Origin: Eriocheir sinensis
Taxonomy: Eukaryota > Arthropoda > Malacostraca > Decapoda > Varunidae
NCBI RefSeq assembly: GCF_024679095.1
Contig: NC_066513.1
Coordinates: 8,422,049 to 8,486,048 of the forward strand
DNA: 64,000 bases
Reading direction: 5' to 3'
A program made the translations under genes and the position numbers. Shown piece by piece: positions 1 through 64,000 of the stretch; position 1 is the stretch's first letter; each line of letters starts with the position of its first letter. The notes under the pieces are model-generated. The model searched no databases. It was not told the origin of the DNA and was given only the letters and a program-made list of their open reading frames with translations.

Positions 1-486
1 TTGTTGACTGGATGGGCTGCAAAATATCGGATCAAAAGCTCTTATGAAAAAAAAATAACAGCTGAGGGTGGAGGTAAGGGTATGTGATGCCTATGGACGC
101 GATGGGAATGATGGAATGCATGTTGAAGGAATGAGGTGAGGGAGGTATGAAGGGGGCATTATGCATTTGTGACGAGTGTGTGGGAAGGAATACATAGGAA
201 TACATAGGAAGAACAGACACCAGAAGACCTATCGGTCTATGGCGAGGGTGTCTGTTTACTACCGCTACTACTAGTAATCTACGTGTGGCAGGACAGGACA
301 GAAAATATGAAGGCTTCTCCCCACCCACCTCTCCCTCCGGCAACGTGCCGGCAGGAAATAGTTAGAAGAGAACACCATGTACCTTTAAGGAAGAAAGGGA
401 CATGGAAATTTTACAGTAAAGAGTGAAATAAGAGGAAATTACTACCCTTAACTTACACTACTGGTAACCTAGGCTGTGGGGGAAAA

Positions 487-740
487 TGACTTCATTACAT
501 AAGAACATAAGAACACAGAAACACAAGGAGAATGGAAGAGGACGAGTGGCCTACACAGGGCAGCCTCAGGATCCCCCCTAATACTCACGATGGGTGAGGT
601 GTAGTTTTAGGGGCACAGGTGGAGGCTTGATCCTCGTTTTACCGGCGGTACTAGGCACGGCACCAGTAACCTGTCACCTTACTGCACCCACACCTCACTC
701 CACCTGTCATGCGGACATCAACTGTTGCTTTACTCTATTG
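487..740 (-). mobile_element. CR1-A 3'-UTR fragment inserted in the preceding LINE
   Basis: The reverse complement of this stretch closely matches 17860-18050, the 3' UTR of the CR1 copy at 14.0-18.05 kb, including the GTACCGCCGGTAAAACGAGG block and the terminal TTATGTTC repeats (seen here as ATAAGAACATAAGAAC). It is a severely 5'-truncated insertion containing only UTR. It is flanked by imperfect 40-bp direct repeats at 449-488 and 741-780 (about 34 of 40 identical), which may be a diverged target-site duplication. Confidence 0.8.
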
Positions 741-1479
741 TTAACTTACGCTACTTGCAATCTAGGTTGTGGGGGAGAATAATATGAATTTAGGTTGACG
801 TCTTGCTGCAATCTGTCTGAAAACATGCGAAGAAGGGTCAGTATAATCTTATATCCCTGAAGTACTTATCCAATGAAGACTTGAAGCTATTGATACTCTG
901 TGCGCTAACTACTGACGGTGGGAGTCTATTCCAGTGATCGACGACTCTATTATTGAAAAAACTTTTGCGCACCAATGTGTTACATCGGTTTCCCTTTAAC
1001 TTCATACCGTTGCTGCGTGTTATTGTGTTGGTGTCTCTCTGAAATAGACTATCTGGGTTAATGTTGTCGAATCCATTAAGGATTTTGAACATTTCAATTA
1101 AGTCCCCTCTTATCCTTCGCTTTTTTAGGGAAAACATATCTAAACGCTTTAAACGCTCGTCATATGGCATGTTTCGGAGCGCTGGAATTTGTTTGGTTGC
1201 TCGTCCCTGTATCCTTTCTAGCAAAACTTGATCTTTGATATAGTTCGGTGACCAGAACTGAATGGCGTATTCTAGGAGTGGTCTTACAAATGCTAAATAT
1301 AATCTCTTCATAAGTTCGGGTGATTTATAATCAAAGTTTCTTGAGATTAATCCTAACATCATATTGGCTTTTTTACTCGCTGCAGAACATTGATCACTCA
1401 TTTTAAGAGTGTTACTGATAATGACACCAATATCTTTTTCTTGTTTTACTTCGCTGAGCTCATGTCCTTGAATCTGATA

Positions 1480-1656
1480 TTTAAAGTTAGGATTTATCTA
1501 CGTTAAAACTCATTTGCCATTTTTCGCTCCAGTCGGCAAGTCTTATTTAAAGTTTATTTAAAGTTAGGATTTTTTTCACCTATGTGCATTACTTTACATT
1601 TATCTACGTTAAAACTCATTTGCCATTTTTCGCTCCAGTCGGCAAGTCTTATTAAG
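1480..1656. repeat. local tandem duplication inside the LINE RT
   Basis: About 55 bases at 1493-1548 (TCTACGTTAAAACTC ... GGCAAGTCTTA) recur nearly perfectly at 1600-1654, and ATTTAAAGTTAGGATT precedes both. The first copy lacks the roughly 30 bases between these blocks that the second retains. The duplication falls just after the FADD box of the RT and separates the two ORF pieces, so it is a direct inactivating lesion. Confidence 0.85.
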
Positions 1657-2209
1657 TCTGATTGAATCTTTTCGCAACTTTCACTGTTCGTTACCGTACC
1701 TCCTAATTTGGTGTCGTCGGCGAATTTGGCTACTTTTGATAGAATACCAGTTTCTGAGTCGTTCACGTAAATTATGAAAAGTGTTGGCCCCAGGACCGAA
1801 CCTTGGGGCACGCCATTGGTGACGGGTTGCCAATCCGATGCTTCACCATTAAGAACTACACGTTCTTCTCTGTCGGTGAGCCAGTCATGAATCCACGCAT
1901 ATAAATGGTCGTTAATACCGTGGGAACGCAGTTTAGAAATAAGCCTAACGTGAGGAACTTTATCAAACGCTTTCTGAAAATCTAGGTAAATTACGTCATA
2001 TGGGCTTCGGGCGTCCCAACATGTATGAACATCGTTGAAAAAAGTTAATAGGCTGGTAAGGCAAGACCGATTACTACGAAATCCGTGCTGACTATCAGTC
2101 ATCAAATCATTTGTTTCAAGGAAAGTGATCATTTTATTCCTGATCATTTTTTCGAATAGTTTAATTAGGACAGACGTAAGGCTGATAGGACAGCAGCAGT
2201 GACCAGTAT

Positions 2210-2375
2210 ATAATGCATACTCGTATGGAGTATGCATCTCACGTGTGGGAAGGCTCCACTCACACAGCTCTTCTGGACAGAGTGGAGTCTAACGCTCTTC
2301 GTCTCATCAGCTCTCCTCCTCCTACTGATAGTCTTTTACCTCTTAAATTCAAGAAACTGAATTTCAAACAGAAGA
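2210..2375 (+). mobile_element. Jockey-like LINE fragment (RT C-terminal region)
   Basis: Plus-strand translation reads YASHVWEGSTHTALLDRVES then LRLISSPPPTDSLLPLKF, matching the minus-strand Jockey-like copy at 42.2-45.1 kb (EYASYV, TNTALLDRVES). It is a short fragment abutting the 5'-truncated end of the LINE on its left; the junction lies near a small palindrome around 2210-2236. Confidence 0.6.
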
Positions 2376-2840
2376 GAGGATGGAGTTAAAACCTTAGAAC
2401 TCAAACCCTCTGTTCGTGTTACATGAACCAAACCCCGAGAGAATTTCTCTCGGTTTTGAAAATAAATAAATAGAACACCTTAATTTTTTTTATTACGAAA
2501 CATACACTGAAAACATAAATCTTACTCTTCGATTTGAGCCACAATAAATATAATCTGTTCTTTAAATTAATACTGTTCTTGTGCTTTGAAAAAATGACGA
2601 TTTTCCTACATGTCTTAACATAAATATTCATTAAAAAAAAAACCATTTCTGCTCTGATGTGAAGGTGTAGAGGTCGTCTGAGCTTACCCTGTCTGCGTCC
2701 CAGCGCTCTACCGCCACTGGGAGCTGTATGGGAGTTACGGAAAAAAAGGGTATTTTTTTCGATAGTCAAAAAACAAAAATTCTTCACATTTTTAGCAAGG
2801 CTAATGTGGCGCAACTGGTACCAAAACACCACACATATAT
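2376..2840. other. AT-rich stretch, no gene recognised
   Basis: Contains A-rich runs (AAATAAATAAATAG near 2460) that could be the tail of the Jockey-like fragment, and a weak tRNA-like segment on the minus strand near 2670-2720 (GCGGTAGAGCGCTGGG). No supported coding sequence. Confidence 0.3.
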
Positions 2841-3340
2841 TACGGCGGCAGCAGAGGTAGAGCCAACAGGAGCTGGAGATATGGCATGAACGGCAGCAGA
2901 GGTAGAGCCAACAGGAGCTGGAGATGTGGCATGAACGGCAGCAGAGGTAGAGCCAACAGGAGCTGGAGATGTGGCATGAACGGCAGCAGAGGTAGAGCCA
3001 ACAGGAGCTGGAGATGTGGCATGGACAGCAGCAGAGGTAGAGCCAACAAAGGCTAGAGATGCGGCATGGACGGCAGCAGAGGTAGAGCCAACAGGAGCTG
3101 GAGATGTGGCATGGACGGCAGCAGAGGTAGAGCCAACAGGAGCTGGAGATGTGGCATGGACGGCAGCAGAGGTAGAGCCAACAGGAGCTGGAGATGTGGC
3201 ATGGACGGCAGCAGAGGTAGAGCCAACAGGAGCTGGAGATGTGGCATGGACGGCAGCAGAGGTAGAGCCAACAGCAGCTAGAGAAGTGGCATGGACGGCA
3301 GCAGAGGTAGAGCCAACAGCAGCTAGAGAAGTGGCAGGTG
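2840..3340. repeat. 45-bp minisatellite, about 11 copies
   Basis: Unit GGCAGCAGAGGTAGAGCCAA followed by CAGGAGCTGGAGATGTGGCATGGAC in variant forms (period 45 = 15 codons). Because the period is a multiple of three and lacks stops in several frames, long repeat ORFs appear on both strands; these are properties of the array, not evidence of a gene. Variants near 3050, 3270 and 3315 differ at ACAGGAGCTGGAGATG. It directly abuts the 3' tail of the LINE at 3361. Confidence 0.9.
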
Positions 3341-3360
3341 GAGGTGGCCGCATGTTTCAC

Positions 3361-4320
3361 TGGAACACAAAGAAATACAAAGAAAGGACAAACAACAGCA
3401 GACCTGGTGGTCCTTACGAGGCTGTTTGTGACAAGCTACACTAACTAATCAAAGGTGGAAGATGAAAGACAGCAAAGGCGAAGGCTCCTCCCAACCTCCC
3501 CATCTCTCCAGCTAAAGCTGGCAGGAAAGGAAAAAGAACCATGCAGCATGAAAAAACTGCATGGAAATTTGTAGGAAAGAGGAAAGAACTACCATTACTG
3601 CTACCACTAACCGGGCGATAAAAGCGGACAAGGACACCAGTATTCGAAAGAACTTAACGTTATTACGACAATGAGTAATATCTTAGTTGCTGGTTGGATT
3701 CAAAATACTTGTCTAACCTATTCTTGAAGGCCGTAACTGTTGTACTATGAACGACATCACAGGGTAGAGAGTTCCAAACATTAACAACTCGATTGAAGAA
3801 AAAGTGTTTAGCTTCGTGCGACAAGAATCTTTTACCACTTATCTTCAAATTGTGATTTCTTCTTGTTCTATTTGATCGATCAATTGTAAAGTAATCTTCC
3901 GCATTAATATCACTGAATCCTTTAAACATTTTAAACACTTATATTAGATCGCCTCGCATTCTTCGTTTTGATAGACTGAATAAATTTACTTCTTTAAGCC
4001 TTTGTTCATATGATAAATATCTCAACCTAGAAATCATATTTTTTACTCTTCGTTGAACCCGTTCCAACTTTTCTATGTCTTTTCTATAGTAGGGAGACCA
4101 AAACTGTACACAATACTCTAGACGGGGTCGAACCAACGAATTATACAGTTTTAATAATACTTTTTCCGATTTATTATTAAAGACTCGTCCGATGAAGCCA
4201 ACCAATTTGTTTGCAGTTTTAACTGCCTCTGAACAATGCTGACCGGGCTTTAAATCGCTTGATATAGTAATTCCAAGATCCTTTTATTTACTTACTGCAG
4301 AAAGCTGTTTGCCATTCATT
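3361..4320 (-). mobile_element. CR1-like LINE family B, 3' half (split copy)
   Basis: Collinear with 12248-13212 at high identity. 3939-4205 encodes the C-terminal RT segment (VRPRLEYCVQFWSPYYRKDIEKLERVQRR, SKRRMRGDLI) and 3663-3938 the last part (FFNRVVNVWNSLP). The 3' UTR ends at a tail with AACACAAAGAAA repeats near 3361-3385. Homology stops abruptly at 4320 and resumes at 6668, the two ends being adjacent in the 12.2-14.0 kb copy, so this is half of one element interrupted by an insertion. Confidence 0.85.
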
Positions 4321-6667
4321 ACTTTTTTTTTTTTTTTTTTTTTACAACAAAGGAGGAGGCCTGGCAAGGCACAAAAAAAAAAAAAAAAAAAAAAAAAGCC
4401 TAACCTAAAGTAAAACAAGAAAAACAAAGAGAGGAAAAAAGAAAGAACACACAAATACTGGAGGAGAGGTACTCTCTCCAAGCTCTTGAAAGAGCAGAGC
4501 AGGGAGGAAGGACAGAGCCAAGGAAGAAGGTTCCAGAAGGGACAGAAACTAGGAAAAGAAAAGAGTGAAGAGGGAAGATAACTTGCACAAGGGTTTCCTG
4601 AGTAGTAAGGGGATGAGTATGAGCATGAAGTGCAGTTTGCAAGAAAGGATGAGGGGGGAGGGGGGATTGTAAAGTAGATGCAGAAAAAGAGAGGTGGAGC
4701 AGGAAACAATAGAAGAGAAGAGGAGCAATAGAGGCAGGAATTTGATAAGAGCGGAGAAGAAGAGAGGAGGAGCTGAGCGGACGAGAGCTGTATAGCCACC
4801 ACTCTGTCCAGAAGAGCCGAGGTCCAGAGCCCCCACATGAGATGCATACCCCACACAGGGCACAACCAGCAGGATGGCAGCACAACAGGGGATGAGGAAG
4901 CAGCGACAGTTGGTACAGAGATGTAGTGCGGAAGAAGGAGAGAATAGAGAGTAGCCCATTAAGAAGGAAGTTTAGAAGAGATGAGATGAGTGGCTAGAGT
5001 GAGAGAATGAGAAGGACAGTTTAGGAAGGGAATAGGATAGGTGGTGTTGTGAAAAAGAATAGGGGATGCTTGGAAAGTTATTAGGGATAGTTGATAGGTG
5101 GAGAACTTGTTTGAGGCGAGGAAGTTGACCAGGTTCTTCTTGGTCTGCCCAAAGTTCCCAGTAAGGTTCTTTGGTGCAGCCCTCCCTAGTGAGTCGTTAA
5201 GTTCCTCAAGTTCTCTGGAGGTGGATTCAAAAATTGCTTGAAGTTGAGGAATCATCGGCGAGAAGATAGATAGAGTAGGACAGTTTTGTTTTAGAAAGAA
5301 GGAAAGACAGAAAAAACAGAAAAGATAGAACATAGAGAACAGAATTGAGTAATAGAGGATGTAATAGAATTAGAAGAAGGACAGAAACCAGGAGGGGGCA
5401 GAAGAAAGCAAAGATCAAAAGGAAGAAGGAGATAAAGGAAGACGGAAGGTAGGAGAAAAAGGCAAAAGAGAGTTAGAGAAACTGATTAAAAGCAGACCTC
5501 AAAAGCTTGATATATGTCCCCTATCAAAAGTAGAGATCACTGAGCTAAGAAGAGATGTTTCAGATAAGAGTCAGATAAGAGGATTAGAGAGAGTCTTTTA
5601 AATATACTGGCAGGAATCTGCTTCAGAAGGGGAAAGGAGCAAGAATTTCAAATCTTATAGAGTGATATGATTTTAAGGATTGATAGAAAAAGCTTAAGGG
5701 AGGATAGAGAGTGGAAGCTATTGACCAGGTTTGAAGCTTTTGTAGCAGGACCGAAGGATTGTACTGTGAAGGCAAGGAAAGACAGGCCAGGAAGGGTAGA
5801 TAAGTTGCAGAGGCGAAAGGACAAGACGGACAGGTGATTTTTAAGGACAATTGAGGTTGACATATAGGAGGTCGATCATCAGGTCATAAGCTGAGGAGGA
5901 GGAGGAACATCAGGGGGATGATTACAAGATTTTTTGAAGAATCAGTAGGAGTTAGAATAAAGGAGTTAGAGGGAGTCTTTTAGAAGAGGAGCAAGGAGTT
6001 TAGTTTGAGGAGAGAGAAGAGTTCAGAAGAGAAGATTCTGCAGAAGAGAGCTTGGAACGGAAGTTTTGGAAAGAAGTTCAGTTGGGAGTGAAGATAAGAT
6101 GAAGATGGGAAGCTGGAGGAGATATTTGACGAAGAGCCAAGAAACGGGTTGAGCTAGATGAAAGCAAGGTTTATTTATTTTCACATTTTGAGAAGATTTG
6201 GGCAAGATTTGGCAGGAATGTATGGTAGAAAAGGCAGAAATGTTAGTTATAGAAGCTTTTAGCTTGAAGGCTCTGAGACGAGCTGAGAAATAGAAAGCTA
6301 CAAAGTTTGAACAGAGGTAGCGTAATTAAATCTTTTAAGAATGCGTGGACAGAACAGAAGAAGATCTGACATCACCTCTGCTCCATTCCAGAGACAAGAA
6401 AGCTGAAGGATCCACAGATTGTGATCCAGAATAGGGTCTTCTAAAACGAAAGCACAATGAAGAGGGGTCTCAAGCAAGCAAGCCTCGATCATTCCACGGG
6501 GAACAGGAGAGAAAAGTGGGTCGAGCGTGTACATTGAGTCAGTCCAGAGGAGCCACGCGAGGGGGCGATGCAGAAATAAGATTGGTGATTGGGACAGATG
6601 CACGGAGTAGGGAGTGATACAGAATAAGCAGAGGGGAACAGTAAACGGGAAGAGGCCCAGGATGTGC
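4321..6667 (-). mobile_element. Jockey-like LINE copy inserted into LINE B, heavily diverged
   Basis: Begins with a T-run (element poly-A tail) and shares ordered blocks with the Jockey-like copy at 42.2-45.1 kb: the 3' leader ACAACAAAGG, the segment near 4790-4860 (CCACTCTGTCCAGAAGAG, GAGATGCATACC), GAGTCGTTAAGTTCCT near 5190, GGACAGTTTTGTTTTAGAAAG near 5277, TCCATTCCAGAGACAA near 6387 and GCAGAAATAAGATTG near 6568. All frames carry many stops. No clear target duplication flanks it. Confidence 0.75.
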
Positions 6668-7635
6668 TGTAACTGAACGCGATTGTTATTTTTTCCGATG
6701 TGCAACATTTTACATTTGTCAACGTTAAATTTCATTTGCCATTGATTGGCCCAACGTGCAAGTCGATCTAGATCTGATTGTAAAGCTTCTTCGTCGAGTG
6801 TCGCAGTTACTTTACTAGCAATTTTTTTGTCATCAGCAAATTTTGATACTTTGCAAGTGAGCCCATCATCGATATCATTAACATAAATTAAGAAGAGCAT
6901 GGGGCCAAGCACTGATCCTTGAGGTACGCCGCTTCTGACGTCGAGCCAGTTAGATGTAACACCGTTTAGAACTACTCTCTGTTTCCGCTCAGAGAGCCAG
7001 TCCACAAGCCAATTGTGAATGTTACCCGAGATACCGTGCGCCAATAATTTGCTGAGCAATCATTGGTGGGGAACCTTATCAAATGCCTTTTGAAAATCCA
7101 GATATATGATATCTACTGATCTTCTTTCATCGAACACCTCAAAAATATAATGAAAAAAATCATGTAAGTTAGTTAAACACGAACGTTTACTACGGAAGTC
7201 ATGTTGCGAATTATTTATCATATTATTTTCTTCGAAGAATTTCACCATATTGTCGCGAATGATAGTCTCCATTAACCTACAAACAATCGATGTCAGGCTA
7301 ATTGGTCGATAGTTTCCTGGATGAGACTTGTCCCCCTTTTTGAAAATTGGTGTGACATTTGCAAGTTTCCAATCCGACGGAACTTTTCCAGCTATTAAAG
7401 ATTTATTGAATATGATGGAGAGCGATTTACAAATTTGATGTTTGATTTATTTTAAGACCCTAGGGGTAATTTTGTCTGGACCAGAAGCTTTGCTTACTTT
7501 AATCATTTCAATTGTGCGTAAAATGTCACTTTCTACGATGAGCACGCCACTTAACATCTTTTCGGTCCTTCTAACCTCCGGCGGTTGAGGTGATAAACAA
7601 TCTTCGTCTGGGGTGGAAGTGGTCAGTCTTCTCTT
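6668..7635 (-). mobile_element. CR1-like LINE family B, 5' part (split copy)
   Basis: Continues the interrupted copy. It encodes RT in order METIIRDNMVKFFEENNMI, SKRSCLTNL, DIIYLDFQKAFDKVPHQ (7060-7272), SGVPQGSVLGPMLF, and SKFADDKKIASK, where the Thr after FADD found in sister copies is Lys. Upstream to about 7635 it retains the pre-RT segment. A stop at the HQ*LLSKLL position and a frameshift separate 6298-7059 from 7060-7272. The ORF 6298-7059 is a chimera of RT and the inserted Jockey-like sequence. Confidence 0.85.
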
Positions 7636-8199
7636 TTTCCCGGGCCTACTAGCTTACCCCCCCTCCTCATCACGTTCCTTATCAGGACGAGGATTATATT
7701 CTTCCTCATTTTCACTGTCATATAATTATTCATCAGCTTCCACAGTGTCATTTACCTCATCATCCACACTCATGGTCATCGCTATCACCATTACCCACTG
7801 ACCAGACTCCAGATTTGTTCATAATATCAGCCAGTTCCTCATCATTTTAAAATTTAGTTAGCTTGGCCGTGGCTTTTGATTTTTGTTTATACCAGTTTAT
7901 AATAAATCACTAAATCTTGCCTGAAAAGGAAAAAAAAAAACGTAAGATTTCACAAAATAATACGTAAACAGAAACGTTAGGAGACTTATATTTCACACAC
8001 GACCACAAACGTCAGGAGAATTCCACCCAAAATGCCAATTACGTACACTCATCCTCCGCCAAGTCTCACGAAGCAGTGAAAGTGTGAAACTGTAGGAAAC
8101 GACAGACCTGGGCAGCGTTGCCAAGGGTATAAATCACGTGATCACCTCGTCCACGCGGGAGAAATTCACCCAGGGTTTGTGTTCTAGGGAATCAAAAAA
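7636..8199. other. non-repetitive stretch, no gene recognised
   Basis: Minus-strand reading near 7640-7850 is acidic (DSENEEEYNPRPDKEDEE), which could be the N-terminus of a lost transposase, but there is no diagnostic motif. 7900-8190 contains nothing I recognise. Confidence 0.2.
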
Positions 8200-8283
8200 T
8201 GAAGAAGATAAGAGTGGATAAAGAAGAATTGAGGAAATTAATGAATCACTAGATGGAAAAAAAGCCATGGGACCATATCATAC
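8200..8283 (+). mobile_element. LINE family C fragment
   Basis: Plus-strand reading gives VDKEELRKLMNH then DGKKAMGPYH-like residues, matching the pre-RT segment KxAMGPDG of LINE family C copies at 51.9-52.1 kb (LDGKKAMGSDG). Too short to say more. It may be the 5' flank into which the next LINE inserted. Confidence 0.45.
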
Positions 8284-8552
8284 ATGGAAACATGGAAGTG
8301 CAGGCAACAGAAAACCTATTGGCTCATTACGAGATTGCCCGCTTTGGTGAATTAATCTGCTCGAAAGCCACTTGGGGCTTGGGGAGCAGGTGAAATCACC
8401 TCGATATTCAGTTTACTCCTGCCGCAACGAAATGACGGTTAAATGGTTAAACCGTTATTTCTAGTTCTTGAGTTGCTTTGCAGTTCAAAGAATTTGGAGC
8501 AATCGACGTTATTGAACTTTTTCAGGTACTTGAAGAATTGAATCATATCACT

Positions 8553-9790
8553 TTATAGGCGTCTTTTCTCCAGTGTACAGATATAGAGTCGCTTGAGTCG
8601 TTCCTCGTACGGTTGAATCCTTAGGGTTGGAATCATTTTCGTGGCGCGTCGTTGAATCCTTTCCAGTAAATCAATGTCCTTTCTGTAATTAGGAGACCAG
8701 AACTGTACTGCATACTCGAGATGCGGTCTTACCATGGAATTATACAAGGATAGCATTACGTCTGGCGTTTTACGCTCGAAGTTCCTCGCTATGAACTCGA
8801 GCATAGTGTTGGCTTTGTTATATGCTTTTTTACAGTGATTCGCGTGTTTCAGGTCACTGCTAATAGTGACCCCAAGATCCTTTCCCTCCTGCATCGCCTG
8901 CAGAGGTTTCCCATTCATGATGTATGTGTGGTTAGTATTTCTGGACCCAATGTGCATGACTTTGCATTTGTCAACATTAAAGGACATTTGCCATTTTTCC
9001 GACCATTTGATAATGTGATTGAGGGCCTTCTGAATGATTTCGCAGTCGGTCTTTGTGAAGGCCTTCCCGCCCACCTTGGTGTCATCAGCAAATTTCGATA
9101 TTGTGGATTTCAGTCCTGATTCTAGATCGTTGATATATATGATAAAGAGAATGGGTCCCAGCACTAACCCTTGAGGCACTTCACCAGTGACTGGAAGCCA
9201 ATCGGAAGGCTGTCCGTTGAGTAGCACTCGTTGTTTTCTGTCGGTGAGCCTATCTCTTATCCACACGATCAAATTGGCTCCAATGCCCGCCGGGTGCAGT
9301 TTCTTAAGGAGTCGCTCGTGCGGTACCTTGTCGAAGGCTTTCTGAAAATCCAGATAAATAACTTCACTGGGGATGTGGTCATCCCATTTCTTATACGTAT
9401 ATACCTTGGAAGACATCCAATAGATTCGTTAAGCAGGAGCGCTTGTTTCTGAAGCCATGCTGGGTGTCGGAATTATATTATTGTCTTCTAGAAATTTGAC
9501 AATTCTGTCTCTAATAATCTTCTCGAGTATTTTTACTGCCACTGATGTCAAACTTATGGGCCTGTAGCTTAATGCAACGCTTTTGTCACCTTTTTTTTTT
9601 TTTTTTTTTAAATCGGTGTTACGTTCGCCATCTTCAAGTCTTCTGGGACCCTGTTCAGTTGTACTGACCGGTTAAATATGTTTGTGAGTGGCTGAAGCAT
9701 TTTCTGTTTAAACTCTTTTAGTAACCGCGGGAACAAATTGTCGGGTGCCGTTGACTTGTTCGTGTCGAGTTTGTCCAAGTATTTTTTCAC
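8553..9790 (-). pseudogene. RT domain of LINE A2
   Basis: 9608-9790 gives the RT start (LDTNKSTAPDNLFPRLLKEF, PEDLKMANVTPI). A T-run near 9590-9610 disrupts the frame. 8553-9416 gives VIYLDFQKAFDKVPHERLL, VPQGLVLGPILFIIYINDLE, SKFADDTKVGG (both catalytic Asp present), WQMSFNVDKCKVMHIG, and the C-terminal VRPHLEYAVQFWSPNYRKD and LERIQRRATKMIP. Frame is lost between 9417 and 9608. Confidence 0.85.
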
Positions 9791-10235
9791 TTCTTGGTCG
9801 CATATTGAGTCAAATCCAGGGGCGTGATCCCCCTCGACCGGTCAAGGCGCTCGGGAATAGTTTCGATGTCCTCGACTGTGAATACGGATGCGAAGTTACT
9901 ATTGAGGATTCTGGCCATCTGTTTACTATCCTGAGTTACAGATCAGGTCTCGTCTGTCAGGGGACCAATATTGGATTTTACTTTCTTTTTCGATCTGATG
10001 TATGTGACGAATTTTTTGGAGTTAGTCTTGATATCGCGCACTATTTGTTTTTCATAGTTGCGTTTACTACTCCGAATAAGGGTGCGACAAGCTCTGAGGC
10101 TGTTGTGGTACTGTGTACGGGTTTCTGCCGTGTCATTATCTTTCATTAGGTTATAATTCCATTTTTTTAAGTTTACTGTTGTCGATTGTATTGTCGGTGA
10201 GGATAAGTTGGTCCCAGGTCGCAGGGGTAAGCAAC

Positions 10236-11000
10236 TCACGGGCTAAGTTGAAATTTGCTTTTTTTTTTGTAGCCTGTGATCACTGACGGATTATCTACGA
10301 GTTTGTGACTTTTGTTGACATTAAAACGGATTAAGTGGTGATCGCAACCATAAAGTTTCTCATTAACTTCAGAGTCGCGAATGGGGTCGGGGTCGCTTAC
10401 TAATACCAGATCCAGAAGATTGTTTTCTCTTGTCGGTTGAGTTACCACATGAGTGAGGAACGAATCATCCACCATTTCTATAAGTCTGTTACCCTCTTGA
10501 TCTCCAGTAAACAGTCCCCAGTCAACATTAGGGCAATTAATTAAAGTCCCCAACTATTATTGTGTCCTTGCTTTGTGTTAGAGAGTGAATCTCTCGTACA
10601 GGGCAGTGTCGTCGGCTGCCTGCTGTTTTGGGGGCCTGTATACTGTTGCAAGTGTTAGTTTCTTATTATTTGCGGTTATTTCCACATAGACGGAATCGTA
10701 TTTCTCTGTGTCCTGTTTGTCTATTTTTATGGCAGGGAGCGTACTTTTTACGTAGCAAATTACTCCTCCTCCTTTCTTGTGCTTTCTATATTTGTGGAAG
10801 CTTTCGTACCCAGGGAATGACAGTTCGGATATTATGTAGATGTGCAGAGTTAGCCCAAGTCTCTGTGATGGCTACCACATCTGGTTTCTCTGTTGCAATA
10901 TACTACCTAATTTCGTCATTTTTGGGTAATAAACTACGTGCACTTGTATACAAAACAGAAATGTGACTCCTGTTTTGGCTGCGACGAGTTGTATCAGTTC
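10236..11000 (-). pseudogene. APE-like endonuclease of LINE A2
   Basis: 10236-10553 reads NCPNVDWGLFTGDQEGNRLI, FLTHVVTQPTRENNLLDLVL and GCDHHLIRF, corresponding to the GDFN...DW, PTR..N.LDLV and SDH motifs of CR1 endonucleases. The expected GDFN is degraded to INCPN and SDH to CDH, so this copy should be inactive. The N-terminal half up to about 11000 is frameshifted. Confidence 0.75.
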
Positions 11001-11127
11001 GCTTGTCGGAGGCGTCGTTGGTTACACAGTTTCTTGTAAGCCGCACCGACGCTACGGGTTGGTTGATCAAGAGCTACCTTTGCCCCGCCCTCGCCTGCAG
11101 TTTTTTGAAAAGCTTTTCGAAAAGCTT

Positions 11128-12264
11128 TCAACTGCCTCGTTCAGGAGCTTTCCAAGCCGCGCCGAACCAACCTCGTTCACGAAACAGGTCTGGGCGCTCG
11201 TTGAAGTGCTGCCAGGCGTTTGTGAACGCTACGCCTTCATCGTTACATAACTGCTTTAGACTAGTGTTGACGCTGTACGCTTTGCTGTTAAACCCGGCGA
11301 ACGTATTGACTCTCGGTAGAATCCCAGAGACGATGATGTGAGGGGACTTTGTCTTGTATTTCCGAATGACTTGACGGTATTTTGACAGCAGGTCCTGAGA
11401 TCGAGTTGACTGAACGTCGTTAGTTCCCGCATGGATCAGATACACTGTGTCCTCCTTCGCGCTTACTGAAACAGCATCGACAGCTTATTTAATATCGTCC
11501 ATTCCGGCTCCAGGTATACAGAAACGCTTCCATGTCGATGTATTACGGCCGAAAAACTCCGTGAGTTGGCCCCTGACCAGACTGTCACCAACTAAGTTGA
11601 CTCTCGTAGTCAGTTTGTCCATGCCAGGAAATAGCGTCTTGTTCGTACAAATGACAGCTGCGAGAATGGTCTTGTGAGTTCTTTTGGAAGGGCGTGAGGT
11701 ACAAGAGGGAGCGTGGGCGAAGGTGGGTTTGGAAGTGGTAGCAGTGAAAGTAGTGGGTGGTTGGGGAAGGGTGGATGATAAAGTGTGGAGGGAGGCGTTC
11801 GATGTGGTGTCAGAAGTGGAGGAGGAGGTCGTGTTGAAGGTGGAAGGGGAAGATGGACTGGTGGTGGTGAAGACAGGAGAGGAGTCTAGGGTACCGGTGG
11901 TGTTGGAGGAACGGGGGGTGGATGAAGAGGGAGTGTTGGTGAGGTCCACTTGCGAGCAGGTAGGGATGGAGGTGGATGAGGTAGGAAGGGAGGTGGATGG
12001 GGTAGGGTGGGAGGTGGAAGGAGTAGGGAGGATGGAGGCGGATTAAGGCTTTGATGATGAGATGGGGCAGGAGGAGGCGGCAGGAAGGAGAGGGGAGGAG
12101 GAGGAGGAGACTTGAAGGTGGGAGGGGGAAGAGGAGGAGGGGGAGGAGGAGGTATGTGATTGGCTCAGAGTTTCAGAGTACGAGGTTGAGGAGGAAGATA
12201 TAGGGGTAGGAAGTGCGGGGAATGACGTAACAATTTCCCATAACAAAGGAACACAAAGAAACAC
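11128..12264 (-). pseudogene. ORF1 of LINE A2: Ser/Thr-rich region plus SGNH hydrolase
   Basis: 12043-12264 and 11640-11949 encode long Ser/Thr/Pro tracts. From about 11600 the sequence reads VNLVGDSLVRGQL (block I, GDS nucleophile), then FCIPGAGMDDIK. A stop interrupts near 11485, then MYLIHAGTNDVQS (block III, GxND) and GILPRVNTFAGFNSKAYSVN follow. The final DxxH block is not visible before the frame ends near 11128. The domain type is known from CR1 ORF1 proteins; its role in retrotransposition is not established from this sequence. Confidence 0.75.
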
Positions 12265-14008
12265 AAAGAAAGAAAAGCAACAGCAGACCTGCTGGTCCTT
12301 CCGAAGCTGTTTGTGACAAGCTACAATAAATATTTAATCAAAGGTGGAAGATGAAGGACAGCAAAGGTGAAGGCTCCTCCCCATCCCCCCATCACTCCAG
12401 CCAAAGCTGGCAGGAAAGGAAAAAGAACCATGCAGCATGGAAAAACTGCATGGAAATTATGTAAGAAAGAGGAAAGAACTACCATTACTGCTACCACTAA
12501 CCGGGCGACAAAAGCGGACAAGGACACCAGTATTCGAAAGAACTTAACGTTATTACGACAATGAGTAATATCTTAGTTGCTAGTTGGATTCAAAATACTT
12601 GTCTAATCTATTCTTGAAGGCCGTAACTGTTGTACTATCAACGACATCACAGGGTAGAGAGTTCCAAACATTAACAACTCGATTGAATAAGAAGTGTTTA
12701 GTTTCGTGCGACGAGAATCTTTTACCACTTATCTTCAAATTGTGATTTCTTCTTGTTCTTTTTGATCGATGAATTATAAAGTAATCTTCCGCATTAATAT
12801 CATTGAATCCTTTAAACATTTTAAACACTTATATTAGATCGCCTCGCATTCTTCGTTTTGATAGACTGAATAAATTTACTTCTTTAAGCCTTTGTTCATA
12901 TGATAAATATCTCAACCTAGAAATCATCTTTTTTACTCTTCGTTGAACCCGTTCCAACTTTTCTATGTCTTTTCTGTGGTAGGGAGACCAAAACTGTACA
13001 CAGTACTCTAGACGGGGTCGAACCAACGAATTATACAGTTTTAATATTACTTTTTCCGATTTATTATTAAAGACTCGTCCGATGAAGCCATCCAATTTGT
13101 TTGCAGTTTTAACAACCTCTGAACAATGCTGACCGGGCTTTAAATCGCTTGATATAGTGATTCCAAGATCCTTTTCTTTACTTACTGCAGAAAGTTGTTT
13201 GCCATTCATTACGTACCGAACGCGATTGTTATTTTTTCCGATGTGCAACACTTTACATTTGTCAACGTTAAATTTCATTTGCCATTGATTGGCCCAACGT
13301 GCAAGTCGATCTAGATCTGATTGTAAAGCTTTTTCGTCGAGTGTCGCAGTTACTTTACTAGCAATTTTTGTGTCATCAGCAAATTTTGATACTTTGCAAG
13401 TGAGCCCATCATCGATATCATTAACATAAATTAAGAAGAGCATGGGGCCAAGCACTGATCCTTGAGGTACGCCGCTTCTGACATCGAGCCAGTTAGATGT
13501 AACACCGTTTAGAACTACTCTCTGTTTCCGCTCAGAGCCAGTCCACAAGCCAATTGTAAATGTTACCCGAGATACCGTGCGCCAATAGTTTGCTGAGCAA
13601 TCGTTGGTGGGGGACCTTATCAAATGCCTTTTGAAAATCCAGATATATGATATCTACTGATCTGCTTTCATCAAACACCTCAAAAATATAATGAAAAAAA
13701 TCAAGTAAGTTAGTTAAACACGAACATTTACTACGGAAACACTGTTGCGAATTATTTATTATATTATTTTCTTCGAAGAATTTCACCATATTGTCGCGAA
13801 TGATAGTCTCCATTAAATTACAAACAATCGATGTCAGGCTAATTGGTCGATAGTTTCCTGGATGAGACTTGTCCCCCTTTTTGAAAATTGGTGTGACATT
13901 TGCAAGTTTCCAATCCGACGGAACTTTTCCAGCTGTTAAAGATTTATTGAATATGATGGAGAGCGGTTTCCAAATTTGATGTTCGATTTCTTTTAAGACT
14001 CTAGGGCT
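12248..14008 (-). mobile_element. CR1-like LINE family B, RT and 3' UTR
   Basis: The best copy of family B. 13532-14011 encodes SPRVLKEIEHQIWKPLSI, VPSDWKLANVTPIFKKGDKS, NYRPISLTS and DIIYLDFQKAFDKVPHQRLL; 12829-13623 continues with RKQRVVLNGVTSNW, SGVPQGSVLGPMLFLIYVND, SKFADDTKIASK and RRMRGDLI; 12580-12828 gives the end. A small deletion near 13535 shifts the frame. It is 5' truncated at 14008, where the next CR1 copy starts. The 3' tail has AACACAAAGAAA repeats at 12248-12270. Confidence 0.9.
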
Positions 14009-14126
14009 CAAGGCATTTGAGCGTTACAAGTCCTCGTTCGTCCATGTTCCATGTTCGTCCATGTTCACCTCTTCATTCCATGTTCACCTCAGGTCCTCAA
14101 GCTCTGGCTAGCTCTTGGGTTGACCA

Positions 14127-14989
14127 TGTCTGGTGGGATGAGTTACAGTGGTGCAGTGAGTGGAGGAGGCTCAGGGTACAGTTGAGTTAGTAAATTCTCT
14201 CTTGGAGAGAATTGAAGAGTTGGAGAAGACTGTGGAGGCCATGAGGAAGGAAAATCGAGTCCTTCGTTCATCAGGTCCTCAGACAGGCGATGTACATAGT
14301 ACACCGTCACAAGATGGGGCTGGCAGGTAGTCAAGAGCCATGGCAGCTGGTTAAGGTTGAAGAGGACCAATCCTGCGGGTGTGGAGTGCCGCAACTCCTT
14401 CCAGGCATACTCTCTGATCTGAGGGAAAGAGTGAAGGAGCAGGAGGTGAAGGAGAGGAGGGCAGATGACAAATCCCTGCCCAGAGGTAACATTTTGGTTG
14501 TTGGGGATAGCCAGGTCAGGTTGTTAGATATGGCCTTCTGTGCTAAAGATAGGACACGTAGGACCAGGGTGTGTTTTCCTGGGGCGGGGATTAGGGATGT
14601 CAGCGACAGGGTAGAGTCGTGCATGTCAGGCGAGGGAGTCAAACCCATCGTCTGCCTGAGCGTGGAGGAACGACATAGGCAGGTTAGGTAGTGAGCAGCT
14701 TCTGCGTCGCTACATAGAGGCTCTTCGAAGAGTTACGTCCAAAGGCGGGGTTCCTGTGGTGTGTGGGGTTCTGCCAAGGCGGCGGGTTGGTGCCATTTGG
14801 ATGTCCAGGGATATTGCATTAAACTGCAGGTTGGCAGATTATTGCAAAGCCAATGGATGGACATTTGTCGACGCCTGGGACAGTTTCTTTGGCAAGAACC
14901 ACCTATACCAGAGGGACGGGGTTCACCTTTCATGGGAGGGGGTACACATCTTGTCTGATGCCCTTGAACGTGGATTGGGGGGTAAGTAA
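14127..14989 (+). pseudogene. CR1-A ORF1: coiled coil plus SGNH esterase
   Basis: ATG at 14127 starts MSGGMSYSGAVSGGGSGYS. A coiled-coil-like segment follows (LLERIEELEKTVEAMRKENR, about 14195-14260). The SGNH domain gives GNILVVGDSQVRLL (14490-14530, GDS), FPGAGIRDVSDRV, a damaged GGxND block near 14665 with a shift into another frame, VVCGVLPRRRVGAIW (14756 on) and FFGKNHLYQRDGVHLSWEG near 14890-14940, whose D-x-x-H supplies the last two catalytic residues. Stop TAA at 14987-14989. Confidence 0.75.
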
Positions 14990-15069
14990 GAAGGGGCCTA
15001 AGATGGCAATACCAAGTGGGGGCACTAAATGTAGTAATAATAATAGCGGCTGTAGGGTAAGGCAAGGGG

Positions 15070-17862
15070 TAGGTCTAAATGTGTACTATACAAACAGTAG
15101 AAGTATTAGGAATAAGATAGATTTATTGAGGGGAAAGGCGTGCGTAGATAAATTTGATATGATAGCGATCACAGAGTCATGGATAAACACTGCAGACAGA
15201 CACTTTCTCCCAGAATTATAGATTGAAGGGTATAAGTTACTCCACCAAGATCGAATAGGCAGGAAGGGGGGTGGGGTCGCACTCTTCGTAAGGGACAATC
15301 TTAAGTGTGTCATTAACAACTCAATCAAGGAAGATAGCAATACAGAATCCCTCTGGATAGAAACAATAGGTAGGAAGGAAAAGCTTGTCATCGGAGTACT
15401 TTACAGACCGCCCAACCTTACCAGGGACAGTAGCCAACCCCTTTTACAAGAAATTAGTAGGGCGTCAAGATATAGGAATGTGTGTGTAATTGGGGATTTC
15501 AATTATAGGAACATAGAGTGGGGTACTTTATCTGGAGACCAAGAGGCACAGGATTTGTTAGATGTGATACAGGATAGTTTCCTTAAGCAGTTAATTAGAA
15601 CACCAACGAGGGAAGAAAATATTTTGGATTTGTTGTTAACTAATAGAGATGACATAATAAGCAATATTGAGGTTGGGGATTCATTAGGTAACAGTGATCA
15701 TGAGGAAATTATATTTAATATTAAATGGGAGGATAGAGTCAGCAGTAACAACACATTAATACCTGACTTCAGGAAGGCAGACTACGAGGGGTTAAGAACA
15801 CAGCTGCAGAGGCTTAGGGGAGTGAGATCCGAAGTAGGTCAGGACCCAGAGCAGGGAGGGGCGTTAATCTCTGGTGAGGTCACTAGTCAGGTCAGTAGCT
15901 TGGAGGGTGAGTACAATAGTCTGGTCAGGGAGATTAAACTAGGACAGAAACAGTTTATACTTCACAGGGAAGTCAGGTCAACAGGTAATTACCCGCGATG
16001 GATGACAGACAGGCTAAAAACTGAAACAGGAAGGAAAAGAGGACTATATGTTAGAATTAAAAGGGGGGAAACTCACCTAAGGGATAGTTACAACGATTTA
16101 GCTAGAGCAGTAAAGAAGAACACACGTATGGCAAAACGTAATTATGAGATTAGAATTGCCAGTGAAGCAAAGGCCAATCCAAAGGGCTTCTTTCAGCTTT
16201 ATAAAACCAAGGTCAGGGATAAGATAGGGCCGCTTAAGTGAGGAGAAACACTGATTGATAGTGATGAGGAAATGAGCGAGGCGTTAAATAGATATTTCTT
16301 AACTGTATTTACCAAAGAAAGATTAGATGATATACCTGAGGGAGAACAGATCTACAGGGGAGAAGAGGTAGAAGAATTAACCGACATCAGATAGACTTAA
16401 AGTCACTAAGGCGCCAGGGCCAGATGAACTTTTCCCCAGGGTAATAAAGGAATGTGAAACTGAAATAAGTGGGCAGTTAACAGAAGTATTTAGGAAGTCA
16501 CTAGACACAGGGGTGGTGCCTGTTTCATGGAGGCAGGCACACGTTATTCCAATATTTAAAAAGGGAGACAAATCTTCTATGGAGAACTATAGGCCGATTA
16601 GTTTGACGTCAGTTATAGGTAAAATGATTGAGCCAATAATAGCTGATAGTATTAGGGACCATATTGACAGACATAATTTAATTCACGATTCACAGTATGG
16701 GTTTATTAAAGGAAAGTCGTGCCTCACTAATCTTTTATCCTTTTACAATAGAGTATTCGAGGCAGCTGACAATGATGAGAGCTATGATGTGATTTATCTT
16801 GATGTTAGTAAGGTCTTCGATAAGGTACCTCACCAGAGACTGTTAAATAAAGACAGGGCTCATGGGATAAGAGGGAAGGTATTTGATTGGATTAAGGCGT
16901 GGATTAGCGACATGAAACAGAGGGTTACCATTAACGGTAAAACATCCGAATGGGGTAATGTTACCAGTGGGGTTCCTCAAGGTTCAGTTTTAGGCCCGCT
17001 TTTATTCATTATCTACATCAATGACATAGACAATGGGATAACTAGTGACATAGGTAAATTTGCAGATGACACCAAAATAGGACGCACTATTAGGACAGGG
17101 GAGGATGCTAGAGCACTGCAGGAGGATCTCAACAAACTGTCAGCTTGGTCAGAGAAATGGCAGATGAATTTTAACATCACCAAGTGTAGCGTACTTAGTG
17201 TAGGAACACGCAACCCATTACACAGGTATAGTTTAAACTCCACAGCAATAGGCAGGTCTGAGTGTGAAAGGGATTTGGGAGTGTTAGTGAACTCTGACCT
17301 AAAACTAAGGAAGCAATGTATTAGTGCGAGGAATAGGGCTAACAGGGTATTAGGCTTTATTAACAGGACGGTAACCAACAGGAGTGCAGAGGTCTTCCTC
17401 AGACTCTCTTTAGCGTTAGTTAGGCCACACTTAGATTATGCTGTCCAGTTTTGGTGCCCACACTACAGAATCTCACTAGAATCAGTTCAGAGGAGGATGA
17501 CCAAGATGATTCAGGGGCTGAGGAACCTCCCATATCAAAATAGGCTGAAACATCTAAACTTACATTCACTGGAAAGACGAAGAGTGCGGGGAGATCTGAT
17601 AGAAGTATTCAAATGTGTCAAGGGTTACAACAAAGGCGATATGAGTAAAGTACTGAGAATTAGCCAGCAGGATATAACTCGCAGTAATGGATTTAAATTA
17701 GAAAAGTATAGATTTAGGAAAGATATAGGCAAGCATTGGTTTAGTAATAGGGTGGTGGGGGAATGGAATAGACTCAGCAATCACATAGTTAGTGCAGGGA
17801 CGATAGCTTGTTTTAAGAGTAGACTGGATAGCTACATGGACGAGGACGACAGGTGGCAGTGA
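15070..17862 (+). pseudogene. CR1-A ORF2: endonuclease and reverse transcriptase
   Basis: Endonuclease: YYTNSRSIRNKIDLL, FDMIAITESWI, in-frame TAG at 15219, then GGGVALFVRDN, VLYRPPN, VCVIGDFNYRNIEW (15480 on) and LGNSDHEEIIF. After the stop at 16239-16241 and a damaged linker, RT runs 16513-17862: QAHVIPIFKKGDKS, NYRPISLTS, IYLDVSKVFDKVPHQRLL, SGVPQGSVLGPLLFIIYIND, GKFADDTKIGR with both Asp of the FADD box, and the C-terminal VRPHLDYAVQFWCPHY and SNRVVGEWNRLSN. Confidence 0.9.
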
Positions 17863-18050
17863 GGTGTGGGTGCAGTAAGGTGACAGGGTACTGGTGCGTG
17901 CATAGTACCGCCGGTAAAACGAGGATCAAGCCTCTACCTGTAACCCCTGAAACTACACCTCACCCATCGTGAGTAGTGGGGAGGAGCAGGAGCTGCCCTG
18001 TGTAGGCCACCCGGCCTCTTGCAGTTTCCCTATGTTCTTATGTTCTTATG

Positions 18051-18925
18051 TCGAGTGAAGTGCTTGAATACGTGAGTCCAAGACACAGTACCTACATTTA
18101 GACTAGCTGGTTTGGAAGTGGAGCGCGGCGAATTTCTGTGAACAATTACCACAATTGAAATATTTGGACGGCATGGTTACCTTGTTATTTACTGCAGCAA
18201 GAAACATTACAGTTGAGACGTATTTACAAACTGCGTGGGTGGCTGTGCTGAACACCTGGAAGGAGTTTGTGGTTGGGTCGAGTCCCGCGGGAGAGTTTAA
18301 GGTGTGCCGCCTGACTCTCGGGCCCACACTTGTTTTCTCTGTGGGATTAAAATTCTCTGGAGGATTAAACTTTTCCTCCTTTTCAAAACAGGTGTGCTGG
18401 TACGGGTCAAGCTTTATACCTCTACGTTAGTGACACATAATCTCTACGTTAGCAACACACAAGGAGCTCACTGTCTTTCACTGGGTGCTGTGGTAGGTTG
18501 TGTAGATGTAATACTACTGAGGACAGACAGGAAGACACAAATAGTTGATAAGTAACTCATCCGCTCGCGGCTGCAGCACGTGTAGGTCCCACAGTCAAGG
18601 TAGTCCTCTCACTGGTAAAGCAATCCTCGCAACACTTCAAACATTAGTCAGACGCGTCATAGCACTGAGATAGACGTTAATTACGTTGAATGGCACTAAT
18701 TAAGACAAGTAAACAAGCACAATTAATCGTTCGATCTTTGAGAAGGCATACGTGCCTATTTAAGTAACGGTTAGTTAAAACGTGTATGAACGGATTTCGG
18801 AAATTGTGACGTTAAAATGTAACACACAGGGAGTCGATTCACAAAAACAAGGCGTCGGTTCACAAACACAAGGTGCGTAGAGCAAGTGTAAGGTGTGGGT
18901 GCCGGAGCGGCAAGGTCAACGACCG
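18051..18925. other. low-repeat stretch, no gene recognised
   Basis: No coding sequence supported. A tRNA box-B-like string (GGTTGGGTCGAGTCCCGCGG near 18272) hints at a SINE remnant but lacks a matching box A. Confidence 0.25.
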
Positions 18926-18929
18926 TCCC

Positions 18930-20080
18930 TTTTAGGAGGTCAGGAGTGATAAAAGAATGCAATGCAGAATTGATAGAGCCAATTTATGATATCATAAGTT
19001 GTTCATTAGGGTCTGGAACGGTGCCGAGAGAATGGAAAAGAGCAAACATTATACCCTTAAATTATAGGCCAGTCTTACTCACAAGTGTAATCTGTAAAAT
19101 GTGTGAAAGAATTATAAAAAAAAAAACAATGGGATGAACATCTGGAAAGTTTGGATTTAAGCAAGGAAAGTCGTGTGACACAAATCTGATTTGTTTTTAC
19201 TCGAGAATAATAGATACAATACAAGAAAGAGACAGATGGATGGATTGTATATACCTAGACCTGAAAAAAGCTGTTGATAAAGTGCCGCATAATAGACTAT
19301 TGTGGATATTAGAGTATAGAGGAAGACTGAGAGGCAGTAGGAAAAACTGGATGAGGGAGTATCTTGTAGGAAGAGACATGAGAATAGTGGTTAGGGATGG
19401 AAAATCGGAGTGGAGAGAGGTGACATGTGGAGTGCTGCAGGGATCTGTACTCGCACCAATAATAGTACATGAACTTGTTTGCTGATGATACAAAGCTGCA
19501 AAGAAGGATAAGGACGGAGGAAGATTGTATGAGGTTGCAGGAGGATCTGAATGAAATATGTGAGTGGAGCAACAAATGAGAAATGGAATTCAGTGCAAGC
19601 AAATGTCACGTATTGAGGATGGGAAAAAGGTAAAAATAGACCCCTGAAACAATATAAAATGGGTGAAAGAGACATACGTGTGGTTGAGAAAGATAAAGAC
19701 CTTTGAGTGACAATTCGGGATTATTTGACGCCAGAAAACACCTAAACATGATATTTGGTGATACATGCAGACTATTGCAAGATGTTAGATTTGGATTCCA
19801 CTATATGGATGTAGATATGATGACAGAGATAATAAAGGCAATAATTAGAGCAAAGTTAGAATATGCAGCAGTGGTATGGTTCCCACACACGAAAAAAGGA
19901 TGTAAATAAACTGGAAAGGATTCAGATAATTGCAACAAAAATGGTACCTGAACTCTGAAATCTGCCGTATGAAGAAAGACTCGAACGCCAGGCCCTGTAT
20001 GCTACAAATGGGTAAATACACACACGCACGCACGCACGCACGGACGCTCGCACGCACACAGACAGACAGACAGACAGAAA

Positions 20081-20121
<41 letters not shown>
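18930..20121 (+). mobile_element. LINE family C copy 1 (RT to 3' end)
   Basis: Plus-strand RT fragments: GSGTVPREWKRANIIPL, NYRPVLLTSVICKMCERIIK, MDCIYLDLKKAVDKVPHNRLLW (first Asp present, F to V in KAFD), VTCGVLQGSVLAPI, FADDTKLQ-like at 19480-19497, then RAKLEYAAVVWFPHTKK. A frameshift near 19485 and several stops are present. It ends with CAGGCCCTGTATGCTACAAA and GGTAAATAC followed by an (AC)n microsatellite, the 3' end of the family. Confidence 0.8.
20019..20121. repeat. (ACGC)n and (AC)n microsatellite at LINE C 3' tail
   Basis: Starts directly after GGTAAATAC, passes through ACGC and GACA variants and ends in a pure AC run at 20083-20121. Confidence 0.95.
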
Positions 20122-20125
<4 letters not shown>

Positions 20126-20144
20126 CTGACCAGTATCTTTAATT

Positions 20145-21815
20145 AACAAGCATTGAATGTATAACATGCGAAAGACTAATCAAGAAACATTGGATGGAGC
20201 ATTTAGAAAAAGGGGGAACACTGCAGGCCCAGAAAATGTCCTGTACCAGTGTTGATCAGTTGTGCTCTTTGGAATGCCACCATTTCATAGGTAATATAAT
20301 ACAGGCTGTGGTAACACGTAAATGTGACTGCTAAGACTTTCCCGGGCACCACACGAGATTTACACGCGAGCAGGGTCGGCTCCGATTCTGAATTGAACTG
20401 AGGAGTATTTTTTTTGGTGTCGGTAATCTATTACGACCGACCATCAGGATCCACCGGAAAAGCCCAGCGCAATAGGCTATGGCTGCAATGTAAAAAAAAA
20501 AAAAATAATAATAATTACCGACACCAAAAAAATTACTCCTCAGTTCAATTCAGAATCGGAGCCGACCCAAGAACCACGTCTGCGGAAAGAGTGAGCTCAC
20601 ACAGCTGATCAAGATTGGTAGATAATAATGTGTGACAAATTTCCTGGATCTACAATACTAACAGAAAACTAGTGGACTTTAGAAGCGGACAATCTTGTTT
20701 TACAAATCTGATGTTTCCACTCAAGAGTATTAGAAATAACACAAGAAAGAGATTGATGGGCAGATGGCATACAGATGGCCTTTTGCTAAAGTTTCACACA
20801 ATAGACTGTTCTGGAAACTGGAAGAGACAAGAGATATGAAAGGGAAAGTAAAGAACTGGATGGAAGATTGTTTGGAGATCAGAAAAATGAGAACTATAAT
20901 GAGAAGAAAAATAAAATTGAAAAAGAGTGACGAGTGGAGTGCCACAGGGCTCAGTGCTGGTACCAATCATGTTTATTATCTATAACGATTAATTATCCTT
21001 CCAGATGGAGTAACCAGCTACATGAGCCTGTTTGTAGACGTGGAAAATTATTTAGGAAATAAGAAACCAAGAGGATTGTGAGAGGCTGTAGAAGGGCATT
21101 GACAAGGTATATGAATGGACAAAAATTTAGGAAATGGAATTCAGTGCAAATAACTGCCCTGCTCTGTAAATCGGGAGAGGTGAAATACGACCCACATACA
21201 CATATAAAATGGGAGATTATATAATAGTGAGAGGAAAGGAGGTAAAAGTTATGGGGATGGTAATTCAAATAAGCATGACTTGTCACCAGTCTGGCAATAC
21301 ACAACATATCTGGAGAAACATGCTTGTTATGGAATGTAAAAAATGCATTTCACTACCTGGATAAAGATATGATTAAGATAACAACCACAATGATTACAGC
21401 AAAACTAGAATATGCATTAGCTGTGTGGTCTCCTCACAAAAAAAAAGTGAACAAACTGGAAAGAATACAAAAAGTAGCCCTCAAGATGGTACCAGAACTG
21501 GAGGACTTATGAAGAAAGGTTAAAAGAAATGCAACTGGTAACACTGGAAAAAAGAAGTGAGACGTGACCTAATTTCAGTATATAAACTCATGAATGACTT
21601 GGAAACTTGAGGTAATCAAGGCCTGTTACTGAGAAGGGGCAATGCCAACAGAGAGTTAAGAGGTCGTAAAACCTCTCTCCACAGATATATAAATACTTGG
21701 AACGAACTGAAAGAAGTGGTGGAGGCAAAGAGTGCACGGAGCTTGAAGGAAAAACTGGACAAATACAGATATGGAGACAGGACCACATGAGTGTAGCTCA
21801 GGCCCTGTATAATAC

Positions 21816-21820
<5 letters not shown>
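20145..21820 (+). mobile_element. LINE family C copy 2, interrupted
   Basis: 20163-20215 reads ITCERLIKKHWMEHLEK. After an interruption containing the inverted repeat at 20373-20568, RT resumes near 20665 (LVDFRSGQSCFTNL), VSHNRLFWKLEE, and the C-terminal region ITAKLEYALAVWSPHKKKVN and LERIQKVALKMVPELEDL (21324-21512). It ends at CAGGCCCTGTATAATACAA, where other copies continue into GGTAAATAC(AC)n but here a (CT)n tract follows. Confidence 0.75.
20373..20568. repeat. inverted repeat (57-bp arms) around a SINE fragment
   Basis: Arm 20373-20429 (GGGTCGGCTCCGATTCTGAA onward) is almost exactly the reverse complement of 20512-20568. The centre (20432-20508) matches the 3' part of the tRNA-headed SINE family at 47.7-48.08 kb (CCGACCATCAGGATCCACCG, GCAATAGG, A-run). 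The whole can fold into a long hairpin. Confidence 0.85.

Positions 21821-21884
<64 letters not shown>
21818..21884. repeat. (CT)n microsatellite
   Basis: About 33 CT units between the 3' end of LINE C copy 2 and a LINE B fragment. Confidence 0.98.
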
Positions 21885-21887
<3 letters not shown>

Positions 21888-22270
21888 GGGCAATAAAATT
21901 CGTCGGGCAACAAAAATGATCCCTTCCTTGCGCAACAAATCCTACGAAGGAAGGCTTTCCACCCTTAACATGTTCTCTCTTAAGAAACGTCGCCTCCGAG
22001 GAAATCTGATCGAATGTTTTAAAATACTTAATGGTTTCACGAATGTAGACAGAACAAAATTGTTTATGATCGATGACACTTTGCGAACGAGGAACAATGG
22101 CATAAAACTCAAATGTTGACAAGTAAATTCAGACTGCACCAAATTTTCTTCACCAACGTTGTAGTGCGAGAATGGAATAAGCTTCCACCGTCAGTGGTCC
22201 AGTGTAACACAATTGACTCCTTTAAAAACAAGCTCGACCGTCACTTCCTTGAACTTAATATTAACTAGAG
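21888..22270 (+). mobile_element. CR1-like LINE fragment (RT C-terminus), family B type
   Basis: Reads IRRATKMIPSLRNKSYEGRL, NMFSLKKRRLRGNLIECFKI and, after a frameshift near 22120, FFTNVVVREWNKLPPSV. This is the CR1 C-terminal signature. The opening GTCGGGCAATAAAATT is duplicated (21885-21910), suggesting a small tandem duplication at the junction. Confidence 0.75.
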
Positions 22271-22377
22271 TAGAAAAGTAACGTTTTGGAGCCATCTGAT
22301 TAATGTAGATTCACTTAGGTTTATGGACAGACCACCTAGTCTGGACCATGGGGTCTGTGTGGTCTGAATGTCTGTGT

Positions 22378-22379
<2 letters not shown>

Positions 22380-22470
<91 letters not shown>
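22380..22470. repeat. (TC)n(AC)n compound microsatellite at an exon acceptor
   Basis: A TC tract to about 22446 followed by an AC tract ending in ACACAG at 22472. It supplies the polypyrimidine tract and AG of the proposed acceptor of exon 22473-22510. Confidence 0.95.
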
Positions 22471-22472
22471 AG

Positions 22473-22510
22473 ACTGGGTGACCATTTCGGTCACCCAGCA
22501 GCAGGGGAAG
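22473..22510 (+). CDS. FN3-gene exon a (38 nt, partial FN3 domain)
   Basis: Proposed internal exon: acceptor ACACACAG before 22473 and donor AAG|GTCAGT at 22511. Entered in phase 1 it codes (Y/D/N/H)-WVTISVTQQQGK and leaves in phase 0, exactly the phase needed by the next exon at 24205. The alternating hydrophobic pattern W-V-T-I-S-V looks like the C strand of an FN3 domain, continued by EDGSRRLAQEYK in the next exon. The short length and microsatellite acceptor make it the least certain exon. If unspliced, the frame stays open to a stop near 22668. Confidence 0.55.
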
Positions 22511-23040
22511 GTCAGTTCAGGTGGCTGGCAGTGCGGCAGCCTCGTTCGGAGCAAGATGTACGGCAACTTCATCAACGCTGTGCACTTGTTATCACGGCTA
22601 CATCAACCAGCCGGGCAGCACCCACCACCTGTGTCTCGCCCACCCAGGAGCTTAGCACCTCCTTACTAAGCCTGGGTCATGGCCTGGGTATATCTGAGTG
22701 ACATCCCATAAACCCATAAACTGCCCACCTGCACCACCAACGTCAACTGTCACCTGAACCCAGCCTCTGACCTGACCTGACCAACCGTCATCTGATGAAA
22801 CCGCACCTTCCCCCCCTCTCGGGACCTCCGCACTGCACCCCCCTCCGGCCCCCCTCCCCTCTTCTCCCTCCTCAAGCTCCATCGCCCCAACCATCCCACA
22901 CACATCAGACCTCCGATCCCCGACCCCTTCTTTTTTGTACTTGTTTCATTTGCGAAGTAAAATTGTATTTATAATATGTAAATTTTCAGACTGCCGCAAC
23001 TAAATAAACCGTTTATTATTATTATTGTTATTACACCCAC
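22511..23040. other. intronic, possible retroelement 3' end
   Basis: Ends with AACTAAATAAACCG (AATAAA-like signal) and a (TTA)n tail near 23010-23035, as seen at some LINE 3' ends, but no RT motif is readable. 22690-22900 is Pro/Cys-rich low-complexity sequence when translated. Confidence 0.3.
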
Positions 23041-23159
23041 ACACCCACACCCACACCCACACACCCACACCCACACACACACACAGAGAAGCACACATGT
23101 AACAAGTGTGTGCTTCATACGTGTCTAGTAACTGTACGATACACAGCAAGACTGTTTCT

Positions 23160-24051
23160 TCTCTCAGCCCTTGCTAGCTGTCTCTCTGCTTAGCGTTAGT
23201 GGTGCCACAGTCTACATACACACAGTCAGCCAGCCACGGAACACCTATCAAAAGTGAGTCCAGTAGGCGCAGTGACGTCAAGCGCGCCGAGACTCTTACT
23301 CACCTCACCTGCCCCGCACGATGACACATTCTCATAAATACTTCTGTAGTTCGCGTACATTATCTTCTAACTATAATTTGACAACTGCATTCACTGCCGA
23401 GCCTAATGGTACAAACATAAATTGTCTGTCATGTGTCTGAGGCAAGATATAACGAATAAAACATAAACATGTACCACGAGAGCATCCATTACACAGCCTC
23501 TCCCATCGGCGGCCTCCTTACAAATTGTCTGAAGGCACCACGGCTCTTACTTTATATCTTGATCTTATCGTTAAATCTCGCCTCAGACACTTGACAGACA
23601 ATTTGTTTGTACCATTAGACTCGGCAGTGAATGCAGAACTTTCGATACTCATGGAAAAAATAGCATAACCAATAATAAAGACGTCTCGGTGAGTTGAAGT
23701 GAAAGCTGTTCCGAAATGTTTGTAACGCTATTTATTTATAATTATTTTCTGAGTAAGTATTTAAAGGAATACTGTTATAAACGATTACATTTCATGTCTC
23801 CTGAACGGAATTCAGTTGTCAAATAATAGTTAGAAGATAATGTAAGCGATCTACAGAAGTATTTATGAGAATGTGTCATCGTGCGGGGCAGGTGAGGTGA
23901 GGAGGAGTCTCAGCGCGCGTGACGTCACTGCCCCCCCCCCCCCCTCTCATGCGCGGGCAAAGGGTTGTCCGGTCTGGCTGTCTGACTGTGTGTGTATGTA
24001 GACTGTGAGTGGTGCTACAAAACAAAAATGTGCAGACAGCCAAGACGAGGT
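23160..24051. mobile_element. fold-back element with long inverted arms
   Basis: Left-arm blocks recur inverted on the right: 23277-23393 (GTGACGTCAAGCGCGC, CACCTGCCCCGCACGATGAC, ACTTCTGTAGTTCGC) against about 23812-23933, the block with ACTGCCGAGCCTAATGGTAC (23392-23445) against 23585-23637, and CAGTCTACATACACACAGTC near 23208 against 23980-24008. Between the inner and outer right-arm blocks lie about 175 unmatched bases (23640-23812). No transposase ORF. Ends and target duplication are not clear. It lies in the intron between FN3 exons a and b. Confidence 0.75.
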
Positions 24052-24204
24052 ACACAACGAGAGGCTCGTCCGTTTCAAAGAAACTTTTGTTCATAAATAG
24101 GAGCTGTGAATGAAAGCAACTTTGGTAAAGAATTGATTATCACAGAAAGTTAGCAGGACTACATATTCTTAATAATTTTTCAAGACACTCGTATGTTCCC
24201 ACAG

Positions 24205-24457
24205 GAAGATGGGAGCAGGAGGCTCGCTCAGGAGTACAAAACATTTGCACGGAACACACACACGTTCTCTGGCCTGACACCGGGCACGATGTACACGTTC
24301 TCTGACATAAAAGCGAACATGATGTACACGTTCTCTGGCCTGACACCGAACACAAGTTACCACGTCCAGGCGCTGGTGAAGGTGACGGTGGGCGGCAAGA
24401 CCTGCACGGCTGACGGGGAGGAGGTGAAGGCCATGAACTTCACCACTTTTTGTCCAG
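24205..24457 (+). CDS. FN3-gene exon b (FN3 C-terminal half, triplicated segment)
   Basis: Acceptor TTCCCACAG before 24205, donor CCAG|GTAGAG at 24458. Phase 0 in, phase 1 out. Encodes EDGSRRLAQEYKTFARN, then three 11-residue units HTFSGLTPGTM, YTFSDIKANMM, YTFSGLTPNTS (24259-24357), then YHVQALVKVTVGGKTC and a linker ending AMNFTTFCP. The LTPxTSYHVQ pattern is the FN3 E-F loop with its conserved Tyr and F strand. A standard domain needs one unit, so 22 residues are extra. The ATG at 24193 lies upstream of the acceptor and is not a start. Confidence 0.8.

Positions 24458-24458
<1 letters not shown>

Positions 24459-24533
<75 letters not shown>
24459..24533. repeat. (GA)n microsatellite at a splice donor
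   Basis: The GA tract begins at the fourth base of the intron following exon b (GTAGAGAGAG). Confidence 0.97.
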
Positions 24534-24534
<1 letters not shown>

Positions 24535-24640
24535 ATAATGAACACCTCTGAGTGCCGGGGATCGATCCCCTAGCCTTCCGAATGAAAGTCAGGGCAGCAT
24601 ATCAACTACACCAAAAAGGTCACCGCGCCAGAAGCCACTT
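24534..24640 (-). mobile_element. tRNA-derived SINE 2 fragment
   Basis: In minus sense: TTGGTGTAGTTGATATGCTG (box-A-like), a CTGACTTTCATTCGG anticodon-arm-like part, then GGGGATCGATCCCCGGCACT (box-B-like GATCGATCCC). The same sequence recurs twice in opposite orientations at 24769-24893. A tRNA gene is unlikely because the acceptor stem does not close. Confidence 0.65.
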
Positions 24641-24764
24641 CTGCAGCCAGTAACTGACGCCCCAGCACCGCACTGTGGACATGAAGGTGAAGGTGACCCC
24701 CTTAAACTCGTGACTGTCGGAAACGCTTTTAATCAACCCTTTATGGCACATACGGTGTATATAT

Positions 24765-24895
24765 AATGAACACCACTGAGTGCTGGGATCGAACCGGGCC
24801 TTCCGAGTGGAAGTCAGGGCAGCATACCAACTACGCCCTGACTTCCACTCGGAAGACCCGGGTTCGATCCCCGGCACTCAGTGGTGTTCATTAGG
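24765..24895. repeat. palindrome of two head-to-head SINE 2 pieces
   Basis: 24767-24822 is nearly the reverse complement of 24836-24893 (GCCCTGACTTCCACTCGGAA, GTTCGATCCC, GCACTCAGTGGTGTTCATT), separated by a short loop AGCATACCAACTAC. Each arm carries a tRNA-like box B. A hairpin of about 56 bp is predicted. Confidence 0.9.
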
Positions 24896-24919
24896 GGATA
24901 TTTTCACTGGGTTAATGCA

Positions 24920-24922
<3 letters not shown>

Positions 24923-24996
<74 letters not shown>
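24923..24996. repeat. (GA)n microsatellite
   Basis: About 36 GA units, ending 21 bases before the acceptor of exon c. Confidence 0.98.
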
Positions 24997-24999
<3 letters not shown>

Positions 25000-25017
25000 T
25001 CCTTTCTCTACACACAG

Positions 25018-25085
25018 ATCCGCCGAAGCCTGTAGGACTGTCAGCCACCAGACGCTACGACACCAGAATTGCTGTTCAATGGTCG
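25018..25085 (+). CDS. FN3-gene exon c (start of FN3 domain)
   Basis: Acceptor TTTCTCTACACACAG before 25018, donor TCG|GTGAGT at 25086 (near-perfect consensus). Phase 1 in, phase 0 out; the split codon G+AT is Asp. Encodes D-PPKPVGLSATRRYDTRIAVQWS, the canonical FN3 opening (Pro-rich linker, A strand, B strand and the core Trp of the C-strand region). It continues without a gap into exon d (PVRYPRQCDLQYRLKVE), confirming the pairing across a 9.4-kb intron. Confidence 0.88.
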
Positions 25086-26260
25086 GTGAGTCAGCAGATG
25101 ATGCGAGTCAGCAGTGTGATTCAGCAGGTGGTGTGAGTCGGCCGATGGTGTGATAGCAGGTCGTGTGTTTATGCAGCATGATTTAGCAGGTGGTGTGAAT
25201 TAGCAGTGTGAGTCAGCAGGTGTTGTGAGCTAGCAGTGCGAGTCAGCAGGTGTTGTGAGCTAGCAGTGCGAGTCAGCAGGTGTTGTGAGCTAGCAGTGTG
25301 AGTCAGGAGGTGTTGTGAGCTAGACGTGTGAGTCAGCAGGTGTTGTGAGCTAGACGTGTGAGTCAGCAGGTGTTGTGAGCTAGACGTGTGAGTCAGCAGG
25401 TGTTGTGAGCTAGCAGTGTGAGTCAGCAGGTGTTGTGAGCTAGACGTGTGAGTCAGCAGGTGTTGTGAGCTAGACGTGTGAGTCAGCAGGTGTTGTGAGC
25501 TAGCAGTGCGAGTCAGCAGGTGTTGTGAGCTAGACGTGTGAGTCAGCAGGTGTTGTGAGCTAGCAGTGCGAGTCAGCAGGTGTTGTGAGCTACACGTGTG
25601 AGTCAGCAGGTGTTGTGAGCTAGACGTGTGAGTCAGCAGGTGTTGTGAGCTAGAAGTGTGAGTCAGCAGGTGTTGTGAGCTAGACGTGTGAGTCAGCAGG
25701 TGTTGTGAGCTAGACGTGTGAGTCAGCAGGTGTTGTGAGCTAGACGTGTGAGTCAGCAGGTGTTGTGAGCTAGACGTGTGAGTCAGCAGGTGTTGTGAGC
25801 TAGACGTGTGAGTCAGCAGGTGTTGTGAGCTAGACGTGTGAGTCAGCAGGTGTTGTGAGCTAGCAGTGCGAGTCAGCAGGTGTTGTGAGTTAGCAGTGTG
25901 AGTCAGCAGGTGTTGTGAGCTAGACGTGTGAGTCAGCAGGTGTTGTGAGCTAGCAGTGCGAGTCAGCAGGTGTTGTGAGCTAGACGTGTGAGTCAGCAGG
26001 TGTTGTGAGCTAGCAGTGTGAGACAACAGGTGTTGTGAGCTAGCAGTGTGAGTCAGCAGTGTGAGACAACAGGTGTTGTGAGCTAGCAGTGTGAGTCAGC
26101 AGTGTAAGTCAGCAGTATATGTCAGCAGGTGGTGTGATTTAGCAGGTGGTGTGAGTCAGAGGGTGGTGTGAATCGGTAGGTCATGTGAGTCAGCAGGTGG
26201 TGTGAGTCATGAGGTGATGTGAAACAAAAGTGGCAGGTGACGTGAATCAGCTGGTTGTGT
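25086..26260. repeat. 30-bp minisatellite starting at the exon c splice donor
   Basis: Unit GTGAGTCAGCAGGTG plus TTGTGAGCTAGACGT (two related 15-mers, period 30), about 30 regular units from about 25200 to 26030, with degenerate 15-mers at both ends. The first copy, GTGAGTCAGCAGATG at 25086, is the intron's 5' splice site itself. Long minus-strand reading frames (SSQHLLTHT repeats) result from the period. Confidence 0.95.
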
Positions 26261-26640
26261 ACACAGCAGGCGGCCTGGGTCGATGTTCTGCCGCAAGGGG
26301 CGGAGGGTTGAGGTGGAAGGTCCAGGTCATTCGTCACGTGAATACATATTAGTTTGCAGGGGTATGAGTTTTTATATTTATTACAATTAATTACTTTGCC
26401 GACGTTAACAGCGGTAATAAATGCAGGATGTACCTAGAATGGTCTCAAAAAGCCGACACGATCACGCTAACATTACAGAACAGGTAAGTTACAACAGCAA
26501 ACATTGCGCAAGTTGGTCTTGATCCTGATCTTGATCTTGATGTCACAGGATACTTGAGATTTATCTCCAGCCTGGCCTTTGTATCGGCAGCTCCTCTAAA
26601 AGAAAACAAAACATACAGAAAGACGGTGCCATAATCATGG
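26261..26640. other. intronic, nothing recognised
   Basis: No coding or element signature, apart from a short CTTGATC repeat near 26518-26540. Confidence 0.3.
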
Positions 26641-27960
26641 CAAAATATCATTGCCTACATCTTCCACGCCACATGCTCTCCAATAACTTTTTCACTGCCT
26701 CAATCACTCGTCCATTCGTCTCTCCACTCAGCCCCAGCAGCAGCACCATCCACTCCTTTCCAGTCCTCCCATCACTTCACGTCCCATCTCACTCAGAAAC
26801 ACCTGCATCACTTTCGTTCTCTCTTTGTCACACTTCTTACAGTCTAGCACTACACGCTGCACAGTCTGGTTCACACCCCTGTGACCCATGTGGCACACTT
26901 TGCTGCTGGACTCGGACCATCTATAGTTCCTTGCATTCACATCCAAATACTGCGCTCTAGCAATGAAAAGAAGATCACCTCCCAGGCTTCCCTCATACCA
27001 CACCTCACTCTCTGGGGCATCTTTATCCCTGTAACAGTCGAGGGTTTCCTTTCTTTCCATCTCATTCATCCACTTGCTCAATCCTTCATCTTTTACTGCC
27101 ATATATATCACATTCTTCCACTTTCTTACATCCCACTCAAACCCCTCTCTATTGCTGTTTGTTATTCCCCATTTAAACACATTCTGCCTTTCCTCAAAAG
27201 GTTAATACACCCACCTATTTAGCAAACTATTCCTGTCTATCTTTCGCCCACATATATTCGCCCATTTGCCATTTCTTATATTCCATTCCACACGTATAAC
27301 TTTCGTGTTAAACTTGCATCCTCCATTCGCTCCTGTCTCACTTTATATCTCAAGGTTGCTTTCATTAGTCTTTCCCTAAAAGTACTCCATCCCATGTCAC
27401 CCCTAAGAGCCTCTATTGCTGCAAACCTTGGTGCATTCAGTGCCATTCTTGCTACCCTATTCTGTCCCAATTCCAGTTTCTCTATCTCTCTGTCGTTCAA
27501 TGTCACCACATCCATTCCATACATAATGCTCGGGACAGCCACACTCTTCCAAACCACACGGACGAATCATACGTGCTCACTCTCATCCTCGCTGCACTCC
27601 CCAAACTGCCTACCCACTGGCTCGTCGTACCTGTCTTCTCATTCTTGGCCCTATCGCATCCATTTACATCCATCCACACTTTTAGATACATGTCTGTTGC
27701 AACTCATTCCCTTCCAGTCTCCATGTTGTTTGTCTCTCATCCTCTGACCTATTAACTATCATTATCTTGCTCTTCGCACTACTAAATCTAACCCCTAAAT
27801 CTCTTCCATATCCCCCTACCACATCTAATAGTCTTTGTAAGTCTTTAGCAGACACAATCATAACCACCTCATCATCCGCGTACAACAACACACATACATT
27901 GTCCTCTCCCACTCTCACCCCTGCATTCATTCTTCTCATCCTGACTGCTAACTCCTCCGT
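26640..27960 (-). mobile_element. LINE family D, RT and C-terminus
   Basis: Minus strand: 27682-27939 carries VCVLLYADDEVVMIVSAKDL (YADD catalytic box) and LGVRFSSAKSKIM; 27276-27557 carries SVAVPSIMYGMDVV, LELGQNRVARMALNAPRFAA and RGDMGWSTFRERLMKATLRY; 26728-27180 carries WKNVIYMAVKDEGL and ends with a putative zinc motif VCHMGHRGVNQTVQRVVLDC. Another copy is at 31595-33000. The clade was not resolved by eye; the YADD box and C-terminal Cys/His motif set it apart from the CR1 copies. Confidence 0.7.
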
Positions 27961-28019
27961 GAGAGACTTGATCTTGCTCTTGCTTCAGGAGGTAGTCACT
28001 CCGTTCGGTAGTAAAGGTA

Positions 28020-29461
28020 GTATCTCACTGAGCGACGAACGTTTGGCGATAGCGGCGACTAGCGGTTCGTTACTTTTGCTGACGAATTTTGGCGACCCTA
28101 CTAATCGCCAAGTATTCGCAAGTCAGTGAGAGTCCAAATGCGAATAGTTGATGAATACTTAACGACATGTTGGAGACATTTTAATTAATATTTGGCGAAC
28201 AATTGAAGAAAAGTTGAAAAACAATTGACGAATAGTTGACGAATTCTGCGAGCAGTCAGCGACATTTTGCCGAATGTGGCAAATAAAGCGACTGTTTGAC
28301 AACTGTTCGGAGAACATTTGACAACAAACTGAAGTATAGCCTATGAACAGTGTGTGAACAGTCTGTGAATAGTCCGCGAATCCACCTCACCCCCCCCCCC
28401 TCACCCTCCAATGGATCCTACCCTATAATACAGGTCGGTTTAATGTGTCCACTATCATTTTCCTCTGTATCCTCGAAGGAATCAGTGCTCAGAAGGATCA
28501 AGATTTTTAGAAACAGTACCCTGCTATATTTGAAGATGAATTTCCAGAATTTAAAGATGGATTATTTTAAGGAACAACAGCAGCTTGAAGCAGCTGCAGC
28601 TGAAGAAGAATGTTGCCTGGCAGTTTCCTAGCTTGTTTGCTAGGCGGTCTGCTGGGCATGGAGGGGCATCCTGGGCATCTTTATGCATCATGCTGTCCTT
28701 TCTGACTATCCTTCCTTCTAGGTATGATTGTCAAAAAAATGATAAAATGCGCAAACGACGTGAACTGTTCGCCAACCACTCTGAAAATGATCGTCAACCG
28801 TTCGGCGCGCGCCCCTTTTATATCGTCACAGTCACGTGAACATACACAATCACCAACCATGAGCAGAGTTCGCCAACTGTTCGTCAACTATTCATGAACT
28901 ATTCGTCAACTATACATCAACTATTCGTCAACTATTCATCAACTGTTCACTAGTTTTTGTGTTCGTCAACTGGTGGCCAAATATTCATCAACTATTCGTG
29001 AATTATTCACCAACTTTTCTTCAACCTGTCGTCAAAAGGGGTGTTATTATAATGTTCGCATAAAATTCTCAAATAAATTATAGCGACTACACAATTCGTC
29101 AACTATTATCCAACCATTCGGTGTATTTGTGAACTATGCTGTAATTATTCTTCAACTATTCTTCACATTCTGGAGGTGGGCGAATAGTTGAAGAATAGTT
29201 GACGATCAAAAAGACCTTTTGCAGACCAGTTGAATGATAGTTGATGACTGTGTTCATATATTGCGAAAAGTCATGTTCGCCAAAGTTTCTTGAAAATGTT
29301 AAACATATTCCTCGGAAGGTCGGCGAACGTTTGGTAAACATGGCGAAAACTTGACGAATTTTTACTGATTTTTTTTTAAAGAATAATTTACGATTCCGGC
29401 GAATGTCCGAAAATGCCTGTTCTCTGCTTTCGGTAACTGTTAGCAACCCCAGTGAGATACC
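28020..29461. mobile_element. TIR element with subterminal TTCGTCAACTAT repeats
   Basis: Ends share a short inverted repeat GTATCTCACTGRG (28020-28032 and the complement at 29447-29461). Inside the left end, motifs GACGAATAGTTGACGAAT and GCGAACAATTG recur; inside the right half the reverse complements recur many times (TTCGTCAACTATTC at 28880, 28902, 28922 and 29097, and GAATAGTTGACGA again at 29187). The centre (28340-28850) has short ORFs, one reading KNDKMRKRRELFANHSENDR. No DDE signature seen. Probably a non-autonomous DNA transposon of unassigned superfamily. Confidence 0.6.
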
Positions 29462-29589
29462 CACTTAAGTACAGCCTGTGTAACGGCTTACTCACTCAGG
29501 AAAACAGCCTGAAGACAAAATGAATTGACTATGCCGAGAGTCCGTAGTGACACGAGCGGGGACATTTACAAGAGTCCACCCTATCCAGT

Positions 29590-29890
29590 GTGCACACCCC
29601 AGGCGCTTTCCAGGAATTTTTTTACCCCCTCTGTTGTCCTTCTGGCCCCTGCCTGCAGCACACTCATACTTAGCAAGAGTCCCATCGCCCTTTTTACATT
29701 CCCCTCTAGCATCCTATTCCACACTTCCGTTCCTCTCTCCTTTGTTATTTATTATTTATTATTATCTCTCTTTCACACCCAGGACACTCAGGTAACATAC
29801 GTTCTATTGTCTCGTCGACCCCCCTTTACACATACGACATACCTTGCTTGCTTCCCCTAGTGGCCCACCTAAACATCCTACTATTCACCT
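29590..29890 (-). mobile_element. LINE family D C-terminal fragment
   Basis: Minus-strand reading resembles the zinc-motif end of family D at 26.65-26.95 kb (GQARYVVCVKGG, TYVT at the position of CHMGHRG..TVQR), with frameshifts. Short and decayed. Confidence 0.4.
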
Positions 29891-29959
29891 CTAAGGATTC
29901 GGCCCTGACCTTGAAAACAACACTCTCCCCAGGTTACCGTCGTATTAACCTTCATACAA

Positions 29960-31395
29960 AGCTTAATTAATGTCATGAATAACAATGAAGTACCGCAACA
30001 CTGGAAAACATCTGAAAAAGTTATGATAGAAAAAAAACAGCATACCACAAGTCAAAGAGCACAGACCAACAACCACAAGCTACACACTCACAATGAGCTT
30101 AATAACGGGGAAATTACTACAGCACATCAGATCAATGGGATAAATAAATGTTTTGCTGGCAGGATTTACAGAAGGGAGAAGATTAGAAGACAACTTATTT
30201 ATATTAAGATATTGTAAAGAAAACAGCAAACAAAAAACAAAAACAGGAATTGATAATCACAGCAATAGATTTTGAAAAAGCCTTAGATTCAGTAAACAGA
30301 AAGTCCCTGATAATTTTTTTGAAGGAAATTGAATGTAATTCCTTGATCACTGACGCCATAGCAAGTCTGTACAGTACCCGGATGACCTAACAGAGCTCTA
30401 CGTGGGCCAAAGAAAAGTAGGCGAGGTGGCGGTAACCGGCGGCAGAAGGCAAGGCTGTGCAGGTTCCCCACTGCTCTTTGTGCTGCCGATCAATCACATT
30501 ATCAAACTGATCATTGATAGTCAAGTGGGTTTTAAGAAGAGTAATTTTACATCCCACTATTGTTTTATGCAGGTGATGGCCCAATTTTATCAAACAGCAG
30601 GAAAGAAATGGCCCAAATGATGATGGAAATATCGGCAGAGTGTGGACTAAATATAAATATACAATAGACTCATTGCGTGATCCTGAATAAAGGAGAACCA
30701 AAACCAAGTTGGATTAATAACACTGAGCTAGTGTCAGAAATAAAATACCTAGGGATAAGTTACATAAAGTAGAAGTTATATGAAAAATCATAAGGATATA
30801 AAAATTGAAATGTCAAGAAAAATGTCCAGTATTGTTTTTTCAGTCATGGCCAGATCCTGCAGCAGAGTTTTACTAAGGAAAACTACCGGAAGAGTGTGGT
30901 GATCCCAAATGTACTCACGGGAGGAGCAATGGTGGAATGGACTAAAGGGGCAGCAGGAAACACTGCAAAGGGTTTGAAGCACAGTGTGGAGGGAATCAAT
31001 GGCTAAGAATAATACATGGACAAATAAAGGCATTAAGTATAAGATGCATGGAATAATTGAATCACACGGCTGAAGAAGACATCGATGAGAGACTAGGGGA
31101 ATGGGGAGCAAGGAGGTGGAAGATGGGCATGGAGGGAAAATCAACCTTGATGACATACTTTAGAAATATACATGACATAAAAAAGAGACTATATATGACG
31201 ACTCATTGAAATCTAAACCAATGTTCCGGTGCTGAACTAACTCACTACGTCTAAGCTGGAGGAAAAGGTCACAGAAGAAGAAGAAAACTGTGCTGTGTGC
31301 CGTCGAGGGGAGCAGGAAACACGGACACACTTCCTGCCGCAGTGCGATGGAGTGAATGAAGTGCGTGAAAATATAACACTGAGGAGGACCCCACG
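29960..31395 (+). mobile_element. LINE family F, decayed RT and C-terminal zinc motif
   Basis: Plus strand: VPQHWKTSEKVMI (RT start), ITAIDFEKALDSVNRKSL (first catalytic Asp, AIDFEKAFD type), GEVAVTGGRRQGCAGSPLLF (the RRGVRQG-like motif), AMVEWTKGAAG, and near 31290-31345 ENCAVCRRGEQETRTHFLPQC, a CxxC...HxxxxC zinc-binding end. The catalytic YADD is not readable. Many stops. Lineage unresolved; it differs from CR1, RTE and Jockey copies here. Confidence 0.6.
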
Positions 31396-31594
31396 CTAGA
31401 AAAACATATCCTATTTACTTACACCAAATAGTGAATAGGAAGAAGAAAAATATAAAGTTTATGTGTAAGAACTGCGGATAATTAGAAAATGAAAAACTGA
31501 ATTAACCATGAACCAAAATTGAAACCACAATTATTGCGCTGCCGTTGCAAAGGTAACAGCGAACCTACTTCTCTATCACTATCAGTGGGAGGCT

Positions 31595-33000
31595 TTACCT
31601 TCCACTTATACCATTCCAAAGAACTCTTCGCCCACACCCTCTGGCTTCACTTCCTTTTCCTCCCGCCGTAGCATCGTCTCGGAGAGTGTGAAGCCCACAT
31701 TTCTTCTCCCAGAGTACGCTAGACTTGTTCCACTTTGTCCCTTGGCCCGTCCACTCATATATCTTACGAGGCCATATATTCTCATTCATCTTTCTCAGCC
31801 TAACTTTGTACCCTAAAACTGCCTTTCCTATTCTTTCCTCGAAGGTGTTCCAGCCTACTTCTCCTCGCACTGCATCCACCGCTGCACACCTGTTGGCACC
31901 TTGAGCCTGCCTGTCTACTCTGTTCTGTACTTCCCCTAGCTTATCAAGCTTTTTGACTGTCCACCTCATGCATTATAAGCCATACATGAGGTCTAGTACT
32001 GCCATGCCCTTCTATATCCCCCTAACCATCTCATACCTATTAGCTCTGCATCTAGCCACACTTCCTAGCCTTCCTACCCACTGGTTTGCCCTAGAAATGA
32101 TATTATGTTCGGTCCTATCAGTCCCCTCCTCGTCATCTATGATCCCTAGGTATTTGTATGGCCCACGCTCATCTCTCCTAGAGCCTAGGTCCTTCCCACG
32201 TCTTAAGCCTCAGCATTTACTACTAGCACCTGACTTTTTTATTATTAAACTTCACATCAAAGTCCCTCCCATATTGTGCAACCAAATGTAACAGTTGCAG
32301 TTCCTCACTATCCTCACCCAAGTCGAGACACATCCTAATCGGTCACTCCCCACCCTTATCCCATAACCTTATGTTCTCAACCTCTCTGCCAGCTCCTCCG
32401 TGTACGGCCCGAACAGTAGCGGGGACAGTAGCTACACACCCTTGCCTAACCCCTCTACGGCTGTTGACCCACTCTGTCTCTATATCCCATAGGATATAGA
32501 TTGCACGTGTGTTCTCGTACATACTATCCATTATCCCTACTGCCCTCTCACTCACTCCTATTCTAGCCAGCAATCAACTTAGCAAACCCCTATCTACCCT
32601 ATCATACGCTTTTTCTATGTCAGGGAAAGCTAGTTATACCTTCCCACCCGTTCCTTTCATTCTTTCAATCACCGCGTTTACTACAGACATGTTACCCTCC
32701 TCCCTTCCATCCTTACGACAACCTCACCCATTACCCTGTTTATTTTTTCCTGTCGTGTCTGTAACAGCTATCGGCCGGTAGTTCTTTAACTCTTTCCTAC
32801 TCCTGTGCCCCCCTACGTGTAGCAGTGTCACTTTACTCTCGTTCCACTTTCCCGGCACTTTTCCCTCTAACCAAATCTCTCTAAACAACCTATACAGACC
32901 CTCTAACACACCTGGGCCTCCTTCTTTATATAACTCATTAGGAATCCCGCGGTGAGGATTAACGAGACAGGCTGAAACACGTGGACGCTGCAGTATGGAT
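31595..33000 (-). mobile_element. LINE family D, second copy
   Basis: Minus strand: GIPNELYKEGGPGVLEGLYR, GKVPGKWNESKVTLLHVGGH and LKNYRPIAVTDTTGK (32724-32960), VSERAVGIMDSMYEN and NSRRGVRQGCV (32343-32573), then LDKLGEVQNRVDRQAQGANR and EVGWNTFEERIGKAVLGYKV (31595-31969), matching the LGQNRVARMALNAPRF and DMGWSTFRERL segments at 27.3 kb. Frameshifts break the RT. Confidence 0.7.
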
Positions 33001-33119
33001 TGTTTACAAATACAAAAATGAGGAATGGAGTCAAAATGTAAGGGAAGGACTGACGGTGGGAGCAACACACAAGACACGCGACTACACGGCAAAACCTAAA
33101 TCTTAGGATGGGCTCACCA

Positions 33120-34230
33120 CCACCAAGACCACCACCATCACCACCCTCATCATTATACCTTCATCACCATCCCTTTCATGAAGCTTCACCACCAACACCA
33201 TCACCACCCACATCATTATAAACCTTCACCATCACCATCCCTTTCATGAAGCTTCACCACCAACACCATCACCACCCACATCATTATAAACCTTCATCAC
33301 CACCATCCCTTTCATGAAGCTTCACCACCAACACCATCACCACCCACATCATTATAAACCTTCATCACCACCATCCCTTTCATGAAGCTTCACCACCAAC
33401 ACCATCACCACCCATATCATTATACCTTCACCATCACCGTCCCTTTCATGAAGCTTCACCACCAACACCATCACCACCCATATCATTATAAACCTTCATC
33501 ACCACCGTCCCTTTCATGAAGCTTCACCACCAACACCATCACCACCCATATCATTATAAACCTTCATCACCACCGTCCCTTTCATGAAGCTTCACCACCA
33601 ACACCATCACCACCCATATCATTATAAACCTTCACCATCACCATCCCTTTCATGAAGCTTCACCACCAACACCATCACCACCCATATCATTATACCTTCA
33701 CCATCACCGTCCCTTTCATGAAGTTTCACCACCAACACCATCACCACCCATATCATTATAAACCTTCATCACCACCGTCCCTTTCATGAAGCTTCACCAC
33801 CAACACCATCACCACCCATATCATTATAAACCTTCATCACCACCGTCCCTTTCATGAAGCTTCACCACCAACACCATCACCACCCACATCATTATAAACC
33901 TTCATCACCACCGTCCCTTTCATGAAGCTTCACCACCAACACCATCACCACCCATATCATTATACCTTCACCATCACCGTCCCTTTCATGAAGCTTCACC
34001 ACCAACACCATCACCACCCACATCATTATACCTTCACCATCACCGTCCCTTTCATGAAGCTTCACCACCAACACCATCACCACCCATATCATTATACCTT
34101 CACCATCACCGTCCCTTTCATGAAGCTTCACCACCAACACCATCAGTATCAGCATCACCACCATCATCACGTCCACCACCCACATCATTTTACCTTCATC
34201 ACCACCATCCCTTTCATGTAGCCTCAATAC
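33120..34230. repeat. 65/68-bp minisatellite, about 16 copies
   Basis: Unit contains CCCTTTCATGAAGCTTCACC, ACCAACACCATCACCACCCA, and either CATTATAAACC (68-bp form) or CATTATACC (65-bp form). The two length forms alternate irregularly. Both are near multiples of the CAC trinucleotide that flanks the array, so it probably arose from a CAC tract. It lies in the FN3-gene intron between exons c and d. Confidence 0.92.
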
Positions 34231-34462
34231 CAACATCATCACCACTATTACCATCACCGCCACCACCACCACCACCACCACCGCCCTCATCATTATACAT
34301 TCATCACCAACATCGATTTCATGTAGCCTCAATACCAACACCATCACCACTATCACCACCACCACCACCACCCACATCATCATACCTTCACCACTATCAG
34401 CATCACCACCATTATCACCACCACCATTACCACCACCACCACCACCATCTCTGCAACTCACT
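34231..34462. repeat. (CAC/CAT)n trinucleotide tract
   Basis: Imperfect CAC/CAT repeats ending about 20 bases before the exon d acceptor. Confidence 0.9.
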
Positions 34463-34484
34463 GGTCTTTTTCCTCTCCACTCAG

Positions 34485-34701
34485 CCTGTGAGGTACCCGC
34501 GGCAGTGTGATCTACAGTACCGGCTAAAAGTGGAGAAGAAACGGGGCAATAATCGTTTTATCAAAGATCATGTGACAGAGGAGGTGCATGCTTCTATTAC
34601 CAACCTGCAGCCCTACACTGACTACCTTGTCATGGTTCAGTCAAAGAGTGGCGGGAAGTATTCTGATATCACCTACACCACTGTCAAAACACTTCCTTCC
34701 A
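34485..34701 (+). CDS. FN3-gene exon d (rest of FN3 domain)
   Basis: Acceptor TTCCTCTCCACTCAG before 34485, donor TCCA|GTAAGT at 34702. Phase 0 in, phase 1 out. Encodes PVRYPRQCDLQYRLKVE, then KKRGNNRFIKDHVTEEVHAS, ITNLQPYTDYLVMVQSKSGG and KYSDITYTTVKTLPS. ITNLQPYTDYLVMVQ is the FN3 E strand, NLxPxTxY loop and F strand; the G strand and linker follow. With exon c this is one complete domain of about 95 residues. Confidence 0.92.
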
Positions 34702-34838
34702 GTAAGTTTTATGTCCTGCACGCCAATTGGTGCTCTGGATTACTTAACATTCAACAACACAGCCTGAGTTCATGATTGCCAGCACTATGTAGACTTTATT
34801 CGGATCCGGGAAGATGAAAACATGCTGTGGAACTGTAC

Positions 34839-34842
<4 letters not shown>

Positions 34843-34908
<66 letters not shown>

Positions 34909-35203
34909 TTACCTGGTTGTATTTAGCTAGTTATAGTAGTATACATGGCCTGAGCTACATTTATGTGATCCTGTCTCCATATCTATAATTATCTAGTCTT
35001 TCCTTTAGGTGACGCTCTTTGCCATCACGACATCTTCCTTTAATTAACCCATTTCACGCGGCCCAGCCCGTTCGTGGTGCAGGCAAGTGTAGCGGCGGGA
35101 GTCTATTCCAGCACGCGTCTACCGCGCAATACGGGAGACTAAATTTCATGACATTACTTAAGAACTTTCCTTTCATCAACTTCATACTGTGTTCCCCTAA
35201 TTG

Positions 35204-35278
<75 letters not shown>
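34843..35278 (-). mobile_element. LINE/SINE 3'-end fragment flanked by (GT)n tracts
   Basis: (GT)n at 34843-34907 and 35203-35278 bracket a segment that begins ATTTACCTGGTTGTATTTAG and runs through GTATACATGGCCTGAGC, as at 39252 and 35290. In minus sense part reads as a LINE-like C-terminus (CWNRLPPLHLP). A short string near 35060-35090 (GGCCCAGCCCGTTCGTGG) also resembles the SINE 1 body. Probably a 3' end with microsatellites grown from its tail. Confidence 0.55.
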
Positions 35279-36593
<1,315 letters not shown>

Positions 36594-36664
36594 CAGTAAT
36601 CCCTCGTCTATCGCGGCGCTATGTTCCAGAACCCCCACGATAAGCGAAAATCCGCGAAGTAGCG

Positions 36665-36669
<5 letters not shown>

Positions 36670-36749
<80 letters not shown>
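36670..36749. repeat. (TA)n microsatellite
   Basis: About 40 TA units just inside the left end of the pogo-like element. Confidence 0.98.
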
Positions 36750-36752
<3 letters not shown>

Positions 36753-37304
36753 AAGGCTTTATAAACCCTCCCCACACTCTTACAAATCTTTCCCACACTC
36801 CTATTGACCTTTCCCACACTCTTATAAACACTTCCTACGACGTTTCGTTGTTACGACGCGGTCCCAATAAATGATTCTATAATTCTTGTTTCGACTTTCG
36901 ACATTTGCTTCGTAAATACGAACTTCACGCAGGAATTAGTTTGGCGGGGCGGAAGAATACTCAGAGAAAGTACAATATGAGCGTAGCTCACTTCTTTTAT
37001 ATCACAATTAGGTAAATTCGGAAGGGGAAAGGGAGGAGAGGGACAGAGTGAGTCATGAAGAAAATACCGATAGAGGATGTAAGAAGGGAGAACAAGGAAA
37101 AGTAATGGAGGAAACAGGGAAAGATAAAGAGAATGAAAACAAGAAGGGTGTGGGGAGGGAGGGACAGTGGGGAGAGTCATGTCAGGTCCTGAGGGAGAGT
37201 CAGGTAAGGTCCTGAGAGAGTCATAGCAGGTCAGGACTTCAGTCAGGACATGACCTGACCCTCATTTCCGCCCCTCCCTCCCCACACCCTTTCCATTTCA
37301 CCTT

Positions 37305-37366
<62 letters not shown>

Positions 37367-37549
37367 ACAACTAGGTAAACACACACACACACACACAGAA
37401 GGGGAGATGAGAAGGGTGTGGGAAGGGAGTGGCAGAAGGGAGTCAGGTCAGGGCTTTGGTCAGAACATGACCTGACTCACTTCTGCCCCTCCCTCCACAC
37501 ACCCTTCCCATTTCCCCTTCTGTGCGTGCGTGCGTGCGTGCGAGCGAGC

Positions 37550-37600
<51 letters not shown>
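37305..37600. repeat. (GT)n tracts and duplicated segment in the pogo-like element
   Basis: (GT)n at 37309-37364, (AC)n at 37379-37397 and (TGCG)n(GT)n at 37522-37600. Between and before them a segment with AACATGACCTGACTC, GCCCCTCCCTCC and CACACCCTTCCC occurs twice (about 37240-37305 and 37455-37520), indicating a local duplication. Confidence 0.85.
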
Positions 37601-37734
37601 CATATAATCTAATGGGGAAGGAGAAAGGGAGGAAGAGTGATAGAGTGAGAGATAAGACTAAAGATAAGAGGGTGTGAGAAAGGAGGAAACAAGGAAAATT
37701 AGTGGAGGAAATGGGATGGGAAAAGAAGAGAGAG

Positions 37735-38040
37735 GTAGGGAGGGTCAGGTAAAGGGAGAGAAAGGGTGTGAGTGGGAGGGAAAGAGATTAAAAAAGGTAG
37801 GGTGGGTCAGGTATAGGTGAGGAAAGAGGGTGAGAGAAAGAGTGTGAGTGGGAGGGAAAGAGATTAAAAGAGAGAGGTAGGGAGGGTCAGGTAAGGGTGA
37901 AGAAAGAGGGTGAGAGAAAGGGTGTGAGTGGGAGGGAAAGAGATTAAAAGAGAGAGGTAGGGAGGGTCAGGTAAAGGTGAGGAAAGAGGGTGAGAGAAAG
38001 GGTGTGAGTGGGAGGGAAAGAGATTAAAAGAGAAAAACTG
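37735..38040. repeat. purine-rich tandem repeat, about 80-bp unit, 4 copies
   Basis: Repeated blocks GAGTGGGAGGGAAAGAGATT, AAAAGAGAGAGGTAGGGAGG, GTCAGGTAAAGGTGAGGAAA and GAGGGTGAGAGAAAGGGTGT. Confidence 0.85.
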
Positions 38041-38382
38041 GGAGGGAGGTGAAAGGAAAAGAAGAAAGAAATGAGAAGGAAGTGGGGGAGGAGTGAACCA
38101 GGGAAAAGGCTAACGGCGCAATAGGCCGCGACGGAAAAATAAATAAAAAATAGGTAGGTGACGTAGGTGCTTATTTAAGTGTGTTCCTACTTTGATTGAT
38201 TTATATCGTTTTAATTTTTTAGGCTAGAAAATGCTTATTTTACCGCAAAATCCCGCGATATAGCGAAAAATCCGCGATACGATACAATTTAAAAATCCGC
38301 GATACAGCGAGAATGCGATAAGTGAACCGCGATATGGCGAGGGATTACTGTACCTTGTCTGAATCCAATAAGTGAATGTACC

Positions 38383-38387
<5 letters not shown>

Positions 38388-38427
<40 letters not shown>
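38388..38427. repeat. (TG)n microsatellite
   Basis: About 20 TG units following the short LINE C remainder at 38351-38387. Confidence 0.95.
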
Positions 38428-38429
<2 letters not shown>

Positions 38430-38689
38430 ACAGATGTGAATGATGCCACTGCCCCTTAAGCCAAATTAAGGGATATTGTCGAAGGCCTGAAACGTGACTG
38501 AGAGGTAAGTGCTAGAATGGATGCAAAGATGGACGAGACACTTTGGCCCAGATCTTGGTATTGGTTTTGGGGTTAGGTGGATAGGTAAAATTATGAATGT
38601 ACGCACACACACAAACCTGCCCTAAGCTAACCTAAGGTACCTGACTCCCAAACCAAGATCATGACCTACGCCATTTTTTTTATGTACGG

Positions 38690-38915
38690 TCTATGGGGAT
38701 GGTTGGCGTTTTTGATGGCCTGATGGTCGGCCTCAGCCTGTTATGGTGCAGGCAAGTCTTTACAGTGGTGCCATTTTGCTAGGCTCATACTGGCCCCTGG
38801 GGTTAATCTTTGATCCTCATTTAGAATAATCTAGAATCCAGGTTGATAGGTGGTCTTCAGGACAGCATGTAAGTAGTCTTTGGCCACTCGGTGATGACTA
38901 AAAAATGTTAGCTTG
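38690..38915 (-). mobile_element. SINE 1 copy, head truncated
   Basis: Matches the SINE 1 copies at 45.3 and 47.7 kb: GGCCTGATGGTCGGCC, ATGGTGCAGGCAAGTCTTTA, GTGGTGCCATTTTGC, AGAATCCAGGTTGATAGGTG, TCTTCAGGACAGCATG. The tRNA-like head is missing. It lies about 110 bases upstream of exon e. Confidence 0.8.
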
Positions 38916-39025
38916 TAGCAGCGGGCGTCTATTCTAACCATAAGTATTAGAGCAAGGTTCGCATCATGACTCAGCGATTCTCTCTAATACTGCAAAGGAC
39001 AGATGACTCCACTTATGCCTCACAG

Positions 39026-39249
39026 AACCTGGGAAAGTGACCGGTCTGCGAAAGGTGGAGGCAAACGGGACTTCCCTGCTGGTGACTTGGGATCACCCCC
39101 AGGACAACCCCCCTAAAGGAGAGCTTGAGTCCTTCAAAGTTTCCTGGGGAGTAATAGGGGTGACCACAGGATATAAATCTAGAAAAGTGGGACTACAAAA
39201 GAGGTGTCATATAACCAACCTTAACCCCGGCACTACATACACCATCAAG
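39026..39249 (+). CDS. FN3-gene exon e (most of an FN3 domain)
   Basis: Acceptor CTTATGCCTCACAG before 39026, donor AAG|GTTAGT at 39250. Phase 1 in, phase 0 out; split codon A+AA is Lys. Encodes PGKVTGLRKVEANGTSLLVT-WDHP, QDNPPKGELESFKVSWGVIG, VTTGYKSRKVGLQKRCHITN and LNPGTTYTIK: A/B strands with core Trp (LLVTWDHP), C strand (SFKVSWG), and NLNPGTTYTIK, the E-F loop with conserved Tyr. The F and G strands continue in the exon at 62929, 23.7 kb away. Confidence 0.92.
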
Positions 39250-39251
39250 GT

Positions 39252-39530
39252 TAGTGTGTATTTACCTAGTTGTATTTAGCTAGTTGTGGTATACGGGCGA
39301 GGAGCTGCGCTGGCACTGTCCCGTCTCTATATCTACTATAATTCAACTTGGGCTTAAATTTATGAGTCGTCTTTGCATGGGCCACATCTTTTTCCAGGCC
39401 GTTCCAGGCCTCCACCACTCTGTGGAAAGCTGTTTGTCTTTATGTATCTTCTATAGGCTTCCTTTTTCATCTTCCTTCCATGGCCTGGTAGGAGCAGGTC
39501 TATCTGAATGAGGAATGCAGTGTCCTCAAC
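39252..39530 (-). mobile_element. LINE 3'-end fragment at an exon donor
   Basis: Begins two bases into the intron after exon e (GTTAGTGTGTATTTACC) and shares ATTTACCTAGTTGTATTTAG with 34908. In minus sense it encodes FHRVVEAWNGLEKDVAHAKT and HKFKPKLN, the C-terminal signature of CR1-like ORF2 (RVVxxWNxL..V.A.....FK..LD). Confidence 0.65.
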
Positions 39531-39544
39531 CTACCCGAGCTGTC

Positions 39545-39548
<4 letters not shown>

Positions 39549-39611
<63 letters not shown>
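39549..39611. repeat. (CT)n microsatellite
   Basis: About 31 CT units before the RTE 5' region. Confidence 0.97.
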
Positions 39612-39613
<2 letters not shown>

Positions 39614-40612
39614 GTTCATGCTTCTTTCTTTGTGTAACCAGGGGATTAATTCTCCCAGGGGTCCTGCGTCCCTGCCCTATGGTGAGCAGTCAGGCCAGCC
39701 CCTGATCTGGGCTGGTTGGGGGAGGGGTTTGCACCCCCTCACCCCACATAAAAATCATCCCTAGCCAAAAACAAATTAAAAAGTAGAGGTCGGGGTCGAG
39801 GCCCGAGCCTCGACACCGATCAGGTCTTTCTGGGGGGCCTGACCGCGCGGCAGGCTTCCACGATGCATCCCCATCTGGGGGACCTGCCGTCAGTGACGGG
39901 TGCAAGGCAAAGCCTACGGGATCCCAGCACCTAGAAGGAGGAAGGGCCCCCTACCCCCTCTTTTTGTTTTTGGGGTGGCCGGGGTGGTGCAGAGGCTGCG
40001 CCCGCCCGCAGAAACAGGCCCGGGGTTAACCTTCGGAGGGATCTGCGTGCGGGCTCCTGGAACGTCCGGAGACTCTCGGACAATGATCGACTGCCCTACC
40101 TATCAAATGAGCTCAGAAGGCTGAGGGCAGACATAGTGGCATTCTCTGAGACGAGGAGGCCTGGCAGTGGCGAGATCAGTAAGGGGGGGGTACACCTTCT
40201 ACTGGTCCGGCATGAGCAATGGCTTCCATCTCAAGAGGTTAGCTATAGGCATCTCCAGCCAACTGCTGCCATTTGTGGTTGAGGTTTCTCCGTTTGAGGA
40301 GCGTATAATGCGAGTGAGGCTGACACACACACTGGACTTCATGTCTCTTGTTGCAGTGTACGCTCCAACTGAGATGCGTGAAACTGAAGAGAAGGTGATG
40401 TTTTCGACGCCAAACTCGACTCCGTATTAGGCCAGTGTCCCTCCCGGGACACACTCATTATCCTGGGCGACGTCAGTGCTACTACTGGCACTGACAGGGT
40501 TGGTTACGAGCTATGTGTTGGTCCCCATGGTCCTGGTACCAGAAACATCAACAGCTCTCTCCTCCTGAATTTTGCAAAATCCAGAAGGTTGATAATTGCG
40601 GGTTCCTTGTAC

Positions 40613-40969
40613 AGTTGCGGTAATGAGTTCCTGTACCCACTGTGGTAAGCCTTCCCTCCAACCGGCAACGTCGCAGTAGTATTACTCAAGTGTTGTTGTG
40701 AATGAACGGTGTTCGGGTGAGAGTGGCGGAGAGGTTCACTGCTATTCAGGAAGTGTAAGGGAGGCTTTATTCATAATTAAGAGGTGAAAATAAATGTAAC
40801 ATGCGTATGTAACACATGTTAAACCAAGATACCACTACAAAATAATAACAGCAGAGAGAAGACGAGACGTATTATCTTGAGTCCAGACTTTGATGTTCCG
40901 CTCCTCCAGCATTCACGTGTGAACGTGTGCACACACACTCTCTCTCTCTCTCTCTCTCTCTCCTTCAGA

Positions 40970-41050
<81 letters not shown>

Positions 41051-41793
41051 TTGACGGTTTGCTTGCCTGCACACTACACCACCATTCAATAGTTCACACT
41101 GTGTTATGAGAGCAGAACCCACATGTAAGAGGTTGCTGTGGGTTACTGTTAACCTACTATAGTGAATCATGGCAGTGCCATGGTAAAGTGGCATATACTT
41201 ATTTGGAGTTGATAGTCCTTCACTGTATGGGTATAATTTAGGTGGTGTGTTTCGAAACCGTGGTCACGTGACGCCCACCATGGCTGAGTGCGTATAACAT
41301 ACTTCATGCAATAGTTTGTGGACCTTGCTCCTTTTAGTTAAGTAATATTGTATTTTATCACCAGCGTGTAGGTAGTAAATGTACAACAAACATTTGATCA
41401 GGTTCATGTTCATTGTGGGAGGTGTTCATGGTTTTTCGCATTCTCGTATGCTATTACTACCAGTGTGCACACGTTCACACGTGAATGCTGGAGGAGCGGA
41501 ACATCAAAGTCTCGACTCTAGATAATACGTCTCGTCTTCTCTCTGCTGTTATTATTTTGTAGTGGTATCTTTGTTTAACATGTGTTACATACGCATGCTA
41601 CATTTATTTTCACCTTTTAATTATGAATAAAGCCTCCCTTACACTTTCTGAATTGCAGTGAACCTCTCCGCCACTCACACCCGAACACGACGAACACCGT
41701 TCATTCACAACAACACTTGAGTAGTACTACTGCGACGTTGCCGGTTGGAGGGAAGGCTTACCACAGTGGGTACAGGAACTCATTTCCGCAACT
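40613..41793. mobile_element. 1.18-kb element with about 325-bp TIRs, GTAC duplication
   Basis: Left arm 40613-40934 is a close inverted copy of 41463-41793: AGTTGCGGTAATGAGTTCCT at the left end, AGGAACTCATTTCCGCAACT at the right. It is flanked by GTAC on both sides (40609-40612, 41794-41797). Removing it and one GTAC restores the RTE endonuclease reading (IIAGSLY | QRPELHRWTWY). The 528-bp centre has (TC)n at 40939-40962, (GA)n at 40974-41046 and no transposase. Short ORFs in the arms (TTATLPVGGKAYHSGYRNS) are mirror copies of each other. Superfamily unknown. Confidence 0.88.
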
Positions 41794-42621
41794 GTACCAG
41801 AGACCAGAGCTGCACCGCTGGACTTGGTATAGCGATGCCGGAGTGGTAGCTAAGGAGATTGACAACATCCTCGTAAGTACTCGTTGGAGGATCCTTCAGA
41901 ACTGCAGGGTTTACCAGAGTAATTAGTTATCTGCAACTGGCCATAGGCTTGTTGCTACAACACTCAAGTTTCATGCCATGTCAAGAAGAATCGCGAGAGG
42001 CATCACTATTGTGTTCCATCTCGAAAGGCTGAAGGACCTGGCATGTGCTCAGGAGTATGCATTGACAGTCTCAAATCTGTTCGATGTGCTCAGCACCCAG
42101 GAGAACCCTGTATAACAGTGGAATACCTTCAAACGTGAGACTTTGCAAGCTGCCAAAGAGTGCATTGAAGAGTGCCCGATATCTTTATTTTATTTTATTT
42201 TTATTTTTTACAGCTAAGGAGACAGTTCAAGGGCGTAAATAAAATAAAAAAAGCCCGCTACTCACTGCTCCCGTACAGAGGTCAAAGGAGTGTCCAAAAC
42301 GAGAGGTCAATTTCGGGAGGAGAGGTGTCCTGATACCCCCCTCTTGAAAGAGTTCAAGTCGATGGCAGGAGGAAATACAGATGAAGGAAGGATCTTCCAG
42401 AGTTTACCAGCGTGAGGGATGAAGGAGTGAAGATGCTGGTTGACTCTTGCATAAGGGATTTGGACAGTATAGGGATGAGCATGAGTAGAAAGTCGTGTGC
42501 AGCGGGGCCGCGGGAGGAGAGGAGGCATGCAGTTAGTAAGTTCAGAAGAGCAGTCAGCATGAAAATATCGATAGAAGATAGAGAGGCAACATGGCGGCGG
42601 AATTTGAGAAGTAAAAGACTG

Positions 42622-44346
42622 TCAGTATGAGGAGGAGAGCTGATGAGACGAAGAGTCTGACTCCACTCTGTCAAGGAGAGCTGTGTTAGTACCCCCCCCC
42701 CCCACACACACACACACATAAGATGCATACTCTATGCGAGGGCGGACAAGGCCCCTGTAAATGGATAGCAACTGTGCGGGAGAGAACTGGCGGAGACGGT
42801 ACAGAACGCCCAGCCTCGAGGAAGCTGATTTAGTAAGAGATGAGATATGAAGTTTCCAGTTGAGATTTTGAGTTAAGGATAGACCGAGGATGTTTAGTGT
42901 TGAGGAAGTTGTTAGCTGAGTGTTGTCAAAGAATAGTGGATAGTTGTTTGGAAGATTGTGTCGAGTAGATAGGTGGAGAAACTGTGTTTTTGAGGCGTTG
43001 AAGGACACCAGGTTCCTCTTGCCCCAATCGGAAATAATAGTAAGGTCTGAGGCTAAGCGTTCTGTTGCCTCCAGCCTTGAATCGTTAAGTTCCTGTATGG
43101 TGGGTCTTCTATTAAAAGAAGTTGAGTAATGCAGAGTGGAGTCATCGGCGTAAGAATGGATAGGACAGTTCGTTTTGGAAAGAAGATCATCAATGAACAA
43201 CAGAAAGAGAGTGGGAGATAGGACAGAACCCTGTGGGACACCACTGTTAATAGGTTTAGGGGAAGAACAGTGACCGTCTACCACAGCAGAAATAGAACGG
43301 CCAGAAAGGAAACTAGAGATAAAGGTACAGAGTGAAGGATATAAACCGTAGGAGGGTACTTTGGAAAGCAAAGATTTGTGCCAGACCCTATCAAAAGCTT
43401 TTGATATGTCCAACGCAATAGCAAAGGTTTCACCGAAACGGCTAAGAGAGGATGACCAAGAGTCAGTTAGGAAGGCAAGGAGATCACCAGTAGAACGCCC
43501 CTTGCGGAACCCATACTGCCGATCAGATAGAAGGTCAGAAGTGGATAGGTGCTTTTGAATCTTCCGGTTAAGGATTGATTCAAAAGCTTTAGATAGACAA
43601 GAAAGTAAAGCTATAGGACGGTAGTTTGAGGGATTGGAACGGTCACCCTTCTTAGGCACAGGCTGTATGAAGGCATACTTCCAGCAGGAAGGAAAGGTAG
43701 ATGTTGATAGGCAGAGGCGAAAGAGTTTGACCAGGCAGGGTGACAGCACGGAGGCACAATTTCTAAGGACAATAGGAGGCACTCCATCAGGTCCATAAGC
43801 CTTCTGAGGATTGAGGCCAGAGAGGGCATAGAAAACATCATTTTGAAGAATCTTTATAACAGGCATAAAAGAGTCAGAGGGGGGATGAGTAGGAGGAATA
43901 TGCCCAGAATCGTCCAGAGTGGAGTTTTTAGAAAAAGTTTGAGAGAAGAGTTCAGCCTTGGAGATGGATGAGACGGCAGTGTTGCCGTCAGGACTGAGGA
44001 GTGGAGTGAAAGATGAAGAAGTGAAGTTGGAGGAAATGTTTTTGGCTAGATGCCAGAAGTCACGGGAAGAGTTAGAGAAAGCAAGGTTTTGGCATTTTCT
44101 ATTAATGAAAGAGTTTTTAGTTAGTCGGAGAATAGATTTGGCACGATTCCGGGCAGAAATGTAAAGTTCGTAGTTAGCATTAGTTTGAAGGCTCTGGTAC
44201 CTTTTGTGAGCTGCCTCTCTATCATTGACAGCACGAGAACAAGCGTGATTAAACCAAGGCTTTTTAGCGTGAGGAGTAGAGAAAGTACGTGGAATGTATG
44301 CCTCCATTCCAGAGACAATCACCTCTGTGATGCGCTGAGCACACAC
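42622..44346 (-). CDS. Jockey-like reverse transcriptase (574-residue ORF)
   Basis: Long uninterrupted ORF. Residues about 1-130: post-endonuclease linker (AKKPWFNHACSRAVNDREAA). RT motifs in order: YALSGLNPQKAYGPDGVPPI (about 170-190), YAFIQPVPKKGDRSNPSNYR, PIALLSCLSKAFESIL, LSDRQYGFRKGRSTGDLLAF, FAIALDISKAFDRVWHKSLL (catalytic Asp), NSGVPQGSVLSPTLFLLFID, and CPIHSYADDSTLHY (YADD catalytic pair). The ORF end is altered: after RPRIEYASYV a (TG)n run and GGGG replace conserved residues. The best preserved RT in the window apart from 59640-61535. It needs the upstream frame for endonuclease, so it is not autonomous as it stands. Confidence 0.9.
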   Translation of the reverse strand: MCAQRITEVIVSGMEAYIPRTFSTPHAKKPWFNHACSRAVNDREAAHKRYQSLQTNANYELYISARNRAKSILRLTKNSFINRKCQNLAFSNSSRDFWHLAKNISSNFTSSSFTPLLSPDGNTAVSSISKAELFSQTFSKNSTLDDSGHIPPTHPPSDSFMPVIKILQNDVFYALSGLNPQKAYGPDGVPPIVLRNCASVLSPCLVKLFRLCLSTSTFPSCWKYAFIQPVPKKGDRSNPSNYRPIALLSCLSKAFESILNRKIQKHLSTSDLLSDRQYGFRKGRSTGDLLAFLTDSWSSSLSRFGETFAIALDISKAFDRVWHKSLLSKVPSYGLYPSLCTFISSFLSGRSISAVVDGHCSSPKPINSGVPQGSVLSPTLFLLFIDDLLSKTNCPIHSYADDSTLHYSTSFNRRPTIQELNDSRLEATERLASDLTIISDWGKRNLVSFNASKTQFLHLSTRHNLPNNYPLFFDNTQLTTSSTLNILGLSLTQNLNWKLHISSLTKSASSRLGVLYRLRQFSPAQLLSIYRGLVRPRIEYASYVCVCVGGGGTNTALLDRVESDSSSHQLSSSY

Positions 44347-44379
44347 AGAGGGGTCTCCATCCTGGAAGTAGTAATCATT

Positions 44380-45105
44380 CTACGGGAAATCGGAAAAGTA
44401 CATCCTCAGGTCGTCCCACCGAGCTGAAGCAAAATGCCAGAAGCATCGCCTCTTCGGCGGGTCCAGAGGGTGTACAGGAGCGATAGGACAGGATACAGAA
44501 ATAAGATTGTGATCGGAGGAGCCCAACGGAGAGAACAGTTTGACAGAATAAGCAGAAGGGTTTGAGGTAAGGAAGAGGTCTAGAATGTTGGGCCTGTCTC
44601 CAAGACGGTCGGGAATACGTGTAGGGTGCTGGACCACCTGCTCTAGGTCGTTGAGGATAGCAAAGTTGAAGGCTTGTTCACCAGGCTTGTCAGTGAAAGA
44701 GGATGAAAGCCAAAGCTGGTGGTGAACATTGAAATCTCCTAGGATGGAGATTTCAGCGAAGGGAGAGTGGGTCAAGATGTGCTCTACTTTAGAGTTCAAA
44801 TAGTCAAAAGAATTTTACATCGTTAGTAGAGTTAGGTGAGAGGTAAACAGCACATATGTATTTAGTAATAGAATGACAATGAAGTCTTAGCCAGATGGTG
44901 GAAAATTCTGAAGAATCAAGGTTGTGGGCACGAGAGCAAGTGATGCCGTTGCGCACGTAGGCGCAACATCCAGCTTTGGATTGAAATTTAGGATAGAGAT
45001 AGTAGGAGGGAACAGAGTAGAGATTGCTGTCAGTAGCCTCAGAAACCTGTGTTTCAGTGAGGAAGAGAAGGTGAGGTTTAGAGGAAGAGAGATTGTGTTC
45101 CACAA
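44380..45105 (-). pseudogene. Jockey-like APE endonuclease, two frames
   Basis: 44804-45103 encodes HNLSSSKPHLLFLTETQVSE and AGCCAYVRNGITCSRAHNLD and IWLRLHCHSITKYICAVYLS; 44380-44799 encodes [53 protein letters not shown] and [22 protein letters not shown], and SDH motifs are intact. A frameshift near 44802 divides the domain and a second near 44370 separates it from the RT. Confidence 0.88.
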
Positions 45106-45303
45106 AATGAAAATTAGAACGAAGAATCTAGGAGTCGCTTCGCCTCGGTGGAGTCGTGGAGACTCTGGAGAATATTGAGAGTCCCGCTGCTAGACTTGCT
45201 GGGAATCAGGACCAATACAGGGCTCTCGCGTAGGACTAAATCTCTCCTGAGGAGAGACAAGGAGAGGTATGTAAGGGATCTCGCTGTGGAAATCGATGGC
45301 CAT

Positions 45304-45656
45304 TTTTTTTTTTTTTACGTCGCGGCCTATTGCGCCGGTAGGCTTTTCCCACTGGGGCCTGATGGTCGGGCCAAGACTTCATCCCGTTGGGGCCCGATGG
45401 TCGGCCCAGCCCGTTCTGGCGCAGGCGAGTGTTTATAGTGGCACCATCTTGCATTGGCTCATGCTGCTCCCAGAGCTCATCTTTAATCCTAGAATCTAGA
45501 GTCCGGGTTGATAGGTGGTCTTCTGGACAGCATGTGGGTAGTTTAAGCCATTCGGCGGCGGCTAAAAAATCCCAGCTTGGTGGCACCGGGCGGGGATTGA
45601 ACTCGCGTCCTCCTGAACGCGGCGCCGTCACTCTGTCGACTCATCCACCGCCTCCC
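45304..45656 (-). mobile_element. SINE 1 (tRNA-headed), full-length
   Basis: In minus sense: head GGCGGTGGATGAGTCGACAG (box A region), CGAGTTCAATCCCCGCC (box B), body with ACCACCTATCAACCCGGACT and GCAAGATGGTGCCACTATAA, tail GCAATAGGCCGCGACG and a poly-A run (T-run at 45304-45316). The same unit is at 47731-48084 in the opposite orientation. It interrupts the RTE linker between ...DGH and NANDLRT-like residues. Confidence 0.9.
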
Positions 45657-46181
45657 CAATTTAAATGCGAATGACCTCCGAACTGCTTACCGAGCCCTGA
45701 AGAAGCTCCGCTCCAAGTCTCCCTCACAGGTGAGAGCTATCCGAACAGCTGACGACTGCCTCGTTTTGGACATGGATGGGAGGAGGGCTCGTTGGGTTGA
45801 GTACTTTGAGCAGCTGTACATGGCGGACCCTCCACGTGGGCAGCTTCCAGTCATGTAACATCAGTGCGGAGCTGCTCAAAGCTGGAGATGAGGCCATAAT
45901 CCGCGGGTTGCATGCGGTCTTGACTGCCGTATGGCAGTCCGGTACCATTCCTCCTGACTGGAAGAGGGAGTTGGTCGTCCCTATCTGGAAAGGGGAAGGG
46001 GACTGCCAGCACTGCAACAAGTCCCGTGGTATTACACTGTTCAGTGTGCCAGGCAAGGTGCTTGCCCACCTATTGCTGATGCGAATTAGCAGCCAGCTGC
46101 TGAAGCTGCAGAGACCTGAACAGTCTGGGTTTACGCCTGGTAAGTCAACAACTGACCATATCCTAGTGTGGGGTTCTTGAA

Positions 46182-47075
46182 AAGGTCTGGACTTCCGAAA
46201 ATCCCGTAAATTCTCAGCAATAAAAAATATAAAATAAAATATCTGAAAATTGAGTTTTCAGACTCACAGCCCCTCCTAGTCACTTATTATATTTATCTGA
46301 CCAGTCACATCTCTCATAGGACAAGCAAAGACAGATGAAACCTATTCTTAAGTTTATTTAAGCAACAAAGAAACTCGCTAGAAATTAAGAATAATTAATT
46401 AATCCCAGGCACATAGCAACCTAGCTATCTATCTTAAAACATCCTATGCAAATAGAGTACTTAGCTGTAGGTGGGGGAAAGCGGGAGCCACACCTGATCT
46501 ACCTCGTGGTCTGGAGCTCTGGAGTCCTTCTTCAGTCCTCTCTCGTTCCTCTCTGCAACACGCCGTGCCCTCCTTACCTCCCACGGGCGTCTCTCACCTG
46601 TAGTACACAGTCTCACTGACTTGTGGATACTACAAGGCTGGAAGGACCACCACGATGAACAGCGTGGCGCGGGAGGTTGGTGAGGAACATCTGCTCGCGG
46701 TGAAGTCTGGGTGGAAGCTGCTTGGAAGATGGCGGCGGGACCCACAATGCTCAGCGCCCCGGCCGCGGTCAAGATGCCAGCTCTCGCCATACTGACATCT
46801 CGTTTTCTGTGTAACACTTACGCTAAAACGCCCTACGGCTATGGATTATTTATTAATAACCAAACACATGCACTAGGTAAATAGTGGTTCATGCATCCCA
46901 CACATAGCTCAGCTTTGTCAGTAATAACGAATATGATTTGAAAAGCTCGCTGCTCCCGCCTTCTAGTTTTCTCGCCTGTCCTGTGACTACTTCCCGCTCT
47001 CTCAATCAAAATGGCGGGGACTTCCGCGGTATTTTTCCACGGGCCACTCCTTGAACAATGAAATCATGACACCTA
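46182..47075. mobile_element. 0.9-kb insertion in RTE RT, unidentified
   Basis: RTE homology stops after HILV (46170) and resumes at VHCQALWDLL near 47090, with about 25-30 codons lost. The interval has AT-rich outer parts and a GC/CpG-rich middle (46540-46800) with GATGGCGGCG and AATGGCGGGG motifs near 46727 and 47010. In minus sense it begins TGTCATGATTTCATTG and ends CCAGACCTTTTCA, so a solo LTR is possible. The minus ORF at 46461-46817 has no recognisable domain. Target duplication not found. Confidence 0.45.
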
Positions 47076-47196
47076 GCGCTTCGCGTATTCAGTGCATTGC
47101 CAGGCACTCTGGGATCTTCTGCGACTCTGTAGGATTCCTGCAAGGACTATTGGTATGCTGACTGGCCTGTATTCTGGGACAGAGCGTGCTGTGAAA

Positions 47197-47220
47197 TGTG
47201 TGTGTGTGTGTGTGTGTGTG
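47197..47220. repeat. (TG)n expansion inside RTE RT
   Basis: Twelve TG units inserted just after SGTERAVKCV of the RTE RT, followed by a G-rich run. Confidence 0.9.
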
Positions 47221-47730
47221 GGGGGTGGGGTGGGGGGGCTTGTCCTGCTTCTTCCCCGTCATTACGGGAGTGAGGCAGGGCTGTGTCCTTGCGGAGCATC
47301 CATTGGCAATACCAGGGTCACTGACCTTGTTTTTTTGCCGATGATACAGTAATCCCGGCGGAGTCTCTAAAGGTTTTGGTGATGGCTCTCGAGGCACTGC
47401 ACGAGGAGGCGAAGCCCTTGGGGCTTCAGGTCTCCTGGGCCAAGACCAAGATACAGGTGTTTGGAAGCTTCTTAGATAAAATAGTACAGTCTGTTCATGC
47501 GTGTGGCGAGGATGTTGAGATCTCAGAAAGTTTAACGTATCTTGGTAGCGTATTTTATAGCAACGGTGAGTCTGGTCAGGACGTTTTACGGCGTTATGAA
47601 CTCGCTCAGCACGAGTATATGGCGTTGTCGATACCTGTGCAGAAGGACAGAGATCTGGATCTTCAAGTCTTTTGTGCTCCCTGTCTTACTCTATTTTTGT
47701 GAGACATGGACACTAAAACTAAATACTCAG

Positions 47731-48084
47731 GGTAGGCGGTGGCTGAACGGATAGCGAGACGGCCCCGCGTTCAGGAGGACGCAAGTTCAATCCCCGCCCG
47801 GTGCCACCAAGCTGGGATTTTTCAGCCGCCGCCGAGTGGCTTAAAACTACCCACATGCTGTCCAGAAGACCACCTATCAACCCGGACTCTAGATTCTAGG
47901 ATTAATGATGATCCGGGAGGGCATCATGTGCCAATGCAAGATGGCACCACTATAAAACACTCGCTTGCGCCAGGACGGGCTGGGCCGACCATCAGGCCCC
48001 ACCGGGAAGAAGCCTTGGACCGACCATCAGGATCCACCGGGAAGAAGCCTACCGGCGCAATAGGCCAAGACGAAAAAAAAAAAA
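47731..48084 (+). mobile_element. SINE 1 (tRNA-headed), full-length
   Basis: Head GGTAGGCGGTGGCTGAACGG (box A TGGCTGAACGG) and AAGTTCAATCCCCGCC (box B), body to 48060 with CCGACCATCAGG repeated twice (about 47986 and 48018), and poly-A at 48073-48084. It lies between RTE ...WTLKLNTQG and DLERRIDAFGN, so it inserted after the RTE. Confidence 0.92.
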
Positions 48085-48119
48085 TGGGGACTTGGAGAGG
48101 CGGATTGATGCCTTTGGTA

Positions 48120-49552
48120 ATAACTTTTTACCGTTTACCGTTTACCGTGGATGAGGTGTCAGGCCCCGCTCCACTGCTAGGGCAGCGCTCCGCAGGGCCG
48201 TCAACAATTATGATGTTAGCCTCAATAATAATTATCGACATGCACTTATTCACAACATCGTAGTGAGTGAGTGAGTCTTTAATGCTTTCATGGAGAGCCT
48301 ACTGATGTCATTTTAATAAACTTGGTATCAATATAGTCACTTCGTCAGACTTTGGTTCGTATCACAATATTTTTCCTTTTTACAGTATCACAAATATCCA
48401 TTATTTAATTTTCCATTTATCTGATATTTTCTTTATAGTATCACAATATAATGTCCAACGATTATTTCCAACTCACTGAATATTTAACACTCAATCTAGC
48501 TTTGAGTCTCAAACACCAATCCCCAGCACATTTGAAATATTTTGGGGCTTCTCCATTGTTCTTGGCAGTATAGTTGGCCTCAAGATGGCCGTATCTTTGA
48601 CAATGATAACATGTGATTGCATGGTATCTATCGCTCACAGTATACACTCTCTATTCTAGTTTTATCTTGTCATGTTTGTGGATCAACTCTCTACCAGTTG
48701 GGTCACATTTCAAAATATAGTGCATTGTGCCACCAGCAGCAGACTTATTGAAAATCTTCTCAATTTTCCCCTCAACTCCTGAAATCGGGTGTAGGACCTC
48801 ATTCCTGTTTAACAATGTCTCAGTTATCTTATCCCCGGTCTCCTCCTGATGCACAATGCAGACCATGATCTTTGGCCTTAATATTCCCACACTTTTTGTG
48901 CTAAATTGCTCTACATTTTCTATTTTTTTTGCTGCTGCATTCCTTATATTCTCATAATCAAAGTTCATAACAATGTTACCTCCATTCGTGACTCTTAAAT
49001 CAGTAATATGAATGCCTTGTAATGCCTGGGAAACATCATTTTACATCGCAGTAGCCTTTTTTTATCTTGATCAGAGGTCTTCACGACAAGGAGATGCTTC
49101 TTCCTCCTCCGTTTTGCTACATCAGCCCAGCTGGCGCCAGCCGACTCTGTCTTGTCAGCGCAAAGCACATCCGCCACCTCGCCCAACTTTTCTTTCACAT
49201 TGAGTGCCCGAGTTTTAACTTCATTTTCACAACTAATATTCCTTTAGATAATTCTTGGTTAAATTCATCCAACTTTTACACAATGTTGGTTGCTAAAGAT
49301 GCCTTGTGTAAGCATGGCGAACACACCCAGTTTAGTTTGGGTATATTATCTTGCTTGACCCCTGTCAGATGAGTACACTTCACATGACACCACTTAGGGC
49401 ACAAACATAATACAATCCACTTATCGCCTGAATAGTCATCACAGACGCAACACACATCTCTCAGAGTCCTGCTCCTGCTGCTCGCCATTGTCGAATCAGC
49501 AGTTTCAGGAGCGCACAAACAGAACGTCCATCTGCTCCATTGTCACTCACTC
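48120..49552 (-). mobile_element. orphan LINE ORF1: PHD finger and zinc knuckle
   Basis: Inserted between RIDAFGN and LRRIMGY of the RTE. Minus-strand pieces: PHD-like finger CCVCDDYSGDKWIVLCLCPK, WCHVKCTHLTGV, WVCSPCLHK (49276-49518); WADVAKRRRKKHLLVVKTSD (49080-49150); an ORF1-type domain KIMVCIVHQEETGDKITETL and MHYILKCDPTGRELIHKHDK (48651-48968); and zinc knuckle CYHCQRYGHLEANY (48555-48600), whose last Cys is Tyr. Coding is broken by several stops. Ends carry GTGAGTGAGTGAG (48259) and TCACTCACTCACTC (49540), inverted to each other. Such PHD plus zinc-knuckle ORF1 proteins are known in CR1/Jockey-type LINEs. Confidence 0.7.
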
Positions 49553-49919
49553 ACTCGCAGAATCATGGGATATCGCTGGAATGACTTTGTGTCAAACCGG
49601 CGACATATATTACCTGCATAGTCCGTCAACGCCAACTCAGGCTTTACGGGCACGTGGCACGTTACCCTGAAGCTGATCCTGCTCATCGGGTTGTCTCTGT
49701 AAGAGACAATCTTGAGTGAAAGAGACCAAGGGGACGCACATGGAGTTCGTGACCTGAGCAGTCGATAGATCCTGCCGGGAGGTACTCGGGTTGGGAAGGG
49801 GGCCTGCATGAAGACTCGCCCGGAGGGAACCCCCGGGCTTGGCGTCGTAGGGTGGTCGAGGCTACGCGCCCCCCGGCGTATCCCCCCATTGATTGATTGA
49901 TTGATTCCATGGCATATTG

Positions 49920-50445
<526 letters not shown>

Positions 50446-52319
50446 TTACCAATTTGTAGTAAACAGAGCCTGAGCTTAATCTTGGAGAGTCCTGTCTCGC
50501 AATCTATACTTGTCCGACTTTTCGTCTATTTTATGGACACTGCCCTCTTAAACAACGTCTTTGTTTAGTCCATTCCATGTATACCCACTCCTGTGTGGAA
50601 AACTGTACTTCTTTATGTCTTTCAAACAAGTCCCCTCTCTCAATTTCTTGCCGTGTCCTCTTGGTTCCCTCCCCCCTTCTGTCTTGATCAAATCATTTCT
50701 ATCCAATACGTCCATTCCACTCGTATTCCTGTACAACGCTATCCGGTCTCCTTTTTTCTTCTTTCTTCGAGTGTTAGTACGTAGGTCCAGTTCCTCCAAT
50801 CTAGTCTCGTATGACAGACTTGATAGTTCTTGTACCGTCTTAGTTGCTATCCTTTTGATCCTTTCGAGTTTCCTTTTATCCTTTTTCCTGTATGGTGTCC
50901 AAATAACCGCTGCATACTCTAACCTTGGTCTAATCAATGTTGTTATTATTTTCTCCATCATGTCCCCATACAAATAGTGAAAAAGCACTCTAATATTTTG
51001 CAGCAAACTGTTTCTCCGAACATCTTATTTATGTGCTTCTCAGGTCTCAGTGTACCTTGCATTATGATTCCTAAGTATTTTCCTTCCTTCACTGTGTCGA
51101 TGATTGTCCCTCCCATCCAATACACTCCACACGGTCTACTTTTACTATTTCCTATTTTCATTGTGTGACATTTATTTCCGTTAAACTCCAATTCCCATTC
51201 TTTACTCCATTCACGTGTCTCATTTAAATCTTCCAGCAGCTTAATACAATCATTAGCATTTATTATTTCTGTAAACAGTTTGGCGTCATCTGCAAACAGA
51301 CTCATTTAGCTCTTTACTTTTTCTGCCATATCAAACACTACTGGCGCTAACATTGATCCCTGTGGCACTCCACTTGTGACCCTTCTCCAGTCCGATTTTG
51401 CATCTTTTACCTTGGTTCATATTTTTCTGTTTGCCATGTATTTTTTCTTCCATTCTGTCATTTTTCTCCCTAATCCTCCTCTACGTTCTAGTTTCCACAG
51501 CAGTCTTTTATGTGGAACTTTATCGAATTCCTTTTTAGGTTAAAAAATAGTCAATCCGCCCATCCGTCTCTCTGCCGTACTATATATATTACTCATGAAT
51601 AAAAACCATATTAAACTTGTGACACGAGATTTACCTTGACTGAATCCAAATTAACTTTCATTTATTATAACTTCTACCTTTCCAGATGTTCCACCAACTG
51701 TCTTTAAATACTTCTCCAACAGTACACTTGTTAGGGAAACCGGTTTATAGTTCTGTGGCCCTTGCTTATTTCCGCTCTTATATGGTGGAACCACATGTGT
51801 CCTCTTCCATTGCACTGGGACTTCTTCAGTTTTAATCGAACAACTTATAATGTCATGAATTGGTTCTATTAACTGTTCACTGCACTTTTTCAGTACTTGG
51901 TCTTTATTCCATCTGAACCCATTGCCTTCTTACCATCTAGTGATTTCAATAGCCCCAGCATCTCTTCTTTATAAACTTTTATGTTTTCCACTCTTTTGAC
52001 ACTTCTCTCCTTATCTCTCTTCAAATTATGTCTCCTGGGTAAATATTTCTGAAAGTTTTCATTTAATATTTCGCAGATTCCCTTTGTATCATCATAGACT
52101 TTGTCTACCACTTTGATTGCGATCACAGCTTTTTTTCCCCTATATCATAGTTATATGTCCAGAAAAAAGGTTTAGATCCTCCTTACATTTTTCTATTATA
52201 TTCTTTTCATACTTTTTTATTCTTCTTCTCTCCTCACTGTGGTGTAATCATTTTTAGCTTGTTTACAGCTTTCCCTGTTTATGGCTATCCTCCTTCTTTT
52301 TAAGTTGCTCCATGCATTA

Positions 52320-53074
52320 AGGCGGCTTTACACCTGGCAATTCCTGGCCGGCAATACAGCCGCGACGATCTAGCGGCTAGACCAGCTGGGTGCTCTCGGG
52401 AGCAAGTACGTTCACACGTGGGAGGAGCCGCCGGGAGCATCAAGACGTAAACTGCTAGTAAATGCAAGGGCATGAATTCATCCCAGACACCCCAAAAGGC
52501 TACTACCATATATTAAAACCACAATGAGTTTGGTCCATTAGTCTAATATTGTAGGAATACTTTAAGTAAACGAGTTTTACCTTCAGTAGTATTGATTGAT
52601 TGATTGTTCATTGTTGCATTTAACAACAAAGGAGAAGGGAGGAACATGCCATCGCAACCCCCAGGCATTGCATAGTGTGATTATATAATACACGAAAATA
52701 ATCGTTCCCTACCTCCGATATCTCGCAAAGAGATAAACATTTCTCGTATGTTGCTGCCACTCTCTCAAAAGTTGTTTTGCGTAGACTCAGCTTCTCATAC
52801 AGCTTATCTTGTGGGTCCCACAAGTATCTGTGCTGCCTAACTTCTTCTAGTAATGCCACCTCGGCCTCCTGGCTCCAAATCTTGTTGCCTGTATCTGTCA
52901 TTTCTTGTTTTATTGGCGCCGACATGTTGTACTCAGCCGCCAGTCGGCAATACAAGACGGACGCGCTCAGCTGCAGAAAACTTGCCGTGAGAAGGGCTCC
53001 CAGACCCAGACCCAGACCAAAAATGCAGCCGCGCCTGTATTGCCGACTAGGAATTGCCAGGTGTAAAGCCGCCT
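52320..53074. mobile_element. Harbinger-like TIR element carrying a MADF-domain ORF
   Basis: TIRs of about 46 bp: AGGCGGCTTTACACCTGGCA at 52320 and its complement TGCCAGGTGTAAAGCCGCCT ending 53074, continuing to AATACAGCCGCG / CGCGCCTGTATT. Flanking trinucleotides TTA (left) and TCA (right) could be a diverged 3-bp duplication. It encodes only the small ORF at 52620-52955. TIR style, 3-bp site and MADF/Myb-type protein point to PIF/Harbinger (inference). Confidence 0.8.
52620..52955 (-). CDS. MADF/Myb-SANT-like protein of the TIR element
   Basis: 111-residue ORF. Residues about 13-65 read IKQEMTDTGNKIWSQEAEVA, LLEEVRQHRYLWDPQDKLYE and KLSLRKTTFERVAATYEKCL: the pattern IWSQEAEVALLEEVRQHRYLWD...Y.....RKTTFERVA has the three aromatic anchors (W, LW, F in place of the third W) of a MADF/Myb-SANT DNA-binding domain. 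PIF/Harbinger transposons are known to encode a Myb/SANT-type partner of the transposase. No DDE nuclease is present here, so the element is non-autonomous or is a deletion derivative. The C-terminal tail after residue 80 is not conserved-looking. Confidence 0.7.
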   Translation of the reverse strand: MYCRLAAEYNMSAPIKQEMTDTGNKIWSQEAEVALLEEVRQHRYLWDPQDKLYEKLSLRKTTFERVAATYEKCLSLCEISEVGNDYFRVLYNHTMQCLGVAMACSSLLLCC

Positions 53075-53781
53075 TCAGGTTTCTTCTTCTTTGCTTCCAG
53101 ACATCTTGTATTAAGCCACTCTTATTTATCCTTTTTCTTTATCACATAGTAGGGTACCCACTTTATTACACTTTCATACGTTTTAAGAAAGTAATCATAT
53201 TTTTGTTGTACTTTCCTCAGCTTTTTTTCATTTCTGACCAATTTATTCTTTCAAAAATAGCTCTCCGATCATTTTACCTAGCTTTATTGTGATTTCTTCT
53301 TTTCTCTTTTCGGTTTTATAATCCGATCTCTTCACTTTCTTCGTCAATTTCTATTTGTAATAATTCATGGTCACTTTCTCCCAGTAGGCACTCGTGTTGC
53401 ACTTCCCTTAATAAGTTTATTCCTTTAGTGAAAATTTAGTCCAATCTTGCTTGTTCATCTTCTTTAAATCTTGCCTCTTCCTTTATCCACTGTGTCATGA
53501 GGGTTTCTGTGGCCAATTGTATTACATTTAATACATTTTTCCAGTTAGTCTCCTATTAGAATTACATTTTTCCGATTTTTAATAATATTCTCAAATGATT
53601 TACGTCTACCTTCTAGCAGGTTGTTATAAATTTAATTTGTCCAGTTTGCTGTGTGTGGGGGCACATATGTCACCATTACTATCAGTTGTTCACTGCATTT
53701 CAGCTGTAATAAAACACTTAAAATTTCCGTATTATATGGTCCGGTTTTCACTTTTACCACCTTTTAATTTGATTTGACTAA

Positions 53782-55496
53782 AGCCCCGTTCACACTGTGC
53801 CGACTCTGGGCCACGACAACCCAGCAACTTATGCATTTGACAAGTCGGCTCCCACGCTCCAATAAATTTTTGGCGTCTTGGTGTCGGCTACCATGAATGC
53901 CGACTGTCTGGGACATTCGGCCAACTAGTTGGCAGCATGTTTGCAACATGCTGCCAACTAGTCTCAAGACGAGTCTCAACGGTCATTTCTTTTAAATGGC
54001 ATCATGTCTATGACAACCACGAATCTGCCGACCAGTCTTCCAGATTGTCTGTCAACTGGTTGGCCGACCAGCTGGCCGACAGTTGCCAAGGAGTTGGCCG
54101 ACGGTCTTCCTGACGGTCTTCGCGACTGTCTTGGCGGCAGCCTTGCTGTTCCTTAAAATACGGAATCGCTCTGTATTCGAGAATGAAATGTATCGTTCCG
54201 TTTTGAACCAATACGGAACGGCATTTGTTCCGTACGGTATTTCGTTATATGAATGGTCAAGCAGATAAAATTCAGTATCTTAAAATTGTAGTGGAGCGCA
54301 TTTTTCGGTTAATCACAAAACCAGCCCGTAAAATTTGTCAAAGGTTCGTCCAAAAATACGTGTAAAATACGCGACGTAACGTCCCTCCTCCCTCCCTCTT
54401 GCCTCCACCAGCAGCCTTCTGCTGCTGTCACTCATTGGATGCTCGAGAAATTTTAGGGTTGCCACTCGTTCCTTTAAATATGGATCTATTCCGAATTGGA
54501 GAGTGAGATGTTGCATTCCACATTTTTCTGACCTCAGGGTGGCAACCCTAGTTGTGTCATTCAACACAAGAGAGATCGAGGCAAAAGGAGTGCGTGCCTA
54601 CTGTGCGGCTCCCTAGTTTGTGCCAGCGAAACGTAACCATGCCCAGTTGTTATTGTGCTTGTGATTGCAAAATAAAAATATAAATTTCTTGATGGCGGCA
54701 GTGTTAGCCAATATTTCTGAGCCGACAGTCGTCACGAACGTCCTTCATTAGGCGAAGACTGTCGTCACGACAGTCCCTCATCATTCTTAAGTAGTCAGCA
54801 CAGACGACTGTGCCGACAGGAAACTGTAAAACTTTGTAAAATGGCCCCGACGGTTGTCACGACTGTATCAAGACAAGCCAAGACTGTTGACGACAGTCGT
54901 CACGACTGCCCCAGACCTCCCTCAAGCCCCGCTCACACTGTGCCGACCATGGGCCACGACTACCCACGACTCTAGGGTACAAGAGGTCTTGGGTGTTAAT
55001 GTGAAAGGGTCGGGCGTGTCTTGAAAGAGGTCTTGAGACTGTTGCCGGATGCTGCGCCGACGTCGTGACGGGAGTCTGGAGTCGTGAGGGTTAGCACGAC
55101 ATGTTGGCAACTAGTTGGCTGAATGTCCCAGACAGTCGGCAAAACACCAAGACCCCAATAAAACCCCCCTTCTTGGAGCGTGGGAACCAACTTGTCAAAT
55201 GGAAAAGTCGCTGGGTTGTCGTGGCCCAGAGTCGGCAGAGTGTGAACGGGGCTTCAGACCTCAACCGGAAGTAACGGTTGGTCCAGACTCTTGCCGACTC
55301 TGGTCGTGAAAGTTTAGCATGGAATACTTTTTTGCGCTACCCCTCACGACTCCAGACTCCCGTCACGACGTCGGCGCAGCAGTCTCAAGACCTCTTTCAA
55401 GACATGCCCGACCCTTTCACATCAACACCCAAGACCTCGTGTACCCTAGAGTCGTGGGTTGTCTTGGCCCAGAGTCGGCACAGTGTGAACGGGGCT
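53782..55496. mobile_element. second Harbinger-like TIR element with nested copy
   Basis: TIRs AGCCCCGTTCACACTGTGCC at 53782 and GGCACAGTGTGAACGGGGCT ending 55496, extending inward through GACTCTGGGCCA. Flanking TAA (53779-53781) and TTA (55497-55499) fit a TWA site. The interior holds short inverted and direct motifs (GACAGTCGTCACGAC, TTGGCCGAC, CAACTAGTTGGC) and no long ORF. It is interrupted at 54925-55253 by a shortened relative of itself in inverted orientation. Confidence 0.82.
54925..55253. mobile_element. 329-bp MITE nested in its relative, inverted
   Basis: Starts AGCCCCGCTCACACTGTGCC and ends GAGTGTGAACGGGGCT, with TCA on both sides (54922-54924 and 55254-55256). Its left half (to about 55090) is the inverse of 55335-55496 (right end of the outer element) and its right half the inverse of 53782-53950 (left end of the outer element). 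It is therefore an internally deleted copy inserted backwards. Confidence 0.85.
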
Positions 55497-55713
55497 TTAT
55501 ATCATCACCCCCTCCACCATGCTTCCCCATTCTGTCTTTTCCATATATGTTATAATGGTACTCCTCTATTCCCGTCATTTATGTACCTTTTGATAATTTT
55601 GCTTCAGTGATGCACATTACATCTGGTTTAACTTTGTTCAAGTAGTCTTTTAATTCTAACTTTTTTTTATATAAGTCCGTCGACACTAGTGTACGTGTAA
55701 CTAAGCTTTTTCG

Positions 55714-56046
55714 TTTTTTTTTTTACAACAAAGGCGACAGCTCAAGGGCACAAAAAAAGGAAATAATAATAAAAAAAGAGCTCGCTACTCGCTGCTCCTA
55801 CAAAGAATCCAAAGAGGTGGCCGAAAGAATGGTCAATTTCGGAAGGAGAGGTGTCGTGATACCCTCCTCTTGAAAAAAGTTCAAGTCGTAGGCAGGAGGA
55901 AATACATATGAAGGAAGATTGTTCCAGAGTTTACCAGCGTGAGGGATGAACGAGTGAAGATGCTGGTTAACTCTTGCATATGGGATTTGACAGTATAGGG
56001 ATGAGCATGAGTAGAAAGTCGCGTGCAGCGGGGCCGCGGGAGGGGG
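55714..56046 (-). mobile_element. Jockey-like LINE E 3' end, 5' truncated
   Basis: T-run then ACAACAAAGGCGACAGCTCA, GCTCGCTACTCGCTGCTCCT, AGTTTACCAGCGTGAGGGAT and ATGAGCATGAGTAGAAAGTC, collinear with 42205-42515. Inserted in LINE C copy 4 between endonuclease and coiled-coil ORF1; T-rich strings occur on both sides. Confidence 0.85.
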
Positions 56047-56438
56047 GGGATTTTTTTTTTTTTCTCCTCTTCCCTCTTCCTGATCCACCACTTCACTCTG
56101 TCGTTTTGCAATCTTCAGAAAATAAATCTCTTTTTCTGACTCTGTTCTTTCTTCATTTATGTGCTTTGCTTCATTCAATTTTTTTCTCATCTCTACCATT
56201 TCCTACATGCTCATATTTTTCTTTATGTATGTTTCCTTTTATTGTTGTATTCATTTCAGTATTCCACTCCGATATACAGTATAATCATCTCGGCTTCCGT
56301 TTGTGTTTTCAGTTTCAGCTGATTGGTCTATTTTTCCCTTCCTCATAGATTCCAAGTCTTAGCACCTCGTCCACCTCCTCTGTCCGCCTTCATCAATCTT
56401 CATCAATGCTTGTTAGTATTTCTTTCACTTCTGTGAAC

Positions 56439-56443
<5 letters not shown>

Positions 56444-56505
<62 letters not shown>
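56444..56505. repeat. (CT)n microsatellite
   Basis: About 31 CT units within the ORF1 region of LINE C copy 4. Confidence 0.97.
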
Positions 56506-56508
<3 letters not shown>

Positions 56509-56899
56509 GCCCTTATTGGGATTTTCTCCAGCTCTTCTTCTTTTCTGCCAATTCTCGAACCAAGTCTTATTTATTTATCATTATCTTAAACAACCTCACG
56601 CTACATCTCCGCTTTTTTATCCCATTCTTTTTGTTTCAGAATTTATTTGAAACTTCCTTTCTCTTCATTTTTTTCTATGGATTTATTTCCACGTCAGCTA
56701 TTATCCTAATCCTATTATCCACCTTTACCTTTTCTCTTTTTCGATATTTCTTCCTCGACCGCCGCCTTTATCTTGCCATGAATGTTATCATCACTGGCAC
56801 TTCCCTTTTTCAGTTTTTGGTTCTCTCCCTTAGTTTTCTAGCTTCTTCACTTCCTTTAATGTTTATAAATTACCTCAAATGCGGGCGGTTTGCACTCGT

Positions 56900-57046
56900 T
56901 AGAGTGTCCAATGTCTAGTTTATGTATATTTTTCCCTTTGGGAGACAAGACCTATCCTAAGGCTCCCCCCAGGCCCTGCTCCCACAACATAGGCAAACAC
57001 GTCGCGTTTTCTGGTCCTTTGAAGCAGGCGGTAAAAGCGGCGACGG

Positions 57047-57078
<32 letters not shown>

Positions 57079-57790
57079 GGGGCACCAAACATCACCAAAT
57101 GTGGGGGGTACAAACTTGGTGGAGGGACTGTTTTTGTGCCTCTAGCGATGGTTATGAACTAAAGAGTAGCCTATCCGGATTTTTACTTTTTATTCCTAAA
57201 TGATCCACGAGACATCCTTGAGTTAAATCAAAGTATGTGCTTATCCTTCATACACACACTAATAATATCTCTATTGTGTCTGATTTACTTAATTGAGTGA
57301 AATTCTATTGTGATAAACAGTCACAAATTCGTGTCACTAGTAAAACTGAAAGTAGTAATGTAAGTTATGCCTCCATGAAATTTACTCAAATTGATAAATG
57401 TGAAAGATCACGATGTCACAGTAAGTGACATCACCTGCTTTTCCCAGTAAAAATATGCTATTTAAGGTATCTGATACCCTCAAAATGGCGTGCGCTGCTG
57501 CCTCGGCCCACAATTGTCGTATAAAATATGAACGTATTTTCATATTATTGTTCTGTTGTTTATTCAATGTTTTGTTCAAGGAAAAGAATACTCAGATTTT
57601 TAGTTAGTTTTTGGTTATAGGGATTCTTTACAAAATACAGTTATAACATTACCGCCTATAAGTTAGGAAACGTACTGAATCCTGGATCGGCTATGGTGAT
57701 GTTAGGTGCGCCTATTCTACATCGTCATACCGCGCGTTTGACTTGCGATTGTCACCTAGCACCCTCCCCAACTACGCATTGAGCTCAAAA
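56900..57790. other. low-repeat intronic stretch
   Basis: No gene or recognised element. A (GT)n run is at 57046-57074. 57180-57760 is AT-rich single-copy-looking sequence. Confidence 0.35.
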
Positions 57791-57865
57791 GTGAAGGATG
57801 ATGTTTCAGGCCCCGGTCCGTCGCCATCGCAGCGCACAGATCACGTATCTGTGGGTACAGCTGAA

Positions 57866-57956
<91 letters not shown>

Positions 57957-58112
57957 GAGGCGGAACACAACCCTCGACTGACACCCGGCACCCTTTCGCT
58001 GCTGGGTGGACAGAGACACGGATGAAAGGAGACTGCCCATCCATCTCCACTCCACCCGGGAACTGAACCTAGGACCGTATCCTTTGCCAGTGAGCTGACT
58101 ATGACGCAATGG
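57790..58112 (-). mobile_element. SINE 3 (tRNA-like head) with (CT)n(CA)n expansion
   Basis: Minus sense: CATAGTCAGCTCACTGGCAA (box A region) and CCTAGGTTCAGTTCCCGGGT (box B), then GTCTCTGTCCACCCAGCAGC, followed by (GT)n(GA)n (57872-57955 on the plus strand) and CAGCTGTACCCACAGATACG. It abuts the LINE C RT sequence at 58113. Confidence 0.65.
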
Positions 58113-58975
58113 ACCTTATCAGCTCGTTGCTTACTGCACTCCCTCAGGACCCAGCCTGATGCACCGTTCAGTCCCAATGATTTTCTCGCGTTCACACCCT
58201 CCGTTATTTCCCTCACTTACTGGACTGTAACTTGCATTTCTTTCAGGTACCCAATGTTTTCCTCTGCCCTTCATGTCCATTACAGTCACTCTCTCTTATA
58301 AACACTGCCCGGAAACAACCACTCAAAACTACCACCATTGTTGCAGCATCCTCGTATTCCTCACCACCCACCTTTAGTATACTTATTCCTTCTCTGTTTT
58401 CCAGCTTGCTGTTGACTTATCTATGAAATATCATCGGCAGGTCTTTATAATTTTCTATTACATTTCTTTCATAGTTCCTCTGTTCCTTTCTTTATATTCT
58501 TATGTATTTATTTATTGCTTGTTTGTACTTCGCACACAGGTTATGTCTATCCCTTATTCTCCATCTGCCCTATGCTACACCTCTTTCTCCCTATGTTATT
58601 TCACATCTAAGACCACATAAGAGACTGCTGAGGAAGTAGAGTGCACTGGAGGACTGGGAGGAGGACTCTTGAGGTGGATGAAGGGCTTTATTTATAATCT
58701 CTCTCTCCCCAGTTTTGGTACTTGTCGCCTTACTCCCTCATTGTTAATCTCAAGTAAAGACAGACACTTCTCTTCCACTCTTCCAGCTCTGTTGAATTTA
58801 CTCCAATCCACTCCTTCAGAGTACTTTCTTAACTGTGTAAGGTTTGCCTTGCTATAATTGTATCTCCCAATTCTATGTCTTCTCTTCTCCTCAGTTCTCT
58901 TCATTCTTTCACTGTAAACTCAATTAATAACCACGTGATCACTTCTTCCTAAAGGGCTTTTATATGACACTTTTC
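58113..58975 (-). mobile_element. LINE family C copy 5, RT start to endonuclease C-terminus
   Basis: 58113-58216 encodes MREITEGVNARKSLGLNGAS and GWVLRECSKQRADKV (pre-RT). The linker extends to about 58690, and 58690-58975 encodes SPLGRSDHVVIEFTVKE (EN SDH motif), LRREDIELGD and LKEWIGVNSTELEEWK. Homology breaks at 58975 and resumes at 62263. Confidence 0.7.
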
Positions 58976-59265
58976 GACTACGGGACTACAGGATACGTGA
59001 CGCTGGTGGGTCGCCAGTAGTGTGTGGCGTCCTGCCAAGGAGGGGCGTTGGCGATGGATGGCTGTCCAGGGCGATAGCAGTGAACAGCAGACTTGCTGAG
59101 CACTGCGGGCGCAATGGGTGGCTGTTCGTCGACAATTGGGACCTCTTCTTTGGCAACGACGCCCTCTACGCCCGTGACGGGATACACTTGAAGTTCAAGG
59201 GTGTTGAGGCTCTCTCAGACTCCCTTGAGCGAGCACTTGGTACCCTGAGGGATTTTTTAGTATAG
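58976..59265 (+). pseudogene. CR1-A ORF1 C-terminus (SGNH esterase end)
   Basis: Open frame from the truncation point to TAG at 59263: VVCGVLPRRGVGDGWLSRAI, AVNSRLAEHCGRNGWLFVDN, WDLFFGNDALYARDGIHLKF. The DGIH carries the catalytic Asp-His pair of block V. The GDS block has been lost by truncation. Confidence 0.8.
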
Positions 59266-59384
59266 GCGAGGGGGGGAGGAGTAATGGGAGCAATGGGAGG
59301 AGTAATGGGAGGGGACATCTAGCTCATAATATAACCAGGCAGCTTAGAAGTAATTCTAGGGGAGTAACAGAGGACGGGCTAAGA

Positions 59385-61535
59385 ATCTTCTATACTAACA
59401 GCAGGAGCCTCAGAAACAAGATAGACTTACTAAGGGGTGAAGCTTGTTCAGAAAATTTTGACATAATAGCGATCACTGAGACATGGATAGACACTGCTAA
59501 TAGAAATTTTAGATCAGAATTTGAAATAACGGGTTATCAGATTTTTCACAAAGACAGAAGGGGCAGAAAGGGAGGTGGAGTTGCGCTATATGTTAAAGAC
59601 TCACTTAAATGTTTAGTTAACAACTCAATCAAAACTAACATGGATTCAGAATCAGTTTGGGTGGACGTTTACAAAGGGAAAGAAAAACTAACTCTAGGAG
59701 TTATATACAGGCCACCCAACCTTAACAGGCAGGACACGAGTATATTACTACAGGAGATTGGCAGGGTGAGTATGAGTAGAAATGTCTGCGTAATGGGGGA
59801 CTTTAATTATAGGAATATAGACTGGGAAGATCTAGTGGGTGACCTGGAAGCCGAGGACTTTCTTGAAGTTATACAAGATAATTTCCTTAAGCAGGTAGTT
59901 ACTGAGCCTACCAGAGGAGATAACATATTAGACTTAGTCCTAACCAATAATGGGAACTTGCTACGTGAGTTGGAGGTGGGCGGAGAGTTAGGAAATAGTG
60001 ATTACAGAACGGTTCGTTTTAGCTTAGACTGGGCGGTAACCCGCGAACCAAACCCAGTGTTAGTGCCAGATTTTAGAAGAGCAAACTACGAGGGGCTTCG
60101 AAGACATCTTGAAGGGGTAAACTGGGATAATTTAGGGATTCATGAGGGCCAGAACTGCGGATTGGAGAGCCAGGAGAACCAGGTAGAAATGTCTTACAAT
60201 AATTTAGTTAGAGTAATAGTAGAGGGGCAAGAACAGCATATACCACAGCGAACACTTAGAAAAGAAAACAATGATCCTAAGTGGATGACTCGTGGACTAA
60301 AACACGAGATTGGGTTAAAGAAGGGAATTTATCAGAAAATAAAGAATGGGGAAACACATCTCAGGGGCCGGTACGTCGAACTATCTAGATTAGTTAAGAA
60401 AAACACCAGGATAGCAAAAAAGAACTATGAGATCAAAGTAGCAAATGAGGCGAAACGTAATCCTAAGGGCTTCTTTCAGATGTATAGAACAAAAACACGG
60501 GAGAAAATTGGACCGCTGGAAACAAACACAAGGGAGCTAGTTGAAAATTACGAAAATATGAGCACATTGTTGAACGACTACTTCCTTTCAGTATTCACAC
60601 AGGAGGATCGAACGACTATACCGGAAAGAGTTCAGGTGTACGAGGGCGGGGATGGCGATAAATTGAGGGATATAATCATTACCAGGCAAGTAGTTCAGGA
60701 TGAGATAGATAAGCTTAAGAAGAACAAGTCGCCAGGTCCTGACGGGATATTTCCGAGGGTATTAAAGGAGTTAGGTGATGTAATCAGTGACCCACTAACC
60801 GATATCTTTAAGATGTCGGTAAATACTGGCTATGTGCCGAGCCTATGGAAATTAGCTAATGTGACGCCGATTTTTAAAAAGGGGGACAGGTCAGTTGCTT
60901 CAAACTATCGCCCAATTAGCTTAACATCGGTTATAGGGAAGATGCTGGAGTCCATAATAGCCAGGAACATTCGGGAGCATTTAGAGAAACATAGCTTAAT
61001 TCACGACTCGCAGCATGGGTTCACAAAAGGTAGGTCATGCCTCACCAATCTCTTGTCCTTCTACAATAAAGTATTTGAGGCGGTTGACAGAGATGAAAAT
61101 TATGATGTAATCTATCTTGATTTTAGTAAAGCGTTTGACAAAATTCCTCACCAACGACTGTTGCTTAAATTACAGGCTCACGGAGTAGAGGGTAAAGTTT
61201 TGAACTGGGTCAAGGCGTGGCTTAGCAATAGGAAGCAAAGAGTGCAAATCAATGGTAAAAGATCTGACTGGGGATGTGTTACGAGTGGGGTCCCACAAGG
61301 TTCGGTATTAGGTCCACTTTTGTTTATTATTTATATCAATGACTTAGATACAGGAATTAGTAGTGATGTTAGTAAATTTGCAGATGATACCAAGATCGGT
61401 AGAGTAATTGAGTCGGATCAGGACGCTAGTATTCTCCAAGGTGAACTCAACAGATTATATGACTGGGCGGATAAATGGCAGATGGAGTTCAATGTAGGGA
61501 AGTGCAGTATTCTGAGTGTAGGTAGGCTCACATAA
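59385..61535 (+). CDS. CR1-A ORF2 (endonuclease-RT), long intact portion
   Basis: The frame is open upstream of the ATG at 59640 to about 59340, and the endonuclease begins there: IFYTNSRSLRNKIDLLRG, FDIIAITETWIDTANRN, GRKGGGVALYVKDS, LGVIYRPPNLN, VCVMGDFNYRNIDWEDL, NILDLVLTNN, LGNSDYRTVRFSL (SDH changed to SDY). RT: KLKKNKSPGPDGIFPRVLKE, LANVTPIFKKGDRSVASNYR, PISLTSVIGKMLESII, HDSQHGFTKGRSCLTNLL, DVIYLDFSKAFDKIPHQRLL, VTSGVPQGSVLGPLLFIIYI, SKFADDTKIGR, WQMEFNVGKCSILSVG. A TAA stop is reached at 61533-61535 after a frameshift; the C-terminus follows in another frame. The true start is unclear. SDY would be expected to disable the endonuclease. Confidence 0.88.
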   Translation: MFYTNSRSLRNKIDLLRGEACSENFDIIAITETWIDTANRNFRSEFEITGYQIFHKDRRGRKGGGVALYVKDSLKCLVNNSIKTNMDSESVWVDVYKGKEKLTLGVIYRPPNLNRQDTSILLQEIGRVSMSRNVCVMGDFNYRNIDWEDLVGDLEAEDFLEVIQDNFLKQVVTEPTRGDNILDLVLTNNGNLLRELEVGGELGNSDYRTVRFSLDWAVTREPNPVLVPDFRRANYEGLRRHLEGVNWDNLGIHEGQNCGLESQENQVEMSYNNLVRVIVEGQEQHIPQRTLRKENNDPKWMTRGLKHEIGLKKGIYQKIKNGETHLRGRYVELSRLVKKNTRIAKKNYEIKVANEAKRNPKGFFQMYRTKTREKIGPLETNTRELVENYENMSTLLNDYFLSVFTQEDRTTIPERVQVYEGGDGDKLRDIIITRQVVQDEIDKLKKNKSPGPDGIFPRVLKELGDVISDPLTDIFKMSVNTGYVPSLWKLANVTPIFKKGDRSVASNYRPISLTSVIGKMLESIIARNIREHLEKHSLIHDSQHGFTKGRSCLTNLLSFYNKVFEAVDRDENYDVIYLDFSKAFDKIPHQRLLLKLQAHGVEGKVLNWVKAWLSNRKQRVQINGKRSDWGCVTSGVPQGSVLGPLLFIIYINDLDTGISSDVSKFADDTKIGRVIESDQDASILQGELNRLYDWADKWQMEFNVGKCSILSVGRLT

Positions 61536-61596
61536 CTATTGCTTAAATGACACTCTCATAAGTAGGTCTGGGTGCGAGAGGGATTTAGGGGTCTTA

Positions 61597-62181
61597 GTGA
61601 GCTCTGATCTCCGTCCAAGGGCACAATGCATTCAAGCTAGAAATCGAGCTAATAGGGTACTGGGATTTATTTCAAGGAGCGTAAGCAACAGAAGCCCTGA
61701 AGTCTTCCTCAAACTATATTTAGCATTAGTTAGACCTCATCTTGACTATGCGGTTCAGTTCTGGTCACCTTACTATAGAATGGATATCAAAATGTTAGAA
61801 TCGGTGCAGAGGAGAATGACTAAGATGATTCAGGGGTTGAGAAACTTGCCATACGAGGGAAGACTCAAACAGTTAAACTTGCATTCTCTAGAAAGGCGAA
61901 GGGTGCGTGCAGACATGATCGAGGTTTATAAATGGATGAAGGGCTTTAATAAGGGAGACATTCATAAAGTTTTGTTGGTAAGAGAACCGGGTAGGACACG
62001 AAGTAACGGGTTTAAACTGGATAAATTCAGATTCAACAGGGACATAGGCAAAAATTGGTTTACTAACAGGGTGGTGGATGAGTGGAATAGGCTTAGCAGT
62101 CATGTGGTGAGTGCCAATACAATTGTCACATTCAAAAATAGACTAGATAAATTCATGGACAGCGATATTAGGTGGGGTTAG
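61597..62181 (+). pseudogene. CR1-A ORF2 C-terminal part (other frame)
   Basis: Reads SSDLRPRAQCIQARNRANRV, LGFISRSVSNRSPEVFLKLY, VRPHLDYAVQFWSPYYRMDI, LESVQRRMTKMIQGLRNLPY, LERRRVRADMIEVYKWMKGF and TNRVVDEWNRLSSHVVSANT. Continuous with the preceding ORF apart from a small indel near 61530-61545. Confidence 0.88.
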
Positions 62182-62262
62182 ATACACGGGAGCTTAGGGT
62201 CAAAGGAGCTGCCTCGTACAGGCCTACCGGCCTCTTGTAGACTCCTGCGTTCTTATGTTCTT

Positions 62263-62869
62263 ATGTTCTTATTTCTGGCTCCTTTGTAAACATGAGATCC
62301 AGCTTTGATGGCTCGTCTCTCCCCTGAAATCTTGTGTTTTCCTTGATCCATTGTGTCAGTGTTATCCATTGCCTTCCTCGATACCATATTCCCCATGACC
62401 TCTCACCTCCCTCTGCCGTCCACTCCTCCCACCTCCTCCTGGGGGACATTGCAGTTAAAGTTCCCCATCATGGTGAGGTTATCCCTCCCACTCACTAGTT
62501 CCTCCATAGCCTCACTTGTGTCTTTCATCATGCTCTCATATTCTTATCCCCAAGATATTTTTTGCGTGGCACATACACTTCACCGAAGTCCCTATTTCTT
62601 CTTCCCTTCCGTTGTACTCCTACTTCTATTATTTTGGCACACCCTTTGCCATAGCTTACTTTTCCGACTCCCGGGTGTTTCTTTACCATAATCCTCACTC
62701 CCCCTTCATGTTTCTCTCTTGTCTTTCTTAATTTCTAGGGACACAATTGTATCACTTAACTCAGTTTCAACAATTCCTACAATATTCGGTACATTTTCCC
62801 GTAAGTATGGTCATTTAACTCCATCTGTTCTGATATTAACTAATTCACATTGGTGTATGACACCAATAT

Positions 62870-62870
<1 letters not shown>
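62263..62870 (-). mobile_element. LINE family C copy 5, endonuclease N-terminal part
   Basis: 62261-62449 encodes LTQWIKENTRFQGRDEPSKL and DLMFTKEPEI, and further up GNFNCNVPQEE (GDFN motif region) and FGEVYVP-like residues near 62560-62590. Together with 58690-58975 it forms one endonuclease domain split by CR1-A. Confidence 0.72.

Positions 62871-62872
<2 letters not shown>

Positions 62873-62902
<30 letters not shown>
62873..62902. repeat. (GT)n microsatellite
   Basis: About 15 GT units, 26 bases upstream of the exon f acceptor. Confidence 0.95.
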
Positions 62903-62906
<4 letters not shown>

Positions 62907-62928
62907 AATATGTTTTTGTCGTTCTCAG

Positions 62929-63001
62929 GTTCGAGGGAAGAACAAAGACGTGGGAAGGTTCGGTGAACCGGCTGAAATCATCGCCACCACCACCCAGGGA
63001 G
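62929..63001 (+). CDS. FN3-gene exon f (end of FN3 domain)
   Basis: Acceptor TTTTTGTCGTTCTCAG before 62929, donor GGAG|GTAAGC at 63002. Phase 0 in, phase 1 out. Encodes VRGKNKDVGRFGEPAEIIAT and TTQG. After exon e (NLNPGTTYTIK) this gives TYTIKVRGKNKDVGRFGEPA, the canonical FN3 F strand, turn (GRFGEP) and G strand, completing the domain. The phase-1 exit matches the other domain boundaries (after exons b and d), so another FN3 or linker exon is expected downstream. Confidence 0.88.
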
Positions 63002-63127
63002 GTAAGCACAGAGTTATATACTTAGAGCGCGCGAGCCAGTCACTCAGGTGCGGCAACCGGAAGTACCTCGGCCGCCATCTTTGGGAGCCCAGTCCAGCTA
63101 ACCCTGTGCTCCAGCCGGCAACTTCAA

Positions 63128-63225
63128 AGTGGAGGTATGTGGTAGGTGGTGATGGTGGTGGTGGTCTTGATGGTGGTGGTGGTGATGGTGGAGGAGTTGG
63201 TTGAGAGAGAGAGAGAGAGAGATGG
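63128..63225. repeat. (GGT)n then (GA)n
   Basis: GGT-rich tract to about 63198 and a short GA run at 63204-63222. Confidence 0.9.
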
Positions 63226-63259
63226 ACTGACGTGACATATGACATAACTCAGGTTTTAT

Positions 63260-64000
63260 ACTCTCTCTCTCTCTCTCTCTCTCTGTTTATGAAAACCACC
63301 ATCACCAAGACCACCACCACCACCACCACCACTATCACGTACCACCACCACCACCACTATCACGTACCACCACCACCACCACCACCACGTACCACCACCA
63401 CTATCACGTACCACCATCACCACCACCACCACGATCACGTTACACCACCACCACCACCATCACCACTACCACCACCACCACCACCACCATCACCACCACC
63501 ACCAACACCACCACGACCATCATCACCACCACCACCAACACCACCACCACCATCACCACCACCACCACCACCATCACCACCTTCACCACCACCACCAAAA
63601 CCACCACCTTCAAAACAACCACCACCACCATCACCACCAGTCCACCACTATCACCACCATCATCACCACCACCACCATCACCACCACCATCACCATTACC
63701 ACCAACATCACCACCACCACCACCACCACCATCCCCACCACCACCATCATCACCACCGCCTCTACCACCACCACCATCAGTCCACCACTATCACCACCAT
63801 CATCACCACCACCACCATCACCACCACCACCATCACCACCACCATCACCTTCACCACCACCACCACCACCACCATCCCCACCACCACCATCATCACCACC
63901 ACCACCACCACCACCATCATCACCACCACCACCACCACCACCATCATCACCACCACCACCACCACCACCATCACCACCACCATCACCACCACCATCGCCA
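63260..64000. repeat. (CT)n then long (CAC/CAT)n tract to the window end
   Basis: CT run at 63260-63285, then more than 700 bases of CAC/CAT trinucleotides. A segment beginning CAGTCCACCACTATCACC is repeated (about 63639 and 63778), showing larger-scale duplication in the tract. Val-rich or His-rich frames here are not genes. Confidence 0.95.

Follow-up and report, generated by a model that had tools for sequence, protein, structure and literature searches.

The window, a 64,000-bp stretch on contig C5 of a 1.77-Gb genome (G000), contains an element of 1,181 bp (40613-41793) that is abutted by GTAC at both ends and interrupts a retrotransposon (Table 1). Aligned in inverted orientation, its two arms are 94.3% identical across 331 columns (E ~1e-142), the left arm having a single 9-bp gap relative to the right, and its middle begins with (CT)n and (GA)n microsatellites. 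An inverted-repeat element flanked by GTAC is thus confirmed at this locus, as a sequence-only reading of the same DNA had described it, with near-identical inverted arms of 322-331 bp and GTAC on both sides. Elsewhere in the window, units of 30 bp and 68 bp form long tandem arrays (25086-26059 and 33128-34145).

Table 1. Features of the GTAC-flanked element and its host sequence (window coordinates)
Feature	Position	Strand	Basis or remark
Second GTAC of the interrupted retrotransposon	40536-40539	.	Empty in the window
Left GTAC	40609-40612	.	Target duplication; single GTAC in empty sites
Left inverted arm, 322 bp, starts AGTTGCGG	40613-40934	+	Arm alignment
AGTTGCGG	40613-40620		Alternative start CAGTTGCGG from 40612 under TA duplication
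Non-coding middle, common to other full copies	40935-41462	.	
(CT)n microsatellite in middle	40938-40962	.	
(GA)n microsatellite in middle	40973-41046	.	
Right inverted arm, 331 bp, terminates CCGCAACT	41463-41793	-	Arm alignment
CCGCAACT	41786-41793		
Right GTAC	41794-41797	.	Target duplication; single GTAC in empty sites

A pattern consisting of GTAC and the first 15 terminal bases had 42 exact matches in the genome and 207 when up to two mismatches were allowed, compared with 0 and 10, respectively, for the reversed control. Searching the genome with the left arm returned at least 41 matches (from the scoring of 40 among 228 initial candidates). We read 32 regions around left-arm matches, which together with the window gave 33 loci (L-numbered), and both ends were present in 16 of them. 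Twelve of these two-ended copies measure 911-1433 bp and are 92-96% identical over aligned bases, with the exception of L023 (75-83%), whose middle differs from that of the other full copies; the other four (L032, L019, L025 and L024) span 1,892-7,518 bp. The shared middle was found in both orientations relative to the search match. A majority consensus of ten copies is 1,180 bp long and has arms that are identical over 332 bp, from which the 26 arms of 13 copies differ by 0.009-0.055 substitutions per site. One 984-bp variant (L043), which ends in AGTCGCGG and is flanked by GTAC at both ends, is an internally deleted form of this element. We read the full copies as the likely product of amplification of one deletion derivative.

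Together, these results support a non-autonomous repeat family with common ends, of the MITE-like type of inverted-repeat DNA transposon: many copies have the same inverted ends, the consensus is devoid of a transposase of its own (its longest stop-free stretch is 81 codons, in agreement with the lack of coding capacity noted from the window alone), and the target is duplicated upon insertion, as comparison of filled and empty sites reveals. The sequence-only reading had proposed such a family and a genome search for its other copies. Copies were indeed found, with the same ends and nearly always beside GTAC, and neither differing ends nor a differing duplication length turned up among them.

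The copy number of the family is inflated because part of the copies arose by segmental duplication. At least 29 of the 100 matches listed, out of 207, represent a single variant, GTACATTTGCGG, on contig C23, where it spans 6.17-15.69 Mb; the five loci read from it (L034-L038) share flanks, and the cluster appears to be a large segmental amplification that includes a piece of retrotransposon. Flanks are also held in common by L019, L024, L025 and L026. Both groups are what would be expected if an old inverted repeat had multiplied through segmental duplication or recombination, without any transposition. We consider this very improbable as a general account: most of the twelve full copies end at GTAC within unrelated flanks, and precise filled and empty sites exist. 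Segmental duplication as the sole cause is refuted because the flanks are distinct. At two further loci, C17:21514744 and C1301:105763 (L047 and L049), the right flank is shared and the left is not, a pattern that flank exchange through recombination between copies would produce.

Fifty ends were gathered by fuzzy match, 40 of which were distinct by their 14-bp flank. Exact GTAC was present in 30 of these 40 flanks, against a background in which GTAC starts at 159 of the 64,000 window positions. The ten exceptions include TTAC, ACAC, GTGC, GCAC (twice) and GGAC, as well as a spurious hit within L011, an end of L011 displaced by a missing base, and the right ends of L023 and L032, where the flank is lost. 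GTAC occurred on both sides of 8 of the 16 two-ended loci, and on both sides of L011 if one base is taken as deleted. Taken position by position, G, T, A and C were conserved in 36, 32, 35 and 37 of the 40 ends, respectively; the first eight terminal bases were conserved in 35-39, the outer G, T and A slightly less. Genome-wide, next to an otherwise intact 15-base terminus, the outer position was not G in two places, both belonging to one duplicated locus, and the inner position was not C in two places. Among the 100 matches listed, 58 had one mismatch, and in two of them the tetramer was altered. Other deviating targets, on the element's strand side, were GTAA on C4 and ATAC on C21; the opposite end of the latter (C21:7109626) was absent from the 261 bp read. 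Six further end pairs do not count as independent evidence for GTAC because they were selected by a GTAC match (or one mismatch further in). Outside the tetramer the preference is softer, with G or T adjoining it in 35 of 40 ends, then T in 19 and C in 18, which can be written CTG-GTAC-CAG. The counts argue for a near-obligatory palindromic GTAC target.

The empty site of the window insertion survives uninterrupted in L023, in L032 and in one duplicated cluster of five loci (L034-L038), where it reads TTCCTGGTACCAGAGACC and has one GTAC. These empty sites lie in other copies of the interrupted retrotransposon stretch; the empty site that had been reconstructed from the window was thereby found uninterrupted and with a single GTAC. 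The empty site of L039 likewise has one GTAC in L015 and L033-L038, with a more diverged relative in L016. For L010, a relative of the site within the window (47588-47739) reads GATACC and so lacks GTAC; a weak relative in L020 (68% identity) also has none, and neither of the two informs the comparison. The second GTAC in the host retrotransposon (Table 1) corresponds to a site that is occupied in L023 and L032, with some right flank lost; the loci of the C23 cluster (L034-L038) show it occupied as seen from its other side. The flanks of an end pair at C11:2683986-2685192 nearly match those of L039, and this site has therefore been struck twice or duplicated. That most ends adjoin GTAC would also be expected if the tetramer were simply part of the element and nothing were duplicated. 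This is ruled out because empty sites hold one GTAC and filled sites two, both for the window insertion and for L039, and we give it next to no probability.

The window element therefore belongs to a repeat family that has common ends, near-obligatory GTAC at both of them, single-GTAC empty sites and no coding capacity. We interpret it, with a probability of roughly 0.6, as a non-autonomous DNA-transposon family of ~1.18 kb with ~332-bp inverted arms, mobilized with a 4-base stagger over GTAC by a DDE transposase acting in trans. A DDE-type transposase supplied in trans would bind the long arms, excise the element and insert it at the palindromic GTAC through cuts staggered by 4 bases; subsequent repair would leave GTAC on both sides of an element that runs from AGTTGCGG to CCGCAACT. 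The DDE chemistry, the stagger of four rather than two bases and the provision of the enzyme in trans are the parts of this scheme that we infer.

The 4-bp duplication claimed in the sequence-only reading stands as far as the GTAC flanks and single-GTAC empty sites are concerned, but its length is less firm, since duplication of the TA inside GTAC leaves the same letters. If only TA were duplicated, the element would run from CAGTTGCGG to CCGCAACTG within an obligatory site G-TA-C, and the same filled and empty sequences fit both possibilities alike because the first base of the element would then be C. The family would in that case point to Tc1/mariner or to a PHIS relative with strict flanks. 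We regard this as a credible alternative of clearly minority weight. At one locus (L019/L024/L025) the left side reads TTAC and the right side GTAC, which fits an outer base that belongs to the target. Arguing the other way, the outer G is absent in only the two places mentioned above, both at one duplicated locus, and the inner C varies just as rarely. Internal direct repeats within the arms (IR/DR) are a feature of some Tc1 elements; here the outer 60 bases gave a best 16-24-base match of 62.5%, and no such repeat was found in the arms (in the control, shuffles reach 11-16 of 20). We prefer the 4-base stagger on two grounds: the outer G varies about as little as the inner C, and known strict TTAA targets are duplicated as whole tetranucleotides. 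Precedent for the TA alternative comes from ISL2EU, which has a 2-bp duplication with fixed outer bases, A-AT-T; for NuwaII, the authors were themselves unable to judge the duplication (PMC4482050).

Several known superfamilies share single features with this family, which we leave unassigned to any of them. Elements of Tc1/mariner resemble it in that TA lies within the duplicated unit and in that the ends, when counted from TA, begin with CAGT; such ends are common in Tc1/mariner (CAGTTG in Sleeping Beauty). The family differs from them in the near-obligatory G and C around TA and in its arms without internal direct repeats, and the TA that is duplicated here lies inside GTAC. Sola2 elements also have a 4-bp duplication. 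The comparisons that follow draw on parts of the cited papers. Sola2 elements as described have AT-rich duplications and arms of 12-21 bp (PMC3627910), unlike those seen here. Kolobok likewise has a 4-bp palindromic duplication and 5'-RR...YY-3' ends (PMC9587614). The ends of the present family are of this form (AG...CT) under the 4-bp reading, whereas the Kolobok target is TTAA and the target here is GTAC. Within PHIS (Harbinger, ISL2EU, Spy, Pangu and Nuwa), ISL2EU and NuwaII have short palindromic targets whose outer bases are fixed (PMC4482050). The duplications of PHIS members are TWA, AT, ANT, CWG or TNA, or the target is AAATTT without duplication; in that description, none of the six groups uses GTAC or TA (PMC4482050), and the GTAC found here matches none of the targets listed. 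Galileo, of the P superfamily, has long inverted arms like those of this family and a target given as GTAGTAC, but its duplication is 7 bp (PMC2775673), whereas none extends beyond GTAC here. The 7-8-bp duplication of Galileo and P is missing, as the bases beyond GTAC differ between the two sides. In Repbase, a non-autonomous element is classified by the length of its duplication together with its first 11 terminal bases (PMC4455052). Among the open-access papers listed for a GTAC duplication, titles and abstracts pointed to no transposon with this target, although PMC4178011 contains the word GTAC and such a target may well have been described.

More tentatively, and as an idea that we consider rather unlikely, the family may belong to a group with its own strict 4-bp palindromic GTAC target (softer form CTGGTACCAG), the enzyme representing either an undescribed lineage or a known superfamily that has switched target. 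A strict GTAC group, if real, would be a counterpart to the TTAA rule. Few eukaryotic transposons are known to require one particular tetranucleotide as target, and the familiar cases use TTAA. The family is of a familiar, clean non-autonomous kind, and its interest lies in the near-obligatory GTAC target, which gives a contrasting example of how a fixed palindrome is recognized and duplicated by a transposase. If the enzyme came to light, its insertion sites would be predictable; should it prove to be of a common type, the family would still give repeat annotation in this genome a clean example with filled and empty sites.

Longer copies were considered as carriers of the enzyme. Domains were scanned in nine ORFs from five loci, and no transposase-bearing copy was found among the ORF pieces of some long and one-ended copies. 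L019 (6.9 kb), to which L024 and L025 align over most of their length, carries a reverse-transcriptase ORF instead, and the ORFs of L013 are retrotransposon-like by eye. A P-type transposase (PF21788, PF21787) in L033 belongs to a separate insertion, a transposon of ~4.7 kb that is absent from L015 and is flanked by an 8-bp duplication, GTCAGACC. A Myb/SANT-like stretch in L034 lies behind an apparent retrotransposon and has no tie to the element end. At C42:3164166-3171671, exact ends lie 7.5 kb apart, and the 1,001 bp read there show a copy disrupted by a different repeat. The repeat inside this C42 element (L042) also has copies in the window (53781-53927 and 55112-55254). A pattern that kept the first bases and altered the continuation matched only one place, a mutated known copy (the end of L027). 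In the viral collection, two long terminus patterns had no match; an 18-base pattern occurred in one place (viral L001), where the arm is not continued and the surroundings are phage-like by eye, and this was taken as chance.

Most one-ended copies have microsatellite or inserted sequence behind the arm. Reverse-transcriptase sequence follows the arm and (CT)n in L019 and L012 (Pfam RVT_1) and, by eye, in L034 and L013, as if retrotransposons had landed in the (CT)n microsatellite that adjoins the arm. Low-complexity open frames of several kb lie behind the arm in L017 (4818-9861), L027 (977-6141) and L029 (6958-9871, all in oriented coordinates) and are probably expanded microsatellite.
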